Positions 1 to 64,000 of a DNA stretch of 64,000 bases are shown piece by piece; position 1 is the stretch's first letter; each line of letters opens with the position of its first letter. Source of the stretch: Thermodesulfovibrionales bacterium (lineage in GTDB: Bacteria; Nitrospirota; Thermodesulfovibrionia; Thermodesulfovibrionales; Dissulfurispiraceae); the NCBI GenBank assembly GCA_020062545.1, contig JAGUWD010000017.1, forward strand, positions 1 through 64,000, written 5' to 3'. The translations under genes and the position numbers were made by a program. The notes under the pieces are model-generated. The model saw only the letters and a list, made by a program, of their open reading frames with translations. It was not told where the DNA came from and searched no databases.

Positions 1-123
1 CTCTTTCCTGCTTATCCTTTCTTTAATATCCTTACCTTTTTGTCCTTCTGTTTCAAATGCATCTATAAACTGGTTAATATGTCTATACCTATGTGGTATA
101 AATTCAAATGTATTTGTTGACAA
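1..123 (-). CDS. possible 5' part of an unknown gene, cut by the window edge
   Basis: An open minus-strand frame runs from a TTG codon at 121-123 to the left edge and encodes about 41 residues rich in charged side chains (ending near KGKDIKERISRKE). There is no ATG and no clear ribosome binding site, and an in-frame stop lies just upstream. It overlaps the -35 region of the plus-strand kinase promoter. I do not recognise the product; it may equally be a non-coding leader or a gene remnant. Confidence 0.2.
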   Translation of the reverse strand, partial: MSTNTFEFIPHRYRHINQFIDAFETEGQKGKDIKERISRKE

Positions 124-145
124 ACCCGTATGGAAATTCTAAACT
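117..145 (+). promoter_or_regulatory. sigma-70 type promoter for the sensor kinase operon
   Basis: A perfect TTGACA (117-122) is separated by 17 bases from TAAACT (140-145). The start codon lies about 75 bases downstream. This is the best vegetative promoter in front of the kinase/regulator pair, which suggests that the sensory pair is made constitutively while its targets use sigma-54. Confidence 0.6.
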
Positions 146-223
146 GTAAAACAAAGAGGAGAACAGGAGACACATTGATCCTTTTGATCCTTATTTCCCA
201 CGCAAAAAGGCATCGGTCGGGGC

Positions 224-2155
224 ATGAAACTTAAAAATCTCTCACTCAGCACGAAGTTTACCCTTACCGTAGGACTCATCCTGCTTGTCTTCTGCATAAT
301 ATTCTCTTTCCTTCTCTATCTTCACCTGAAAAACAAGGTAGTAGAGGACGCCAATGAGAAGACCCTGATTATCATGACGCAGATAGGTGCTGTGGGTGAT
401 TATATTAAGAATACCTTGCGGCCAAAGATGTTCCAGATATTCCCGAATACAAAGGACGAATTTATTATTGAGGCCATGTCCACAACCCACGTGACACAAG
501 AGGTCATGAAGCGATTCAATAATGACTTGAAGGATTATGTTTACAAAAGGGTCTCGAACAATCCACTTAACCCGAAGGATAAGGCCGATACACTTCATAA
601 AGGGATGATTTCATTTTTCCAGAAGAACAAGGAGCAGAAATCATGGAACGGCATAATCAAGATAGAAGGGCAGGAGTTTCTCATCAGGGTAAAGGCAATA
701 ACTGCTGAGAAAGGGTGTCTTACATGTCATGGAGATCCATCGAAAGCGCCGAGGGGTCTTGTTAAAAAGTACGGGACTAAGAGCGGCTTCGGCTGGAAGA
801 ATGGAGATGTAATCGGCGTTGAATCTGTAACTATCCCCCTCGATATTACTCTCGGACAGATTAAGGGGATAGCCATATCCACTTTTATATTCGGCTTTAT
901 TACACTGCTATTTCTCTTCATATCACTGCAGGGCGCTTTCTGGAGCCTTGTGAGCAGGCCATTGAGCAGGCTAACCACCATATTCAAAGGCATTGCTGAC
1001 GGTACAGAACCCTTGAATCAGGACATTACAATTACCGCTCGTGATGAGATTGGAGAGCTAACAGAATCCTTTAACCAGATGGCAAAACATCTTTATAATG
1101 CACAGGAGGATTTGAGAAAAAATGCCGAGACCCTCCGCTCTATTTTTGAAGGCATCAGCGACCCCCTTGCCCTTGTGAATCCGGACTGCACTCTCGAGAT
1201 AACAAATCAGGCATACAGAGAATGGATGACAAAAGGTAGAAGTGCGGTCTTCACAAAAAAATGCCAGCCTGAAAACTGTGATGCAGACACATCCTGTCCT
1301 GTCTGTTTTCTGGCAAAGGCAAAGAGGGAAAAGAGGGCTGTTTCTGAATACTGGGAGGGCGATGACGGGCAATACTATTATGTACACCTCTACCCGATAT
1401 TCGATGACAATGGAAATGTCTTGAAGGCAGTCCATTATGTCAGGGACATAACAGATAAAAGGCAGATTGAGGAGCAGATGAGGATGGCCGAAAAATTGGC
1501 TGCTGTCGGTCAGCTTTCAGCAGGCGTAGCACATGAAATAAACAATCCCCTTGGCGGGATAAGGCTCTGTTTTAATAATCTCATGACCATGGGGATGGAT
1601 GAAGAAACAAGAAAGATGCATATAGATGTTATAAACTCCGGGCTTGAGAGGATTCAGGGCATAGTAAAGCAGCTCCTTGACTTTTCAAAAAAGTCCTCAC
1701 TGAGTGTTTCGCCTGTATCAATAAACAGGCTGATAGAGGATGTACTTCAGCTAACAGACTATCTTATATCCAAGAAAGGGATAAAGATCATAAAAAACCT
1801 CTCCCCGGGAATCCATGAAATAATGGTTGACCCCAACAAGATGGAGCAGGTATTTTTAAATATCATACTCAATGCAATCCATGCAATGGATGGAAATCAG
1901 GGATCGCTAACAATAGAGACCTCATCCAGCAACGGTGTTTGCAAGGCGTCTTTTTTAGATTCGGGCCCCGGCATACCCGATAATGTATTGCCCTATATAT
2001 TCGATCCCTTTTTCACCACAAAAGCAGTTGGAGAGGGTACAGGCCTCGGCCTTTCAGTAAGCAAATCGATAGTAGAGCAGCACAGAGGCGAGATAGTGGT
2101 GGAGAGTAGCCCGAGGGGAACCAAATTTACGGTAATATTACCTGTATCAAAATGA
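224..2155 (+). CDS. heme-c sensor histidine kinase (DUF3365/Tll0287-like, HAMP, PAS, HisKA, HATPase)
   Basis: Membrane sensor kinase of a two-component system, 643 residues. A first membrane segment (about 12-33) and a second (about 213-236) bracket a periplasmic domain of the DUF3365 type with a c-type heme motif CLTCH at 165-169. A HAMP linker (about 237-292) and a PAS domain (about 305-410) follow. The PAS carries a cysteine cluster (Cys347, 352, 358, 361) that could hold a metal or Fe-S centre. The HisKA domain has the phospho-acceptor His437 in AHEINNP, and the ATPase domain has the DSGPGIP and GTGLGL boxes. It overlaps the next gene by four bases (ATGA), so the two are translationally coupled. 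Likely senses redox state or a small ligand through heme; the actual signal is unknown. Confidence 0.9.
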   Translation: MKLKNLSLSTKFTLTVGLILLVFCIIFSFLLYLHLKNKVVEDANEKTLIIMTQIGAVGDYIKNTLRPKMFQIFPNTKDEFIIEAMSTTHVTQEVMKRFNNDLKDYVYKRVSNNPLNPKDKADTLHKGMISFFQKNKEQKSWNGIIKIEGQEFLIRVKAITAEKGCLTCHGDPSKAPRGLVKKYGTKSGFGWKNGDVIGVESVTIPLDITLGQIKGIAISTFIFGFITLLFLFISLQGAFWSLVSRPLSRLTTIFKGIADGTEPLNQDITITARDEIGELTESFNQMAKHLYNAQEDLRKNAETLRSIFEGISDPLALVNPDCTLEITNQAYREWMTKGRSAVFTKKCQPENCDADTSCPVCFLAKAKREKRAVSEYWEGDDGQYYYVHLYPIFDDNGNVLKAVHYVRDITDKRQIEEQMRMAEKLAAVGQLSAGVAHEINNPLGGIRLCFNNLMTMGMDEETRKMHIDVINSGLERIQGIVKQLLDFSKKSSLSVSPVSINRLIEDVLQLTDYLISKKGIKIIKNLSPGIHEIMVDPNKMEQVFLNIILNAIHAMDGNQGSLTIETSSSNGVCKASFLDSGPGIPDNVLPYIFDPFFTTKAVGEGTGLGLSVSKSIVEQHRGEIVVESSPRGTKFTVILPVSK

Positions 2156-3516
2156 AGGGCAGAATACTCATAATTGAAGACGAACCGGGCATGAGGCTGG
2201 GGATGAGCCATTTCCTCTCGTCATCAGGCTATGCAGTCAGTCCCTGCGAAGATGGAGCAGATGGCCTGGCGGCAATAGAGAAAGGCTCTTTTGACATCAT
2301 AATCACAGACCTTAAGCTGCCCAAATATGACGGTCTCTCAATACTTAATCATGCAAAAAAAATCTCTCCTGAAACAGGCGTGATAATCATCACTGCATAC
2401 GCAGAGGTCAAGACAGCAGTGCAGGCCATCAAGGACGGCGCCTTTGATTACATTGCAAAGCCATTCTCCAATGAAGAATTGCTCATAACCATCGAGAGGT
2501 TCATGAAGTTCCGCAGCCTCGAGGCCGAGTTGAGTCGCCTGAGGGAATCCGTGACCGAAAAGACCGGCTTTGAGAATATCATAGGCGTAAGCCCTGCCAT
2601 GAAGGATGTATTTGATCGCATATCATCAATAGCAAAAACAGACGTGCCTGTCTTAATTCAGGGAGAAAGCGGCACCGGAAAGGAGCTCGTGGCAAATGCA
2701 ATCCACAATCTCAGCCTGAGAAAAGACAAGCCATGCATAAAGATAAACTGCGCCGCAATACCCGAAAATCTATTTGAGTCAGAGCTTTTCGGACATGAAA
2801 AGGGCGCCTTCACAGGTGCAGCAGAGGTGAGAAAGGGAAGGTTTGAGAGAGCCAATGGAGGATGCATATTCTTTGATGAAATAGGTGACATGCCCATGGG
2901 ACTTCAGGCAAAGCTCTTGAGGGTTATCGAAGAGCATACTGTTACCCGTCTCGGAGGCAATGAGCCGGTAAAGGTTGATGTAAGGGGAATCTATGCAACG
3001 AGCAAGAACCTGAAGGACTGCGCCGCCGCAGGGAAATTCAGGGAAGACCTGTTTTACAGGATAAATGTGGTCCCTATAATAATTCCGCCATTAAGGGAAA
3101 GGAAGGAAGACATTCCTTATCTCATAGAGCACTTCTTGAAATATTTCGGCGATAAATATGCAAAACCGGAATTAAAGGTAGCGCCCTCTGCATACAATGC
3201 CCTTCTTTCATACCATTATCCAGGAAATGTCCGCGAGCTCAAACATGCCCTGGAGCGGGCTGTTCTGCTTTCAAAAAATGGCTTGATAGACTTTAAAACC
3301 CTTCCCGATGAATTTTCTGCCCAGGGAATCGGATGTCCCCAATTTAACAACCTTCCGGTTAATACGCCTCTCCAGAAAGGCATAGTTTTCCTTGAAAAAC
3401 AGATGATAATGAATGCATTAAAAGAGAGCGGCGGCAAAAAAATAGAGGCTGCCAGGAAACTCGGAATAAGCAGAAAGGTCCTCTGGAAGAAATTGAAGGA
3501 ATACAGCATTGAGTAA
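2152..3516 (+). CDS. NtrC-family sigma-54-dependent response regulator
   Basis: Cognate regulator of the upstream heme kinase, 454 residues. The receiver domain (1-125) has acidic Glu9/Asp10 and phospho-acceptor Asp53 (TDLKLP). A central AAA+ ATPase domain (about 143-375) has Walker A GESGTGKE (171-178) and the sigma-54 contact loop GAFTGA (218-223). A Fis-type helix-turn-helix lies at about 410-450. All elements needed for activating sigma-54 holoenzyme are intact. Two sigma-54 promoters with matching upstream palindromes lie at 3546-3641 and 7832-7927, the first starting right after this gene, so I infer that these are its targets. Confidence 0.93.
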   Translation: MKGRILIIEDEPGMRLGMSHFLSSSGYAVSPCEDGADGLAAIEKGSFDIIITDLKLPKYDGLSILNHAKKISPETGVIIITAYAEVKTAVQAIKDGAFDYIAKPFSNEELLITIERFMKFRSLEAELSRLRESVTEKTGFENIIGVSPAMKDVFDRISSIAKTDVPVLIQGESGTGKELVANAIHNLSLRKDKPCIKINCAAIPENLFESELFGHEKGAFTGAAEVRKGRFERANGGCIFFDEIGDMPMGLQAKLLRVIEEHTVTRLGGNEPVKVDVRGIYATSKNLKDCAAAGKFREDLFYRINVVPIIIPPLRERKEDIPYLIEHFLKYFGDKYAKPELKVAPSAYNALLSYHYPGNVRELKHALERAVLLSKNGLIDFKTLPDEFSAQGIGCPQFNNLPVNTPLQKGIVFLEKQMIMNALKESGGKKIEAARKLGISRKVLWKKLKEYSIE

Positions 3517-3545
3517 GCCCGTCAGGGAACACTTGCTCCTCTAAA

Positions 3546-3563
3546 TGTTCCCAAGTGGAAACG
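3546..3563. promoter_or_regulatory. putative enhancer (UAS) palindrome 1 for the NtrC-type regulator
   Basis: TGTTCCCA-AG-TGGAAACG matches a palindrome of the form TGTTNCCA-N2-TGGNAACA with one mismatch. Its centre (3554.5) is 72.5 bases from the first G of the -24 element. The same palindrome lies at the identical distance before the second YeiH operon. A weaker copy (3514-3531, ending GGGAACA) lies 32 bases upstream, centre to centre, as expected for paired activator dimers. Confidence 0.6.
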
Positions 3564-3625
3564 CAATTTCATTATATCCCTAAATTTTTCTTGTAAAAAA
3601 CAACCTCTCATCCAAATATTTTAAA

Positions 3626-3641
3626 TGGCATCGCAATTGCA
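3626..3641 (+). promoter_or_regulatory. sigma-54 promoter of the uspA-yeiH operon
   Basis: TGGCATCGCAATTGCA has GG (-24) and GC (-12) separated by ten bases, close to the TGGCAC-N5-TTGCA consensus. The predicted transcript start, near 3652, gives an 80-base leader to the UspA gene. Confidence 0.8.
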
Positions 3642-3653
3642 TTACAGTTGCAT

Positions 3654-3685
3654 TTTGTAGCATAAATGTTTCATTTTGCTACAAA
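3654..3685 (+). promoter_or_regulatory. perfect 9-bp inverted repeat at the start of the uspA leader
   Basis: TTTGTAGCA (3654-3662) and TGCTACAAA (3677-3685) form a perfect 9-bp stem with a 14-base loop. It begins within a few bases of the predicted sigma-54 transcript start. It could be a 5' stabilising hairpin or an operator; no run of T follows, so it is not a terminator. Confidence 0.45.
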
Positions 3686-3731
3686 GTGGGTTGCTTGAAT
3701 TTTTATCGCAAAGAAAGAAAGGAGGGAAAAA

Positions 3732-4151
3732 ATGAAGATATTGGTTGCACATGATGGGTCGGAGTACTCGAACAAGGCATTGAAAAAAGGGGCTGATATT
3801 GCAAAAAGGGAAAACGCTTCCCTATTGGTAGTAAATGTCGTGCCGGACCTCGGCTTTACCGACGAATTGGGCGACGACTATACCAAAACCCTTTATAGCA
3901 CCTTAACGGATGAGTCAGAAAAACTGATGAAAGGAATTAAGGATGACCTTTCGAAGTCTCTGCAGGATGTAAGAACAGAGGTCAGGTTTGGGAGTCCTGC
4001 TGAAATTATTGTCGATATTGCAAATAGTGAGAAGGTCGACCTGCTCGTTGTCGGCTCCCATGGTAAACATGGCGCGAAAAAGTTCTATCTTGGAAGCGTA
4101 TCTTCCAAGGTGATTAGTCATGCACCATGCGATGTCCTTGTCGTGAAATAA
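3732..4151 (+). CDS. universal stress protein, UspA family
   Basis: Small cytosolic alpha/beta nucleotide-binding protein, 139 residues, one Usp domain over its full length. The ATP-binding signature of the ATP-binding subclass is visible near the end (VVGSHGKHG followed by GSVSSKV). It is the first gene behind a sigma-54 promoter and sits 47 bases before the YeiH-type carrier, with a clear AGGAGG-like site. UspA proteins often partner with or regulate transporters; that role here is inferred from position. Confidence 0.9.
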   Translation: MKILVAHDGSEYSNKALKKGADIAKRENASLLVVNVVPDLGFTDELGDDYTKTLYSTLTDESEKLMKGIKDDLSKSLQDVRTEVRFGSPAEIIVDIANSEKVDLLVVGSHGKHGAKKFYLGSVSSKVISHAPCDVLVVK

Positions 4152-4198
4152 GCAATAGATGTTTTGCTATATAACTGATGAACAGGAGGAGGTAAAGG

Positions 4199-5794
4199 AT
4201 GAATGGAGAAAAAAGGTCGCCTGCAGCATTGATTGTAGGCATTATTCTGCTTGTTTACGCTCTGCTACTGAAACGCCACGAGGCAGCGGCGATTCCCGGA
4301 GCTCTTATGGAGTTAATGAATTATCTCAAGGCCGGTAAAACCGTGGATACGCAGGTCGGCGTGGGAATATGGGCCGGCACAATAATTTCATTGTTCGGAA
4401 TATGGAATCTCGTCCAGCCAGCAATGAAATCCAAGTTCGATATGGTAGTAAGGGCGCCGATGGCCGGCGCCGGCATGATGATCATACTTGCATATCTCTG
4501 CCGTTTTTATTTCGAACCGCTTTTTAAGTTATGGGGTAAAGCTGCAGAGCCTGCGCTGGGGTTCAACTTTGCAACCATATTCGGGCTCAACTATATACTT
4601 TTAGGGGTTCTTCTTGGACTCATATGGGTTAATACCATCGGCGTGCCAAAATGGATGCAGTCAGGCGTCAAGACTGCGCGATTGGCCATGAAGATGGGCG
4701 TTATCAGCCTGGGAGCTATGTACAGTATTACGGAACTGCGCTATCTCGGCGCTATGAGTTTTACAATGATCACGATATTTGTTATGGGTACAGCTATACT
4801 TGTGCTCTGGTTAAGTCAAATGATGAAGATAGCAAGACCTTTGGCCGGAGTGCTTTCTGCCGGAATGGCCGTGTGCGGCGTATCCGCAGCGGTAGCGGCA
4901 GCGCCTGTTGTAAAGGCTCGCGGCATTGATATGGCCTACTCGATAGGAATGCTGCTGCTCGTTGGCGTAGTGGGGCTCTTTACATTTCCCCCCATAGCCA
5001 GAATAGTAGGCATGAACGAGCTTCAATTCGGCGCATGGGCAGGGACCGGCATACTCAACTCTGCTCAGGTCGCAGCAGCAGCCCTTATTTTTGACCCAAA
5101 CACTATAGAAACATTAAAGGTTGCTGAAATATTCAACATCACAAGGATACTTTTCCTGCCGTTTATCGTCATTATCCTCGCAATCTGGTTTGCCAAAGGC
5201 GAAGAAGAAGCAGAGGCAGGCACCAAAGTAAATCTGGGCAGGATTATCGTGGACAAATTCCCGATATTCGTTTTAGGTTTTCTGATAATGTTCGCCTTAA
5301 GTTCTACGGGTGTATTCACGCCCAAGGACCACGTCCTGCACGGAAAGCATTTCTACAGTTTCAAGATTGATGAGAAAAAGGAATTAAGGACAAGAGACCT
5401 CAAGAAAGTACAGGCGTTTATCGAGTCGGGTGCCGTTACGGACCCCAAGATCAAGGCAGCCCTCGAAAAGCTTGTGGCCGACAGGCAGATTACCAGCGTC
5501 GAACAGACCGATCTTGTGCTGAAGGCTCAGGACTTCACTAAAGATAAAGACCTGAAGAAGGTCTTTAAAGACGCCGACAAAAAAGTTCAGGCAAAACCCA
5601 AGACCTTAGAGGTCATGAGAGAGTATATGATGTGGTTCTTTGCTTTCGGTCTCATAGGCCTCGGTATGCAGATTACATGGCAGACCATCCGGCAGGCAGG
5701 AGGCAAGGCCGCTACAATAGGAGTTATTGCCGGTATCACAAAGGCGGTTCTTTCCTTCTTTGTGGTCTGGCTGTTTATTAAGGGAACCATCTAA
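4199..5794 (+). CDS. YeiH/UPF0324-family membrane carrier with soluble insert
   Basis: Polytopic inner-membrane protein, 531 residues, of the YeiH family (Cons_hypoth698), often named a putative sulfate exporter, though the substrate is poorly established. Family hallmarks are the conserved SAGMAVCGVSAAVA segment (about 220-233) and the AGTGILNSAQVAAAA segment (about 281-295). It is much longer than the roughly 350 residues usual for the family. Extra helices lie at the N-terminus, and a charged soluble insert (about 371-475, Lys/Asp-rich) sits between the last helices. It is followed by a 48-residue single-pass protein that I infer is an accessory subunit. A second carrier of the same architecture starts at 8085. 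Confidence 0.85.
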   Translation: MNGEKRSPAALIVGIILLVYALLLKRHEAAAIPGALMELMNYLKAGKTVDTQVGVGIWAGTIISLFGIWNLVQPAMKSKFDMVVRAPMAGAGMMIILAYLCRFYFEPLFKLWGKAAEPALGFNFATIFGLNYILLGVLLGLIWVNTIGVPKWMQSGVKTARLAMKMGVISLGAMYSITELRYLGAMSFTMITIFVMGTAILVLWLSQMMKIARPLAGVLSAGMAVCGVSAAVAAAPVVKARGIDMAYSIGMLLLVGVVGLFTFPPIARIVGMNELQFGAWAGTGILNSAQVAAAALIFDPNTIETLKVAEIFNITRILFLPFIVIILAIWFAKGEEEAEAGTKVNLGRIIVDKFPIFVLGFLIMFALSSTGVFTPKDHVLHGKHFYSFKIDEKKELRTRDLKKVQAFIESGAVTDPKIKAALEKLVADRQITSVEQTDLVLKAQDFTKDKDLKKVFKDADKKVQAKPKTLEVMREYMMWFFAFGLIGLGMQITWQTIRQAGGKAATIGVIAGITKAVLSFFVVWLFIKGTI

Positions 5795-5819
5795 TAATCA
5801 TAAAGCTGGAGGTGCTTAA

Positions 5820-5966
5820 ATGGCTGAAGAGAAAGCGACGAAGGAAGAACAAAAAAAGATGGAGGAGCGGGCACTCAGCGTCTTCGCCTCTGAGAAAAAG
5901 GAAGACCTGACGGCGCTGGTAATCGCCTTTGCCCTGGCAATATTCGTGATTATTGCATTTAAGTAA
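5820..5966 (+). CDS. small single-pass membrane protein paired with the YeiH-type carrier
   Basis: A 48-residue product too short for a usual ORF cutoff, with a good site (CTGGAGGTG) before the ATG. The first 30 residues are highly charged and contain KKMEE and SEKKE; the rest is one hydrophobic helix ending in FK. It resembles the 53-residue protein behind the second carrier (shared M-x-EE start, KKME, then EKK before the helix). The paired arrangement suggests a conserved small subunit. I know no named family for it. Confidence 0.75.
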   Translation: MAEEKATKEEQKKMEERALSVFASEKKEDLTALVIAFALAIFVIIAFK

Positions 5967-5970
5967 AGCC

Positions 5971-6477
5971 ATGTTTAAAAGAATACTTATAGCTACGCAT
6001 GGTACGGAAGGGGCTAAAAAGGCCGAGTCATACGCTATTGGCCTGGCAAGGGAATTTGGCGCGGAGATCCACGGTCTTTATGTGATACATAAAGACCTGG
6101 GTTCGCTTGTTGGTATTGAGTGGCTGCACAATTCTCATGTGAGGATGGAGTTTTACAGGCATGCGGAATCCGAATTTAACCGCAGGGCCGAAGAAGTATT
6201 AGAAGCCTTCAGGGAGCTTGCGACAGGAATTGAAGTCACCCCAGCCATCAGGGTGGGAGATCCTGTCGAGGTTATAGCAGATGAGGCGAGGAATAAGGGA
6301 GCTGACCTTATTATTATTGGGGGCAGCAGCAATGGGAGATCAGAGGAATATAAGGCAAAAGTTTCTCTGAAAAAGCTCTCAAAGATTGCGCCATGCCCTG
6401 TCTTGATAGCAAATAACACTTCAATGATTTCGGCAAGGGAGGTGGTGTGGAGTTTAGCGAGGCAAATAAAAAATTAG
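5971..6477 (+). CDS. universal stress protein, UspA family (second)
   Basis: Single Usp domain, 168 residues, beginning MFKRILIATHGT. I chose the ATG at 5971, four bases after the small membrane gene's stop, over an upstream TTG that overlaps that gene. The C-terminal part shows IIIGGSSNGRS followed by VSLKKLSKIAPCPVLIA, a degenerate version of the ATP-binding signature. Nucleotide binding is therefore less certain than for the first UspA. It lies in the same operon as the first carrier. Confidence 0.88.
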   Translation: MFKRILIATHGTEGAKKAESYAIGLAREFGAEIHGLYVIHKDLGSLVGIEWLHNSHVRMEFYRHAESEFNRRAEEVLEAFRELATGIEVTPAIRVGDPVEVIADEARNKGADLIIIGGSSNGRSEEYKAKVSLKKLSKIAPCPVLIANNTSMISAREVVWSLARQIKN

Positions 6478-6537
6478 CCTTAAGTCTTTGGGCTTCTCAA
6501 TGACTTAATGGCTCATACTAAAGATTAGGGGGTAAAG

Positions 6538-7038
6538 ATGTTAAGGAAAACGGCGATAGCTTTAGTGTGTTTAGCATTTGCAGTTGTGGGTTTTTATAAC
6601 CTCGCATCTGCTGCGGATTGGCCTGATGCCTTAATAAAAGAAGTGGAGGCGCTTAAGGCTGCTGGAAAAGATAAAAAGGACATGCCTGCTTCTATTTCGG
6701 GGGTAAAAAATATAACAGGCGCTGAAATCAAAAAAATGATGGATGAAAAGAAGAAGTTTGTGCTTATGGACAACAGGCTGAAGGCTGACTATGATAAGGA
6801 GCATATTGCAGGCGCTGTGCTTCTTACTGTGGATGAACTGCTTAAAGATCCAAAACTGGCTGACAAGTATAAAAAGGATGATATGCTCGTTAATTACTGC
6901 AATGGCGTAAAATGCTGGAGATCACCGGCAGCAGTATTGCTCCTCAAGCACCTCGGATTCAAGAATATCTACTGGTATAGAGATGGCATTCCTGATTGGA
7001 TAAAAAAAGACTACCCGACGGTAGAGGGCAAAAAGTAG
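6538..7038 (+). CDS. exported rhodanese-domain protein
   Basis: Periplasmic sulfurtransferase-like protein, 166 residues, with a signal peptide ending near ASA-A (about 1-25). The rhodanese domain (about 60-160) has the active-site loop YCNGVKCWRS, the variant with two cysteines seen in periplasmic single-domain rhodaneses. As the last gene of the sigma-54-controlled operon it links the system to sulfur or redox chemistry outside the cytoplasm. Sulfur transfer itself is not shown by the sequence. Confidence 0.85.
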   Translation: MLRKTAIALVCLAFAVVGFYNLASAADWPDALIKEVEALKAAGKDKKDMPASISGVKNITGAEIKKMMDEKKKFVLMDNRLKADYDKEHIAGAVLLTVDELLKDPKLADKYKKDDMLVNYCNGVKCWRSPAAVLLLKHLGFKNIYWYRDGIPDWIKKDYPTVEGKK

Positions 7039-7053
7039 GGAGCCGGCGTATTC

Positions 7054-7087
7054 TTGCAGGGGCATGGAATTATTCATGCCCCTGCAA
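7054..7087 (+). terminator. long perfect hairpin after the rhodanese gene
   Basis: A 13-bp perfect inverted repeat (7054-7066 with 7075-7087, GC-rich core GCAGGGGCATG) with an 8-base loop ends the operon. No T-run follows, so it may terminate weakly or protect the mRNA 3' end. Confidence 0.55.
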
Positions 7088-7140
7088 TCAAGCCATCCAG
7101 AATTAAAATTCCAAAGCCTTTTTGATATAAAATATAACCA

Positions 7141-7737
7141 ATGCAATACATCTTAGAAAGTATTAATCTTCCTGTTTCAGAAGCTACAGCATTTAAAGTC
7201 CTTTCAGACCTGAATGTAATCCTAAGGCTTTCACCTTATTTTAGCCTTAAAAAACTAAGACATCTAATGGAAGGGGAAACACGCAAGGGCAGTAGATACG
7301 AGGCGACCATCGAATATTACGGAAAAGAGTTGACCGAAACACGTGGCATGGAGGTTCTTGAGCTTTCAAGAGATAGAAGAATTTCCTTCAAAGTAAAGGA
7401 TGGGATACTGAAGGAGATAAGCTTTAATATTGAAAAAGACAGTGACGGGATTCGGCTGACACATCAGTTTTTAATTGATTCAGATGATGAAACTATACTA
7501 AAAGGAACCTATAGCGAACTTGTCTTCTGGCTAAGAAGCATAGGAGAGTATTTAAAGTTAGCCGAGGAAAGAACTTTATGGAGAAGGTTTTTTAAGTGGT
7601 TTATGGACAGGGTGTGGTTAAGGCTTACCCTCTCTGAAAGGAAGATCGCCATTATTATTACAAAAATATCCGTGTTCGAGCTTGTTTTACTATTGATGCT
7701 TGTGATCATATGGAACATGTTCGTAAAATCAAGATAA
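7141..7737 (+). CDS. SRPBCC (START/polyketide-cyclase-like) protein with C-terminal membrane anchor
   Basis: A 198-residue protein. The first 145 residues look like an SRPBCC-type ligand-binding fold (opening strand QYILESINLPVSEATAF, closing helix with GTYSELVFWLRSIGEYL). A linker and one membrane helix (about 172-193) end in a basic tail. It follows the operon-ending hairpin by about 50 bases, so it may have its own promoter. No catalytic residues can be assigned; a lipid or hydrophobic ligand role is only a family-level guess. Confidence 0.65.
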   Translation: MQYILESINLPVSEATAFKVLSDLNVILRLSPYFSLKKLRHLMEGETRKGSRYEATIEYYGKELTETRGMEVLELSRDRRISFKVKDGILKEISFNIEKDSDGIRLTHQFLIDSDDETILKGTYSELVFWLRSIGEYLKLAEERTLWRRFFKWFMDRVWLRLTLSERKIAIIITKISVFELVLLLMLVIIWNMFVKSR

Positions 7738-7831
7738 GCTCAAAATCCAGCGATAAGAATCATTGTATTTCTTGATTCTTGAGTCTGCCTGAATGTGATA
7801 TGAGCATTAACGGGAACAATCATCCCATCCA

Positions 7832-7849
7832 TGTTGCCAGATGGGAACA
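7832..7849. promoter_or_regulatory. putative enhancer (UAS) palindrome 2
   Basis: TGTTGCCA-GA-TGGGAACA is an 18-bp palindrome with one mismatch between its arms. The centre (7840.5) lies 72.5 bases before the first G of the -24 element, identical to the first operon. A degenerate extra copy ends in GGGAACA at 7812-7818, 31 bases upstream centre to centre. Confidence 0.65.
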
Positions 7850-7911
7850 TAACATTTTTGCTCTCGCCAAAAAATCATAATAAAATCATAATGAATTAAT
7901 GACTTTATTAT

Positions 7912-7927
7912 TGGCATTGTAATTGCA
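7912..7927 (+). promoter_or_regulatory. sigma-54 promoter of the second YeiH operon
   Basis: TTGGCATTGTAATTGCA has GG at 7913-7914 and GC at 7925-7926, ten bases apart. It matches the first sigma-54 promoter at GGCAT, AATTGCA and the exact spacing. Confidence 0.8.
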
Positions 7928-8084
7928 TAATCCATATGCTGGTTCTTTTTGACCTTCTTTATATTTGTAGCTATTATTCAAACATAAGGAAGGAGGTGGT
8001 GTTAACGGCATAAATAATGTAGATGGCAAGACTAGGGCAAGACTTTGTAGTTATTATTAAAGTCTAAACGGAGGGAGGTAGTAC

Positions 8085-9893
8085 ATGGCAGAAAAACGTT
8101 TTGATGAGGACAAACTGGCCGAAGGCCAGTGCAATAGTCCTGCAACATGTGCTGTTGAAAAGAAGGGCATAAGCGAAGACTGGCTGTCGTTGTGGCTTGG
8201 CCTCTTCATATTTGTTCTTTCTCTATTTGCATTCGCAAAAACGGATATACTTGGATGGGGGATATCAACAAAGGTATGGACAGATGCTTCAAAGGCAATG
8301 TCTCCTGTAGGAAAAGATTATCAGACGGTGAAGGGTGAAATTACAAAAATTGATGGTCAGAAGGTGACCATTAAAAAAGCGGATGGCAAGGAAGAGACCA
8401 TAACGGTAAAGGAGGATACATCCGGTCTTAAGGTTGGAGACAAGTATGAGAAAAAGGGAATATCAGGGTTTGCATCTATAGTGCTAACCTATCTCTTCAT
8501 GCTTATTGTAATGACTATTGGCGCTGCGGCATTGCGTGCGAATGTCAGCAAATTCGTTATAGGATTCACCATTGCCTTCTGGATAAGTTATGCATGCTGG
8601 TTTATAGGCCATTATGCATACATAGCCGCAACCAATGCAAAGAAGGCAGGCGTTCCATGGTCACTGAGGCTGACAGGTGAGTCAGGGTTTATCGTAGCAC
8701 TCTTGGCAGGCCTGTTTGTCGGCAACTTCATGCCCGGACTTTCAAAAACCCTGAAAGAAGCGGTAAGGCCAGAACTCTATATAAAAACTGCCATTGTCCT
8801 TATGGGCGCACTATTAGGCCTTAAGGCAGCCGAGTCCTTCAGTCTTGCATCAGCGGTTATGTTCAGGGGACTCTGTGCCATTGTAGAGGCATACCTCATC
8901 TACTGGGCATTGGTCTATTTTGTTGCGAGGAAATACTTCAAGTTCAGCAAGGAATGGGCAGCGCCCCTCGCATCAGGCATATCCATATGCGGTGTGTCAG
9001 CAGCAATAGCAACAGGCGGCGCAATAAGGGCAAGGCCTGTGGTGCCTATTATGGTATCCTCGCTGGTTGTTATATTCGCTGTCCTTGAGCTCATAATACT
9101 GCCCTTTTTAGCACAGAACTTCTTATGGAAAGAGCCGTTGGTGGCAGGCGCATGGATGGGTCTTGCGGTCAAGACCGACGGCGCAGCAGTTGCAAGCGGT
9201 GCAGTTACCGATGCGCTTATAAGGGCAAAGGCAATGACAATGGAGGGGGTAAACTATAAGGAAGGCTGGATAACAATGACCTCTACAACAGTAAAGCTTT
9301 TCATCGACATCTTTATCGGTGTGTGGGCATTCATCCTGGCTATAATCTGGAGCGCAGTCATAGAGCGCAAAGAGGGTGGAAAGGTTCAGGCCATTGAGAT
9401 ATGGCATAGATTCCCGAAGTTTGTGCTGGGATATGCCATCACATTCTTTATACTCCTGTTAATCTGTTTACCTGCTACCAGAGCTATAGGGCCTGTTGAC
9501 AAAGAGATCGGCACCATAAAAGAAGAAATCTCCAAGGCAGAAAAGCAGCTTCCGACAGTAACAGATCCGGCAGCACAGGCAGCCTTAACCGAAAAAATCA
9601 AGGCAGGGAAGGATAAGATAAAAAGCCTTGAGGCGCAGATCAAAGAACCAAAGGCAACTATCGCATCAGCTAAAACAGCAACAAGCGGAAGCAACTCTTT
9701 CAGGGTGATGTTCTTTGTGCTTACCTTCTTTACAATCGGAGTTGTATCCAATTTCAAGAAGCTATGGGAAGAGGGTATTGGCAAACTGGCTGCAGTTTAT
9801 GTCCTCTGTCTGTTCGGGTTCATTATATGGATTGGTTTGATTATCTCATGGATATTCTTCCATGGTGTAAAACCACCGGTAATAACAGGATAA
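8085..9893 (+). CDS. YeiH/UPF0324-family membrane carrier, second copy with two soluble inserts
   Basis: A 602-residue relative of the carrier at 4199. The core keeps the ASGISICGVSAAIATGG and GAWMGLAVKTDGAAVAS family segments. Two insertions are unusual. Residues about 62-124, between the first helices, form a small beta-rich domain (KGEITKIDGQKVTIKKADGK, similar in feel to metal-binding or OB-like repeats). Residues about 468-535, before the last helices, form a charged predicted coiled coil. The insert positions imply external or membrane-surface partners. It is preceded by its own sigma-54 promoter and followed within 19 bases by a small membrane protein. Substrate unknown; sulfite, sulfate or another anion is a family-based guess. 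Confidence 0.85.
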   Translation: MAEKRFDEDKLAEGQCNSPATCAVEKKGISEDWLSLWLGLFIFVLSLFAFAKTDILGWGISTKVWTDASKAMSPVGKDYQTVKGEITKIDGQKVTIKKADGKEETITVKEDTSGLKVGDKYEKKGISGFASIVLTYLFMLIVMTIGAAALRANVSKFVIGFTIAFWISYACWFIGHYAYIAATNAKKAGVPWSLRLTGESGFIVALLAGLFVGNFMPGLSKTLKEAVRPELYIKTAIVLMGALLGLKAAESFSLASAVMFRGLCAIVEAYLIYWALVYFVARKYFKFSKEWAAPLASGISICGVSAAIATGGAIRARPVVPIMVSSLVVIFAVLELIILPFLAQNFLWKEPLVAGAWMGLAVKTDGAAVASGAVTDALIRAKAMTMEGVNYKEGWITMTSTTVKLFIDIFIGVWAFILAIIWSAVIERKEGGKVQAIEIWHRFPKFVLGYAITFFILLLICLPATRAIGPVDKEIGTIKEEISKAEKQLPTVTDPAAQAALTEKIKAGKDKIKSLEAQIKEPKATIASAKTATSGSNSFRVMFFVLTFFTIGVVSNFKKLWEEGIGKLAAVYVLCLFGFIIWIGLIISWIFFHGVKPPVITG

Positions 9894-9912
9894 AATAAAG
9901 AGGAGGTATTTT

Positions 9913-10074
9913 ATGCCGGAAGAACCAAGATTGGTAGACGAATTAAAGAAGATGGAATATGAGCCGCTACTTCCTATCGAGAAAAAGCTCATTGGATGGA
10001 GCATAGGACTCGGAATCGGGCTGCTGGCGATCCTCGTGTGGATAAGCTACACATTCTTCCCGGGACAGCACTGA
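9913..10074 (+). CDS. small single-pass membrane protein paired with the second carrier
   Basis: A 53-residue product with a strong AGGAGG site eight bases before the ATG. It has a charged N-terminal part (MPEEP, KKMEYEPLLP, EKK), one membrane helix and a short GQH tail. Its layout matches the 48-residue protein at 5820. The gene is closed immediately by a strong terminator, so the transcription unit is just carrier plus small protein. Confidence 0.78.
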   Translation: MPEEPRLVDELKKMEYEPLLPIEKKLIGWSIGLGIGLLAILVWISYTFFPGQH

Positions 10075-10087
10075 GACTTCAAACCTC

Positions 10088-10125
10088 AAAAAAGCCCTGA
10101 TGGAGAATCCAATCAGGGCTTTTTT
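10088..10125 (+). terminator. rho-independent terminator of the second carrier operon
   Basis: A 14-base stem (AAAAAAGCCCTGAT with ATCAGGGCTTTTTT) and ten-base loop, the second arm ending in a run of T. It lies 14 bases after the stop codon. Confidence 0.92.
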
Positions 10126-10275
10126 ACTTTAAATTAACCTTGACAGTTACATGCTATATGTCTGATACTAAAGAAAATAAGTTAAGCAACCGATTATATA
10201 TTGATTTGTTAATTTTACTGGTTTGTAGATTACTTGCAGTACCATTAAGGGAAAAGGAGACATGAACCAGACAGT

Positions 10276-13200
10276 ATGCACGGTTTTATGGGAAGCATCG
10301 CTGTAATAGGGGCAGGAAAGGGCGGAAGCGCCCTTTTGTCAGTTCTTCTAAAAGAACCGAATATCAATGTAGTAGGCATTGCTGACATCAATCCCGATGC
10401 TCCGGGCATCAATATCGCAAAGCAGTTTAATATTCCCATCACCAATAATTTCAAAGAACTTGCAGCCAAAAAACCGGACATAATAATCAATGTAACAGGC
10501 GACAGCAGTATAACTGCCGAGGTTCTTAAGATACTGAAACGAAAATCTCCTGGCACAGAAGTAATCGATGGACAAAGCGCAAAACTCATCTGGGATTTAC
10601 TCGAAAAACGCCGCCAATCAAAAGAGGAGATAAAGGCCCTTCTTAACGAGACAAAAGACCTGTACCGCATCGGCGTTGCCCTGACATCAGCGGATAAACT
10701 GGAGGAGGTATTGGACACCCTCATGTTGGAGGCCATTCGCACCGTAAATGCTCCTGCGGGAAGCATTGCCCTGTATGATGAAAAGAGCGATACGCTTACA
10801 TTAAAGGCGGCTCACGGTTTTTCAAAGGATTTCTCCCATGTTGTTCAATGGAAAAGGCGGGATGGCGGAATGACAGACCACATTCTGAGCAAAAGAATTC
10901 CCACGATAATTCCGGATATAGAGACTTATCCATTTGTTGATAACAGAAACATCATTAAAGAAGGGATAAAGAGCATTGTGGCAGTGCCTCTTTTTGCCAA
11001 CGACCATACAATCGGCATCATGTACATAGATGATTTTAAGCCAAGAAACTGGACGCAGAGGGAGATTGAATTTATCACCCTCCTGGGAATCCAGGCCGCA
11101 TATGCCATCGAAAAATTCAGGCTTATCGAGGCAATATCAGAAACACAGAACTATCTGAAGAATGTCCTTGACAATTCTGCCGATATAATAATAACCACCG
11201 ACACAGAAGGCAGGATCGTTGAATTCAACAAAGGGGCATCAAGAATTCTGGGATATTCAAAAGAGGAAATAATAGGAACCAAAGCTGAGAAACTATGGGT
11301 GCAGCCCGAGCAAAGGCGGGACATACTCAAGATACTCGGAAAAGAGGGATATGTATCTAATTATGAAACACAGTTGGTGACAAAGGATAGAAGGAATATA
11401 GATGTCAGTCTAACCCTTTCGTATATTCTGAGCAGCAAGAAGGGGATTTTAGGAACAGTAGGCATCAGCAAGGATATAACCGAAAAGAAAAAGCTCGAAA
11501 GGGCGATTGAGGAGAGAAATTTAGAGCTTCAGGAACTGAACGAAAAACTCGAGGAAAAGGTCATTGAAAGGACAAAAGAACTCGAAAAAGCAAATAGGGA
11601 GCTCGAAAGATCAAACAGGCTGAAGAGCCAGTTCATTGCAACAATGAGCCATGAACTCAGAACCCCTCTCAACTCTATCCTTGGGTTTTCGGAATTGCTC
11701 ATGGATGAAGTGTTTGGAACACTCACGGAAAAACAGAAGAAATATGCAAGCAACATTTACAGTTCAGGAAGCCATCTGCTGCAACTCATCAACAACATCC
11801 TGGATATAGCAAAGATTGAATCAGGAAAGATGGAACTCCATTATGAAGCCTTCTCTGTACGCCAGGCCATATCAGAGGTGGAAGCAGTAATAAAACCACT
11901 ATCAGACAAGAAGAACCAGAATCTGTCCATAACGATAGGCAATAAGGTCTCTATAATCAAAGCGGACAAGGTTAAATTCAAACAGATACTCTATAACCTC
12001 CTTTCCAATGCCGTAAAGTTCACACAGGAAGGCGGAGACATTCTCATGGAGGCAGAATTGATAAGCAGCGAAAACATCTCCTACCTTACAAAGAATCCTA
12101 ATATATGTCCCGGAAATGAAAGCTGCCTGAGAATCTCTGTACTTGATACAGGAATCGGCATAAAAAAACAGGATCATGAAAAGATATTCTCTGAATTCGA
12201 GCAGGTTGACAGCAGTTTTTCAAGGAGATATGAAGGGACAGGACTTGGACTTGCCCTGACAAAAAAACTCGTGGAACTCCATGGAGGAGAGATTTCTGTT
12301 CAGAGCGAGGAGGGCAAAGGCAGCAAGTTTACGGTAATCTTTCCACTCTTTGATATCGCTGTCACGGAAAAGGCAGCAAAAGTTAAAGAACCTGAACTAA
12401 TAGAAGAGCCTGTCTACGATATGGATATATCAAGGAACAGAAGAGGAGATGCACCTCTAATCCTCGTTGTTGAGGATGACCCCTCCACTTCTGAATTGCT
12501 GACCCTCTATCTTGCACAGGGTGGGTACAGGATTGCACATGCCTATAACGGAGATACCGCTGTAGATCGTATAAAGGAATTAAAGCCATTTGCAGTACTC
12601 CTTGATGTGATGCTTCCCGGAAAAGACGGATGGGAAATACTACAGGAAATGAAATCAGACCCCGAGATGAAGGACATTCCTGTGATTATATCTTCTGTTA
12701 TAGATAACAGGGAGTTGGGCTTTACCCTCGGGGCCTCTGATTACCTCATAAAACCTGTGGACAGGATCACCCTCCTGAAAAAGCTCGAGGAGTTAAGTTT
12801 TGCCACAAAGAAGGGGAGAAGGCCCGTGAATATCCTCTGTATCGATGACCATGCCGAGGTGCTGGAACTGCTGACATCCATTCTCGAACCATCAGGCTAC
12901 AATGTAATCACGGCCAATTCAGGTAGACAGGGCATAGAAAAGGCGGTAGCATACAGGCCGGACCTCGTTATCCTTGACCTTATGATGCCCGAGGTGGATG
13001 GCTTTGAAGTGGCGCAGATACTAAAAAACAATCCTTCCACCATGGATATCCCCATACTCATTCTTACTGCAAAGGACCTGACAGTAGATGACAGGCTCCG
13101 GCTTGCAGGGAAAATAGAAAACTGCATACAGAAGAGCCATTTCACAAAGGAAGACCTGTTAATGCACATAAGAGACCTCGAGGTCACTTATCCTGCAAGG

Positions 13201-13704
13201 GCAGGACTTCTGGACGAGGTGAGCGGTCTTTTCGACCACTGCTACTTCCAGATACGCCTTGCACAGGAGGTAAGCAGAGCGGGCAGATACAAAAATACAT
13301 TTACATTATTGATGCTCGACCTCGATAATTTCACGGATTACATAAAGGCACATGGAATCCACAGGTCAAACATCGTTATCAGAAAGATAGCCGAATTTTT
13401 GAGAAAATCCCTGCGGGGTTCGGATACGGTAGTAAGATACGGAATCGATGAGTTCGGGATCATACTCTCAAGCACATTAAAGGCGTCTGCCGAGGCTGTA
13501 GCAAAGAGGTTCCTTGCGTACATTGACAGCTATCCATTTTACGGCGAGGAGGTAATGCCCCATGGGAAGATAACTGCAAGTGTCTCTGTAATAAACTATC
13601 CTCAAGATGCGTCTTCTCCTGAGGAACTCATATTCAAGGCTCATCAGTCCCTTAGAAAGGCAAAGGAGAGCGGAGGGCAGAAGGTAGTGGTATATGAGCA
13701 CTAA
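10276..13704 (+). CDS. hybrid sensor kinase: Rossmann-like, GAF, PAS, HisKA, HATPase, REC, REC, degenerate GGDEF
   Basis: A 1142-residue cytosolic signalling protein. Residues 1-110 resemble an NAD(P)-binding dehydrogenase fold (IAVIGAGKGGSALLS, then a strand ending in Asp at GIADINPDAPG, then INVTGDSS). GAF (about 125-275), PAS (about 290-400), a coiled coil and HisKA with MSHELRTPLNS follow, then an ATPase domain ending near 695. Two receivers come next (about 730-845, LLDVMLPGKDG; about 850-970, LDLMMPEVDG), then a GGDEF-like domain whose signature reads YGIDEF. The GGDEF match is imperfect, so cyclase activity is doubtful. A second ATG at 10288 is an alternative start. It overlaps the next regulator gene. 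A dinucleotide-sensing role is inferred. Confidence 0.9.
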   Translation: MHGFMGSIAVIGAGKGGSALLSVLLKEPNINVVGIADINPDAPGINIAKQFNIPITNNFKELAAKKPDIIINVTGDSSITAEVLKILKRKSPGTEVIDGQSAKLIWDLLEKRRQSKEEIKALLNETKDLYRIGVALTSADKLEEVLDTLMLEAIRTVNAPAGSIALYDEKSDTLTLKAAHGFSKDFSHVVQWKRRDGGMTDHILSKRIPTIIPDIETYPFVDNRNIIKEGIKSIVAVPLFANDHTIGIMYIDDFKPRNWTQREIEFITLLGIQAAYAIEKFRLIEAISETQNYLKNVLDNSADIIITTDTEGRIVEFNKGASRILGYSKEEIIGTKAEKLWVQPEQRRDILKILGKEGYVSNYETQLVTKDRRNIDVSLTLSYILSSKKGILGTVGISKDITEKKKLERAIEERNLELQELNEKLEEKVIERTKELEKANRELERSNRLKSQFIATMSHELRTPLNSILGFSELLMDEVFGTLTEKQKKYASNIYSSGSHLLQLINNILDIAKIESGKMELHYEAFSVRQAISEVEAVIKPLSDKKNQNLSITIGNKVSIIKADKVKFKQILYNLLSNAVKFTQEGGDILMEAELISSENISYLTKNPNICPGNESCLRISVLDTGIGIKKQDHEKIFSEFEQVDSSFSRRYEGTGLGLALTKKLVELHGGEISVQSEEGKGSKFTVIFPLFDIAVTEKAAKVKEPELIEEPVYDMDISRNRRGDAPLILVVEDDPSTSELLTLYLAQGGYRIAHAYNGDTAVDRIKELKPFAVLLDVMLPGKDGWEILQEMKSDPEMKDIPVIISSVIDNRELGFTLGASDYLIKPVDRITLLKKLEELSFATKKGRRPVNILCIDDHAEVLELLTSILEPSGYNVITANSGRQGIEKAVAYRPDLVILDLMMPEVDGFEVAQILKNNPSTMDIPILILTAKDLTVDDRLRLAGKIENCIQKSHFTKEDLLMHIRDLEVTYPARAGLLDEVSGLFDHCYFQIRLAQEVSRAGRYKNTFTLLMLDLDNFTDYIKAHGIHRSNIVIRKIAEFLRKSLRGSDTVVRYGIDEFGIILSSTLKASAEAVAKRFLAYIDSYPFYGEEVMPHGKITASVSVINYPQDASSPEELIFKAHQSLRKAKESGGQKVVVYEH

Positions 13705-14074
13705 ACAGAAGATACTCGTTGTCGAGGACAATCAGGTTAATCTGGAGTTGTTCATGGACATCCTCAATGTAGGAGGCTATGAATGCCTTCACACAACGAA
13801 GGGGGAAGAAGCCTTAGATATAGCAAAGAGGGAAAGACCCGACCTTGTGCTTCTGGATATTCAGTTGCCGGGTGTGGACGGCCTGGAGGTTGTAAAAACA
13901 TTGAAATCATCGGATGATACAAGGAATCTTAAGATAATCGCCCTCACCGCCTATGCAATGAAGGGAGACAGGGAGATGTTTCTGGAACAGGGGTTTGACG
14001 GATATATACCGAAACCCATTAAAATGAAGGAATTTCTATCAGCCATAGAAGGCTATCTCAAGGGCAGGTTATAG
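13694..14074 (+). CDS. single-domain response regulator (CheY/DivK-like)
   Basis: A stand-alone receiver of 126 residues with acidic pocket VVEDNQ, phospho-acceptor Asp in LLDIQLPGVDG, conserved Thr in ALTAYAM and Lys in IPKPIK. It has no output domain. It overlaps the end of the hybrid kinase gene by 11 bases, so it is very likely its phosphorelay partner. Confidence 0.92.
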   Translation: MSTKQKILVVEDNQVNLELFMDILNVGGYECLHTTKGEEALDIAKRERPDLVLLDIQLPGVDGLEVVKTLKSSDDTRNLKIIALTAYAMKGDREMFLEQGFDGYIPKPIKMKEFLSAIEGYLKGRL

Positions 14075-14127
14075 GTGATAGGTATTTGGTTATGGGTTTG
14101 AGAACTAAAACCTATTACCTATTATCT
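14066..14127. repeat. degenerate heptamer repeat forming a hairpin between convergent genes
   Basis: Five tandem 7-mers of the form xGGTxxT cover 14066-14100 (AGGTTAT, AGGTGAT, AGGTATT, TGGTTAT, GGGTTTG). They face an inverted pair (CCTATTA, CCTATTA) at about 14110-14123. The arms can pair over about 13 bp with one mismatch. The array supplies the last codons of both converging genes and may act as a bidirectional terminator. Confidence 0.6.
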
Positions 14128-15169
14128 TTAAAAACCCTTTCATATCGAACTCTGTTTCAATGAGCTCTTTTGCACGGGCTATTTTGCCCTTTTCCCTTAT
14201 CCGTGCCTTTCCCATTGTTGCCTCTATTCTGTCAATAGCTGTAAATGTGTCCTCTGCTACTGATATGATTGGGATGCCCTTTGACTGCGCCCTGCCGATA
14301 ACAACATCGTTTGTATAAAGTCCGCCTGTAAGGATTATGCACTTTGTTGAAGTCTCCATAGCGGCAAGCTGTATGTCGGAGCGGTGGGCACCTGTGATTA
14401 CTGCCTTGTTGGGTATCCTGCTGAAATAACTGAGGGCGCTGTCCACATCCATAGCACCTATGGAAAAGTTCTCCACAAAGTCATCGAGTCTGTCCTCACA
14501 ACAGAGCACTCTGCCGTTAAGGATTTCAACAAGCTGTCTTATGGCTATGGATTCCAAAAAACTGTCCTTTGGGAAAACGCCGAATATTGTAACTCCATTC
14601 TTCTCCAGAAACGGTCTTATCTTCTCCCTGGCATGGGCTGCTGCATTCTGCGGCACTTTATTAATAACACTTCCTATAAACCTCTCGCCAAAAAGTTTGT
14701 ACGCCCCGATGATGGTATCCATAGTGCTGTCTCCTCTCCACAACTCCACCATCATGATATAAGCATCCATCTCCTTTATAAGCTCGAAGGCATCGATATT
14801 TAGAGAAGCCCCTTCAAAGAGGTCTGCTGCACCGCCGATAATGACAATATCTTTATTTTTCTGTGATTCAACTGCCTCCATTATCCTATTTTTTACATCT
14901 CCTATCTTTCCCTCAAACAACAAATTTTGTTCCTCGTAGCTAAAGACAAAGGGGGAAACCACATTAAGGCTGTCAGACAGGGAAAGGGCATCTTTTATAA
15001 AAACGGCATCCGCATCGAATATATGCCGACCAATTTTTGCAGGGATTTTGCCGAAAGGCTTGATATAGCCAACCCTGTATCCCTGCTCGATTAATTTCAG
15101 TCCGAGACCGAGGGCAAGAAATGTCTTGCCGCTATGGCTTCTGTTTGATGCTATAAATATCGGTATCAT
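14105..15169 (-). CDS. AAA/BioD-like and DRTGG domain protein (Pta N-terminal type)
   Basis: A 354-residue protein. The N-terminal part is a dethiobiotin-synthetase-like P-loop domain (IASNRSHSGKTFLALGLG). The C-terminal part is a DRTGG-type domain of the kind found at the N-terminus of long phosphotransacetylases (around ITGAHRSDIQ and IILTGG). The catalytic Pta domain is absent. It follows the ADP-forming acyl-CoA synthetase gene in the same direction by 17 bases. Stand-alone proteins of this kind are often encoded beside such synthetases and probably regulate them; the activity is not established. Confidence 0.8.
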   Translation of the reverse strand: MIPIFIASNRSHSGKTFLALGLGLKLIEQGYRVGYIKPFGKIPAKIGRHIFDADAVFIKDALSLSDSLNVVSPFVFSYEEQNLLFEGKIGDVKNRIMEAVESQKNKDIVIIGGAADLFEGASLNIDAFELIKEMDAYIMMVELWRGDSTMDTIIGAYKLFGERFIGSVINKVPQNAAAHAREKIRPFLEKNGVTIFGVFPKDSFLESIAIRQLVEILNGRVLCCEDRLDDFVENFSIGAMDVDSALSYFSRIPNKAVITGAHRSDIQLAAMETSTKCIILTGGLYTNDVVIGRAQSKGIPIISVAEDTFTAIDRIEATMGKARIREKGKIARAKELIETEFDMKGFLKIIGNRF

Positions 15170-15186
15170 GTTTCCCTCCTCTTTAT

Positions 15187-17286
15187 CTATCCACGTTTTG
15201 GCCTTTCAAAAATAATCCGTGCGTCTATGGCAAAGGCGCCACTATTCATAACAACAAGGGGGTTTATGTCAAGCTCCCTTATCATTGGGAAGTCCATAAC
15301 AAGGGACGATATATTCAAAATCCCGTTAACTATTGCCTCTATGTCCACAGGTCTCTCTCCCCTCGTACCCTTCAGAAGTGCAGCGGTTTTTATTTCATCT
15401 ATCATAGATACCGCCTCCTTTCTGGACACCGGCGCTATCCTGAACGACACGTCCTTTAAGACCTCAACATATATGCCGCCCAGACCGAACATGATCATAT
15501 GTCCGAATGTCCTGTCATCAGTCACTCCAAGGATCACCTCTTTGCCGCCCTTGATCATTTCATAAATCATCACGCCGTTTATAAGTGCATGGGGCATCAG
15601 TCTCTTTGCATTGGATGTTATCTCCATAAATGCATCCTCTGCTGCAACATCTGAATTTATGTTGAGCTTCACTCCTCCAACATCCGTCTTATGAAGGATA
15701 TCAGGAGATGAGACCTTCATTACAACAGGAAATCCTATCTTTTCTGAAATAGCAGCTGCCTCCTTTGCAGTGCGTGCCAGAGCCCTCAGGGGAAATACGA
15801 ATCCATAATTGGAAAGTATTGCCATTGCAATGTCTTCCCCTGCCTCGTACCTTCCTGCCTTCAACAAACTGTCGATTATCCCCTTTGCTGCATCTTTATT
15901 GTACATATGCCCCTGTATTTCTTCTTCGATGCCCTGTCTCCACATATTGTAATCATAGAGTTTCTTGAATGCCCTGACCGCTGTTTCAGGATAAGAGAAG
16001 TTCGGGATTGCACTTGTCTTAAGCATTTCAATTGATTCCCTTACCCTCATTTCACCCATGAAAGACGTTATGACAGGTTTATCCGCGGTTTTTGATTTGT
16101 TAATGATTATCTCCGCTGTATTCTCCACATCTGTCATTGCCTGCGGAGTGAGTATCACGATAATACCATCCACATTGGGATCTGTAATTGCTTTGTTCAG
16201 CACAACTTCATACCGCTCTGATGTGGCATCTCCGATTATGTCCACAGGGTTATAGAGGGATGCGTTCTTTGGTAAAAGCGGCGCTATTGACTCTATGGCA
16301 TTCCTTGACATCTGCGGTAATTTAAGGCCAAGCTTTTCTGATGCATCTGCTGCAATTATTCCCGGTCCTCCAGCATTTGTAACAATTAACAGCCTGTTCC
16401 CTGAAGGCAGCTTGCCGCCCGAAAATGCAAGGGCCGTATCGAAAAGCTCTTGAATCCCATTTGCCCTGATAACGCCTGTCTGTTTAAATGCTGCATCAAA
16501 GGCAGTCTCAGAGCCTGCAAGGGCGCCTGTATGGGATGATGCTGCCCTTGCACCGGCCTCGGTGCCTCCTGACTTTAGGAGAATAACAGGTTTTACCTTT
16601 GTTGCCTTTCTGGCAACATTTAAAAACCTCCTGCCGTCAACAACATCCTCTATGTATCCTAAAATAACATCGGTATCAGGGTCATTAATAAAATATTCTA
16701 TAAAATCTATCTCATTGAGGTCTGTCTTATTGCCGAGGCTTATGAACTTTGAAAACCCCATCCTGTTTCCGATTGCCCAGTCCAATATGGCAATGCCAAG
16801 GGCCCCTGACTGCGAAAAAAATGCATTTCTACCACTCGGAAGCATACCTGCTGCAAAGGTGGCATTCATGCTGTTGGCTGTATTGATTATCCCGAGACAG
16901 TTCGGGCCCAGGATGCGGATATTGTTATCCTTACTTATTATCCTGATTTCCTGTTCCAGCCTGACACCCTCTGGCCCTGCCTCCTTGAAGCCTGCGCTCA
17001 CGATTACCGCTGCCCTGACTCCTGCAGCAGCACAATCAACAAGGGTCTCGGGTACAAATCGGGCAGGGACTGCTATAACCGCAAGGTCAATGCTTTTGCC
17101 AACTTCAGACGCCTTCTGATAAGCCTTAAGCCCCAAGATATCCGTGGCAGATGGGTTTACAGGGTACAGCCTGCCTTTATAGCTGAATCTAACAAGATTA
17201 TTTAGGACAGCTCCTCCGACCTTCTGCGGGTCTCTTGATGCACCAATGACCGCGATGGAATCAGGATTAAACAGGGGTTCAAGCAT
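15187..17286 (-). CDS. acetate/acyl-CoA ligase, ADP-forming (fused alpha-beta)
   Basis: A 699-residue enzyme that converts acyl-CoA, ADP and phosphate to the free acid, CoA and ATP. The N-terminal CoA-binding domain begins SIAVIGASRDPQKVGG. The succinyl-CoA-synthetase-like domains carry the phospho-histidine region SSHTGALAGS. The C-terminal ATP-grasp half (from about 485) has FPVVMKVSSPDILHKTDVGG. It is a single-chain alpha-beta fusion of the usual length. It probably provides substrate-level ATP from acetyl-CoA or another acyl-CoA in anaerobic metabolism. Confidence 0.92.
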   Translation of the reverse strand: MLEPLFNPDSIAVIGASRDPQKVGGAVLNNLVRFSYKGRLYPVNPSATDILGLKAYQKASEVGKSIDLAVIAVPARFVPETLVDCAAAGVRAAVIVSAGFKEAGPEGVRLEQEIRIISKDNNIRILGPNCLGIINTANSMNATFAAGMLPSGRNAFFSQSGALGIAILDWAIGNRMGFSKFISLGNKTDLNEIDFIEYFINDPDTDVILGYIEDVVDGRRFLNVARKATKVKPVILLKSGGTEAGARAASSHTGALAGSETAFDAAFKQTGVIRANGIQELFDTALAFSGGKLPSGNRLLIVTNAGGPGIIAADASEKLGLKLPQMSRNAIESIAPLLPKNASLYNPVDIIGDATSERYEVVLNKAITDPNVDGIIVILTPQAMTDVENTAEIIINKSKTADKPVITSFMGEMRVRESIEMLKTSAIPNFSYPETAVRAFKKLYDYNMWRQGIEEEIQGHMYNKDAAKGIIDSLLKAGRYEAGEDIAMAILSNYGFVFPLRALARTAKEAAAISEKIGFPVVMKVSSPDILHKTDVGGVKLNINSDVAAEDAFMEITSNAKRLMPHALINGVMIYEMIKGGKEVILGVTDDRTFGHMIMFGLGGIYVEVLKDVSFRIAPVSRKEAVSMIDEIKTAALLKGTRGERPVDIEAIVNGILNISSLVMDFPMIRELDINPLVVMNSGAFAIDARIIFERPKRG

Positions 17287-17336
17287 AAAATAAGTCTATC
17301 CGTTAATAACCGTGTGGTCAAGGGGAATTAGGGTGT

Positions 17337-18062
17337 TTAGAGCTTTAGCAAAAGAGGGTCTTTGATTCCTGCCTCTTTGAATCCCTTTGCCCTGAAAAGA
17401 CAGCTATCGCATCTTTCGCATGGCCTTCCATCCGGCAGAGGGTCATAACAGCTCCATGTGAAGGAATAGTCGAATCCCATTTCTGCACCTTTTCTTATTA
17501 TCTCTCCCTTTGTCATATAAAGGAGTGGTGCCTTTATTTTAAATTTGATTTTGCCTTCCACAGAAACCCTTGTTGCGAGGTTTGCCATTTCTTCGAATGC
17601 CTTCAGGTATTCAGGCCGGCAGTCAGGATAGCCGCTGTAATCCACTGCATTTGCACCGATGAAAATATCCGGTGCCTCAAGCACCTCTGCCCATCCGAGG
17701 GCAAATGAAAGAAAAATCGTGTTGCGGGCAGGGACATAAGTAACAGGAATCATGGCTGCTGGTGACTGGCGACTGGTGACTGGCGACTGGCAACTGCCTT
17801 TAGGTACTTCAATATCAGCCGTTAACGCAGAGCCTCCGATCTCTCTAAGGTCAAATTTTATTATCAAATGTTTTTTAGCACCGAGACTTTCAGCCACTTT
17901 TTTTGCAGACTCAAGCTCAAGCCTGTGCCTCTGACCATAATCGAAGCTCAATGCATAAATATCGTATCCTTCTGCCTTTGCAATGGCTGCTGTTGTAGAT
18001 GAATCAATCCCGCCGCTGAGAAGTACAACAGCTTTTTTATTCATAATTTTGTTTTTGCCCAT
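17337..18062 (-). CDS. queC: 7-cyano-7-deazaguanine synthase
   Basis: Makes preQ0 from 7-carboxy-7-deazaguanine in queuosine synthesis, 241 residues. It has the PP-loop ATP pyrophosphatase motif [10 protein letters not shown] and a zinc-binding cluster near the end ([17 protein letters not shown]). A loop at about residues 91-105 (rich in QSP) is longer than usual and is encoded entirely by a tandem 7-bp repeat at 17754-17795. The start at 18062 lies in another heptamer array; the ATG at 18044 (MNKKAVV) is a credible alternative. No other queuosine gene is in the window. Confidence 0.93.
17754..17795. repeat. six tandem heptamers inside queC
   Basis: Units on the plus strand are GGCTGCT, GGTGACT, GGCGACT, GGTGACT, GGCGACT and GGCAACT, a total of 42 bases or 14 codons, so the reading frame is kept. 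In the protein it gives a period of seven residues ([10 protein letters not shown]...). Confidence 0.9.
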
Positions 18063-18091
18063 AGCCTTTGGCCTATTGCCTATTGCCTGTC
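18057..18091. repeat. tandem heptamers at the plsY-queC junction
   Basis: Units GCCCATA, GCCTTTG, GCCTATT, GCCTATT and GCCTGTC cover the plsY stop codon and the upstream start codon of queC. They make the last residues of PlsY (GNRQ) and possibly the first of QueC. Confidence 0.85.
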
Positions 18092-18669
18092 TTCTCCCCT
18101 ATCTTACTCTCTGTCCCCTGCATAAGTCTCTTAACATTGGCTGTATGCCTTACGAATATCAAGCAGGTAATAACAACTGCAATTATCATCTTTTCCTTTG
18201 AATAATCCAGCATGTAAATACTCAACGGCAGCAGGCCGAATGCAATTAGTGCGCTTAAAGAAGAGTATCTTGTCCATCTTGCTGTCAAGAGCCAGATGGT
18301 AATGGTAAGAAGTGCGACATGGGGAGAGAAAGCAAGCAAAACTCCTATGCTTGTAGCAACGCCTTTGCCTCCCTTAAATTTCAGGAATAACGAAAAATTG
18401 TGGCCTAATATGGAAGAGATGCCGAGAATGCCTGCATCAAAAATACCCAATCCAAAAAACTTTCCGATTGCAACCGGAAGCGCTCCTTTTGCAATATCTC
18501 CTATCAGAGTAAATAAAGCCGCTTCCTTACCCACTGCCCTGAGGACATTTGTCGCGCCTATGTTTCCGCTTCCAACCTTTCTTAAATCAATTCCCTTGGT
18601 CCTTGCAATCAATAGACCCGTAGGGATAGAGCCTATGAGAAACGACAGGATCATTAATGCAGGCATCAT
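18073..18669 (-). CDS. plsY: acyl-phosphate:glycerol-3-phosphate acyltransferase
   Basis: Integral membrane enzyme, 198 residues, that starts phospholipid synthesis. The family motifs are visible: SIPTG near the start, [12 protein letters not shown], and [11 protein letters not shown] in the third loop, with several membrane helices. The start overlaps the end of pgsA by four bases (ATGA), forming a lipid-synthesis pair. The C-terminal tail is encoded by a heptamer repeat and is probably dispensable. Confidence 0.95.
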
Positions 18670-19202
18670 TGCATCTGCCTCCAGAATGATATTGTGTATT
18701 TAACTCCTGATACTAAAGCAAGGATAAGGGCAATATACATAAGAACAAGGCCGACATCGTAAAAATCCAGATCCCCTATGCCTCCTGGCAGGAGGAGGAG
18801 TATTATGGCTGTCATCTGGGATGCTGTTTTCAACTTGCCTCCTGTCTCTGCAGGAATGACGATATTCTTTGAAAGGGCAACAACCCTCAATGCTGTTACA
18901 ACAAACTCCCTCACTATAATTACTATTGCCACCCATGCAGAAAGCCTCACCATATCAACGAGCAGTATAAGCGCAGAGATTACGAGGAATTTGTCTGCAA
19001 TGGGGTCAAGGATTATCCCGAATTTCGTTATCTGTCCTGATTTACGTGCAAGATAGCCGTCTAAGAAATCCGTTGCCGATGCAATAAGGAAAATTGTTAT
19101 GCCCAACAGCGGGCTTTTCGGTGTTATTAATACAAAAAAGGGAATTAAGATTATCCTGCTGAATGTAAGGATTGTTGGGAGATTAAACCGTATAGTACTC
19201 AT
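18666..19202 (-). CDS. pgsA: CDP-diacylglycerol-glycerol-3-phosphate 3-phosphatidyltransferase
   Basis: Makes phosphatidylglycerol phosphate in the inner membrane. The CDP-alcohol phosphotransferase motif is seen as ATDFLDGYLARKSGQITKFG followed by LDPIADK. I chose the ATG at 19202 (MSTIRFNLPTILTFSR, the usual N-terminus), giving 178 residues. A longer frame starts at 19265 but would overlap kdsC much further. The chosen start still overlaps the kdsC end by 20 bases. Confidence 0.93.
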   Translation of the reverse strand: MSTIRFNLPTILTFSRIILIPFFVLITPKSPLLGITIFLIASATDFLDGYLARKSGQITKFGIILDPIADKFLVISALILLVDMVRLSAWVAIVIIVREFVVTALRVVALSKNIVIPAETGGKLKTASQMTAIILLLLPGGIGDLDFYDVGLVLMYIALILALVSGVKYTISFWRQMQ

Positions 19203-19743
19203 CAACCAGTTCTTTCCACTTTCCGTTTGACTTAAGTATGAGGTCGCATATTTCCCTGACAGCACCTCTTCCTCCCCGATTCTCTGTAACGATCATCGCC
19301 TCTGTCTTTGTCTCTTCTGAGGCGTCTGCAACAGCAACAGAGAGTGCAACCCTTTTAAAGATTGGAATATCCACAATATCATCCCCTATATATGCCACTT
19401 CATTATCAGATATCCCCATCTTCTCTATAAGATGTTCATAGGCAACAGACTTTATGTAGCACCTCTGATAAACCTCTGTGATACCAAGCTCATGAGCCCT
19501 TCTCTCAACGACCTTTGAATGCCTTCCCGTGATTATAGCAACCTTAATCCCTGCTTTTTCGAGCATCTTTATTCCGTGCCCGTCCCTCACATGAAATGAC
19601 TTAAACTCATTTCCTTCATTGTCAAGAATAATGCTTCCATCCGTTAAAACTCCATCCACATCAAGGATGAGGAGTTTGATTTTTTTTGCGATTTCTCTTA
19701 TTCTGTCCTCTGTCTTCCATTTTCTGCTTTCTGCCTTTTTCAT
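19183..19743 (-). CDS. kdsC: 3-deoxy-D-manno-octulosonate 8-phosphate phosphatase
   Basis: HAD-family phosphatase of Kdo synthesis, 186 residues, with the catalytic LDVDGVLTDG, IITGRHS and a GDDIVDIP loop. It has no cap domain, as usual for KdsC. The first 20 residues are a charged extension encoded by degenerate heptamers. It overlaps the kdsD stop by four bases. Confidence 0.94.
   Translation of the reverse strand: MKKAESRKWKTEDRIREIAKKIKLLILDVDGVLTDGSIILDNEGNEFKSFHVRDGHGIKMLEKAGIKVAIITGRHSKVVERRAHELGITEVYQRCYIKSVAYEHLIEKMGISDNEVAYIGDDIVDIPIFKRVALSVAVADASEETKTEAMIVTENRGGRGAVREICDLILKSNGKWKELVDEYYTV
19701..19742. repeat. degenerate heptamers at the kdsC start
   Basis: Plus-strand units TTCTGTC, CTCTGTC, TTCCATT, TTCTGCT, TTCTGCC and TTTTTCA, 42 bases in all, encode the non-conserved N-terminal extension of KdsC. 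This array is more degenerate than the queC one. Confidence 0.6.
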
Positions 19744-20708
19744 ACTATCCCCTGCTTCAATATATCATGCATATGTATTATGCCCACTGCCTTACCATTA
19801 TCATCAGGAACTACAATGGATGTGATTGAGTGCTTCTCCATTATAGATAAGGCCTTTACTGCGAGCTCATCCTCTGATATGGTCTTTGGATTTTTTGTCA
19901 TTACCTCTCCTGCATTCATATCAAAAAACGCCTTGCCCCACTTCTCTATGCCCCTTCTTAAGTCTCCATCCGTAATAATCCCTAAAATTCTTTTATCGCT
20001 GTCTGCAACTATCGTAACTCCCAATCTCTTTGACGATATTTCCACAGTAGCCTTTAGCATCGGCATATCCGGAGATACAAAGGGCAGTGCATCTCCTGTA
20101 TGCATAAGGTCTTTGACCTTAATGAATAGTTTCTTGCCGAGGTTTCCTCCCGGATGGAAAAAAGCGAAGTCTTCCTCTTTAAATCCCCTCTTTATCAGAA
20201 GGGCAACTGCCAGTGCATCGCCCATTGCGAGTGTTGCAGTAGTTGATGCTGTGGGAACGATCCCCATAGGACATGCCTCCTCTTTTACAGAAACATCGAG
20301 GGTAACTTCAGCAGCCTTTGAAAGGGTTGAATCAGGATTTCCTGTCATGGAAATCAGGCTTACATTGAATCTCTTTAAGAAAGGAATCAGTCCCACAAGT
20401 TCTTCTGTTTCTCCGCTGTTGGAGATTGCAACTATTACATCATCGGCAGTGACCATACCGAGGTCTCCGTGGCTTGCCTCTGCCGGATGTAGAAAAAATG
20501 CAGGAGTGCCTGTCGAAGCAAGAGTTGCGGCAATCTTTTTGCCCACAAGTCCTGACTTGCCCATGCCTGTGACAACAACCCTGCCCCTGCTACTGAAAAT
20601 TATCCCGACTGCCTTTTCAAAATCGCTGTTGAGCTTTTCTATCAGGGCAGATACGGCATCAGCCTCAATTTTTAGAACCCTTTTAGCTATATCAAGAATA
20701 TCATCCAT
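19740..20708 (-). CDS. kdsD: D-arabinose-5-phosphate isomerase
   Basis: Interconverts ribulose-5-phosphate and arabinose-5-phosphate, the first step to Kdo; KpsF/GutQ/KdsD family, 322 residues. An N-terminal SIS sugar-isomerase domain has VVTGMGKSGLVGKK and ISNSGETEEL, with conserved HPAEASHGDLG. Two CBS domains follow at about 205-322. It belongs to the Kdo operon between a coiled-coil protein and kdsC. Confidence 0.94.
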   Translation of the reverse strand: MDDILDIAKRVLKIEADAVSALIEKLNSDFEKAVGIIFSSRGRVVVTGMGKSGLVGKKIAATLASTGTPAFFLHPAEASHGDLGMVTADDVIVAISNSGETEELVGLIPFLKRFNVSLISMTGNPDSTLSKAAEVTLDVSVKEEACPMGIVPTASTTATLAMGDALAVALLIKRGFKEEDFAFFHPGGNLGKKLFIKVKDLMHTGDALPFVSPDMPMLKATVEISSKRLGVTIVADSDKRILGIITDGDLRRGIEKWGKAFFDMNAGEVMTKNPKTISEDELAVKALSIMEKHSITSIVVPDDNGKAVGIIHMHDILKQGIV

Positions 20709-20732
20709 TAGTCATCACTCCAAATTTGACCC

Positions 20733-21233
20733 TCACCAGTCAAATTGGCATCTCAGCCATCCTGGCGGAATGCCCTTTCTGTGGGCCCCGTCCTCGAAAT
20801 CGCTGAGTTCCTTCTCTGCATTTCTGAGCTGCTTCTTCAATTTTCTGAGTTTATTGTGCAACTGTTTTATTGTCTTCTTGCTTTTTGCATCCGGCAAGGT
20901 GTTCCCTTGAAGTTCAGCTATCTTCTTCTCTGTTCCCTCAACATCTTCCTGCGCCTTCTCTATTTTCTTTTTATACTCTGTTGCCCTTTTGCACCAGTAT
21001 TCCTTTTCCTTCTGCTCCTTCGTTTTTTCTGTCCTCTTCTTTGTTTCTACTGCCTCTGCTCTTGTTTTAGACGTTTTATTACCGGAAGGACTTTTGTATT
21101 TTTCGACATCCTCGTTTGAAAAATACTGCGATTCTTTTTGTTGGCTGCTATCTCCGCTAACAGCAGGAGAGTACAATCCGATGATGCAAATAATGGATAA
21201 TATAAAGAAATAAAGTAAGTGCCTCTTCTTCAT
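20733..21233 (-). CDS. exported coiled-coil protein of unknown function in the Kdo operon
   Basis: A 166-residue product with an N-terminal signal sequence (about 1-26, ending near VSG). A very charged Lys/Glu-rich region (about 50-150) is predicted to form a coiled coil, and the tail is tryptophan-containing (PPGWLRCQFDW). Its start overlaps the kdsA stop by four bases, so it is translationally coupled to Kdo synthesis. I do not recognise the family. The context hints at an envelope role. Confidence 0.75.
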   Translation of the reverse strand: MKKRHLLYFFILSIICIIGLYSPAVSGDSSQQKESQYFSNEDVEKYKSPSGNKTSKTRAEAVETKKRTEKTKEQKEKEYWCKRATEYKKKIEKAQEDVEGTEKKIAELQGNTLPDAKSKKTIKQLHNKLRKLKKQLRNAEKELSDFEDGAHRKGIPPGWLRCQFDW

Positions 21234-22042
21234 TTCAGCAACTCGTATATTGCTTTTATGGTATTTAACATCCTTTCCAGATCAGACAATTTTATCATAT
21301 TCGGGCCATCGCACAATGCCCTGTCAGGCTCTGGATGGACTTCCATGAATAATCCATCAATGCCAACTGCAACTGCTGCCCTTGCAAGGGGCTCCGCAAA
21401 TTCCCTTTGTCCTCCGGAACAGCTTCCCTGCCCTCCCGGAAGCTGAAGGCTGTGTGTAACATCAAAGATAACGGGGTAGCCAAATGAGCGCATAATGGGA
21501 AATGCCCTGTAGTCAACAACTAAGTTGTTGTAACCAAAGGATGCACCTCTTTCTGTTATAAATAGGTTTTTGTTGCCCACAGATACGAATTTATCGATGA
21601 TATTCTTGACATCCCACGGTGCAAGGAACTGTCCCTTCTTGATATTGACCGGCCTTCCTGTCTTTGATGCCTCGATTATTAAATCGGTCTGCCTGCATAA
21701 AAAGGCAGGTATCTGCAATGCATCGAGGACTTCTGCTGCATGCTTCGCTTCATCAACTGAATGCACATCAGATATTACAGGGATATCGAATTTGCCTTTG
21801 ATATCCGAAAGTATTTTCAGCCCTCTATCGATTCCAGGGCCTCTGTAGGATGACAGTGATGTCCTGTTCGCCTTGTCATAGGAGCTTTTGAATATAAATG
21901 GAAGTCCGACTCTGCTGCATACCTCTTTTAGTTTCTCTGCTGTATAAAAGGTTATGTCCTCGTTTTCGATCACGCAAGGGCCAGCAATGATTACAGGCAG
22001 ATTACCATTGCCGATTCTTATATTTTCTATTGCTACTTCCAT
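21230..22042 (-). CDS. kdsA: Kdo-8-phosphate synthase (metal-dependent type)
   Basis: Condenses phosphoenolpyruvate with arabinose-5-phosphate. I chose the ATG at 22042 (MEVAIENIRIG), giving 270 residues; the longer frame from 22084 runs into the ABC-F gene's end. The sequence IIAGPCVIEN carries Cys where metal-independent enzymes have Asn, placing it in the Aquifex-like metal-dependent class. Other conserved parts are DVTHSLQLPGG and EVHPEPDRALCDGPN. Confidence 0.95.
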   Translation of the reverse strand: MEVAIENIRIGNGNLPVIIAGPCVIENEDITFYTAEKLKEVCSRVGLPFIFKSSYDKANRTSLSSYRGPGIDRGLKILSDIKGKFDIPVISDVHSVDEAKHAAEVLDALQIPAFLCRQTDLIIEASKTGRPVNIKKGQFLAPWDVKNIIDKFVSVGNKNLFITERGASFGYNNLVVDYRAFPIMRSFGYPVIFDVTHSLQLPGGQGSCSGGQREFAEPLARAAVAVGIDGLFMEVHPEPDRALCDGPNMIKLSDLERMLNTIKAIYELLK

Positions 22043-22073
22043 CAGATTGCATCCTGTTCTGTTTTGATGGTTA

Positions 22074-23951
22074 TTATACCACATGGCCGTTAATCGTCGA
22101 TTCCTTCAGTCTTTCTTCAAATTCCCTTATCTTGATGTCCAGTTCCTCAGTAAGCGATGACAATTCGTCAAAGAGGGTGTCGATTCTTGCCTTTGATTCA
22201 TGAATGGATTTTGTGAGTGTCTTGATAGATTGTCCTTCGCCCTTCACGGAAACTTCTAAAAGTGCCTGTGTATCCTGCTCAATCTGGTTTTCGAGGTGCA
22301 TTATAGTTTCTTCCACTTCTGTAATCCTTTTCTGCAAAACCCCAAGTATTCTTGAGCGGCTGTTGATTAGTTCTGCCCTGATACGGCGCATATCTTTTTT
22401 GCTCGCACCTTTTGTCTGCTCATTGTTTTGTCCCTTAATATCCTGGCTTTCGGTTATCTCGCTTTTCCATCCGACCCTGTCGAGGAAGTCCTGATATGTT
22501 CCTTCGAATACGCTCACCTTTCCATCATCAAATACAATCAGCCTTGTGGCTATGGCATGGAGGATCATCTCGCTGTGGGTCACAATCACAACAGCGCCTT
22601 CAAATGCATCTATGGCCTCAAGGAGGGAATCTATGGATTCCATATCGAGGTGGTTTGTGGGTTCGTCCAGCAAAAGCAGGTTTGCCGGACTGACAAGCAA
22701 TTTTCCAAGAAGCACTCTGCTTTTTTCACCTCCTGAAAGAACAGAGATTTTCTTCAGGGCATTGTCTCCCTCAAACATCATTATACCGCATATATTTCGC
22801 GCTGCCCTGCGGTTGTATTCAGGAAGCACATCAAGGATTTCTTCTTCAACAGTCCTTTGAGGGTCAAGACGCTGTATATTCGTCTGTCCAAAGTATGCAA
22901 GCCTTAATTTCGGATTATGATTAACCGTACCGCTTATTAATGGCAGTTCGCCTGCAAGTAGGTTAAGAAGAGTGGTCTTGCCTTTTCCGTTTTTCCCTAT
23001 TATTGCGATGCGGTCGTTTTTCCCTATGGTTATGCTTAGTTTATCGATCAGGGAAGGGCCTTCAGTGTTAAATGAAAATGATATATCATTCACCTCAATA
23101 AGCCATTTTCCTAAAAAAGGCTCTGACTTAAATTCAAAATCGAGGTTTTTTATTTCTGAGATTTTTTCCAAATTTTCTCTTTTCTGGAGAGCCTTTATCT
23201 TTGACTGGACTGCGCTGGCGCGTGTGGCCTGCGCCCTGAACCTGTTTATAAACTGCTCTGTTTCCTTGCGATTCTTTTCTTCGTTTATCCTTGTCTTTTC
23301 GTAAACCTCTTCTTCCAAGAGTATCTGTTCATACAGCTTTTGTGTTGGACCTTCTATTTTCCGTATCTTACTTCGATGGATGCCCATGGTATGCGTGGTT
23401 ACACTGTCCATAAAATCCCTGTCATGGGTAATTAATATAAGCTCGTTTTTCCAGTTTCGCAAGAATTGGGTGAGCCATCTGATGGACAGGATGTCCAGAT
23501 AATTAGTAGGCTCATCGAGGAGGAGGAGATTGGGCTCTGAGACCAGCAGCTTTGCGAGGTTTAGCCGTATCTGGTATCCACCTGAAAGCTCAAAAGGGTT
23601 CCGGGTAAAATCTTCTTCAGAGAATCCAATGCCCATTAAAACGGTTTTCACCCTGTAGGTTTCATCCCTACCATCTTCAGTGTGTGTGAGGCTCAGGCAT
23701 CCCTCTTTTAATACAGAATCCTCTGTGAAATTGATGTGCTGCGAAAGATGGCCGATCTTATAATGTCTTGGAATGCTGATAACACCTGAATCAGGCTTCT
23801 CCTCACCGAGTATCATCTTAAACAGGGTGGTCTTCCCATGGCCGTTTCTGCCGACAAGACCTATGCGCTCGCCTGCATTGACAGTAAAACCGACATTGTC
23901 AAAAATAATCTGCTGGCCGTAGGCCTTATATAAATTACTGACCTGTATCAC
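22074..23951 (-). CDS. ABC-F family ATPase
   Basis: Soluble protein with two ATP-binding cassettes and no membrane part; ABC-F proteins act on the ribosome. Walker A motifs are GRNGHGKTTLF and GKNGKGKTTLL. Each cassette has LSGG and LLLLDEPTN-LD motifs. The linker and a C-terminal coiled coil (about the last 90 residues) match the Uup/YdiF type. The conserved part begins VIQVSNLYKAYG, so a GTG start at 23951 is likely. That start overlaps the preceding gene's end by 17 bases; a longer frame from 24035 looks spurious. Confidence 0.9.
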   Translation of the reverse strand: MIQVSNLYKAYGQQIIFDNVGFTVNAGERIGLVGRNGHGKTTLFKMILGEEKPDSGVISIPRHYKIGHLSQHINFTEDSVLKEGCLSLTHTEDGRDETYRVKTVLMGIGFSEEDFTRNPFELSGGYQIRLNLAKLLVSEPNLLLLDEPTNYLDILSIRWLTQFLRNWKNELILITHDRDFMDSVTTHTMGIHRSKIRKIEGPTQKLYEQILLEEEVYEKTRINEEKNRKETEQFINRFRAQATRASAVQSKIKALQKRENLEKISEIKNLDFEFKSEPFLGKWLIEVNDISFSFNTEGPSLIDKLSITIGKNDRIAIIGKNGKGKTTLLNLLAGELPLISGTVNHNPKLRLAYFGQTNIQRLDPQRTVEEEILDVLPEYNRRAARNICGIMMFEGDNALKKISVLSGGEKSRVLLGKLLVSPANLLLLDEPTNHLDMESIDSLLEAIDAFEGAVVIVTHSEMILHAIATRLIVFDDGKVSVFEGTYQDFLDRVGWKSEITESQDIKGQNNEQTKGASKKDMRRIRAELINSRSRILGVLQKRITEVEETIMHLENQIEQDTQALLEVSVKGEGQSIKTLTKSIHESKARIDTLFDELSSLTEELDIKIREFEERLKESTINGHVV

Positions 23952-24606
23952 TGGAATTTTGTTCGGCGCTCTTTGAATAAAAGTCCATGTTGATTTCGAC
24001 CATCTGCTGCTGGACTTCCCTGTAATCAATTCCAAAGTCTTTCTGAAGTGTTGCTGCTATATCTGCATAACGTCCGAAGACTTCCCCGATATTCGAAATA
24101 CTGTATTGATGAATAAAGTCCTTGCAAAGCTTATGGGCTTCGTCTGTATCTATGTATGGTGTATCCCGAAGGGCATTTTCGACCTGAAGCTTGATATCCT
24201 TTTTAATCTCGTCTGTTTCCTCTCCGTTTACCCGCCTTTTGAAAAGCTCCCCTATGGATAAATTTTCTATATCGAGACACTTATTGAAATTCCGGCAATT
24301 CGGACAGCAGAATCTCAGCTCGTCATTTAATGTTTCGATGAGATATTTTTCAAGGATTCCCTTGAATGCACCATCTGTTTCAGGGCATTTCAATTCCAGT
24401 AGTTTTGAGACAAATCCCTCAGCGTCTTCAACAATGCCTTCTGGGGTCTCTTTTATCCTCTTTGAATTTTCAGAACCGATAATGCTGCCTGCGAGGATGG
24501 CGTAATAACGCAAATCTTCGGGGAACATGTGGAGTTTCTTCTGGAATTCCCTTTCATTGAGTTCATAAAGGATAGCGTATAAAGAGAAGGTCTTATTGTC
24601 AGGCAT
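23935..24606 (-). CDS. conserved-looking protein of unknown function with a Cys cluster
   Basis: A 223-residue soluble, mostly helical and acidic protein. Four cysteines lie in the middle (RFCCPNCRNFNKC), a likely metal site. The C-terminal part ends in a helix (VQQQMVEINMDFYSK). It lies between hemB and the ABC-F gene and overlaps the latter. I do not recognise it and assign no function. Confidence 0.75.
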   Translation of the reverse strand: MPDNKTFSLYAILYELNEREFQKKLHMFPEDLRYYAILAGSIIGSENSKRIKETPEGIVEDAEGFVSKLLELKCPETDGAFKGILEKYLIETLNDELRFCCPNCRNFNKCLDIENLSIGELFKRRVNGEETDEIKKDIKLQVENALRDTPYIDTDEAHKLCKDFIHQYSISNIGEVFGRYADIAATLQKDFGIDYREVQQQMVEINMDFYSKSAEQNSSDTGQ

Positions 24607-24616
24607 TGAAAATAAA

Positions 24617-25588
24617 TTAGCCGTTCAGAATCTTTGCTGCGTCTTTTGCAAAATAGGTGAGGATTAAATCAGCGCCTGCCCTTTTTATCGATGTGAGTAT
24701 CTCCATCATCACCCTGTCTTCGTCAATCCATCCAAGTTTTCCTGCAGCCTTGACAAGGGAGTATTCTCCGCTCACATTATAAGCTGCAACCGGAACAGCA
24801 AATGATGATTTTACATCGGATATAACATCGAGGTAAGAGAGTGCGGGTTTGACCATAACAATATCAGCACCCTCTTCTATATCGAGGGCGACCTCTTTTA
24901 ATGCCTCACGCCTGTTTGCAGGGTCCATCTGGTATGAACGCCTGTCTCCAAACTGTGGTGTTGATTCTGCAGCCTCCCTGAATGGGCCGTAGAATGCGGA
25001 TGCATACTTTGCTGCATATGACATTATGGGGATCTCGCTGAATCCCTCTTTGTCCAGCGCAGTCCTTATTGCAGCAACCCTTCCGTCCATCATGTCCGAA
25101 GGTGCGACCATATCGGCTCCTGCCCTTGCATGGGACACAGCCTCCATTGCGAGGAGTCCAAGTGTTTTATCGTTGTTTACATCACCCTTTTCTATAAAGC
25201 CGCAATGTCCGTGACTTGTATATTCGCACATGCAGACATCGGTAATTACATAAAGTTCTGGAGCAGCGTCCTTTATGGCCTTAATGGCATTCTGGACAAT
25301 TCCGTTGTCATCATAGGCGCTACTTCCCATTTCGTCTTTGTGTTCTGGGATGCCGAAGAGTATTACTGCTGGTATGCCGAGGGAATAGATCTCTTTTGCA
25401 TTTTTTACAAGCTCATCTATTGATTCCTGGTAGCATCCGGGCATTGCGGATATTTCTTTTCTAATACCCTTGCCAGAGATTACAAAAAGGGGATAAATAA
25501 AGTCATCAGGAGAGATGGCTGTCTGTCTCACCATCCTCCTGATGGTCTTGTTCTTTCTAAGCCTTCTGCATCTGTGTATTGGGAACAT
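24617..25588 (-). CDS. hemB: delta-aminolevulinic acid dehydratase (porphobilinogen synthase)
   Basis: Condenses two 5-aminolevulinate molecules in tetrapyrrole synthesis. It has 323 residues from the ATG at 25588, which overlaps the stop of the preceding Fe-S gene by one base (TAATG). The Schiff-base region reads [11 protein letters not shown] and the zinc-type cysteines are present in [14 protein letters not shown]. This is a zinc-dependent form. Heme made here would feed c-type proteins such as the sensor at 224. Confidence 0.96.
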
Positions 25589-25908
25589 TATCCGCAACTG
25601 CTGCAGCCTGAACTGCATGATGGAGCGGCGCCGCCGCTAAGCACGAAACCTTCCCTTTCTCCATCTTCATAATAGTCGAGCTGCATACCGGTTAAAGCAG
25701 AAAGCGTATTTTTATCAACAAATACCCTGAGGCCGTTCTTTTCGATTACCTCGTCATCGGTCGTCGGCTTTTCGTCTATATCGAGACCGTAAGAGGGTCC
25801 GCAGCATCCTCCTTCGGAACTATAGATCCTTAGCCCCCAGCTATCTTTTCCTTCTGCTGCAAGAATGGCTGTAGCCTTTTCAGCAGCCTTGTCTGTGATT
25901 GTTACCAC
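25588..25908 (-). CDS. HesB/IscA-family (A-type) Fe-S protein
   Basis: A 106-residue A-type scaffold or carrier. The GTG at 25908 has an ideal GGAGG site (TTTTGGAGGTATGAAGTG), better than the longer in-frame start at 25941. It has the first cysteine region [10 protein letters not shown] and a C-terminal CSSGCSSCG, a cysteine-rich variant of the usual CGCG tail. It is coupled to hemB and is divergent from lptF. Confidence 0.88.
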
Positions 25909-26016
25909 TTCATACCTCCAAAAGTTTGATACTATTAGCATAAAAAATTATCCACTTAAAAAGCAAACTTGTTTTTGACCTTTTTGTTCCCGATAGGATA
26001 TTTTATATACTTGGGT

Positions 26017-27078
26017 ATGTTATTGATACACAGATCAATTCTGAAGGAGCTGACATCATCCCTTCTCCTTTCCATCCTTTTTTTGAATTTTACCCTTATG
26101 ATGGAAAAATTGCTGAGACTGAGCAGGGTTCTCTCTGGTGTCGGCACTTCTGTTGCAGATATCGCAAAAATAATCCTTTATCTACAGCCTCAGATACTCA
26201 TCCTTACCATACCCATGGCAATGCTCCTTTCGGTGCTCCTTACATACGGGAGAATGAACACGGATAACGAGATGATAGTCCTGAGAGGCAGCGGCATGTC
26301 ATTCAGGGGCATATCGACACCTGTTGTATATCTGGGCATTGCATGCTTTGTTTTGAGCCTTGCCATGAGCTTTTATTTCAGCCCGAAAGGAAGTGTATTG
26401 CTGAGGGGAAAGGTATCCGAGATACTGACCACAAGGGCACCCATGACCATAGAAGAAGGAATATTCAACACAGCTTTTAAGGATATTATCATTCTGGTTA
26501 AGGAAAAACCGGCTCCGGACAGACTTTCAGGGATATTTATCGTAGACGAAAGGAAAAAGGAAGAGCATAAGGTTATAGTTGCAAAAGAAGGAAGGATAGT
26601 TCCGGAACAGGAGTCTCTTGCCTTCTCTCTATCCAGCGGGCATATCTATATAACAAAGAAAGACATCTTTACCGATATATCCTTTGGCAAATATCACTTC
26701 AAACTGAATCCGTCTGTAGAATCTGCAGAAAAGAAGAACAGCGAATTGACGCCCATGGAATTGCTTGTAGCATCAAAAAAGTTTCCTGAAAAGCGGGTAC
26801 AGTTCTTCCTCGAGTTCTACCGTAGACTCTCCATGCCTGCAATATGTCTTATAATCATACTCTTAGGGCCTTCCCTTTCCCTCATGGCAGGAAAGTCAGG
26901 GAGGCTCGGAGGGCTTACAGTTGGATTGTCGGTATTCGCTGTTTACTACACGCTTCTGCTCTATGGTGAGAATTTGGCAAGGTCGGGGCAGATCCCGCAC
27001 CTCGCGGGAGCATGGATGGCCTTTGCTGTTCTGGGCTTATTTTCGTTGTTAATATTTGAAAGGGTGAATAAAAAGTAA
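26017..27078 (+). CDS. lptF: LPS export ABC transporter permease LptF
   Basis: Inner-membrane permease of the Lpt lipopolysaccharide transport bridge, YjgP/YjgQ family. Six membrane helices flank a periplasmic beta-jellyroll region (about 125-255). I chose the ATG at 26017 (MLLIHRSILKELTSSLLL), giving 353 residues; the frame extends upstream but without family character. The partner permease lptG lies 217 bases downstream. The assignment F rather than G rests on gene order and the N-terminal sequence. Confidence 0.88.
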   Translation: MLLIHRSILKELTSSLLLSILFLNFTLMMEKLLRLSRVLSGVGTSVADIAKIILYLQPQILILTIPMAMLLSVLLTYGRMNTDNEMIVLRGSGMSFRGISTPVVYLGIACFVLSLAMSFYFSPKGSVLLRGKVSEILTTRAPMTIEEGIFNTAFKDIIILVKEKPAPDRLSGIFIVDERKKEEHKVIVAKEGRIVPEQESLAFSLSSGHIYITKKDIFTDISFGKYHFKLNPSVESAEKKNSELTPMELLVASKKFPEKRVQFFLEFYRRLSMPAICLIIILLGPSLSLMAGKSGRLGGLTVGLSVFAVYYTLLLYGENLARSGQIPHLAGAWMAFAVLGLFSLLIFERVNKK

Positions 27079-27137
27079 ATTAATCGATTTTATATATGCC
27101 AAGCACTGCTCAAAGACTTTAAAAAGTGTTGATTCAA

Positions 27138-27299
27138 ATGCATATGAGAGATAATAAAAGCATCATCAATCAAGTATCCAATGTTGTAGAATACGGATAC
27201 AAGATAAATGTTTTTACAAGTGCGTGGTTTAAAGTCTTTTCGCAGCGCCTGACATATACTCTTAGGATAGAATCGCTCAACTTAGATAAAAGGCAATGA
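27138..27299 (+). CDS. candidate small ORF between lptF and lptG
   Basis: A 53-codon frame starting ATG CAT ATG and ending ...LDKRQ. Its TGA overlaps the lptG ATG as ATGA, the same coupling used by other gene pairs here. It has no hydrophobic segment and is basic; an earlier GTG at 27126 is possible. The ribosome binding site is weak, so it may be a coupling leader, a decayed gene or chance. A 12-bp inverted repeat (AAAGACTTTAAA) flanks much of it. No known family. Confidence 0.4.
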   Translation: MHMRDNKSIINQVSNVVEYGYKINVFTSAWFKVFSQRLTYTLRIESLNLDKRQ

Positions 27300-28417
27300 T
27301 TATAATACAGAGGTTATACATCAAAGAATTTTTAAAGGTTCTCATAGTCCTGGGGCTTGGAATATCCGGTGTCTTCAGCATCATAGGGCTTATCGACAAG
27401 ATCGATGACTTCATGCCCTACAATCCTTCATTCAGCCTGCTCATGCAGTATACGGTATTAAGCATTCCAAGATACACCCATTATCTCCTGCCAATGGCAA
27501 TCCTTCTCAGCAGCCTCTTTATATTCTCACAGGCGATCAAGAGAAGAGAGATTGTTGCCATAAAGGCAGCATCAGGCAAGATGAAAAGCCTGCTTATGCC
27601 ATTTGTGGTGCTCGGGGTAATCCTTACACTTTCTGCCTTTGCGCTCGGAGAGATCATTGTCCCAGCCACATCAAAAAGGCTCCATTCCATAAAGAATAAA
27701 ATAACAAAAAAGGAAAAGGGTCTTACCTTTAAGGAAGGTACCCTTTACATGCGGGGGAAGGACGGCTCGGTAGTGAGGATTTCTCTTTATCTCCCTGATA
27801 AAAACATTTCAAAGGGCATCAGCATCTTTAAATTTGACGGAGAAGGGCTGAGGGAGAGGATTGACGCAGAAACCGGGGAATGGAAAAACAATGCTTGGAA
27901 ACTGAAGGATGTAACCCTCTATGATATTGCAAAAGGGCAAATAACAACAATAAAAGAGACAACCTATCCTGCAATAGAATCTCCGAAGATATTTCAGGAG
28001 GACATGTGGAAGGTAGAAGAAATGACAATGATGGAGCTGATGAAATATCTTAGAAGGCTGAACGAGGCCGGGTTTAAAAACATAAAATTGACCGTTGACA
28101 TTGGCTCAAGGCTTTCATATCCGCTGATCAATCTCTTTATGCTTCTCCTCGGCATATCCCTTTCCCTGGGTGGAAACTTCGCAGAACAGCGGCTTTTAAA
28201 AGTTATTTCCTCACAAAAAATGAAGGAAGGGGCATTTGGAAGCGGCATCATTGCAGCAGGATTGGGGCTTTTGATAAGCCTTATCTACTGGTTCGGATAT
28301 TCCCTGTTTCTGTCCCTCGGATATGCTGGTACTATCCCGCCGCTTGTTGCACCATGGGTCGTGCCGATAATATTCGCTGGGGTTTCTGTCTATTTATACA
28401 ATCAGATACCTGAGTGA
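27296..28417 (+). CDS. lptG: LPS export ABC transporter permease LptG
   Basis: Second permease of the Lpt system, 373 residues, YjgP/YjgQ family. Helices at the N-terminus (from about 12) and C-terminus (about 275-370) surround a periplasmic domain with repeated strands. It begins MIIIQRLYIKEFLKVL, typical of the family, and works with LptF and the ATPase LptB, which is not in this window. Confidence 0.9.
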   Translation: MIIIQRLYIKEFLKVLIVLGLGISGVFSIIGLIDKIDDFMPYNPSFSLLMQYTVLSIPRYTHYLLPMAILLSSLFIFSQAIKRREIVAIKAASGKMKSLLMPFVVLGVILTLSAFALGEIIVPATSKRLHSIKNKITKKEKGLTFKEGTLYMRGKDGSVVRISLYLPDKNISKGISIFKFDGEGLRERIDAETGEWKNNAWKLKDVTLYDIAKGQITTIKETTYPAIESPKIFQEDMWKVEEMTMMELMKYLRRLNEAGFKNIKLTVDIGSRLSYPLINLFMLLLGISLSLGGNFAEQRLLKVISSQKMKEGAFGSGIIAAGLGLLISLIYWFGYSLFLSLGYAGTIPPLVAPWVVPIIFAGVSVYLYNQIPE

Positions 28418-29103
28418 GTCTCCTTCATTATCTCAATGCCTGCGCTTGTTCCTATCCTTGCAGCCCCTGCCTTTATGAATTGCAGGACCTGAGATAATGT
28501 CTTTATCCCTCCTGCTGCCTTTACCTCTGCCCTGTCTCCGACAATCTTTTTAATCAGCTTTACATCCTTTATGGTTGCGCCTTTTGTGCCAAAGCCTGTT
28601 GATGTCTTAATGAACTTAGCGCCGAATAAAGATGCGACCTTTGTGGCTACAATCTTTTCCTCCTCGGTGAGATAGCATGTTTCGATTATAACCTTGTGAA
28701 CTGCCGATTTTGTGGAAGAGATAATCTCTAAAATCTCCTCACCAACATAATCCCAGTTCCCTGATTTTGCAGCGCCTATGTTCATCACAATATCGAGTTC
28801 ATCAGCTCCATGAAGGACTGCCTGTTTTGCTTCATAGACTTTTACATCTTTTGTAGCCATGCCAAGAGGGAATCCTATGACTGTCGTAACCTTTGTGTCA
28901 TACCCTTTTAGTAAGGCATTACAGAGAGGAACGTAATAAGGATTAACGCATACCGAATAAAAATTATATTTTATTGCTGTTTTGCAGAGCTTGATAATAT
29001 CAGCCTCGGTGGCCCGGGGTATTAAAAGGCTCTGGTCTATAAATCTTGCAATCTCACTCCCAGAGAGAGGGGCCTTCTGCCTTTTTCTCTTTGACATAGC
29101 CAT
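28402..29103 (-). CDS. deoC: deoxyribose-phosphate aldolase
   Basis: Cleaves 2-deoxyribose-5-phosphate to glyceraldehyde-3-phosphate and acetaldehyde, 233 residues. The Schiff-base lysine lies in KFIKTSTGFG, and a second conserved lysine in EVKAAGGIKT. Its 3' end overlaps the lptG end by 16 bases in convergent orientation. Its 5' end overlaps the aminotransferase by 50 bases. Confidence 0.94.
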   Translation of the reverse strand: MAMSKRKRQKAPLSGSEIARFIDQSLLIPRATEADIIKLCKTAIKYNFYSVCVNPYYVPLCNALLKGYDTKVTTVIGFPLGMATKDVKVYEAKQAVLHGADELDIVMNIGAAKSGNWDYVGEEILEIISSTKSAVHKVIIETCYLTEEEKIVATKVASLFGAKFIKTSTGFGTKGATIKDVKLIKKIVGDRAEVKAAGGIKTLSQVLQFIKAGAARIGTSAGIEIMKETHSGI

Positions 29104-29938
29104 TCACCTCTTGTCGATATTTCTTTAAAAGCAGCTTTGAAATCTCTCCCGCCTTGAATTCTGTTTTATCAATACTTCTAACAGGCATTACCTCCATGGT
29201 TGTATTTGTTATAAATACTTCGGATGCCATGTATAGTTCTTCAGGAGTGAATCTTCCTTCCTTTACCTCAAGCCCGTTCTTTAAGGCGAGGTCTATAACC
29301 AATGCCCTTGTTATGCCGTCGAGGATTCCGCATTCAACAGAGGGCGTGCATAAAATCCCATCCTTCATAAAAAATATATTGCTTATCGTGCCTTCTGTAA
29401 GATAGCCTGAAACATTAAGCATTATGGCCTCATATGCATCAACCTGCTTTGCCTCAATCTTTGCAAGGATGTTGTTCAAAAAATTAAGGGACTTGATCTG
29501 CGGGTTCAGTGCTTCTTTTGAATTTCTTCTGACAGATGCGATTGTTAATTTTATTCCCTCTTCGTAATAAGACTTCGGATAACTCTTGAATTCATTCGTT
29601 ATCACAACAAATGTTGGCTCCTTGCAGAGGTCCGGATCAAGCCCAATTGGGCCATATCCTCTTGAGATGGTCAGGCGGATATAGGCATTTGTCAGGGAGT
29701 TTGCTTTTAATGTTTCGTAGATTGATATTTTTATATCCGCTATCCTTTTGGGAATATTGAGACCTATAAGGGATGCAGAGCGATATAATCTCTCGATATG
29801 CTCATCGAGCATAAATACAACGCCGTCATAAACACGCATTGTCTCGTATATGCCGTCTCCGTACAGAAAGCCGTGGTCAAATACAGAGATCTTTGCCTCT
29901 GATGAAGGAACGATTTTATTGTTTAAATATACATACAT
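29054..29938 (-). CDS. class IV PLP aminotransferase (IlvE/DAAT/PabC type)
   Basis: A 294-residue fold-type IV enzyme. It has the opening HGFLYGDGIYETMRVYDG, the PLP lysine in NPQIKSLNFLNN and the LTEGTISNIF phosphate-binding segment. Branched-chain aminotransferase, D-alanine aminotransferase and aminodeoxychorismate lyase share these features. Without a comparison I cannot separate them; branched-chain or D-alanine type is most likely given the YLTEGTISNIF context. Confidence 0.85.
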   Translation of the reverse strand: MYVYLNNKIVPSSEAKISVFDHGFLYGDGIYETMRVYDGVVFMLDEHIERLYRSASLIGLNIPKRIADIKISIYETLKANSLTNAYIRLTISRGYGPIGLDPDLCKEPTFVVITNEFKSYPKSYYEEGIKLTIASVRRNSKEALNPQIKSLNFLNNILAKIEAKQVDAYEAIMLNVSGYLTEGTISNIFFMKDGILCTPSVECGILDGITRALVIDLALKNGLEVKEGRFTPEELYMASEVFITNTTMEVMPVRSIDKTEFKAGEISKLLLKKYRQEVNGYVKEKKAEGPSLWE

Positions 29939-30006
29939 AAATATACATACATTTTTTACCCAAAATGAGCAATCCTAATTTAGAAATATATGTCTTAACT
30001 CAGGTT

Positions 30007-30348
30007 TTAAAATGCCTCCGGTATATGATTTACTTCTGCCTTTCCGTCTCTGGATATGATGCTCACAATATCAAACCTTACAGGCAATTCAATTTTATTA
30101 TGCTTTAGATAATATAAGGCAATCTTTTTGAGCTTTTCCTGCTTCCTGTGATTAACAGCCTCAAATGGCTGGCCAAAGGCATTGCTGCTCCTTGCCTTAA
30201 CCTCAACGAATACAATGATGTTCTTGTCTTTAGCTACTATATCCGCTTCTCCCAGAGGCGTCATATAATTACGCAAGAGAATTTTATACCCCTTTTGCTT
30301 TAAAAAATCGGCTGCGATGTCTTCGCCTTTATGGCCAAGGGATTTCAT
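30007..30348 (-). CDS. YraN/UPF0102 family endonuclease-like protein
   Basis: A 113-residue protein with the restriction-endonuclease-like core: GEDIAADFLKQKGYKIL, then the acidic strand GEADIVAKD and FVEVKARSS. These match the UPF0102 motif set. The precise role in the cell is not known. Confidence 0.92.
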   Translation of the reverse strand: MKSLGHKGEDIAADFLKQKGYKILLRNYMTPLGEADIVAKDKNIIVFVEVKARSSNAFGQPFEAVNHRKQEKLKKIALYYLKHNKIELPVRFDIVSIISRDGKAEVNHIPEAF

Positions 30349-30391
30349 CTAAGATTATATGATTTTTAGGTGCATACTTCAAAAAGGAAGC

Positions 30392-30656
30392 TCAAGGGAC
30401 ATCATTTTTCTTTGATGCAGCATGTTTGATAACATATCTGTCGTGTTTTTCGGACAAATCACCCTTGCCGGAACTTCCCAGTCCAACAATACCCATAGCA
30501 GGTCTTCTTCTACAGGCAGTTCACTTAAGATTTTTTCGACTCCATCCCTAATAATAGCAGCCTTTGATACACCTCTTTTTTAGACAGGATTTCGAGCAGA
30601 TTGTCCTGTCCAGGCTCTAAGTATATCTGGATCGGTCTCTTTTTTAATGTTTTCAT
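30392..30656 (-). pseudogene. frameshifted ribbon-helix-helix (CopG-type) antitoxin
   Basis: Read in three frames this is a clear antitoxin of the RHH type. Frame one gives MKTLKKRPIQIYLEPGQ...LLEILSKK, the next GVSKAAIIRDGVEKILSELP, the last GIVGLGSSGKGDLSEKHDRY followed by a stop. One base is missing in an A run (about 30580) and one in a C run (about 30507). No toxin follows; yraN starts 44 bases downstream. A TTGACA/TGTATA promoter pair with 17-base spacing lies at 30666-30694. Either true decay or two homopolymer sequencing errors. Confidence 0.7.
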
Positions 30657-30834
30657 GAATAATAATATACATCAAAAATTTAGAAAATTGTCAAAGTGCA
30701 TGTTAAAAATTATACATTATAAATTTATACATCGCCCAAATCTTCCCTCAGCCTCACTTCGTCTCCTTTTTTCTAAACATGGGATAGGACATTTTTCCAT
30801 CCAGCCGCTCTGCACCATTCTATTCCTTTATATC

Positions 30835-32544
30835 TTATGCATAGTCCACAGGAACCTTTGCCATCACCTCATCAACGGTTGTTATCCCGTCTTTTACCTT
30901 ATTCCATGCGTCTTCGGAAAGAAAAGTGACCCCTTCGTTTTTGGCTGCCATTAACAGCGAACTTTCACTGGTGTCATTTGCAAGCAATTTTCTTAATGCA
31001 GGAGACATTGAAAGATATTCATAAACAGCTATTCTTCCCGAATATCCAGTATTAGAGCATTTTTGACATCCTGTGCCACGATAATGTTTCTTTATTGCAG
31101 GAAGATTGTGGCTTTCTATAAAGGATAGTATCTCTTCGGTAATTTCTGATTCAACACGGCAGTTGACACATATTCTTCTGACAAGTCTTTGAGCTAATAT
31201 AGCACTAACGGCAGAACTTATAAGATAGGGTTGGATTCCGAGATTGATAAGCCGTGTAATTGTTGCGATTGTGCTGTTTGTATGCAAGGTGGTCAAGACG
31301 AGATGTCCTGTAAGGGAAGCCTTTATTGCTATTTCTGCTGTTTCGGCATCTCTTATCTCTCCTATTTTAATAACATCGGGGTCTTGTCTTAGGACTGAGC
31401 GAAGAACAGATGCAAATGTGCGGCCGATTGATTCATTAACGGGTATTTGTGTTATTCCCTCTAATTTGTATTCAACAGGGTCTTCTATTGTGACAGTATT
31501 TCTTGAGTCTGAACGAAGTTGATTAAGGCAGGCGTAGAGAGTGGTGGTCTTCCCGCTTCCGGTTGGTCCTGTAACAATAAGCATTCCTTGTGGCCTGCTG
31601 AAGATCTCAATTATGGAACTCTTAATATGTTCGGGCATTGCCAGGTCTTCAAGGGGTATCAATCCAACACTTTGATCAAGCAATCTTATAACTATCTTTT
31701 CTCCGTAGAGAGATGGAAGGGTTGATATTCTCAGGTCTATCTCTTTGCCATGAAATGATACATGGGCGCTTCCGTCCTGTGGAAGCCGTCTGTTTGTAAT
31801 ATCGAGATTGGAGATTATTTTTACCCTCGATACAACGGAGTCATGTATATTTTTGTCATATTTGAAAATATTGCGTAATTCTCCATCTATTCTGAATCTT
31901 ACTTTTACATACCTTTCCTGAGGTTCAATGTGAATATCGCTTGTTTTGGCTTTTACTGCTTCTGCAATAATCATTGCTACAAGTTTTACAATCGGCGGCG
32001 CCTTGCTTTTTGTATATAATGCCTCAAGATTTACATCGGATGCCGATTCCTTTTCTTCTATGAACTGCACTTCTTTGTCCGCAGTGGTATTTGCGCTAAA
32101 GACATCGAACACATTTTCATCTTCTGCATAATTATCTTCTATTGCCTTGAGAATTGCCCAGTCATACGAAATTACCGGCAAGACCCTGATGCGTTCTTTA
32201 AATGAAATGGCATCTATTGTCTTGTAATCCAACGGGTCAGCCATAGCAAGTATAAGGGTGTTATCTTTTTTACCTACTGGAAAAACAAGGTTATCTTTTG
32301 CAAAGTCCTTTGGAATAATTTTTTTAAGCTCATCCGGTATTTTATGATCCGCACAATGAATAATTTGAAGATTCAATTTTTCGGCAAGGGCTTCGGCGAT
32401 TTGGTCATTTGTTACAAACCCCAATTCGACAAGTATTTTGCCTAACTTCTGTTTTTTTGTTTTCTGGGCGGTTAGGGCTTGATTAAGCTGATCTTCTGTA
32501 ATCAGCCCTGTTTCTATAAGTATTTCACCGAGTTTTCTGCGCAT
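30835..32544 (-). CDS. type IV pilus / type II secretion assembly ATPase (PilB/GspE)
   Basis: A cytosolic hexameric ATPase of about 569 residues from the ATG at 32544 (MRRKLGEILIETGLI). An N-terminal GspE_N region is followed by the ATPase core with Walker A GPTGSGKTTTLY, an Asp box and a His box (LVLTTLHTNS). A tetracysteine zinc loop follows (CVNC...GCQKC). The partner pilus or secretion genes are not in the window, so PilB and GspE cannot be separated. Confidence 0.92.
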   Translation of the reverse strand: MRRKLGEILIETGLITEDQLNQALTAQKTKKQKLGKILVELGFVTNDQIAEALAEKLNLQIIHCADHKIPDELKKIIPKDFAKDNLVFPVGKKDNTLILAMADPLDYKTIDAISFKERIRVLPVISYDWAILKAIEDNYAEDENVFDVFSANTTADKEVQFIEEKESASDVNLEALYTKSKAPPIVKLVAMIIAEAVKAKTSDIHIEPQERYVKVRFRIDGELRNIFKYDKNIHDSVVSRVKIISNLDITNRRLPQDGSAHVSFHGKEIDLRISTLPSLYGEKIVIRLLDQSVGLIPLEDLAMPEHIKSSIIEIFSRPQGMLIVTGPTGSGKTTTLYACLNQLRSDSRNTVTIEDPVEYKLEGITQIPVNESIGRTFASVLRSVLRQDPDVIKIGEIRDAETAEIAIKASLTGHLVLTTLHTNSTIATITRLINLGIQPYLISSAVSAILAQRLVRRICVNCRVESEITEEILSFIESHNLPAIKKHYRGTGCQKCSNTGYSGRIAVYEYLSMSPALRKLLANDTSESSLLMAAKNEGVTFLSEDAWNKVKDGITTVDEVMAKVPVDYA

Positions 32545-32633
32545 ATCCCTCCTGTAAAAGTTTTTTGCAACTTGCATTCATAGGACATATATAATATTTA
32601 TACACTTTTCACATTGCAATATCAATAAATTTT

Positions 32634-32657
32634 TTACTACCTATCGCATTGTAGTAA
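32634..32657. promoter_or_regulatory. inverted-repeat operator candidate before the XRE regulator
   Basis: TTACTAC (32634-32640) and GTAGTAA (32651-32657) form a perfect 7-bp inverted repeat with a 10-base spacer, 30 bases before the regulator's start codon. It is in the divergent promoter region shared with the pilB/gspE gene, a natural place for autoregulation. Confidence 0.5.
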
Positions 32658-32686
32658 GCACAGAATAAAGGTTGTTATAGTGGTTT

Positions 32687-33049
32687 ATGCAGAAAAAAAA
32701 GATAAAAACAAGCAAAGAAATCGGGGAGAAGATTAAAAGGCTGAGGAGGGAACTGGGAATTTCGCAGGAGGAACTGGCGGAGATATTAGGTGTTACATAT
32801 CAGCAGGTGCAGAGGTATGAAAACGGCACAAATAAGCTCAATGTGGAAAATATTCAGGCTGTAGCTGATATATTGTCTGTGCCTGTGTCTTATTTCTTTG
32901 AAGCGGAAAAGACTCTAATGATTGCAGAAAAACGTGCTGCATATTCAACTGCCGAGAGCAAACTCCTCAAGTATTTCAGAAAAATCAAAAATAACAGTTC
33001 AAAAAATGCGGTCATTCAGGTTGCCAGAATTGCAGCAAAGGCAGACTAA
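32687..33049 (+). CDS. XRE-family helix-turn-helix regulator
   Basis: A 120-residue DNA-binding protein with a HTH_3 domain at about 12-68 (LGISQEELAEILGVTYQQVQRYENG). The remaining 50 residues are a basic tail without a recognised domain. It faces away from the pilB/gspE gene and has an inverted repeat just upstream that it may bind. It could be chromosomal or derived from a mobile element. Confidence 0.92.
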   Translation: MQKKKIKTSKEIGEKIKRLRRELGISQEELAEILGVTYQQVQRYENGTNKLNVENIQAVADILSVPVSYFFEAEKTLMIAEKRAAYSTAESKLLKYFRKIKNNSSKNAVIQVARIAAKAD

Positions 33050-33051
33050 AC

Positions 33052-33483
33052 TCATATATCTCCTAAAAATCCTTCCCTCTCCTCGCCAACCCTCACCTCT
33101 TCTCCCGCAAGCCTTTCAAGGAGCACCGGAATTCCTTCGATGTCCTTTATGTCCTTCTGGCAGAGGATTTTAATTATCTCCCTGAAAGGAGAGAACTCCT
33201 CCCACATGCCTTTCAGGTGCCCTGATACATTTTTATGAAGGCTTTCGCCCTTCTCATCCCAGTCCATGAGGAGAATTATCTTATGGAATCTTTCTGCAAT
33301 ATCGTCGCAGAACTCATAAAGCCCTTTTCCTCCATGAAGGGCAATGATATCTCCAACAAGCCCTATCTTTCTCAATGCGCTTATATCCCTTTTGCCCTCA
33401 ACGATAATGGGTATGCGCTTGTTTACCTCATAGAGGGACTCAAAGACCTCTTTCAGCCGCTCCGCTCTTTCAAAATCATTCAT
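33052..33483 (-). CDS. small Toprim-domain protein
   Basis: A 143-residue protein made of little more than a Toprim fold: the catalytic Glu strand IPIIVEGKRDISALRK, the middle GGKGLYEF and the acidic LLMDWDEKGE. Similar stand-alone Toprim proteins include the RNase M5 relatives. It starts two bases after the RAM-domain gene, so the two are co-transcribed. Substrate unknown (RNA or DNA). Confidence 0.82.
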   Translation of the reverse strand: MNDFERAERLKEVFESLYEVNKRIPIIVEGKRDISALRKIGLVGDIIALHGGKGLYEFCDDIAERFHKIILLMDWDEKGESLHKNVSGHLKGMWEEFSPFREIIKILCQKDIKDIEGIPVLLERLAGEEVRVGEEREGFLGDI

Positions 33484-33485
33484 GC

Positions 33486-33716
33486 TTATTCCACAGCGAC
33501 AAATGTCTCTGTGCGGTTTATGCCCTTAATTAATCTAATCTTTTTTAGGATTTTGTCAAATATCTCCGAACTGTTTTTAGCCTCTATCACAGCAGCTATG
33601 TCATAATGCCCTGTAACCACATCCGCATTCACAACCCCTTTCATCCCTCTCAGCGTATCCCTTATTGATACATCCTTTCCAGGCAATACATTCGCAAGCA
33701 AATATACCCTTGCCAT
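33486..33716 (-). CDS. stand-alone Lrp/AsnC ligand-binding (RAM) domain protein
   Basis: A 76-residue protein that is the effector-binding half of an Lrp/AsnC regulator without the helix-turn-helix (VVNADVVTGHYDIAAVIEAK). These proteins form oligomers and bind amino acids or related ligands. It sits between the phosphofructokinase and Toprim genes and may regulate one of them. Confidence 0.9.
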   Translation of the reverse strand: MARVYLLANVLPGKDVSIRDTLRGMKGVVNADVVTGHYDIAAVIEAKNSSEIFDKILKKIRLIKGINRTETFVAVE

Positions 33717-33785
33717 AAGAACCTCCTGACAGTAATTTTATTAAAATTATACGATTTTTTGAGATAATTTAGCTAAAAGAAAAAA

Positions 33786-35048
33786 TCAGCGGCAGGCAGC
33801 AGGCTCCACAAGATAGCCGAATCTGTTTTTAAAATCCTCCGGTCTTAATTTCACTGTTTTTGCAAGGCGCTGTAAGCTTTCTCCCTCAAGATCTTCCTTT
33901 TCGAGGCGGATCATATATTTCCTTCCCACTTCATAGGTCTCGGATGCAACATCCACCTTTCTTACCTTCACCCTTCCGGTGGAATAATCCATTACCTCCA
34001 CAAATGGGACTGGCCTCAGATGCCCTTCAAAAAATGTTATCATCGAGCCTGTGCCGCCCCTCAGCAGATAACGCACAGCGCCGTAGCCCAAGTTTCTCGT
34101 GTATTCGATATCGAATGGGATGGGGTCTGCGGCCCTCAATTCGTATCCTATATTTTTATCGACTATGGTAACCTTTATCCCTAAAGAATCGAGGGTCTTT
34201 TTCACAAGATGTTTTAGCACCCTTCCCAGTTGAATCTCCGAGAGCCTTATCCTGCCTGTCTCATCTTTTTCGAGTTGTTCATACTGACTCAATTCTTCAA
34301 TGTCGAACTTCTCTGCTATTCCCTCTGCAAGTACTGCCACACCGTGATCTTTGCCCATAGAAAGCCTTTTTATTATTGAGCCTGCAAGTATATCGGCAAT
34401 TTTTTTTAGTGAGAGCCTTTCTTCAAATTCCTCTGAAATAAGGGTTATTGTTGCACCTGCTGCCTTTCCCATGCCGAGCGCAAGATGCCCTGCGTGTCTG
34501 CCCATTGTGGTTACGAAGTACCATCTGCCCATGGTCTTTGCATCTTCCATTATGTTTTTAACAATTTCGACACCCCAGTGTCTTGCTGTCTGGTATCCGA
34601 ATGTGGATGCACCTCCCGGAAGTGGAATATCGTTATCTATGGTCTTTGGAACATGAACAACATTTATAGCACCCCTTGCCTCTTTTTCTATCCAGTTGGC
34701 CATAAAGAGGGTTCCTTCGCCGCCAACCGTTATGAGGTGTCTAATTCTGAGTTGCTTAAGGGTCGTCATGAGAATTTTAAATCTCTCTTTTACCCTGTCT
34801 GGATAGTCACGGGAGGTTCGAAGGATAGAGCCTCCCTGCGTGTGTATTCTCGATACATCGTCTATGGTGAGAGGAACTGCAGCGCCCCTGTCGCCCTTAA
34901 AAAGGCTTTTAAATCCGCCCATGATTCCAACAACACCCTTGCCTTCGTTAATAGCCTCGATAGTGGCTGCACTTATAACTCCGTTTATGCCAGGCGCAGG
35001 TCCTCCACCGACTATTATGCCGACGACGTCTTTAGCTTTTTTTGGCAT
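33786..35048 (-). CDS. 6-phosphofructokinase family enzyme
   Basis: Phosphorylates fructose-6-phosphate; 420 residues, longer than the E. coli type. Motifs are GGGPAPGINGVI, GGEGTLF, PKTIDNDIPL and MGRHAGHLA. The phosphodonor-determining pair is Gly (in GGEGT) and Lys (in PKTIDND), a mix found in long ATP-dependent enzymes as well as near PPi enzymes. The donor is therefore unclear. It shares one base (TAATG) with the upstream aldolase, forming a two-gene glycolytic unit. Confidence 0.9.
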   Translation of the reverse strand: MPKKAKDVVGIIVGGGPAPGINGVISAATIEAINEGKGVVGIMGGFKSLFKGDRGAAVPLTIDDVSRIHTQGGSILRTSRDYPDRVKERFKILMTTLKQLRIRHLITVGGEGTLFMANWIEKEARGAINVVHVPKTIDNDIPLPGGASTFGYQTARHWGVEIVKNIMEDAKTMGRWYFVTTMGRHAGHLALGMGKAAGATITLISEEFEERLSLKKIADILAGSIIKRLSMGKDHGVAVLAEGIAEKFDIEELSQYEQLEKDETGRIRLSEIQLGRVLKHLVKKTLDSLGIKVTIVDKNIGYELRAADPIPFDIEYTRNLGYGAVRYLLRGGTGSMITFFEGHLRPVPFVEVMDYSTGRVKVRKVDVASETYEVGRKYMIRLEKEDLEGESLQRLAKTVKLRPEDFKNRFGYLVEPAACR

Positions 35049-36406
35049 TATAATCCCAGCAGGCCTGCATTAATCTCCTTCTTTACTATCACAGGTTTCA
35101 CTGTCCTTTTCACAATATCCGTTGTATTTGTGACTTTCAATTTTTCAAACAGCAATGCAAACTTTGCCTCAAGCTCTTTCATTATAGGCTCTTTTACGCT
35201 TGCTGGCAAATCCCACCATTTTTTCTTCATCGGACCGAAGCCCTTCTTCCTCACGCTGTAGAAAAACTGCTCGTCTGTCTGTCCTTCCTTCCTCTCCTTT
35301 GCGCACTCCTGCTTCAGATACTCATAAACCTCTGCCTTGAAATCTGATGGGAGGTGTTTACTGTCATAGATGATGTTCTGAAATCCTGTCGCAAGATGAA
35401 CCTCTGAAGTCCCTGTCTCAGGAAACATATTGAATGCATCCTCCGGAAGTGTTGATGCTCCGTGCTGCACACAACCCGAAAGCCCGTACTCCTTTCTTGC
35501 AAGGTCTGACAATAATCTCAATGTGTCGAAGTCTATCTTTACTTTTGCAAGGCTTCCGTCAGGAAGGACGACTCCTCCGTGGCTTGTTCCTGTCTGTACA
35601 CTGAGCTTGCTCAAACCCTTTGTTCCCTTGAATATCTCTTTAAATCCGTCAAGATATGCCCTTAATTCATCAGGGTTGCTGTTCTTTCCGCCTATCTCTC
35701 CAATCTCACCTCCTATTGAAATATCAACGCCTGATGGCTGCAATTGCCTGACATGCTCTGATAGCTCCGCTGTCTTTTCGAAATTAGGCCTCTGCTGCTC
35801 CTTTATTGTCGGCTTGTCGAGGTCAACAATCGTGGATGTGTCAATGTCTATGTTGTAGAATTCAGCTTCGATGGCCTCTTTGATCAGTCCTTTGACATAA
35901 TCGGTCTCGGGCTCCGGGCCGCTCAGGTAGTTCTTCCTTACAAGCTGAAAATGGTCTCCCTGTATAAACACAGGGCCTTCAAAGCCTTCCCTTACCGCTG
36001 CAGCAAGGACAACTGCTGCATATTCTAATGGCCTCTGCTTTGTGTATCCTATCTCTGATCTTGCGATCTCAAAAATAAATGCACCGGCCTTCATCTCCAA
36101 CGCCTTTCTGAATACAGCCCTTGCAGCATCATATGTGAGACCCCTGATGTTCATAGCAGGAACAGTAAACCCCGGATAATGCCTTCCCATTTCTTCATAG
36201 AGCCCTTGAATAGATGCAGGCACTGCACCGCACGCCTTTGCTATTTCCTTGACAAGTACGAATTTTGCCTTTCTTTTTTCATCGTCCGCCTCAAAAACTG
36301 CATCATAAATAAGGCTGTCCATGAGGTTTCTGACAGTGTTTTTGTCCTTTACATAAACAGAACCGTCTCTGACTTCGATGATATTTTTTAGCGCTTGTAT
36401 AGACAT
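35048..36406 (-). CDS. class II fructose-bisphosphate aldolase, long form
   Basis: A 452-residue zinc-type aldolase with an N-terminal extension of about 75 residues. Metal and substrate parts include VFIQGDHFQL, GGEIGEIGG and a late CVQHGASTLPEDAF. The size and sequence differ from the common 350-residue FbaA, so tagatose-bisphosphate or a related sugar is possible. Coupling to phosphofructokinase favours fructose bisphosphate. Confidence 0.85.
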   Translation of the reverse strand: MSIQALKNIIEVRDGSVYVKDKNTVRNLMDSLIYDAVFEADDEKRKAKFVLVKEIAKACGAVPASIQGLYEEMGRHYPGFTVPAMNIRGLTYDAARAVFRKALEMKAGAFIFEIARSEIGYTKQRPLEYAAVVLAAAVREGFEGPVFIQGDHFQLVRKNYLSGPEPETDYVKGLIKEAIEAEFYNIDIDTSTIVDLDKPTIKEQQRPNFEKTAELSEHVRQLQPSGVDISIGGEIGEIGGKNSNPDELRAYLDGFKEIFKGTKGLSKLSVQTGTSHGGVVLPDGSLAKVKIDFDTLRLLSDLARKEYGLSGCVQHGASTLPEDAFNMFPETGTSEVHLATGFQNIIYDSKHLPSDFKAEVYEYLKQECAKERKEGQTDEQFFYSVRKKGFGPMKKKWWDLPASVKEPIMKELEAKFALLFEKLKVTNTTDIVKRTVKPVIVKKEINAGLLGL

Positions 36407-36449
36407 AAGACCCCTCCTCGGAAATTTTTGAATAAATTATACCAAATCT

Positions 36450-36530
36450 TTGAGGGATTTTATCCCTCAAGCTCCTAAAAAATCAAACTTGTTTTTTTAT
36501 CAGGGTTTTAAAGGGACAAAGCCCCTTTAA
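36450..36530. repeat. two palindromes between divergent genes
   Basis: A 9-bp perfect hairpin (TTGAGGGAT with ATCCCTCAA, 36450-36470) and an 8-bp hairpin (TTAAAGGG with CCCTTTAA, 36508-36530) lie 38 bases apart between the starts of the aldolase and radical SAM genes. They may be operators or attenuating structures; the short T run between them lies after the first hairpin on the plus strand. Confidence 0.5.
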
Positions 36531-36572
36531 GTTTATTTGACATTACGGTTGGCAAAAATCAATAATTAAAAT

Positions 36573-37496
36573 ATGCCCCGAAGATATAACGCATTCGGCC
36601 CGTATCTGAAAAAGAGATTCGGCACAGTAGTCTACAAGGTGAATGTAGATGCAGGATTCACCTGTCCAAACAGGGACGGTACACTCGGAGTAACGGGCTG
36701 CATATACTGCAACAACGACAGTTTCAGGCCTTCCGGATGCAAGCCCGAGCTTTCCATCAAAGAGCAGATAAGAAACGGGATAGGGTATCTTTCAGGAAGA
36801 TATAAGGCCAGAAAATTCCTCGTGTATTTTCAGCCTTACACAAACACATATGCATCGGTATCGGAGTTGGAGCAGCTTTACAGTGAGGCATTATCTGAGC
36901 CCTCGGTAATAGGACTTGCCATAGGAACGAGGCCTGACTGCGTGGACGAAGAAAAAATAGAACTTCTCCAGAACCTCGCAAGGGACTATTTCATTCTTGT
37001 TGAATATGGATTGCAATCCATATACGACAAATCCCTCAGCTATATCCTCAGAGGGCATGATTATCAAACATTCCTCGATGCCGTGAATAAGACTAAAGAC
37101 CGCGGCATCCATATCGGCGCTCATATCATCTCTGGACTTCCAACAGAGACAGCCGATGAGATGCTCGCAGTGGCTGATGAGATTTCGGGCCTTCCCGTGG
37201 AATTCTTGAAGATACACCAGTTACAGATTGTCAAAGATACAGTTCTTGCAGAACAATACAAGAAAGAGCCTTTTCATACATTTCAATACGGGGAGTATCT
37301 CGATTTCCTCGTGGATTTTATCGAGCGTCTTTCACCCGATATAGTTCTCCAGAGACTCTTCGCAACAGCCCCTGATAAGATCCTCATAGCGCCCCAATGG
37401 GGAAGGACAAGGCAACAAATCATCCATGACATAGAGGAGAGGTTTATAAAAAGAGATGCTGTCCAGGGTTCTAAGTGCGTGTGTTTACGGCATTGA
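36573..37496 (+). CDS. radical SAM protein, YhcC/TIGR01212 family
   Basis: A 307-residue radical S-adenosylmethionine protein. It opens RRYNAFGPYLKKRFG and has the cluster CPNRDGTLGVTGCIYC, where the unusually long first spacing (Cys, nine residues, Cys, two residues, Cys) is typical of the family. Its last 41 bases overlap the comM start. The family is linked to RNA modification in some bacteria; the reaction here is not known. Confidence 0.92.
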   Translation: MPRRYNAFGPYLKKRFGTVVYKVNVDAGFTCPNRDGTLGVTGCIYCNNDSFRPSGCKPELSIKEQIRNGIGYLSGRYKARKFLVYFQPYTNTYASVSELEQLYSEALSEPSVIGLAIGTRPDCVDEEKIELLQNLARDYFILVEYGLQSIYDKSLSYILRGHDYQTFLDAVNKTKDRGIHIGAHIISGLPTETADEMLAVADEISGLPVEFLKIHQLQIVKDTVLAEQYKKEPFHTFQYGEYLDFLVDFIERLSPDIVLQRLFATAPDKILIAPQWGRTRQQIIHDIEERFIKRDAVQGSKCVCLRH

Positions 37497-38988
37497 TGCA
37501 CATTTAGTCGAGGTCGAAGTAGACATTACATCCAAAGGTCTTCCCCACTTCTCGATGGTCGGCCTTCCCGATGCTGCTGTCAAGGAGAGCAGAGACAGGA
37601 TAAAGGCTGCCCTGAAAAACATAGGCTTCAATTTCCCCCTAAAACAGATTACTGTCAATCTTGCGCCTGCTGATTTAAAAAAGGAGGGGTCGTCCTTTGA
37701 CCTTCCAATTGCAGTAGGAATAATAGCAGCAGAGGAAGTGATACCAACAAATCCCCTCAATGATTATATCCTTGCAGGAGAGCTTTCCCTCGACGGAAAG
37801 ATAAAACCCATACGGGGGGCATTGCCAGTAGCAATCGAGGCAAAACGGCTCGGACTGAAGGGCGTTATTCTTCCGAAGGAGAATGCAGCAGAGGCAGCAG
37901 TGGTGAACGGAATAGAAATATTCGGCATGGATGGACTTCCAGAGGTAATAGAGTTTTTAAGCGGAATATCAAAGAGAGAGCCTTTCGTAATTGACATAAA
38001 CACGATAATGACAGAGAGTTCCTTATACGAGGATGATTTCTCTGATGTCAAGGGACAGGAGCATGCAAAAAGGGCATTGGAGGTTGCAGCAGCAGGCTCG
38101 CACAACATGCTGATGATAGGCCCTCCAGGAAGCGGTAAGACAATGCTTGCAAAACGCATACCCTCTATCCTTCCTCCAATGACATTCGATGAGGCCCTCG
38201 AAACAACAAAGATCCACAGCGTTGCAGGGCTTTTGAAAAACGGCCAGTCCCTTCTTGCAACGAGGCCTTTCAGAACGCCACATCATACGGTCTCTGATAT
38301 TGCACTTATAGGCGGCGGACAAACACCCCGTCCGGGCGAGGTATCCCTGTCGCATCACGGAATTTTATTTCTGGATGAACTTCCGGAGTTCAAAAGAAAT
38401 GTGCTTGAGGTATTGAGACAGCCTCTCGAAAACGGTTTTGTTACAGTATCGAGGGCTCTGGCCAGCGTAACATATCCTGCGCAATTCGTTCTCGTTGCAG
38501 CAATGAACCCATGTCCCTGCGGATATTTCGGAGACTCAAAACATCAATGCACATGCACCCCGAGGATGATAAGCAGGTACAGATCAAGGGTTTCAGGGCC
38601 ATTGCTTGACCGCATCGACATTCACACAGACGTCCCTGCTGTGCCTTATAAAGAACTGTCTAACGACTTTGCAGGGGAAAGATCAGAGGTTATAAGACAG
38701 AGGGTTACAGAGGCAAGGCAAAGGCAGTTGAAGAGATTTAAAGACGATAAGATATTTGCCAATGGCCAGATGAAGACAAGGCATATAAAGAAATACTGCA
38801 AACTCACAGAGGATGCACACAGTCTTCTCGATGCAGCCATGCAAAGGCTTGCCTTAAGTGCCCGTGCTTATTCGAGGATATTGAAGGTATCAAGGACAAT
38901 CGCTGATTTAGATGGCTCGGATGACATCCACAACCACCACGTCTCTGAGGCCATACAGTACAGGACACTGGACAGAGGGCAGGTTTAA
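37456..38988 (+). CDS. comM: YifB/ComM family AAA+ ATPase (Mg-chelatase-like)
   Basis: A 510-residue hexameric helicase that aids branch migration in natural transformation. The N-terminal ChlI-like domain starts MLSRVLSACVYGIDAHLVEV, the canonical start, so the overlap with the preceding gene is real. The AAA+ core has GPPGSGKTMLAKR and FLDELPEF. A zinc-like CPCGYFGDSKHQCTC loop and the C-terminal Mg_chelatase_C region follow. Confidence 0.94.
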   Translation: MLSRVLSACVYGIDAHLVEVEVDITSKGLPHFSMVGLPDAAVKESRDRIKAALKNIGFNFPLKQITVNLAPADLKKEGSSFDLPIAVGIIAAEEVIPTNPLNDYILAGELSLDGKIKPIRGALPVAIEAKRLGLKGVILPKENAAEAAVVNGIEIFGMDGLPEVIEFLSGISKREPFVIDINTIMTESSLYEDDFSDVKGQEHAKRALEVAAAGSHNMLMIGPPGSGKTMLAKRIPSILPPMTFDEALETTKIHSVAGLLKNGQSLLATRPFRTPHHTVSDIALIGGGQTPRPGEVSLSHHGILFLDELPEFKRNVLEVLRQPLENGFVTVSRALASVTYPAQFVLVAAMNPCPCGYFGDSKHQCTCTPRMISRYRSRVSGPLLDRIDIHTDVPAVPYKELSNDFAGERSEVIRQRVTEARQRQLKRFKDDKIFANGQMKTRHIKKYCKLTEDAHSLLDAAMQRLALSARAYSRILKVSRTIADLDGSDDIHNHHVSEAIQYRTLDRGQV

Positions 38989-38989
38989 G

Positions 38990-39292
38990 ATGGGAGGACG
39001 CCAGTCGTTTGTCATTGATGATATAATATGGTTAGATGCTATTGTAGAAAAACTTGCTTGGAAGCATAATGTTCTTCCACTTGAGGTCGAAGAAGTATTA
39101 ACAGGTAGATGCAGGATATTTAAAAGAGAAAGTGGCAAAATTGAAGGAGAGGATTTATATAATGCCCTCGGCAGAACAAAAGCTGGACGTTACCTTTCGG
39201 TGTTTTTCATTAAGAAACTTAACAGAAAAGCTTTGATTATAACAGCAAGAGATATGAACAAACGGGAGCGTAAACGATATGAAAAAAAGTAA
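38990..39292 (+). CDS. BrnT-type toxin (ribonuclease-like)
   Basis: A 100-residue protein from the ATG at 38990, one base after the comM stop; a longer frame starting inside comM is less likely. It has the BrnT family pattern: an opening WLDAIVEKLAWKHNV, VEEVLTG, then GRYLSVFFI and a closing ITARDMNKRERKRYEKK. The 3' end overlaps the antitoxin gene by 14 bases. Together they form a type II toxin-antitoxin pair. Confidence 0.85.
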   Translation: MGGRQSFVIDDIIWLDAIVEKLAWKHNVLPLEVEEVLTGRCRIFKRESGKIEGEDLYNALGRTKAGRYLSVFFIKKLNRKALIITARDMNKRERKRYEKK

Positions 39293-39518
39293 ACATAAAG
39301 AAATGACCATTTCAGAAGCAAGCGACTATTTTGATGAACACGATATATTTGACTTTGAAGATGTAATAGAAGTAACAGACGTCAAGTTCAAATTACAAAA
39401 AAAGAAATATGTCGGGCTTGACATGGAACTATTCAAAAAAATCAGAAGTAAAGCAAAGAAACTTCATAAAAGCGAAGACATTCTTATCAAAGAATGGCTG
39501 ATGGAAAAGGTCGGCTAA
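39279..39518 (+). CDS. BrnA/CopG-type antitoxin
   Basis: A 79-residue acidic protein that ends with a ribbon-helix-helix-like region (YVGLDMELFKKIRSKAKKL, then LIKEWLMEKV) and starts with a positively charged segment. It follows the toxin gene, the usual order in brnTA. It likely neutralises the toxin and represses the pair's promoter. Confidence 0.8.
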   Translation: MKKSKHKEMTISEASDYFDEHDIFDFEDVIEVTDVKFKLQKKKYVGLDMELFKKIRSKAKKLHKSEDILIKEWLMEKVG

Positions 39519-39737
39519 AAATAGGTTTTTTGCTTCAATTTTTTCATGCCGGAATCATTATACCCCCTCGCTATCCCAGAAATGCCAAAGGCAAGCTCGT
39601 GCCTTCGCTCCGCCAAGCTTGTCCTTCGCCTTGCAATTCATCCGCTATGCTTTAGGCAGGTTTCGGCCAAGCCCTGGATTTCTGACTGGCATCTAAATCG
39701 GCTTGACAAAGAACTTTAAATGAAATAGATTTCCAAT
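39519..39737. repeat. imperfect direct repeat in the gap after the toxin-antitoxin pair
   Basis: On the minus strand the words GCGAAGGACAAGCTTG and GCGAAGGCACGAGCTTG stand about 24 bases apart. The GC-rich sequence contrasts with the AT-rich genes on both sides. It might be the edge of an acquired segment. No gene is seen. Confidence 0.35.
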
Positions 39738-40652
39738 ATGGGGAAAATTATTCTTAGGAAATATTCTTATCAACAGAAGAAATGTTTATACCCTACACCA
39801 TTGGAAGGAATATTAGATTTCAAAGTAAATGGACGCATAATTTTAACGCAAGGTAATTTCTTAACTGCTAATTCCTATGAATCGTTTAAAAAGTCTCCTA
39901 AAGTTGCTCAAGATTATTTAGCAATAACTTACTGCCCGATGTATATCTATGAGTGGGATTGGAATGCAAGTAGCTTGGGGAAAATAGAGGATTATGAATT
40001 TATGAACATCTACGGTACCAGAAATTCTTCATCAAGAATTTGGCCAGCGTTTGGACACCATGGAGGCGGGTGTGAGATTATTATGACCAAAGGGGAGTTG
40101 ATGTGCAATAAAAAAATTGTTTTGGAAGGATGTAGAAGTGATGATATATTTCGCTTCGATAGTGCTCGGTCAGATGTGCTTTATATTTCACATTTAGTTA
40201 TAACAGTGATCTTCGAGTGGTTTAAGAAGTTCGAGTTATTTGCCGAGGCAGGACAAAAGGAGAAAAGATGGGTGTGTAAGATTGTTTATAGTTCTGGGAT
40301 CGTTTTTTCTTGGTATGAAAAGGTCAGCGAAAAACGTTATTCAATCTCATGTGGTTGCATGGAAGATGGAGAAATTGTTAAACAACTTAAATTTTGGGGC
40401 TATGTATGGGATGATACAAATGATACGAGACTTTTGGCTGGCCCAGAAACTAAGATTTTGCCTGTTACCGGTTTAGGCACTCGTGACAGAAAAGAAATTC
40501 GATATGCCCTTGAAAAGGATATTGAAAATGTCTTATCTGAGATATATAACAAAATAACTGTTTTAGCAAAATATTTTGATAAAATTAGTGTGCCAATCCA
40601 ATTGCCACAACCTGAAAATATAGAATGTGAGCACAAACCAAGTTGGGATTAA
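39738..40652 (+). CDS. unknown protein in an AT-rich accessory segment
   Basis: A 304-residue protein with no domain I recognise. It is rich in aromatic residues, contains several cysteines and a HHGGGCEII stretch, and has no signal peptide or clear membrane helix. Base composition is more AT-rich than its neighbours, and it sits beside a toxin-antitoxin pair, so lateral transfer is likely. Confidence 0.65.
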   Translation: MGKIILRKYSYQQKKCLYPTPLEGILDFKVNGRIILTQGNFLTANSYESFKKSPKVAQDYLAITYCPMYIYEWDWNASSLGKIEDYEFMNIYGTRNSSSRIWPAFGHHGGGCEIIMTKGELMCNKKIVLEGCRSDDIFRFDSARSDVLYISHLVITVIFEWFKKFELFAEAGQKEKRWVCKIVYSSGIVFSWYEKVSEKRYSISCGCMEDGEIVKQLKFWGYVWDDTNDTRLLAGPETKILPVTGLGTRDRKEIRYALEKDIENVLSEIYNKITVLAKYFDKISVPIQLPQPENIECEHKPSWD

Positions 40653-40857
40653 GCAATAGGCTATCGGCCAATAAAGGGGATGTCGGATAACGGTTTTGCT
40701 ACGTTCGCTCCGTTACGGGTTTCTTGTGAGAGATTGCTAAAAATTTGTCAATCCTTTGAATATTTCTCTTGCACGGCTTAACCCTCCCGCTTAGCCAATC
40801 CCTCAACTACTCAGGGTCCCTCCCATCGATTTACCTAATCGCTCATAAGACAGCATC

Positions 40858-41199
40858 TTACTCAGACAAAATTTCTATAAATTTGCTGCCTGTCTTATCA
40901 GGGACAGGCTGTTTCGTTAATTCCAGCCTCTCCTCATAAAACTTTATCTCCTCTTCGATATTCCTTTTTGTCTCCACGAGAAGGAGCCTCAGGTATCCAT
41001 CATCTTGTGGAGAGATTTGGCGGAGACGTTCTTTCAGTGTAAGGAAATAACAGTAGTGAAACAGGTCTTCGCCGGGCTGGTAACACCTGATATCAATGGC
41101 CTCTTTGGCCTTTCTCAGAAAGAACAGCTTCTCCGAAGGTGTAAATTCCCTGATGAATTTTTCCTTGAGTTCTTTTCTTAATGACAAATTATCAGACAT
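40858..41199 (-). CDS. unknown small helical protein
   Basis: A 113-residue charged protein beginning MSDNLSLRKELKEKF. The ATG at 41199 has an AGGA site at good distance, so I prefer it over 41214. It appears all-helical, with three or four amphipathic helices and no cofactor motif. I cannot place it in a family. Confidence 0.7.
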   Translation of the reverse strand: MSDNLSLRKELKEKFIREFTPSEKLFFLRKAKEAIDIRCYQPGEDLFHYCYFLTLKERLRQISPQDDGYLRLLLVETKRNIEEEIKFYEERLELTKQPVPDKTGSKFIEILSE

Positions 41200-41312
41200 T
41201 GCTATCCTAAACATATCTTAAATTGATCATTCTTTCAAGCACGAGGCGTCTCTCGATAGCCTTTTAGTGGTATAATTTGTAATCATGATACTTTCATCAT
41301 CAGGAGGCATTT

Positions 41313-41645
41313 ATGACATCAAAGGCACCGCTTCATTTTGAAATCAAGCCGGAATGGGAAGAAGCTATAAGAGAGGGGCGTAAGACTATAGATGTAAGGG
41401 TTAATGCAAAGCCATTTGCAGATGTGGAAAAGGGAGATATAATCCGCTACAGCTCTACAAAAGTAAAAGTCAAAAAGATCCGTGCATATCCCGGGCTATC
41501 AGATTTGCTCGCACATGAAGACCGCAGGAAAATAGTCCCTGAGGCAAAGGACAATCAAGAGGCTTTACAAAAGCTGCTCGAGGCAATTCCTCACAACGAG
41601 CCTCCCCATGGCGTACTGGTATTCGAGATAGAGAGGATGGGGTAA
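41313..41645 (+). CDS. ASCH-domain protein
   Basis: A 110-residue protein covering one ASCH (PUA-like) domain: FEIKPEWEEAIREGRKTIDVR at the start and the strand DIIRYSSTKVKVKKI. Such proteins bind or process modified RNA or nucleosides. It has a GGAGG site and its own terminator directly after the stop. Confidence 0.85.
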   Translation: MTSKAPLHFEIKPEWEEAIREGRKTIDVRVNAKPFADVEKGDIIRYSSTKVKVKKIRAYPGLSDLLAHEDRRKIVPEAKDNQEALQKLLEAIPHNEPPHGVLVFEIERMG

Positions 41646-41685
41646 AAAGAAAACCGGCATTTTAAAAAAATGCCGGTTTTCTTTA
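41646..41685. terminator. bidirectional terminator between the ASCH and cold-shock genes
   Basis: A 12-bp stem (AGAAAACCGGCA with TGCCGGTTTTCT) with an 11-base A/T loop, framed by A-rich and T-rich flanks, serves both converging genes. It overlaps the cold-shock stop codon. Confidence 0.9.
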
Positions 41686-41886
41686 TTTAATTTTAACTAC
41701 ATTGACTGCCTTGGGCCCTTTAGGTCCCTGTTCGACATCAAAACTGACCCTGTCGCCCTCGGCAAGGGATTTGAACCCACTGCCTTGAATTGAAGAATGG
41801 TGGACAAATATATCACCGCCTTCATCACTCGTAATAAAGCCAAAACCCTTGGAATCGTTGAACCACTTCACTGTACCGGTAGCCAT
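41683..41886 (-). CDS. cold-shock protein, CspA family
   Basis: A 67-residue RNA chaperone, one cold-shock domain, with RNP1 (KGFGFI) and RNP2 (DIFVHHS). It lies 81 bases after gyrB on the same strand and ends in a shared bidirectional terminator. Confidence 0.96.
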
Positions 41887-41967
41887 TCAGAAATACCTCC
41901 TTGTGTAAAAAATAAAGTCTCATGGACTTCCTGCTGCATCACGGATGCGCAAACTGACCTAAAATTT

Positions 41968-44432
<2,465 letters not shown>

Positions 44433-44486
44433 AGGTTAAGATTTCCTTCTCTTTTTTCTTAACCTTATCTTCAATCTCGACCTGTT

Positions 44487-45587
44487 TTATAATCTCATCG
44501 GCATTACTACGCATTTATAGTCTTCCCCTCTGTCCTCTGTAATCATGACAGGGCTAAGGGGTTCATTCAGTTTAAGTATGACCTTTTCAGAAGACATGAC
44601 ATTCAATGCATCCAGCACATACCGCGCATTGAAGGCCATGGTCATTGCATCCCCTGAATAGCTTGCGATGATCTCGTCGCTTGCCTCTCCAAGGTCCGGG
44701 TTTGAGGCAGATATAACCATGTTGTTTGAATCTATATCCACTTTTACTGCATTGCTCCTCTCCCTGCTCATTATCGAGACCCTTCTCAGGGACTTTGTTA
44801 GCAGGTTCCTGTCCACCGTGAGTATCTTCTCGTTTGCAGTAGGAATGACCTGTTCGTAATTTGGATATGTCCCCTCTATCAGCCTTGTCAGAAACTGTAT
44901 GTCGTCTATCTTAAAAAGGACATGGTTTTTCCCGACAACAACCTTTACGGGTTTTGCTTCATCGCTCAAAAATCGCCTCAACTCGGCTACTGACTTTCTC
45001 GAAACGATCATCTTTTTCTCTTCTTTTGATCTGAATGCAATAGCCCTTTCAGAAAGCGCCAGCCTGTGACCGTCTGTACCGACAACAATAAGCGCCCCGC
45101 TGGGTTTTACATGAAAGAGAAGGCCGTTCAGTACATATCTTGTATCCGACTCTCCGGCAGCGTATATGGATTTGTCTATCATCTCAAGGAGCAACGAAGA
45201 GTCTATCTCCATTTCTTCTGTTGATTCGAGGGAGGGCCAGACAGGAAAATCGTCTGCAGAGAGGCTTGCAAGGCGGAAATTGCTCTTTCCTGATTTAACC
45301 TTTACCCATTGGGTGTCTGCGGATTCGAGGGATACTTCTCCGTCCATCTCTTTTACAATCTCGAACAGCTTCCTTGCAGGAATGCACATCTTGCCTTCTT
45401 CTGCTATACCGAGTTTAATTGGCTCTTTAAAAGCTGTTTCAAGGTCTGTGGCAGTAATATATGCCCCCTCCTTTTCTGCTGTGAGAAGGAAGTGGTTCAA
45501 TATGGGCATGGTATTTTTCTTTTCCACGATATTCTGAATATCGGAAAGTTTCTTTTGCAATTCGTCCTTTTCTACTGATACCTTCAT
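44487..45587 (-). CDS. dnaN: DNA polymerase III sliding clamp (beta subunit)
   Basis: Ring-shaped clamp of 366 residues made of three repeated domains. The N-terminus MKVSVEKDELQKKL and the C-terminal CVVMPMRL match the family. It lies 22 bases after dnaA and is likely co-transcribed with it. Confidence 0.97.
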   Translation of the reverse strand: MKVSVEKDELQKKLSDIQNIVEKKNTMPILNHFLLTAEKEGAYITATDLETAFKEPIKLGIAEEGKMCIPARKLFEIVKEMDGEVSLESADTQWVKVKSGKSNFRLASLSADDFPVWPSLESTEEMEIDSSLLLEMIDKSIYAAGESDTRYVLNGLLFHVKPSGALIVVGTDGHRLALSERAIAFRSKEEKKMIVSRKSVAELRRFLSDEAKPVKVVVGKNHVLFKIDDIQFLTRLIEGTYPNYEQVIPTANEKILTVDRNLLTKSLRRVSIMSRERSNAVKVDIDSNNMVISASNPDLGEASDEIIASYSGDAMTMAFNARYVLDALNVMSSEKVILKLNEPLSPVMITEDRGEDYKCVVMPMRL

Positions 45588-45609
45588 TGTTCCCTCCGTT
45601 TTATAGAGA

Positions 45610-46953
45610 TTATCCTCTCAGCTTTTTAATAATATTCTCTATGCTTTTATTCAGGTTTTCATCCCTGCTGCGCCTGTCCTCTATCTGCTTGCATGCATAG
45701 ATCACAGTGGCGTGATCCTTTCCGCCAAAGCACCTGCCAATTTCGCTTAAGGATAGCTGCGTAAGCTGCTTTGCAATATACATTGCTATCTGCCGTGCAT
45801 TTGCCACTTCCTTCGTGCGTTTTTTTGTCTTTAGCTCCTGTGCCTTTATTCCGAAATATTCACAGACTGCCTTTTGTATGGTCTCTACAGTTATGGGTTT
45901 GTCGTCTTCGGATATCAGGTCTTTCAGCACATTCTTTGCCATATTTATGTCTATTGGCATGCCTGTGAGTGACGCATGGGCGCCTAACTTTATAAGGCAT
46001 CCCTCCAGCTCTCTTATGTTGGACTTTATCTTCGTGGCTATGAAATATGCTACTTCGTCGTTTATTGAGAGCTTCTCTGCATCTGCCTTTTTATATATAA
46101 TTGCAACCTTTGTCTCGACCTCCGGAGGCTGTATGTCCGCAATAAGCCCCATACTGAATCTCGACCTGAGCCTGTCTGTAATATCCGCTATTTCCATGGG
46201 CGATCTGTCGCTGGAGATCACTATCTGCCTCTGCTTTTCATAAAGTGAATTGAATGTGTGAAAGAACTCCTCCTGCGTTGTGGTCTTTCCCGATATAAAC
46301 TGTATATCGTCGATAAGCAATACATCAACATTTCTGTATTTTTCTTTTAGTTCCGCCATCTTTTCATGCCTTATTGATGAGATGACCTCGTTGGTGAACT
46401 GTTCTGCAGAGACATAATAGACTATCATCCCCGGATTTTTATCCACTATGGCATTTCCGATTGCATTTATTATGTGTGTCTTACCGAGACCGACTCCTCC
46501 GTATATGAATAACGGATTGTAGGCATAGCCCGGGTTCTCTCCAACCCTCATGGCAGCAGCATGGGCAAACTGGTTTGAAGGACCCACAACAAAGGTATCA
46601 AAGGTATATCTCGGATTTAAATAAATGCCCCTGCTTGCCAGTTTGTTTCTTCTGTTTTCGAGCCTTGAATCCATCCTCCTCAGGGCAGCATCCTCTTTCT
46701 CTGCGGTCTTGTATTTTACGGTCAGGGGATATCCAAGAATGCTTTCCACTGCGTCTGCAATAATTGTAGGATAATTGTCCTCTATCCAGTCTCTGAAAAA
46801 CCTATTCGGAATCTCCAATGCTATAGTTTTGTCTTTCAGTTGAAGGAGTTTTATTGGCTTAAACCAAAGGTCAAAGGTACTGTTTCCAACCTTTTCAGCA
46901 ATCTTGGAGAGGCTTTTATCCCATATTTTTTCTATGTTGGTAACTGCTGCCAT
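45610..46953 (-). CDS. dnaA: chromosomal replication initiator DnaA
   Basis: A 447-residue initiator. Domain I (1-80) is followed by a short linker, the AAA+ domain with GGVGLGKTHIINAIGN and LLIDDIQFISGK, and the DNA-binding domain with the signature RCFGGKDHATVIYACKQI. Three copies of a 9-base word related to DnaA boxes lie in its 5' leader. Confidence 0.97.
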   Translation of the reverse strand: MAAVTNIEKIWDKSLSKIAEKVGNSTFDLWFKPIKLLQLKDKTIALEIPNRFFRDWIEDNYPTIIADAVESILGYPLTVKYKTAEKEDAALRRMDSRLENRRNKLASRGIYLNPRYTFDTFVVGPSNQFAHAAAMRVGENPGYAYNPLFIYGGVGLGKTHIINAIGNAIVDKNPGMIVYYVSAEQFTNEVISSIRHEKMAELKEKYRNVDVLLIDDIQFISGKTTTQEEFFHTFNSLYEKQRQIVISSDRSPMEIADITDRLRSRFSMGLIADIQPPEVETKVAIIYKKADAEKLSINDEVAYFIATKIKSNIRELEGCLIKLGAHASLTGMPIDINMAKNVLKDLISEDDKPITVETIQKAVCEYFGIKAQELKTKKRTKEVANARQIAMYIAKQLTQLSLSEIGRCFGGKDHATVIYACKQIEDRRSRDENLNKSIENIIKKLRG

Positions 46954-47254
46954 CCCTTATCCTCTTATGAAAAAACCAAAATGTCCATTATTTATTAACA
47001 CGTTATTAACATTTGTTAATAATTCCTTCCACTTTCACCTGCTCATTATAGCCTATATGTTAAAACAAGGGCAATAATATGTTAGTTAGTAAGAACCGAA
47101 AATTTTTTCAACACCAAATGCAATTTCATATAAAAACAATACTGATTTCTTATATCTATAACTTATTGATAAATAAATATCTATGTAGATTACTAACAAA
47201 TAAACAGTGCCTACTACAGCTACTATTTATTATTTAAATAAAAGAATAGTAGTA
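46954..47254. other. oriC: putative replication origin (oriC) and dnaA promoter region
   Basis: A very AT-rich 301-base gap between prfB and dnaA. The word TTATTAACA occurs three times (46992-47000, 47003-47011 and inverted 47014-47022), one base off the TTATNCACA DnaA box. A dnaA promoter is visible on the minus strand: TTGCCC (47069-47074), an 18-base spacer and TATAAT (47045-47050). An AT-rich hairpin (CTACTATT with AATAGTAG, 47220-47252) lies next to the prfB end. No gene is seen here. Confidence 0.65.
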
Positions 47255-48368
47255 TTACTTATTGGCACTTGTTAAGATCTTTAAATATCCCTTAATAAAA
47301 ATATCAATATCTCCATTAAGAACTGCATCCACATTGCCGACCTCTATATTAGTCCTGTGATCTTTAACAAGCCTGTAAGGCTGAAGCACATAAGACCTTA
47401 TCTGATTTCCCCATGATATCTCCTTTTTATCGCCTACTATACCCTCAAGTTTCTGTTCCCTCTCTTTGAGAGACATATCATAGAGCCTCGATTTTAATAT
47501 CTTCATTGCAACTTCCTTGTTTCTGTGCTGTGACCTCTCACTCTGGCACGAAACGATTATTCCTGTAGGAATATGGGTAATCCTTACAGCAGATGATACC
47601 TTGTTCACGTGCTGTCCGCCTGCACCTGAGGCCCTGAATGTGTCTATTTTCAGATCCTCATCCCTTATCTCTATCTTAATATCATCCTCTATTTCGGGAT
47701 ACACAAGCACGGCAGAAAAAGATGTATGCCTTCTCTTATTTGCATCAAAGGGCGATATTCTTACGAGTCTGTGTATACCGGCTTCTGCCTTCAGGTAGCC
47801 ATAGGCATAAGGTCCTTCAACTGTAAAGGTCGCTCCCTTTATTCCAGCCTCATCCCCTATTTGTAAATCAACTATTTCTGTCCTGTAACCGTGCGTCTCA
47901 GCCCATCGCAGGTACATCCTCATTAGCATCTGCGCCCAATCCTGGCTCTCTGTACCTCCTGCACCAGGATGGATTGTCACTATCGCACTATTTTTATCAA
48001 CATCTCCTGAAAGGAGGAGTTTTAATTCTATGTCCTCTAAATTTTTTCTGAGCTCATCAGCCTCTCTTTTAATATCCTCAAAGAATATCTCCCCCTCATC
48101 CTCGCTCAGGATTGCAAGAGACTCTTCAAGGTATAGGATCTTGTTTATTGCATTTTCTACAGGCCATATGGTCTCTTCGATATTGGTCTTTGCCTTCTGC
48201 AGACCCCTCAGTTTTTCTGGAGAAGACCATATGTCTTCAGATGAGAGTTCCTTCTCTATATTCGACAGTTCGGTCTTGAGTCTGTCGACATCAAAGATAA
48301 CCTCTTAAAGAGGCTGCCTTCTCTTTTAATTCAGAAATGTAATCTTTAAGCTCGTTCTGTAACAGCAT
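47255..48368 (-). CDS. prfB: peptide chain release factor 2 with programmed +1 frameshift
   Basis: Release factor for UAA and UGA codons. The first 25 codons (MLLQNELKDYISELK...RGYL) run from 48368 to an in-frame UGA at 48291-48293. Skipping one base at CTT TGA T continues in the +1 frame with DVDRLKTELS to 47255, for a total of 370 residues. The context AGAGGT TAT CTT TGA matches the known autoregulatory frameshift. The SPF recognition tripeptide (RISPFDANK) and the catalytic GGQ (GAGGQHVNK) are both present. It starts 17 bases after lnt. Confidence 0.96.
48290..48310 (-). promoter_or_regulatory. prfB programmed frameshift site
   Basis: The slippery sequence CTT TGA lies behind a Shine-Dalgarno-like AGAGGT at the usual spacing. 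Low release factor 2 levels favour shifting, so the protein controls its own synthesis. Confidence 0.92.
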
Positions 48369-48385
48369 ATCTATTCCTCCATCAC

Positions 48386-49984
48386 TTATTTACTTTTTCT
48401 TTTAATCAGCAGCAACACCGAACAAACAATGCATAGATACGAAAATATATCTCCATATTTCGTATATGTGGTCAGTGTCCTGTCTGTTTTTATATCCTTA
48501 ACTAAAGATGTTCTATCAAACAATTTTGTTGTACCCATAATCCTTCCACTACTGTCGATAAATCCGGAGATCCCTGTATTTGCAGCCCTTATAACAGGTT
48601 TTCTGTTCTCTATAGCCCTGAACACGGCCATGCTGAAATGCTGATAAGGGCCGTGAGTCTTTCCAAACCATGCATCGTTGGTGATGGTCACAATAAAGTC
48701 TCCCCCTCGAACATAAAATTTCCTGACAAGGCCAGGAAATATGATTTCGTAACAGATTAGCGTACCGAAACTTCCGAAGGGGGTCACTGCCTTTATATAA
48801 CTATCCCCGGGGATGTAATCCCCTATGCCGACAACCAATTTATCAATAAAGAACAAGAGGTTTTTCAGGGGGACATACTCTCCGAAGGGAACTAAATGTA
48901 TTTTATCATAGATATATGAGATATTTCCATTTTTATCAAGGAGCACAGCGCTGTTGGTATATAACATTTGGCGTTGAGCGTCATACGTCGTGCGCTTAAC
49001 TCCTGACCCTTGACTCTCAACGCTGTTTGTTCTCTGTTCCTTGGCCAGTACACTCCCGAAGAGGAGGTAAGAATTCAACTGCTTCTGAAAGGAGACGAGA
49101 TTTTCTGTGAATTCCCTGTCTCTTCCAAAATAAAACGGGACGGAGGTCTCTGGCCACACAATAATATGGGGGTTGTCCCTGGACACAGCAAGGGAAAGCT
49201 CCTGATATGTGTTTATAACAGCATTCTGGTATGCGGGATCCCATTTCTTGTCCTGCTCTATATTGCCCTGAATTACAGCAGCCCTTATATTAAAGCCATC
49301 CCTTTTCTGGTTGAGTTTATAAAGGCCATAGGAAAAGGTCGATAAAAGGGCTATAAAGAGTATTACAAAGCCGCTAATGGTTGGAATAAGAGAATAAAGG
49401 GGCCGCTCCAGCCGTCTCTTTTTTAATAAAAGGGCATCGGCGAAGGCGCCATTGATTGCTACTAAAAGAAAGGAGATGCCGTAAACGCCTGTGATATCCG
49501 CAACCTGTATGAATGCTAAAAACTTATACTGACTGTAACCGAGACTTGACCATGGAAATCCGGTTATGGCATATGAACGGCCAAACTCAAGTACAGTCCA
49601 GAATACAGGAGCCACAAGCATCACGGGCAGGTCGGTTTTTCTTATATAAGAAGAGTACAGAAAGGAGAACAATGCCGGATAAAGACTGAGATAAAGGCTT
49701 AAGAGCAGGACTATAAAAAGGCTCGGCACAAAAGGTATTGAGCCGTATTTGTTAATGGAGTGGTAAATCCAGTAGGTTGTGCCAAAGAAATATACTATGC
49801 CAAAGAAAAACCCTGCCTTGAATGCCTCTTTCTTATCTTTATCGTAAAGAAACACAAACAAAGGGATAAGGGCAACCCATGCAAGGAGATAAAGGTCTAT
49901 CTTTGGAAAAGACAGAATGAGTAAAAGCCCTGATAATAGGGCAGGTCCGTAAAATTGATTGAATTTTGCCTTGAGATTGTCCAT
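48386..49984 (-). CDS. lnt: apolipoprotein N-acyltransferase
   Basis: Completes lipoprotein maturation in the inner membrane, 532 residues. N-terminal membrane helices are followed by a nitrilase-like domain with the catalytic Glu (WPETSVPFYF), Lys (YDKIHLVPFGEY) and Cys (GTLICYEIIF). A loop at about residues 320-340 is encoded by a degenerate heptamer array and looks like an in-frame insertion. It is divergent from kdsB. Confidence 0.94.
   Translation of the reverse strand: MDNLKAKFNQFYGPALLSGLLLILSFPKIDLYLLAWVALIPLFVFLYDKDKKEAFKAGFFFGIVYFFGTTYWIYHSINKYGSIPFVPSLFIVLLLSLYLSLYPALFSFLYSSYIRKTDLPVMLVAPVFWTVLEFGRSYAITGFPWSSLGYSQYKFLAFIQVADITGVYGISFLLVAINGAFADALLLKKRRLERPLYSLIPTISGFVILFIALLSTFSYGLYKLNQKRDGFNIRAAVIQGNIEQDKKWDPAYQNAVINTYQELSLAVSRDNPHIIVWPETSVPFYFGRDREFTENLVSFQKQLNSYLLFGSVLAKEQRTNSVESQGSGVKRTTYDAQRQMLYTNSAVLLDKNGNISYIYDKIHLVPFGEYVPLKNLLFFIDKLVVGIGDYIPGDSYIKAVTPFGSFGTLICYEIIFPGLVRKFYVRGGDFIVTITNDAWFGKTHGPYQHFSMAVFRAIENRKPVIRAANTGISGFIDSSGRIMGTTKLFDRTSLVKDIKTDRTLTTYTKYGDIFSYLCIVCSVLLLIKRKSK
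48971..49026. repeat. eight degenerate heptamers inside lnt
   Basis: Plus-strand units are GCGTTGA, GCGTCAT, ACGTCGT, GCGCTTA, ACTCCTG, ACCCTTG, ACTCTCA and ACGCTGT. They share an (A/G)CxCTxA-like pattern and encode a polar loop (roughly TNSVESQGSGVKRTTYDAQR) not expected in Lnt. Confidence 0.7.
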
Positions 49985-50042
49985 AATGTTTTAAATCCTG
50001 TTATTTATTACTGCTGTCTTTTATGTTATCATAAAAAAAGTT

Positions 50043-53018
<2,976 letters not shown>

Positions 53019-53790
53019 TACTCTATCTCTATCTTCCCCCGCTTGTCTTTATGATTGATCTTTACCTTTGTTCCGAGTGATCTTGTGAGTTTATGTTCGA
53101 GGTCTGCAACTTCGGGCAGTCTTTCGGCTCTTTTTTTCTGCTTCACGGGTTGTGACAGCCTCTTGCATAAAGCCTCTGCCTCTCTTACACTCAAGCCCTT
53201 TTTTATAATTTCCTTTGCAGCCTCTATCTGTTTCTGCCTGTTTTCTAATGTCAGCAATGCCTTTGCATGCCCGATGGATATGTTGTCATTGTTTATAAAT
53301 GTCTTAATTTCATCAGGGAGTTTCAGGATGCGGAGATAATTTGCTATTGTTGCCCTGTCCTTGCCGACACGATGGGAAAGGTCTTCCTGTGTCAGGTGAA
53401 ATTCCTTAAGAAGCCTGTTGAATGCCTCTGCGGTCTCAACTGCATTCAGTTCTTCTCTCTGGATATTTTCTATAAGAGCTATCTCTATTGCATCCTGTGA
53501 GGATACATCTTTTATGAGTGCGGGGATTTTTTTCAGGCCTGCTAATGTTGCAGCCCTCCATCTGCGCTCGCCTGCAATGAGCCTGAACGTGCCGTCTCCG
53601 ACGCGTGATACAATCACTGGCTGCAGTACGCCTTTTTCTTTTATTGAGGCGGAAAGCTCTTTTAAAGCCTCATCCTTAAATATCTTTCTCGGCTGATGCT
53701 GGTTGGGTATTATTTTTTCTATGTCGAGCCTGATGACCTCTTCACCTTTTTCAGGGAGGAGTGCCTCAAGCCCTTTGCCTAATGCAGCCT

Positions 53791-54549
53791 TCATTTTGTG
53801 AGCATCTCCTTTGCAAGGGATAGATAGCTCTGGGCGCCCTTTGATCTGGCATCATAGAGGATTGCGGGTTTCCCGTGGCTCGGCGCTTCTCCAAGAGAGA
53901 CATTCCTTGGTATAAGGGTATGATAGACCTTTTCCCTGAAGAATTTCCTGACTTCTTCTGCCACCTGATGCGAAAGGGTATTCCTTGCATCAAACATTGT
54001 CAGCAGTATTCCTTCTATATCCAGTGTTGGATTAAAAGAGCCGCGCACAAGCTTAAGGGTTCTTGATAAAAGGCCGAGGCCTTCGAGGGAATAATACTCA
54101 CACTGCACAGGCACAATAACAGAATCAGCGGCAACAAGTCCGTTGAGCGTTAGCAGACCAAGAGATGGAGGACAATCAATAAATATATAGCGGTAACTAT
54201 TCTTTATCCTTGCAATCGCATTTAACAGTATTTTCTCCCTTCCTTCTCTCTGGACAAGCTCCACTTCTACTCCGAGGAGGTCTATATTTGACGGGACAAT
54301 GTGGAGGTGGGGAACCGATGTCTCGATAATCACGTCCTCTATAGGAAACTTCCCTGTATAAATATCATAGAGGCTTTTCTGTAAATCGTCCCTGTTTATA
54401 CCGAGGCCGCTTGTAAGATTTCCCTGTGGGTCAGTGTCTATGACGAGAATATCTTTTTCTGCAAGGGCAAGAGATGCAGCAAGATTAATGGTTGTTGTTG
54501 TCTTTCCTACTCCGCCTTTTTGATTGGCTATAACGATTGTCTTTCCCAT
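53791..54549 (-). CDS. parA: chromosome partition ATPase ParA/Soj
   Basis: A 252-residue Walker-type ATPase with the deviant P-loop KGGVGKTTTTINLAASLA and the downstream DTDPQGN and FIDCPPSLG. It works with ParB to move origin regions. Its position beside dnaA, gyrB and the putative origin fits a chromosomal system. Confidence 0.96.
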   Translation of the reverse strand: MGKTIVIANQKGGVGKTTTTINLAASLALAEKDILVIDTDPQGNLTSGLGINRDDLQKSLYDIYTGKFPIEDVIIETSVPHLHIVPSNIDLLGVEVELVQREGREKILLNAIARIKNSYRYIFIDCPPSLGLLTLNGLVAADSVIVPVQCEYYSLEGLGLLSRTLKLVRGSFNPTLDIEGILLTMFDARNTLSHQVAEEVRKFFREKVYHTLIPRNVSLGEAPSHGKPAILYDARSKGAQSYLSLAKEMLTK

Positions 54550-54571
54550 TGGTAATTTTATTGTATCATTT

Positions 54572-56341
54572 TCATTGGATATTTTTCATAAACTCAATCC
54601 ATATGGGCAGCGCTGCCTTTGCACCGGCCTCTTTTGGGCCTATGGGCTTGTGGTTGTCTCTTCCAACCCATACACCGACAACAAGTCTATCATCAAAACC
54701 TATGAACCATGCATCCGAAAAGTCGTTTGTTGTTCCTGTTTTGCCATAAACAGTTCTCTTAATCTCCCTTGCCTTTGTTGCTGTTCCCATTTCAACAACT
54801 GCTCTCAGAAGCACCTTCATCTTATCCACGGTCTCCGGCTCCAGAACACTCTCCGATGATGGAAACGACTCTTCTAAAAGGGCGCCGTCCCTGTTGATTA
54901 TTTTTTCATAGGTAATGGGTTCGACCCTGTTTCCTGTGGCAAAAACGCCATAGGCAGACGTTAATTCCAGAAGGGTGACATCTGATGCGCCAAGGGCCAA
55001 AGGCAGATATGGCTGGAGCGTGCTTTTAATTCCGCATTGTTTTGCAATATCAATTATGCTGCTGATACCCACATCATTTGCGAGGCGAACTGTTGCAACA
55101 TTCAGCGATAGAGCGAGGGCTGTTTTTAGCGGTACATACCCGTGGTATTGTCCGTCGTAATTTTTTGGAGACCAGAGTGTGTTCGGTCTTCCACCCGGAA
55201 AGGATACCGGCTCGTCCAGTACTTCGTCGGATTCTGACATGCCATTTTCGAGGGCAGCTACATAAACAAAGGGCTTAAATGCAGAACCTGGCTGTCTCAA
55301 GGCCATGGTTGCCCTGTTGAACTGCGTCTCCCAGAAGTCTGTGCCGCCTACCAATGCCTTTATATGACCGTTCCTCTGATCAATGGCTATCAACGCAGCC
55401 TGAATGCCCTTTTTTACGCGCTTTTCAATAGCATTTATTCCATTTGCCACAGCCTCTTCTGCAATTTTCTGCATATTATAGTCAATGGTTGAATATACCT
55501 TGAGACCGGATGTATATATGGCATTTCCGTACTTTGCCTCAAGGTGCTGCCTCACAAGTTCTACAAAGTAGGGGGCCTCATATTTTCTGTAAAATGGCTT
55601 GACAGGTAATGGCTCTGCATTTGCCCTTTCGTATTCTTCCCGGGATATAAACCCATTCTGGAACATTTTTTTTAGAACGAGATGTCTTCGCATGGATGCC
55701 TTTTCAGGGTTTTTGAAAGGCGAATACAGCGTGGGCGCCTTCTGCAGACCTGCAAGCAGGGCAGCCTCTGACAGCGATAATTCGTTTGCGGATTTTCCGA
55801 AGTATGTCTGGGCAGCAGCCTCGATTCCATATGCCCTCGTGCCAAAGTATGCCTGATTCAGGTACATGCCCATTATCTCATCTTTTGTATATCGCTTCTC
55901 TATCTGAACGGATATGATTGCTTCTTTAATCTTCCTCAACAGGCTCTTTTCTGGTTTTAGAAAGAGCATCTTTGCAAGTTGCTGTGTGATGGTGCTTCCA
56001 CCTTCGACAATGCTTTGTGCCATAAGGTCTTTGTAAAGGGCGCGCAGGATTCCTATAAGATCCACACCGGGATGAGAATAGAATCGCTGGTCTTCGATGG
56101 CGATGAAAGCCTTTTTTATGCGGTCAGGGACATTGTAATATGGAATAAAGTTTCTTCTTTCGAGATAGAACTCGGCCAGAACCTTTCCATCAGAGGAATA
56201 TACAAAGGAGGACTCGGAAGGGATGTAGCCTTCGAGGGATCTTACTTCAGGAAGGTCAGAAAGGCTCCAGTAAATAAATCCTCCGAATGCGCCAATGGCT
56301 ACCGATAGAAGAACAACGATCAGAAGCTTTGACCAATGCAT
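54572..56341 (-). CDS. class A penicillin-binding protein (PBP1A type)
   Basis: Bifunctional peptidoglycan synthase, 589 residues, with one N-terminal membrane anchor (about 7-27). The glycosyltransferase domain has EDQRFYSHPGVD and GGSTITQQLAK. The transpeptidase domain has the serine motif PGSAFKP, SLN and KTGTTNDFSD. It is shorter than E. coli PBP1A because it lacks the extra OB-like domain. Confidence 0.94.
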   Translation of the reverse strand: MHWSKLLIVVLLSVAIGAFGGFIYWSLSDLPEVRSLEGYIPSESSFVYSSDGKVLAEFYLERRNFIPYYNVPDRIKKAFIAIEDQRFYSHPGVDLIGILRALYKDLMAQSIVEGGSTITQQLAKMLFLKPEKSLLRKIKEAIISVQIEKRYTKDEIMGMYLNQAYFGTRAYGIEAAAQTYFGKSANELSLSEAALLAGLQKAPTLYSPFKNPEKASMRRHLVLKKMFQNGFISREEYERANAEPLPVKPFYRKYEAPYFVELVRQHLEAKYGNAIYTSGLKVYSTIDYNMQKIAEEAVANGINAIEKRVKKGIQAALIAIDQRNGHIKALVGGTDFWETQFNRATMALRQPGSAFKPFVYVAALENGMSESDEVLDEPVSFPGGRPNTLWSPKNYDGQYHGYVPLKTALALSLNVATVRLANDVGISSIIDIAKQCGIKSTLQPYLPLALGASDVTLLELTSAYGVFATGNRVEPITYEKIINRDGALLEESFPSSESVLEPETVDKMKVLLRAVVEMGTATKAREIKRTVYGKTGTTNDFSDAWFIGFDDRLVVGVWVGRDNHKPIGPKEAGAKAALPIWIEFMKNIQ

Positions 56342-56370
56342 ACGGATATTATAACTGATATACTATTTTT

Positions 56371-58134
56371 ATGACCTTAGAACTGTCAAAAGTCCCTCGC
56401 AAGCCGGGTGTCTATATTTTTAAAGGCGCCAGGGAAAAGGTGCTCTATGTGGGCAAGGCAAAAAATCTGAGAAACCGCCTGAGGAGCTATTTTCAGGATT
56501 CTGCAAGCCTCGATCCGCGCAAAGCAGCAATGGTCAGGATGGTCAAGGACTTTTCCTTTATTGCCACGGGTAATGAATTAGAGGCGCTGATATTAGAAGC
56601 AAATCTAATAAAGCAATACAAACCGAAATTCAACATTATTCTGAGGGATGATAAGAATTATCCCTACATCAAGCTGACTGTTACAGAACAATGGCCGAGG
56701 ATAGAGGTTGTAAGAAGAATAAAAAAGGACGGCAATCTATATTTTGGGCCTTATGTGCCTTCACAGGCAATGTGGGAAGCACTCGCTTTTATCAGGAGAA
56801 ATTTTTTAATCAGGACATGCGGGTATTCCCTTGATAAGCCTATGAGGCCATGCGTCCAGTACCAGATGAAGAGGTGTTCTGCTCCATGTGCAGGACTTAT
56901 CAGCATGGAAGAATACAAGAAAATAATAGATGATGTAATTCTTTTTCTAAAAGGAGAAAAGAAGGAGTTGCTGCAGAAGCTTGAAGATCGGATGCATACT
57001 CTTTCCGAAGAAATGAGATTTGAAGATGCTGCAAAGATAAGGGACAGGATATTCAAGCTCCGGAGGGCTTTTGAATCTCAGAAGGTCGTCTCGCCTGAAC
57101 TCGGGGATATAGATGTTATCGGTTATTGCAGAGAAGGCGATGACATAGCTGTAAATGTCTTATTCGTGAGAAACGGCACGCTCATAGGCGCAAAGGATTT
57201 CTTTTTGGAAAAGGTTCTGACATCAGACAATTCAGAGATGATGCACAGTGTTATAGAGTTCTTCTATGCAAAGGAGATAATTCCGCCGGAAGTTATTCTG
57301 GTAAATGTAATGCCTGAAAGTGCAAGGTCGCTAAAGGCATGGCTTAAGAAAAAGAAAGGAGAGGCCGTTAATATAGAGGTTCCGGCAGATGGAAAGAAAA
57401 TGGGACTCCTCCATATGGCAAATGAAAATGCAAGGCTTCATTTCGGAACAAAAAAGAAGTCCATTTTTGATGAGACCTTAAAAATATTGAAGGACAGATT
57501 ACATTTAACAAAAGTCCCTTCATCCATTGGAGCCTTTGATGTCTCCACGATTCAGGGCAGCGAATCAGTAGGAGCGTTTATTTATTGGGAAAATGGTGAG
57601 TTCAAAAAGGATAATTACAGGCATCTGAAAATAAAGGGCGTTCTCGGAGTTGATGACTATGCAATGATGCATGAGATTGTAGAACGTGTGCTGAGAAAAG
57701 AACATCTTATACCTGACCTTGTTGTCATAGATGGTGGCAAGGGGCAACTTGAGGTTGCAAGGAAGGTTATGGGGGATTTAGATATAAAGACCGATCTTAT
57801 CGCTGTTGCCAAAAAACCTGACAGGGCATTTCTGATAAATGATGAAATTATAGACCTTGAAGACAGAAGCAGTTCATCGCTTCTTTTGAAAAAGATAAGG
57901 GATGAAGTTCACAGGTTTGCTATTTCTTTTCACAGGAAATTAAGGGATAAGAGATTGATGGAATCTCCTCTCGAAAAAATCCCCGGCATCGGCAAAAAGA
58001 GGAGGCTCGAACTCTTGAGGCATTTCGGCAGTATTGATAACATCCGCAAGGCAACGGTTGATGAGATTGCGAAGATTAAAGGGTTTAATAAGAAGGTGGC
58101 GGAAAAGGTGGTGGAGAGGATTAAGAGCGGCTAA
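56371..58134 (+). CDS. uvrC: excinuclease ABC subunit C
   Basis: Dual-incision nuclease of nucleotide excision repair, 587 residues. It has the GIY-YIG domain (PGVYIFKG, VLYVGKAKNLRNRLRSYF), the UVR motif (MRFEDAAKIRDRI), an RNase-H-like domain (IGAFDVSTIQG, LVVIDGGKGQL) and a C-terminal helix-hairpin-helix pair. Confidence 0.96.
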   Translation: MTLELSKVPRKPGVYIFKGAREKVLYVGKAKNLRNRLRSYFQDSASLDPRKAAMVRMVKDFSFIATGNELEALILEANLIKQYKPKFNIILRDDKNYPYIKLTVTEQWPRIEVVRRIKKDGNLYFGPYVPSQAMWEALAFIRRNFLIRTCGYSLDKPMRPCVQYQMKRCSAPCAGLISMEEYKKIIDDVILFLKGEKKELLQKLEDRMHTLSEEMRFEDAAKIRDRIFKLRRAFESQKVVSPELGDIDVIGYCREGDDIAVNVLFVRNGTLIGAKDFFLEKVLTSDNSEMMHSVIEFFYAKEIIPPEVILVNVMPESARSLKAWLKKKKGEAVNIEVPADGKKMGLLHMANENARLHFGTKKKSIFDETLKILKDRLHLTKVPSSIGAFDVSTIQGSESVGAFIYWENGEFKKDNYRHLKIKGVLGVDDYAMMHEIVERVLRKEHLIPDLVVIDGGKGQLEVARKVMGDLDIKTDLIAVAKKPDRAFLINDEIIDLEDRSSSSLLLKKIRDEVHRFAISFHRKLRDKRLMESPLEKIPGIGKKRRLELLRHFGSIDNIRKATVDEIAKIKGFNKKVAEKVVERIKSG

Positions 58135-58328
58135 CGGTGTGGATTGGTGTAAGCCATTTTGACATCCGCTTTTCAACTTCTTCGTGTGGAATTCCCTTGC
58201 CCTCATCTAATTCCTTTAGCCCTGCATTAACTTGCAGCCTGAAATACAATTCAGCCACGATATCATTGATCGAGACATCTTCGGGTAGCTTGAATCACCT
58301 GAATAACCTGTTGTTTTACGCCTGACAT
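58121..58328 (-). pseudogene. frameshifted antitoxin gene
   Basis: The first frame gives MSGVKQQVIQVI. After a shift near 58291 the next frame gives LPEDVSINDIVAELYFRLQV and ELDEGKGIPHEEVEKRM, a well-marked antitoxin family sequence, then a stop at 58121. A GAGGAGG site precedes the ATG. Its end overlaps uvrC and no toxin follows. A 40-codon ORF (58316-58438, minus) runs into its start and could be the tail of a lost toxin. Confidence 0.7.
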
Positions 58329-58438
58329 CTGATGATTACCTCCTCTGCATCCGGGTAACTCATTATAAAACTTTTCTCAATAAATCTGGATATTGGCGTG
58401 ACGCAAAACCTGTTGTTAAACGGCGGTGTGGGCAGCAT
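58316..58438 (-). other. 40-codon ORF overlapping the antitoxin start
   Basis: It begins MLPTPPFNNRF and ends AEEVIIRCQA, overlapping the antitoxin ATG by 13 bases as coupled toxin-antitoxin genes do. It is too short to be a whole toxin and I do not recognise it. Confidence 0.3.
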
Positions 58439-58465
58439 CAAATAAAAATATGACATGCTGTCAAC

Positions 58466-58849
58466 TCATTGCCTTTTCTTTAGGTTTTCTTTCTTGCATA
58501 ACTGGGAAGGATGATTAATTTCTCTAAGATGTTTTTTTAATTTCCTTCCGTCATATAATTTGTAACCACGCTTATCATACCAATCTGTTATTTCAATTGG
58601 GCCTAGTAGCGGGTTTGTTTTTAACTTAAAAATACTTTCCTGCCCACATTTCTTACATTTCGCCCTTAATCGGACGCCTACGCTATCTATTCCATAAAAA
58701 TCCAACTTTTCAATTATCTCATCGCAATTTTGACAAAAAATATCAAAATAATCTGTGGTCATACCTCCAATGAGGCTGTGGACATGATGTTTTTTATTCA
58801 ATCTTTTTAGCTCCTCTTTTCTGCGTGCACTGAACGTATAACTCCGCAA
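58466..58849 (-). CDS. unknown protein with two CxxC pairs
   Basis: A 127-residue basic protein. Cysteines at CQNC (about 39-42) and CKKC (about 65-68) form a likely zinc ribbon, with a third Cys near the end. The C-terminal half is Lys/Arg-rich and may bind nucleic acid. I know no family for it. AT-rich composition and the neighbouring broken antitoxin suggest an accessory patch. Confidence 0.65.
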   Translation of the reverse strand: MRSYTFSARRKEELKRLNKKHHVHSLIGGMTTDYFDIFCQNCDEIIEKLDFYGIDSVGVRLRAKCKKCGQESIFKLKTNPLLGPIEITDWYDKRGYKLYDGRKLKKHLREINHPSQLCKKENLKKRQ

Positions 58850-58985
58850 TTATTGCTCTGCCCCCCCAATTTAAAAAAAATCTTACCACTTACTATTTTT
58901 GCTGTCAAATCAGCGCCCTCCCGCAGCCATAGAAAAATCGGAAGTTTTGAGATAGAATAAGACAAACAAATATTAAGGAGAAACA

Positions 58986-59918
58986 ATGAACATTTACATT
59001 TCAGGCTCGATGGCGTATGACAGGATCATGGACTTTCCGGGGAAGTTCTCCGACCATATATTACCTGACAAGATACACATCCTGAATGTATGTTTTACTG
59101 TAAACGGCATGATCGAGAAATTCGGTGGCACTGCGGGAAACATTGCCTATTCCCTGAGTCTTCTTGGAGAAAAGCCTATAATCATCGCAACTATAGGAAA
59201 GGACTATGACAGGTATTTTGAATGGTTAAAGAAAAATAACATTTCCACCGAAGGCATCAAAATAATTAATAAAGAATTCACTGCAGGGGCTTACATAACA
59301 ACAGACAGGGCAGACAACCAGATAACAGGATTCAATCCAGGAGCAATGAAATATCAATCGGAATACGAATTTAAAAATCCTGAATCAAGGGACTCGGTGG
59401 TTATCATCGGTCCAGGCAATCTTCAGGACATGAAGGAATATGCAAAGAAAGCCAAAAGCAAAGGCATCAGGTGCATCTGCGATCCGGGTCAATCACTTAC
59501 GCAATGGGATGGTGATTCTCTCAGGGAATGGGTTAATGGCTCATATATGTTGATTACCAACGACTACGAACGCGAGCTTGTTATGAATATGACAGGAATG
59601 GACAAGAAAGGTCTTTTAGGAATGACGAAAACAATTGTTACAACACTCGGTGAAAAGGGCTCTCTTATTAGCACTTCTGACGGCGATATGCAAATACCTG
59701 CGGCCAAGATCTCAGAGATTCTTGACCCCACAGGCGCTGGAGACGCTTACAGGGCAGGCCTGATTAAAGGGCTTGCAATGGGCAAGGACATGGAGACTTC
59801 CGCAAAGATGGGAGCGGTTGCCGCGGCCTATGCAATTGAGAAATACGGTACTCAAGAGCATTGCTTTACGTATAATGAATTCGCGGAAAGGTACAGGAGT
59901 AATTTTGGGGAGTTGTGA
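58986..59918 (+). CDS. PfkB-family carbohydrate kinase (adenosine kinase-like)
   Basis: A 310-residue kinase. It has the GGTAGNIAYSLSLLG N-terminal signature and the C-terminal DPTGAGDAYRAGLIKG with its catalytic Asp. The start MNIYISGSMAYDRIMDFPGKF resembles adenosine/ribokinase relatives. Sugar or nucleoside specificity cannot be read from the sequence. It overlaps the next gene by four bases (GTGA). Confidence 0.88.
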   Translation: MNIYISGSMAYDRIMDFPGKFSDHILPDKIHILNVCFTVNGMIEKFGGTAGNIAYSLSLLGEKPIIIATIGKDYDRYFEWLKKNNISTEGIKIINKEFTAGAYITTDRADNQITGFNPGAMKYQSEYEFKNPESRDSVVIIGPGNLQDMKEYAKKAKSKGIRCICDPGQSLTQWDGDSLREWVNGSYMLITNDYERELVMNMTGMDKKGLLGMTKTIVTTLGEKGSLISTSDGDMQIPAAKISEILDPTGAGDAYRAGLIKGLAMGKDMETSAKMGAVAAAYAIEKYGTQEHCFTYNEFAERYRSNFGEL

Positions 59919-60967
59919 TTAACGAAGATGCAATAAAATCCTATCTTAAGGATAAGTTCAAAGATGCTGTTTGTGTTGATATCCACAAAATCGGTGCCGG
60001 TGTTCATGGAGCAGGTTTTCTTATAGAGATAAAGACAAAAGAAGAAGTTAAATCATATGTCATAAAAGGCCTTTTTCCGGAAGGGTTAGGCCATGACTAT
60101 CCATCAGACAGGGCTCAGGTATTTCTTTTAGACCTCGAAACATATAATGACCTTCCAAGGCATGCAAAGGCTATAGATGTGCTCGCCGAGATGCCTGGCG
60201 GCTCTGTAAAGTCCATCGGCGGAGGCAAGGAATATTACCTTCTGATGGAAAAAGTTGAAGGAAGGGATTATTTCAATGATTTGAGAGAATTCTCCAAAAA
60301 AGAAAAACTTGATTCCGAGGACATAAGCAAGATAAAGGCAATGACATCGTATCTTGCAGAGATACACTCGGTAAAGAAAGAATCAAGGGCATTATACTGG
60401 AGAAAAATAAGGGACATCATCGGGCACGGCGAATGTCTGATGGGTGTATTCGATATATACCCTGATGGGACATTGAGCTATGAGGAAATGGCTGAGATAG
60501 AAAAGCTGTGCGTGGATTGGAGGGCAAAATTAAAGCCTAAGACTCATCGACTGTGTCAGATTCACGGAGACTTTCATCCTGGGAACATCTGGTTTAAAGA
60601 CAGCACAGACTTTGTCCTTCTTGACAGAAGCAGGGGGCCTTATGGTGATGCAGCAGACGATGTTACCGCCCTTTGCATTAACTATATATTTTTCTCTTTG
60701 ATGTATCATGGAGAGGTAAAAGGCGCATACCTTGAAGGTCTTAATCTGTTTTTCGAAGAGTACATCAAACAGACGAAGGATAATGAATTGTTCGAGGTGG
60801 TTGCCCCGTTCTTTGCTTTCAGAGGCATTGTTGTTGCAAATCCTGTGTTTTACCCGGAATTAAGCAGGGATGCACGAAATAGGATATTCAGGTTTGTTAA
60901 GAGTGTTCTTTCATCAGAAAGATTTGATATGAGTAAAGTTAATTACTATATGGCTGGTTCGATTTAG
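59915..60967 (+). CDS. aminoglycoside/choline phosphotransferase-family (APH) protein
   Basis: A 350-residue kinase-like protein starting at GTG, coupled to the PfkB gene. The APH catalytic loop is CQIHGDFHPGNIWF and the metal-binding Asp lies in FVLLDRSRGPYGD. It probably phosphorylates a small molecule, perhaps one made or used with the PfkB product. It is not evidence of antibiotic resistance. Confidence 0.85.
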   Translation: MINEDAIKSYLKDKFKDAVCVDIHKIGAGVHGAGFLIEIKTKEEVKSYVIKGLFPEGLGHDYPSDRAQVFLLDLETYNDLPRHAKAIDVLAEMPGGSVKSIGGGKEYYLLMEKVEGRDYFNDLREFSKKEKLDSEDISKIKAMTSYLAEIHSVKKESRALYWRKIRDIIGHGECLMGVFDIYPDGTLSYEEMAEIEKLCVDWRAKLKPKTHRLCQIHGDFHPGNIWFKDSTDFVLLDRSRGPYGDAADDVTALCINYIFFSLMYHGEVKGAYLEGLNLFFEEYIKQTKDNELFEVVAPFFAFRGIVVANPVFYPELSRDARNRIFRFVKSVLSSERFDMSKVNYYMAGSI

Positions 60968-61661
60968 AATTACCTGTGCTTACTTTGATATAATTTTCCC
61001 AGATTAAGAATAATTCCTTTGTTGCCCTGAGATCTCCTGCACAATATCGCGCAATATCCACATAGCGGCCTGATTTAAAGAGGTCTTTTACCTCATAACC
61101 CGTTATTACTTCGCCTGATTCATTGGCTGATTTCGGGCTCTTTATATTAAATGTTTTGCACCACATGTCGAGGCTGAATCTTCTCTTTGAAGCACCATAG
61201 AATGTTAACTGGTCGAGGAGATCTATGTGTGCGCTATTATATCTGTTCGGCATTAAATCCCTCGATGGTTTTATTTTGTTTACTGCCGAGCGGATCATAA
61301 TAAAGGGGCAGTCAAAGCCCCTACCATTGAATGTAATAAACTGGTCGCATGTCTTTATGGCATTCCAGAATTTCTGGAGGAGTTCTGCCTCTGTCCCGCA
61401 TTCATATCTAATGCCGTCTTCTTCAAAGGGCAGGAGCATGTCTCCTGGTGTCTGGAAATATACAGCGCCTTTGTTTGAATCAGGGTTGAGCATACCGATG
61501 GTAACTATCTCGCCTGTGAGGGGATAGAAAGAGAGGCTCTCTCTGACCCTCTCTTCTTCCTCTTCTGTCTCAGCCCATTTCAGGAGATATTGCTGTGTTG
61601 ATGGCTCAAGGGAATCGAAATCAGCACCAACGGTCTCTATATCAAATATTATTCTGCTCAT
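60939..61661 (-). CDS. DEDD-type 3'-5' exonuclease, PolB-like
   Basis: A 240-residue nuclease. Exo I is FDIETVG, Exo II lies around FITFNGRGFDCPF, and the last motif lies near YCAGDLRATKELF (DEDDy-like). It belongs to the family of predicted exonucleases related to polymerase B proofreading domains. It starts in the last codons of ctpA (ATGA) and converges with the APH gene. Confidence 0.88.
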   Translation of the reverse strand: MSRIIFDIETVGADFDSLEPSTQQYLLKWAETEEEEERVRESLSFYPLTGEIVTIGMLNPDSNKGAVYFQTPGDMLLPFEEDGIRYECGTEAELLQKFWNAIKTCDQFITFNGRGFDCPFIMIRSAVNKIKPSRDLMPNRYNSAHIDLLDQLTFYGASKRRFSLDMWCKTFNIKSPKSANESGEVITGYEVKDLFKSGRYVDIARYCAGDLRATKELFLIWENYIKVSTGNSKSNQPYSN

Positions 61662-62950
61662 GCTGCCTTTTTCATCTTTTCAAAAACTTTCCATGTCTTA
61701 AGGGTATCGATAGCCCTCTGTAATTGATTGTCGTCTTTTTCATCCACTTCTAATGGAGCCATCTCTTTTTCTTCGGGGCCCTCTTTTTGCTGGTCGTTTT
61801 TAAGGTGTCCTTCCAGATCTTTTTCCCTTATAACCCTGTGCTGCTCTTTTCCATTCTTAACCTCGAGTTTTACGACTATATCAGGGGTAATACCAACACC
61901 CTGAATGCTTGTGCCCTTTGGTGTATAGTACTTTGCAGTTGTAAGGCGCAGCCCGGAACCGTCGCTGAGGGGAATAAGGCTCTGCACAGAGCCCTTTCCA
62001 AAGGTCTGGACACCAATAATTACTGCCCTGTCCCAGTCTTTCAATGCGCCTGCAACGATTTCTGATGCACTTGCACTGCCCTGGTTAACGAGGACTACCA
62101 TAGGTATATCCGTATATGGTTTTTCCCCTTCCGTGAAGTATTCTGTTTTTTCACCGCTTTTGCTCTTTATATAAACCACGAGCTTTTTGGGCGGAAGGAA
62201 CTGTTCTGTAACCTCCACAGCGCTGTTCAGGAGACCGCCGGGATCATTTCTCAGGTCAATGATCAGCGAGGTCATGCCTTCCTTTGACAGCTTCTCCAGT
62301 GAAGCGGAGAGGTCAGGACCTGTAGACTCTTGAAACTGGGTTATTTTTATGTATCCTATTCCGTCCTGAAGCATTTTTGACTTTACGCTCTTGATCTTTA
62401 TGATATCCCTGACTATTGTAAAATCCTTTGTCTCTTTCCAGCCTTCCCTGAATATGGTCAATATAATGGATGTGCCTTTCGGCCCACGCATTTTAGAAAC
62501 AGCATCCGTCAGCCCCATATTCTTTGTGGACTCTCCGGAGATCTTGAGGATCTTATCGCCTGCCTTAATGCCTGCTTTAAATGCCGGCGTATCTTCGATT
62601 GGAGCTATAACCGTGAGCATTCCGTCCTTAATCCCTATGTGAATACCGAGCCCCCCGAATTCGCCCTTTGTTTCTACCTGCAGTTCCTTTAATGCCTCGG
62701 GCGTCATATAGCTTGAATGCGGGTCAAGAGAGTTCATCATCCCTTTAATGGCGCCAATCACGAGGTCTTTTGTTTTGACCTCATCAACATAATTTTTCTT
62801 TACAAGGGTAAGAACCTCGGTAAAGGTGCGCAACTCTTCATACCCGTTTTGTGCATTTACGGTTTCCACCGCCCATTTGCCTGCTACTATTCCGATTAAG
62901 GCGATGGAGAATATTACTGTTACAAAAAGCCATCTTTTCTTTCGAAACAT
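61658..62950 (-). CDS. ctpA: carboxy-terminal processing protease (S41)
   Basis: Periplasmic serine protease anchored by one N-terminal helix (about 7-27), 430 residues. A PDZ domain (about 90-175; GGLGIHIG) leads to the S41 catalytic core with Ser in NQGSASASEIVAGAL and Lys in TFGKGSVQSL. It lies next to an EnvC-like gene, a common pairing in cell-wall remodelling. Confidence 0.95.
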   Translation of the reverse strand: MFRKKRWLFVTVIFSIALIGIVAGKWAVETVNAQNGYEELRTFTEVLTLVKKNYVDEVKTKDLVIGAIKGMMNSLDPHSSYMTPEALKELQVETKGEFGGLGIHIGIKDGMLTVIAPIEDTPAFKAGIKAGDKILKISGESTKNMGLTDAVSKMRGPKGTSIILTIFREGWKETKDFTIVRDIIKIKSVKSKMLQDGIGYIKITQFQESTGPDLSASLEKLSKEGMTSLIIDLRNDPGGLLNSAVEVTEQFLPPKKLVVYIKSKSGEKTEYFTEGEKPYTDIPMVVLVNQGSASASEIVAGALKDWDRAVIIGVQTFGKGSVQSLIPLSDGSGLRLTTAKYYTPKGTSIQGVGITPDIVVKLEVKNGKEQHRVIREKDLEGHLKNDQQKEGPEEKEMAPLEVDEKDDNQLQRAIDTLKTWKVFEKMKKAA

Positions 62951-62972
62951 CCTTTATCCTCCGTAACAACTC

Positions 62973-64000
62973 TTATTTTTTCAGCCATTGTTGAGGGTCA
63001 AGAGGTTTCCCTTTATATCTGAGCTCGAAATACAGACCGCTTGCTCCGATGGCGCTGGATTCCCCAACCTCTCCGATGGTTGTATGTTCTTTTATTATAG
63101 CTCCATTTTTCAAAAAAATCCTGGACAGGTTTCCGTACAGCGTATGATAACCGCCTCCATGACTGATTATGACGAGCTGACCATATCCCTTGAAATCGTC
63201 GGCAAAGACAACCTTGCCTTCATGAACTGCCTTCACAGATGAACCATTGGATGTTTTTATATGAATACCGCTTCTGAAGACAGGCAGGTTAAACAATGGG
63301 TCGACCTGGGTTCCATAATGGATTGCCACGGTACCGTTTACAGGCCAGGGAAGCTTACCCTTTAATCGTGCAAACCCGCTGTCCTCAACCGGCTCCTCTT
63401 CTTTTGTTCCAGGCTTCGCTCTCCTCTTTTTTCTCAGCTCGCTTTCCCGCCTTTCGGATTCCTGTATTATTCTCATGAGCCTGTTTGATGCCTCCTGCAA
63501 TTCCTTTATCATTTTTTCATAAGTCTTTTTTTCCTTTCTGACACTGACCAGGAGAGTCTCTCTTTCTCTTTTCTTTTCCTTCAAAGAGCCTTCCAATCTG
63601 GTGAGTTTTTCCTCTTCTGTTTTGAGTTCTGAAGATAATTTTCTAAGGTTGTTCTGCTTTTCGCTTAAGACCCTGACAGCCTCTTTGTATTTGTTTATAA
63701 GCCTGTAGTCGTATGTGGATACATCGCTTATGTACCGCAGTGTTCTCAATGTTCGCGATATATCCTCTCCGCCTATAAGTATGAGGAGGGCGTCGTTTCC
63801 CTTGCTTATCCTCTGTAATACCCGCAGTCTTTTTTTGAGGAGATTGCCTTGTAAACTAAGGCTCTCTTTGTTGTTGTTAATATCCACCTGCAAGGCTGAG
63901 ATATTGCTTTGTATTTTTTTTATTTTTCCGCGCTGGACTGTAAGCTGTTCTTCTATTTCATTGAGTTCTGCATTTGTTTTTCTCAGTTCAACAAGGACTG
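62973..64000 (-). CDS. EnvC-like LytM/M23-domain protein, 5' end beyond the window
   Basis: The open frame continues to the right edge without a stop, so the N-terminus is missing. A long coiled coil (about the first 190 visible residues) precedes a LytM-type domain. The zinc ligands of active M23 peptidases are not conserved: GIHIKTSNG lacks the Asp, and the final HxH reads GLYFELR. It should therefore be an activator of amidases like EnvC rather than an enzyme. It lies 22 bases upstream of ctpA. Confidence 0.9.
   Translation of the reverse strand, partial: VLVELRKTNAELNEIEEQLTVQRGKIKKIQSNISALQVDINNNKESLSLQGNLLKKRLRVLQRISKGNDALLILIGGEDISRTLRTLRYISDVSTYDYRLINKYKEAVRVLSEKQNNLRKLSSELKTEEEKLTRLEGSLKEKKRERETLLVSVRKEKKTYEKMIKELQEASNRLMRIIQESERRESELRKKRRAKPGTKEEEPVEDSGFARLKGKLPWPVNGTVAIHYGTQVDPLFNLPVFRSGIHIKTSNGSSVKAVHEGKVVFADDFKGYGQLVIISHGGGYHTLYGNLSRIFLKNGAIIKEHTTIGEVGESSAIGASGLYFELRYKGKPLDPQQWLKK

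Follow-up and report, generated by a model that had tools for sequence, protein, structure and literature searches.

The first approximately 110 residues of the kinase encoded in this window (the whole 64,000-nucleotide stretch of DNA that was analyzed) are predicted to form a dinucleotide (Rossmann) fold, and judged from sequence comparisons this N-terminal domain behaves as a shuffled input module common to many signaling outputs. The latter was missed in the first-pass annotation; the domain is, by the same comparisons, not peculiar to this kinase. The observation made in that annotation is confirmed and its interpretation is partly supported: the fold, the domain order, and the probable loss of cyclase activity bear it out, while NAD(P) binding and a coupling of the cellular dinucleotide pool to signaling are candidate properties. 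There is about an even chance that the protein as a whole is a cytosolic hybrid kinase with an NAD(H)- or CoA-responsive Rossmann module, a phosphorelay, and a possible c-di-GMP readout.

Domain Organization of the Kinase

According to Pfam the domains are arranged in the order Rossmann, GAF, PAS, HisKA, HATPase, REC, REC, and degenerate GGDEF (Table 1), the GAF domain following directly after the Rossmann domain. The HisKA domain with its His box (SHELRTP), the HATPase_c domain, and the receivers identify the protein as a hybrid histidine kinase. The fusion to GAF, PAS, kinase, and two receivers had been read from the sequence earlier and is borne out by Pfam, and the motifs quoted at that time are all present (GAGKGG at residues 12-17, ADINPDAPG at 36-44, NVTGDSS at 72-78, and YGIDEF at 1055-1060).

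Table 1. Features of the kinase gene and of the gene that overlaps it.
Feature	Position	Strand	Basis or remark
Hybrid histidine kinase, 1142 aa	10276..13704	+	ORF with ATG start, uninterrupted
Rossmann input domain (aa 1-114)	10276..10617	+	Pfam, AlphaFold, VIA-align, own profile
Gly-rich loop GAGKGG (aa 12-17)	10309..10326	+	Conservation across 98 N-terminal domains
Acid D37, end of strand 2	10384..10386	+	D/E in 94/98 N-terminal domains
GAF domain (aa 142-279)	10699..11112	+	Pfam
PAS domain (aa 293-405)	11152..11490	+	Pfam
HisKA (aa 450-517)	11623..11826	+	Pfam; SHELRTP motif, H459 phospho-acceptor by motif
HATPase_c (aa 564-691)	11965..12348	+	Pfam
Receiver 1 (about aa 728-840)	12457..12795	+	Pfam, family models
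Receiver 2 (aa 853-964)	12832..13167	+	Pfam
Degenerate GGDEF domain (aa 979-1135)	13210..13680	+	Pfam, profile, residue checks
RxxD = RGSD (aa 1047-1050), I-site motif	13414..13425	+	R and D in 35/35 hybrids
GIDEF (aa 1056-1060) replacing GG(D/E)EF	13441..13455	+	Second Gly in 4/35 hybrids
Single receiver, 126 aa, likely partner	13694..14074	+	11-base overlap with the kinase gene

The N-terminal domain is found on 39 ORFs in stretches from other genomes, and 34 of these exceed 950 aa. A search for the same domain order, proposed as a check in the first-pass annotation, shows that it recurs in these 34 long ORFs from related genomes; three of them are without GAF (L066, L068, and L070), and six are without PAS (L058, L061, L063, L064, L069, and L072). 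As the 34 ORFs were collected by means of the N-terminal domain, they show that the domain order recurs and not how often the domain is absent. Chance resemblance and a false fusion were ruled out by the recurrence of the order in the 34 other ORFs.

The N-Terminal Rossmann Domain

When residues 1-125 are scanned alone, the domain passes the Pfam cut-offs of GFO_IDH_MocA (28.3 bits, cut-off 24), DapB_N (27.2 bits, cut-off 25.6), CoA_binding (26.2 bits, cut-off 22.3), and, narrowly, F420_oxidored (22.7 bits, cut-off 21.6). In a scan of the entire kinase it ends up just below the threshold (GFO_IDH_MocA 23.5, cut-off 24), and because of this near miss it is considered to be divergent. The kinase displays the Rossmann motif, a GxGxxG loop (GAGKGG) together with an acid (D37) where strand 2 ends. 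The 22 members of the domain family that were compared to Pfam and NCBIfam gave weak matches to assorted oxidoreductase families, and none of the 22 matched a dedicated family in these two collections.

An AlphaFold model made from the single sequence shows alternating strands and helices (E6-11, H15-26, E30-36, H43-50, H59-64, E69-72, H77-90, E95-97, and H99-111) with a mean pLDDT of 76, the five models ranging from 43 to 76. Modeling of residues 1-290 from three sequences gave a poor model (mean pLDDT 46). The best PDB match of the domain in Foldseek is the acetaldehyde dehydrogenase 7z3s (E 6.6e-5), with enzymes of the Gfo/Idh/MocA type and DapB ranking close behind, while VIA-align superimposes 113 residues of it on 1nvm_D with a Z-score of 12.1 and a deviation of 3.1 Å. 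A PDB search at E 0.001 with a profile made from the 22 domains (A1) gave six matches, namely five acetaldehyde dehydrogenases and one Rex. These comparisons place the domain nearest to acylating acetaldehyde dehydrogenase, of which it resembles the half that binds NAD; by VIA-align the nearest enzyme family is a tie, since other NAD enzymes lie within one Z unit.

AlphaFold, Foldseek, and VIA-align thus agree on a strand-helix alternation as in NAD enzymes. Together with Pfam they uphold the earlier description of the first 110 residues or so as NAD(P)-binding-like, and structure prediction against Rossmann folds, which had been suggested as a check, gave a dinucleotide fold and not a structure lacking one.

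A Module Shared by Many Signaling Proteins

Twenty-three relatives, the kinase itself not counted, were scanned with Pfam. A Rossmann-type Pfam family was found at E 0.001 in 13 of them, while the domain was called by its own profile alone in the other ten. The outputs to which it is joined differ widely. Among the kinases it is combined with HisKA_3-HATPase (L120), PAS-PAS-HisKA_3-HATPase (L067), or HisKA-HATPase (L125, L157, L159, and L160), and two of the scanned relatives (L068 and L137) are hybrids of the type found in the window. Other relatives carry a sigma-54 AAA+ domain with a Fis helix-turn-helix (L119, L121, and L153), GAF-GGDEF (L118, L122, L135, L059, and L162), PAS-PAS-GGDEF (L071), or GGDEF-EAL (L163). 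In L149-L151 the domain is joined to GAF domains and the proteins are truncated at the edge of the locus; in L145 a receiver is placed ahead of it. The protein L138 from Acetoanaerobium noterae (Clostridia) has Rossmann families within residues 1-88 and MCPsignal at 128-247. Two stand-alone copies (L073 and L147) were read from the sequence.

A larger comparison started from 100 distinct N-terminal domains; the incomplete L076 was removed and L139 was used as outgroup, leaving 98, which are best matches and domains from chosen genomes and not a random draw. Assigned by sequence motif and reading, they fall into hybrid kinases (51), HisKA_3 (16), GGDEF (15), sigma-54 (5), short HisKA (4), several GAF (3), alone (2), MCP (1), and REC (1), where the C-terminal ends of L086-L106 lie outside the fetched stretch and L101, L134, L165, and L169 are classed by similarity. 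A tree of the domains requires 13 changes of output class, with a minimum of nine and a mean of 45.2 after shuffling; it is built from few columns, 46 of its 96 inner branches are open, and long branches meet in it. The starred branches of the tree force at most one change per output class. Repeated exchange of the domain between output classes is likely on the basis of these sequences. Since similar domains occur on many kinds of signaling proteins, the domain is probably an unnamed sensor of metabolic state.

Distribution of the Domain

Used as query, the N-terminal domain has matches in 34 of 60 genomes at E 1e-6, the window's own genome counted, and 26 of the 60 relatives are without a match at this threshold. 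The profile matches 239 of 395 genomes, from 97 of 170 genera, of the phylum (probably Nitrospirota) at E 1e-10. The next matches in the window's own genome are weak (E 4.7e-4 by sequence and E 1.4e-5 by profile). A single-sequence search of genome contigs found two near relatives, one of them from a Nitrospiraceae MAG, which is the basis for naming the phylum as Nitrospirota.

A phage collection was searched for the domain without a match, and a phage origin was ruled out on this ground. Searches of plasmid records found matches in Acetoanaerobium, Rhodococcus (L139), and Embleya, the last at an unannotated place, as well as one annotated Gfo/Idh/MocA oxidoreductase; one of these searches gave no match to the domain. 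The Acetoanaerobium noterae record containing L138 is filed as a plasmid with a size of 2.6 Mb. The Rhodococcus protein reads as a complete acetaldehyde dehydrogenase, and it is the one that served as outgroup.

Conserved Residues and the Probable Ligand

Across the 98 domains the loop glycines are found in 98 (G12), 83 (G14), and 85 (G17) cases, and the acid at position 37 in 94. Further conserved positions are N/D72 (92/98), T/S74 (90/98), G75 (80/98), and P43 (84/98). In the AlphaFold model the conserved positions are at the ends of strands 1, 2, and 4, and it is along this edge that a Rossmann fold binds its nucleotide. GxGxx(G/A) together with the acid is complete in 75 of the 98 domains and partly missing in 23; the second Gly is replaced by Asn in 11. 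A GxSAKxxW helix is also kept across output types (G99 80/98, A102 80/98, and W106 79/98).

It is conceivable that the ligand has been lost and that the domain now serves as a scaffold for dimerization or protein contacts. In L074 and L075 the second Gly and the acid are gone, yet the kinase and the fold region are retained, and in the closest relatives HisKA or the receivers often exceed the domain in conservation. However, the best-conserved positions of the domain are those of the ligand edge, with G12, the acid, and N/D72 kept to the extent given above across unrelated outputs, and this makes a pure scaffold quite improbable.

A strand 2 that ends in an acid is usually a sign of NAD and disfavors NADP. 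The conservation thus suits NAD(H), while CoA or another nucleotide would also be compatible with the fold and the motifs. The most probable ligand is NAD(H), followed by a CoA compound, and either would be bound in the space from the Gly-rich loop to the acid of strand 2. That the ligand is CoA or acyl-CoA and not NAD(H) is regarded as unlikely. The CoA_binding family does pass its cut-off on residues 1-125 and matches six of the 22 members, and the nearest enzymes, the acylating acetaldehyde dehydrogenases, work with NAD as well as CoA. Moreover, two genes lie downstream in convergent orientation, one for an ADP-forming acyl-CoA synthetase and one of the DRTGG/AAA_26 type; the window has this pair, as do 11 of the 16 closest homologues, and it was not found in the fetched stretch of the other five. 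However, convergent neighbors are not required to share a function, and the nearly invariant acid is the usual mark of NAD. Another nucleotide, such as NADP(H), F420, SAM, or ADP, is a very doubtful ligand. The Rossmann fold accommodates many ligands, and F420_oxidored, the narrow pass mentioned above, matches four of the 22 members, but the Pfam scores for such families are below those of the NAD families, and the acid speaks against NADP.

The Terminal GGDEF Domain

Residues of the terminal domain were counted in 35 hybrids, namely the kinase and its 34 long homologues. The first Gly of the signature is found in all 35 and the second in four, Asp 1058 in 35, and Glu 1059 in 21; the first metal Asp, at position 1015, is kept in 33. 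None of the hybrids has Lys at 1020 or Asn at 1023, and all of them have RxxD (R1047 and D1050). For comparison, 15 GGDEF domains were used, six canonical ones encoded in the same genome and nine that belong to Rossmann-fused relatives; all 15 have the Lys and the Asn as well as GG, and the eight hybrids that were compared with them side by side are without that Lys or Asn. L114 and L115, two partial GGDEF matches in the own genome, do not have the motif searched and are absent from this comparison. Residue 1032 is Asn in 32 and Asp in three of the hybrids, and it does not discriminate since four of the nine Rossmann-fused domains also have Asn.

That the domain still produces c-di-GMP is scarcely credible. 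Asp 1058, Asp 1015, and in part Glu 1059 have been kept, but the residues that are lost are those retained in all the canonical and Rossmann-fused domains, and an active diguanylate cyclase was rejected on the loss of these catalytic residues. The domain is, as far as its residues tell, likely to be a dead cyclase and plausibly a c-di-GMP reader. The first-pass annotation had proposed a sensor or a dead cyclase; a working cyclase is very probably absent, and the word sensor fits the intact RxxD. The retention of RxxD says little about a special role, since the six canonical cyclases have it too. The combination of a degenerate catalytic site and a kept RxxD in 35/35 hybrids resembles that in PopA, a PleD paralog whose A-site is degenerate and whose I-site is RxxD according to a review (PMC12564702). 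In another review (PMC7288161) some degenerate GGDEF domains are stated to bind GTP or to show ATPase activity.

Neighboring Genes

A single receiver is encoded directly downstream on the same strand in 21 of the 34 long homologues, as it is in the window. Ten of the 34 have a REC-HD gene directly upstream, with an end that ranges from 19 bases ahead of the called kinase start to 75 bases past it, and three (L054, L056, and L057) have neither of these genes in the fetched stretch. Two of the REC-HD proteins consist of a receiver and HD_5 according to Pfam. HD_5 is of the HD-GYP type, which often is a c-di-GMP phosphodiesterase, and from its predicted activity this domain would be a second tie to c-di-GMP.

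Proposed Mechanism and Significance

The input module would be related to NAD-dependent enzymes of the acetaldehyde dehydrogenase type, matching their Rossmann half and lacking the catalytic one. From the fold and the conservation, the ligand would be bound in the Rossmann cleft, and the conservation of the GxSAKxxW helix points to a signal that would travel along this helix and the linker and reach the GAF and PAS domains and the core of the kinase. As expected for the kinase family, autophosphorylation would take place at H459 and the phosphate be transferred to the receivers. The overlapping single receiver is a probable phosphate acceptor too, and in related families the phosphate may go to the adjacent REC-HD protein. 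The pseudo-GGDEF domain, which has very probably lost c-di-GMP synthesis, may bind c-di-GMP at RxxD and thereby modulate the kinase, which may thus integrate metabolic state with c-di-GMP. We infer both the ligand and the direction of signaling in this explanation, and the simplest interpretation would have the N-terminal domain report redox or carbon state.

More tentatively, there may be an unnamed class of cytosolic sensors of the NAD(H) type (or CoA type) that feeds two-component kinases, diguanylate cyclases, sigma-54 activators, and, beyond the phylum, a chemotaxis-type signaling protein. If so, a single metabolite signal would reach phosphorelay, c-di-GMP, and transcription by way of a shared, shuffled module. 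If the domain binds NAD(H) or CoA, approximately 115 aa would inform phosphorelay, c-di-GMP, and sigma-54 systems across a large share of the phylum, and its small size makes the domain directly testable. A search of the open-licence literature found nothing on a Rossmann domain acting as input to histidine kinases or to diguanylate cyclases. The parts are of known kinds, while a Rossmann input on kinases, cyclases, sigma-54 activators, and an MCP is undescribed in the literature searched, and there is a fair chance that the domain deserves a family name.

Comparison with Known Systems

The NAD half of acylating acetaldehyde dehydrogenases of the DmpF/MhpF type (1nvm, 7z3s, and 8ih7) gives the best fold and profile matches of the domain, and nine of the 22 members match TIGR03215 (acetaldehyde dehydrogenase) at E 0.001. 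Unlike these enzymes the domain is without the catalytic half and is joined to signaling domains; the kinase reaches 22.6 of 282 bits with TIGR03215, by which a true dehydrogenase was ruled out. The strand-2 acid is in turn absent at that position in the outgroup enzyme L139.

In Rex-type repressors a Rossmann domain directly senses the dinucleotide pool. The profile matched one chain of this redox-sensing repressor (E 9.3e-4) among its six hits in the PDB, and the Rex model matches the kinase weakly (15.7 of 138 bits). The Rossmann domain of the kinase differs from Rex in being N-terminal, starting at residues 5-8, and no winged helix was found.

The C-terminal order REC-REC-GGDEF is shared with PopA and PleD, and the PleD model matches. 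PopA also has RxxD with a degenerate catalytic site, according to PMC12564702, like the GGDEF domain of the kinase. In the kinase these domains are instead found behind a histidine kinase core, and the c-di-GMP binding is putative. The HisKA-HATPase-REC core is shared with the models of HrmK, TorS, BarA, and ArcB, but the kinase is far below their equivalog cut-offs (at best 351 of 725 bits), and it differs from them in its input and in the GGDEF domain at its end.

Gene neighbourhood and distribution of the Rossmann input domain

The DRTGG/AAA_26 gene convergent with the kinase operon adjoins one for an ADP-forming acyl-CoA synthetase. Of the 16 closest homologues, themselves found through the N-terminal Rossmann domain, 11 have this pair in the same convergent place. 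In the 602-aa protein encoded 5' of the kinase, the Cons_hypoth698 match is confined to aa 202-485. In related families a REC-HD (HD_5) gene lies directly 5' of the Rossmann hybrid kinase, often overlapping it (L055, L063 and eight more loci).

A profile search (E 1e-10) gave eight matches to the Rossmann domain in a single genome of the phylum, several of them being GAF-GGDEF paralogues. The window-type kinases of loci L074 and L075, with an overall identity of about 56%, carry natural variants of the domain that bear on the question of whether the ligand matters. Outside the phylum of the window, the domain is joined to a soluble MCP signalling domain in Acetoanaerobium noterae; the replicon is labelled a plasmid in the record, yet is 2.6 Mb long.

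Coordinates of the genes discussed
Source	Positions	Strand	Feature
Window	8085-9893	+	602-aa protein with partial Cons_hypoth698 (YeiH-like) match
Window	14105-17286	-	DRTGG/AAA_26 protein, alongside ADP-forming acyl-CoA synthetase
L055	4974-5978		REC-HD
L063	2994-4031		REC-HD
L074	5302-8721		Kinase; Rossmann domain without second loop Gly and strand-2 acid
L075	3538-6957		As L074
L138 (NZ_CP154629.1)	2998-3780		Rossmann-MCP fusion
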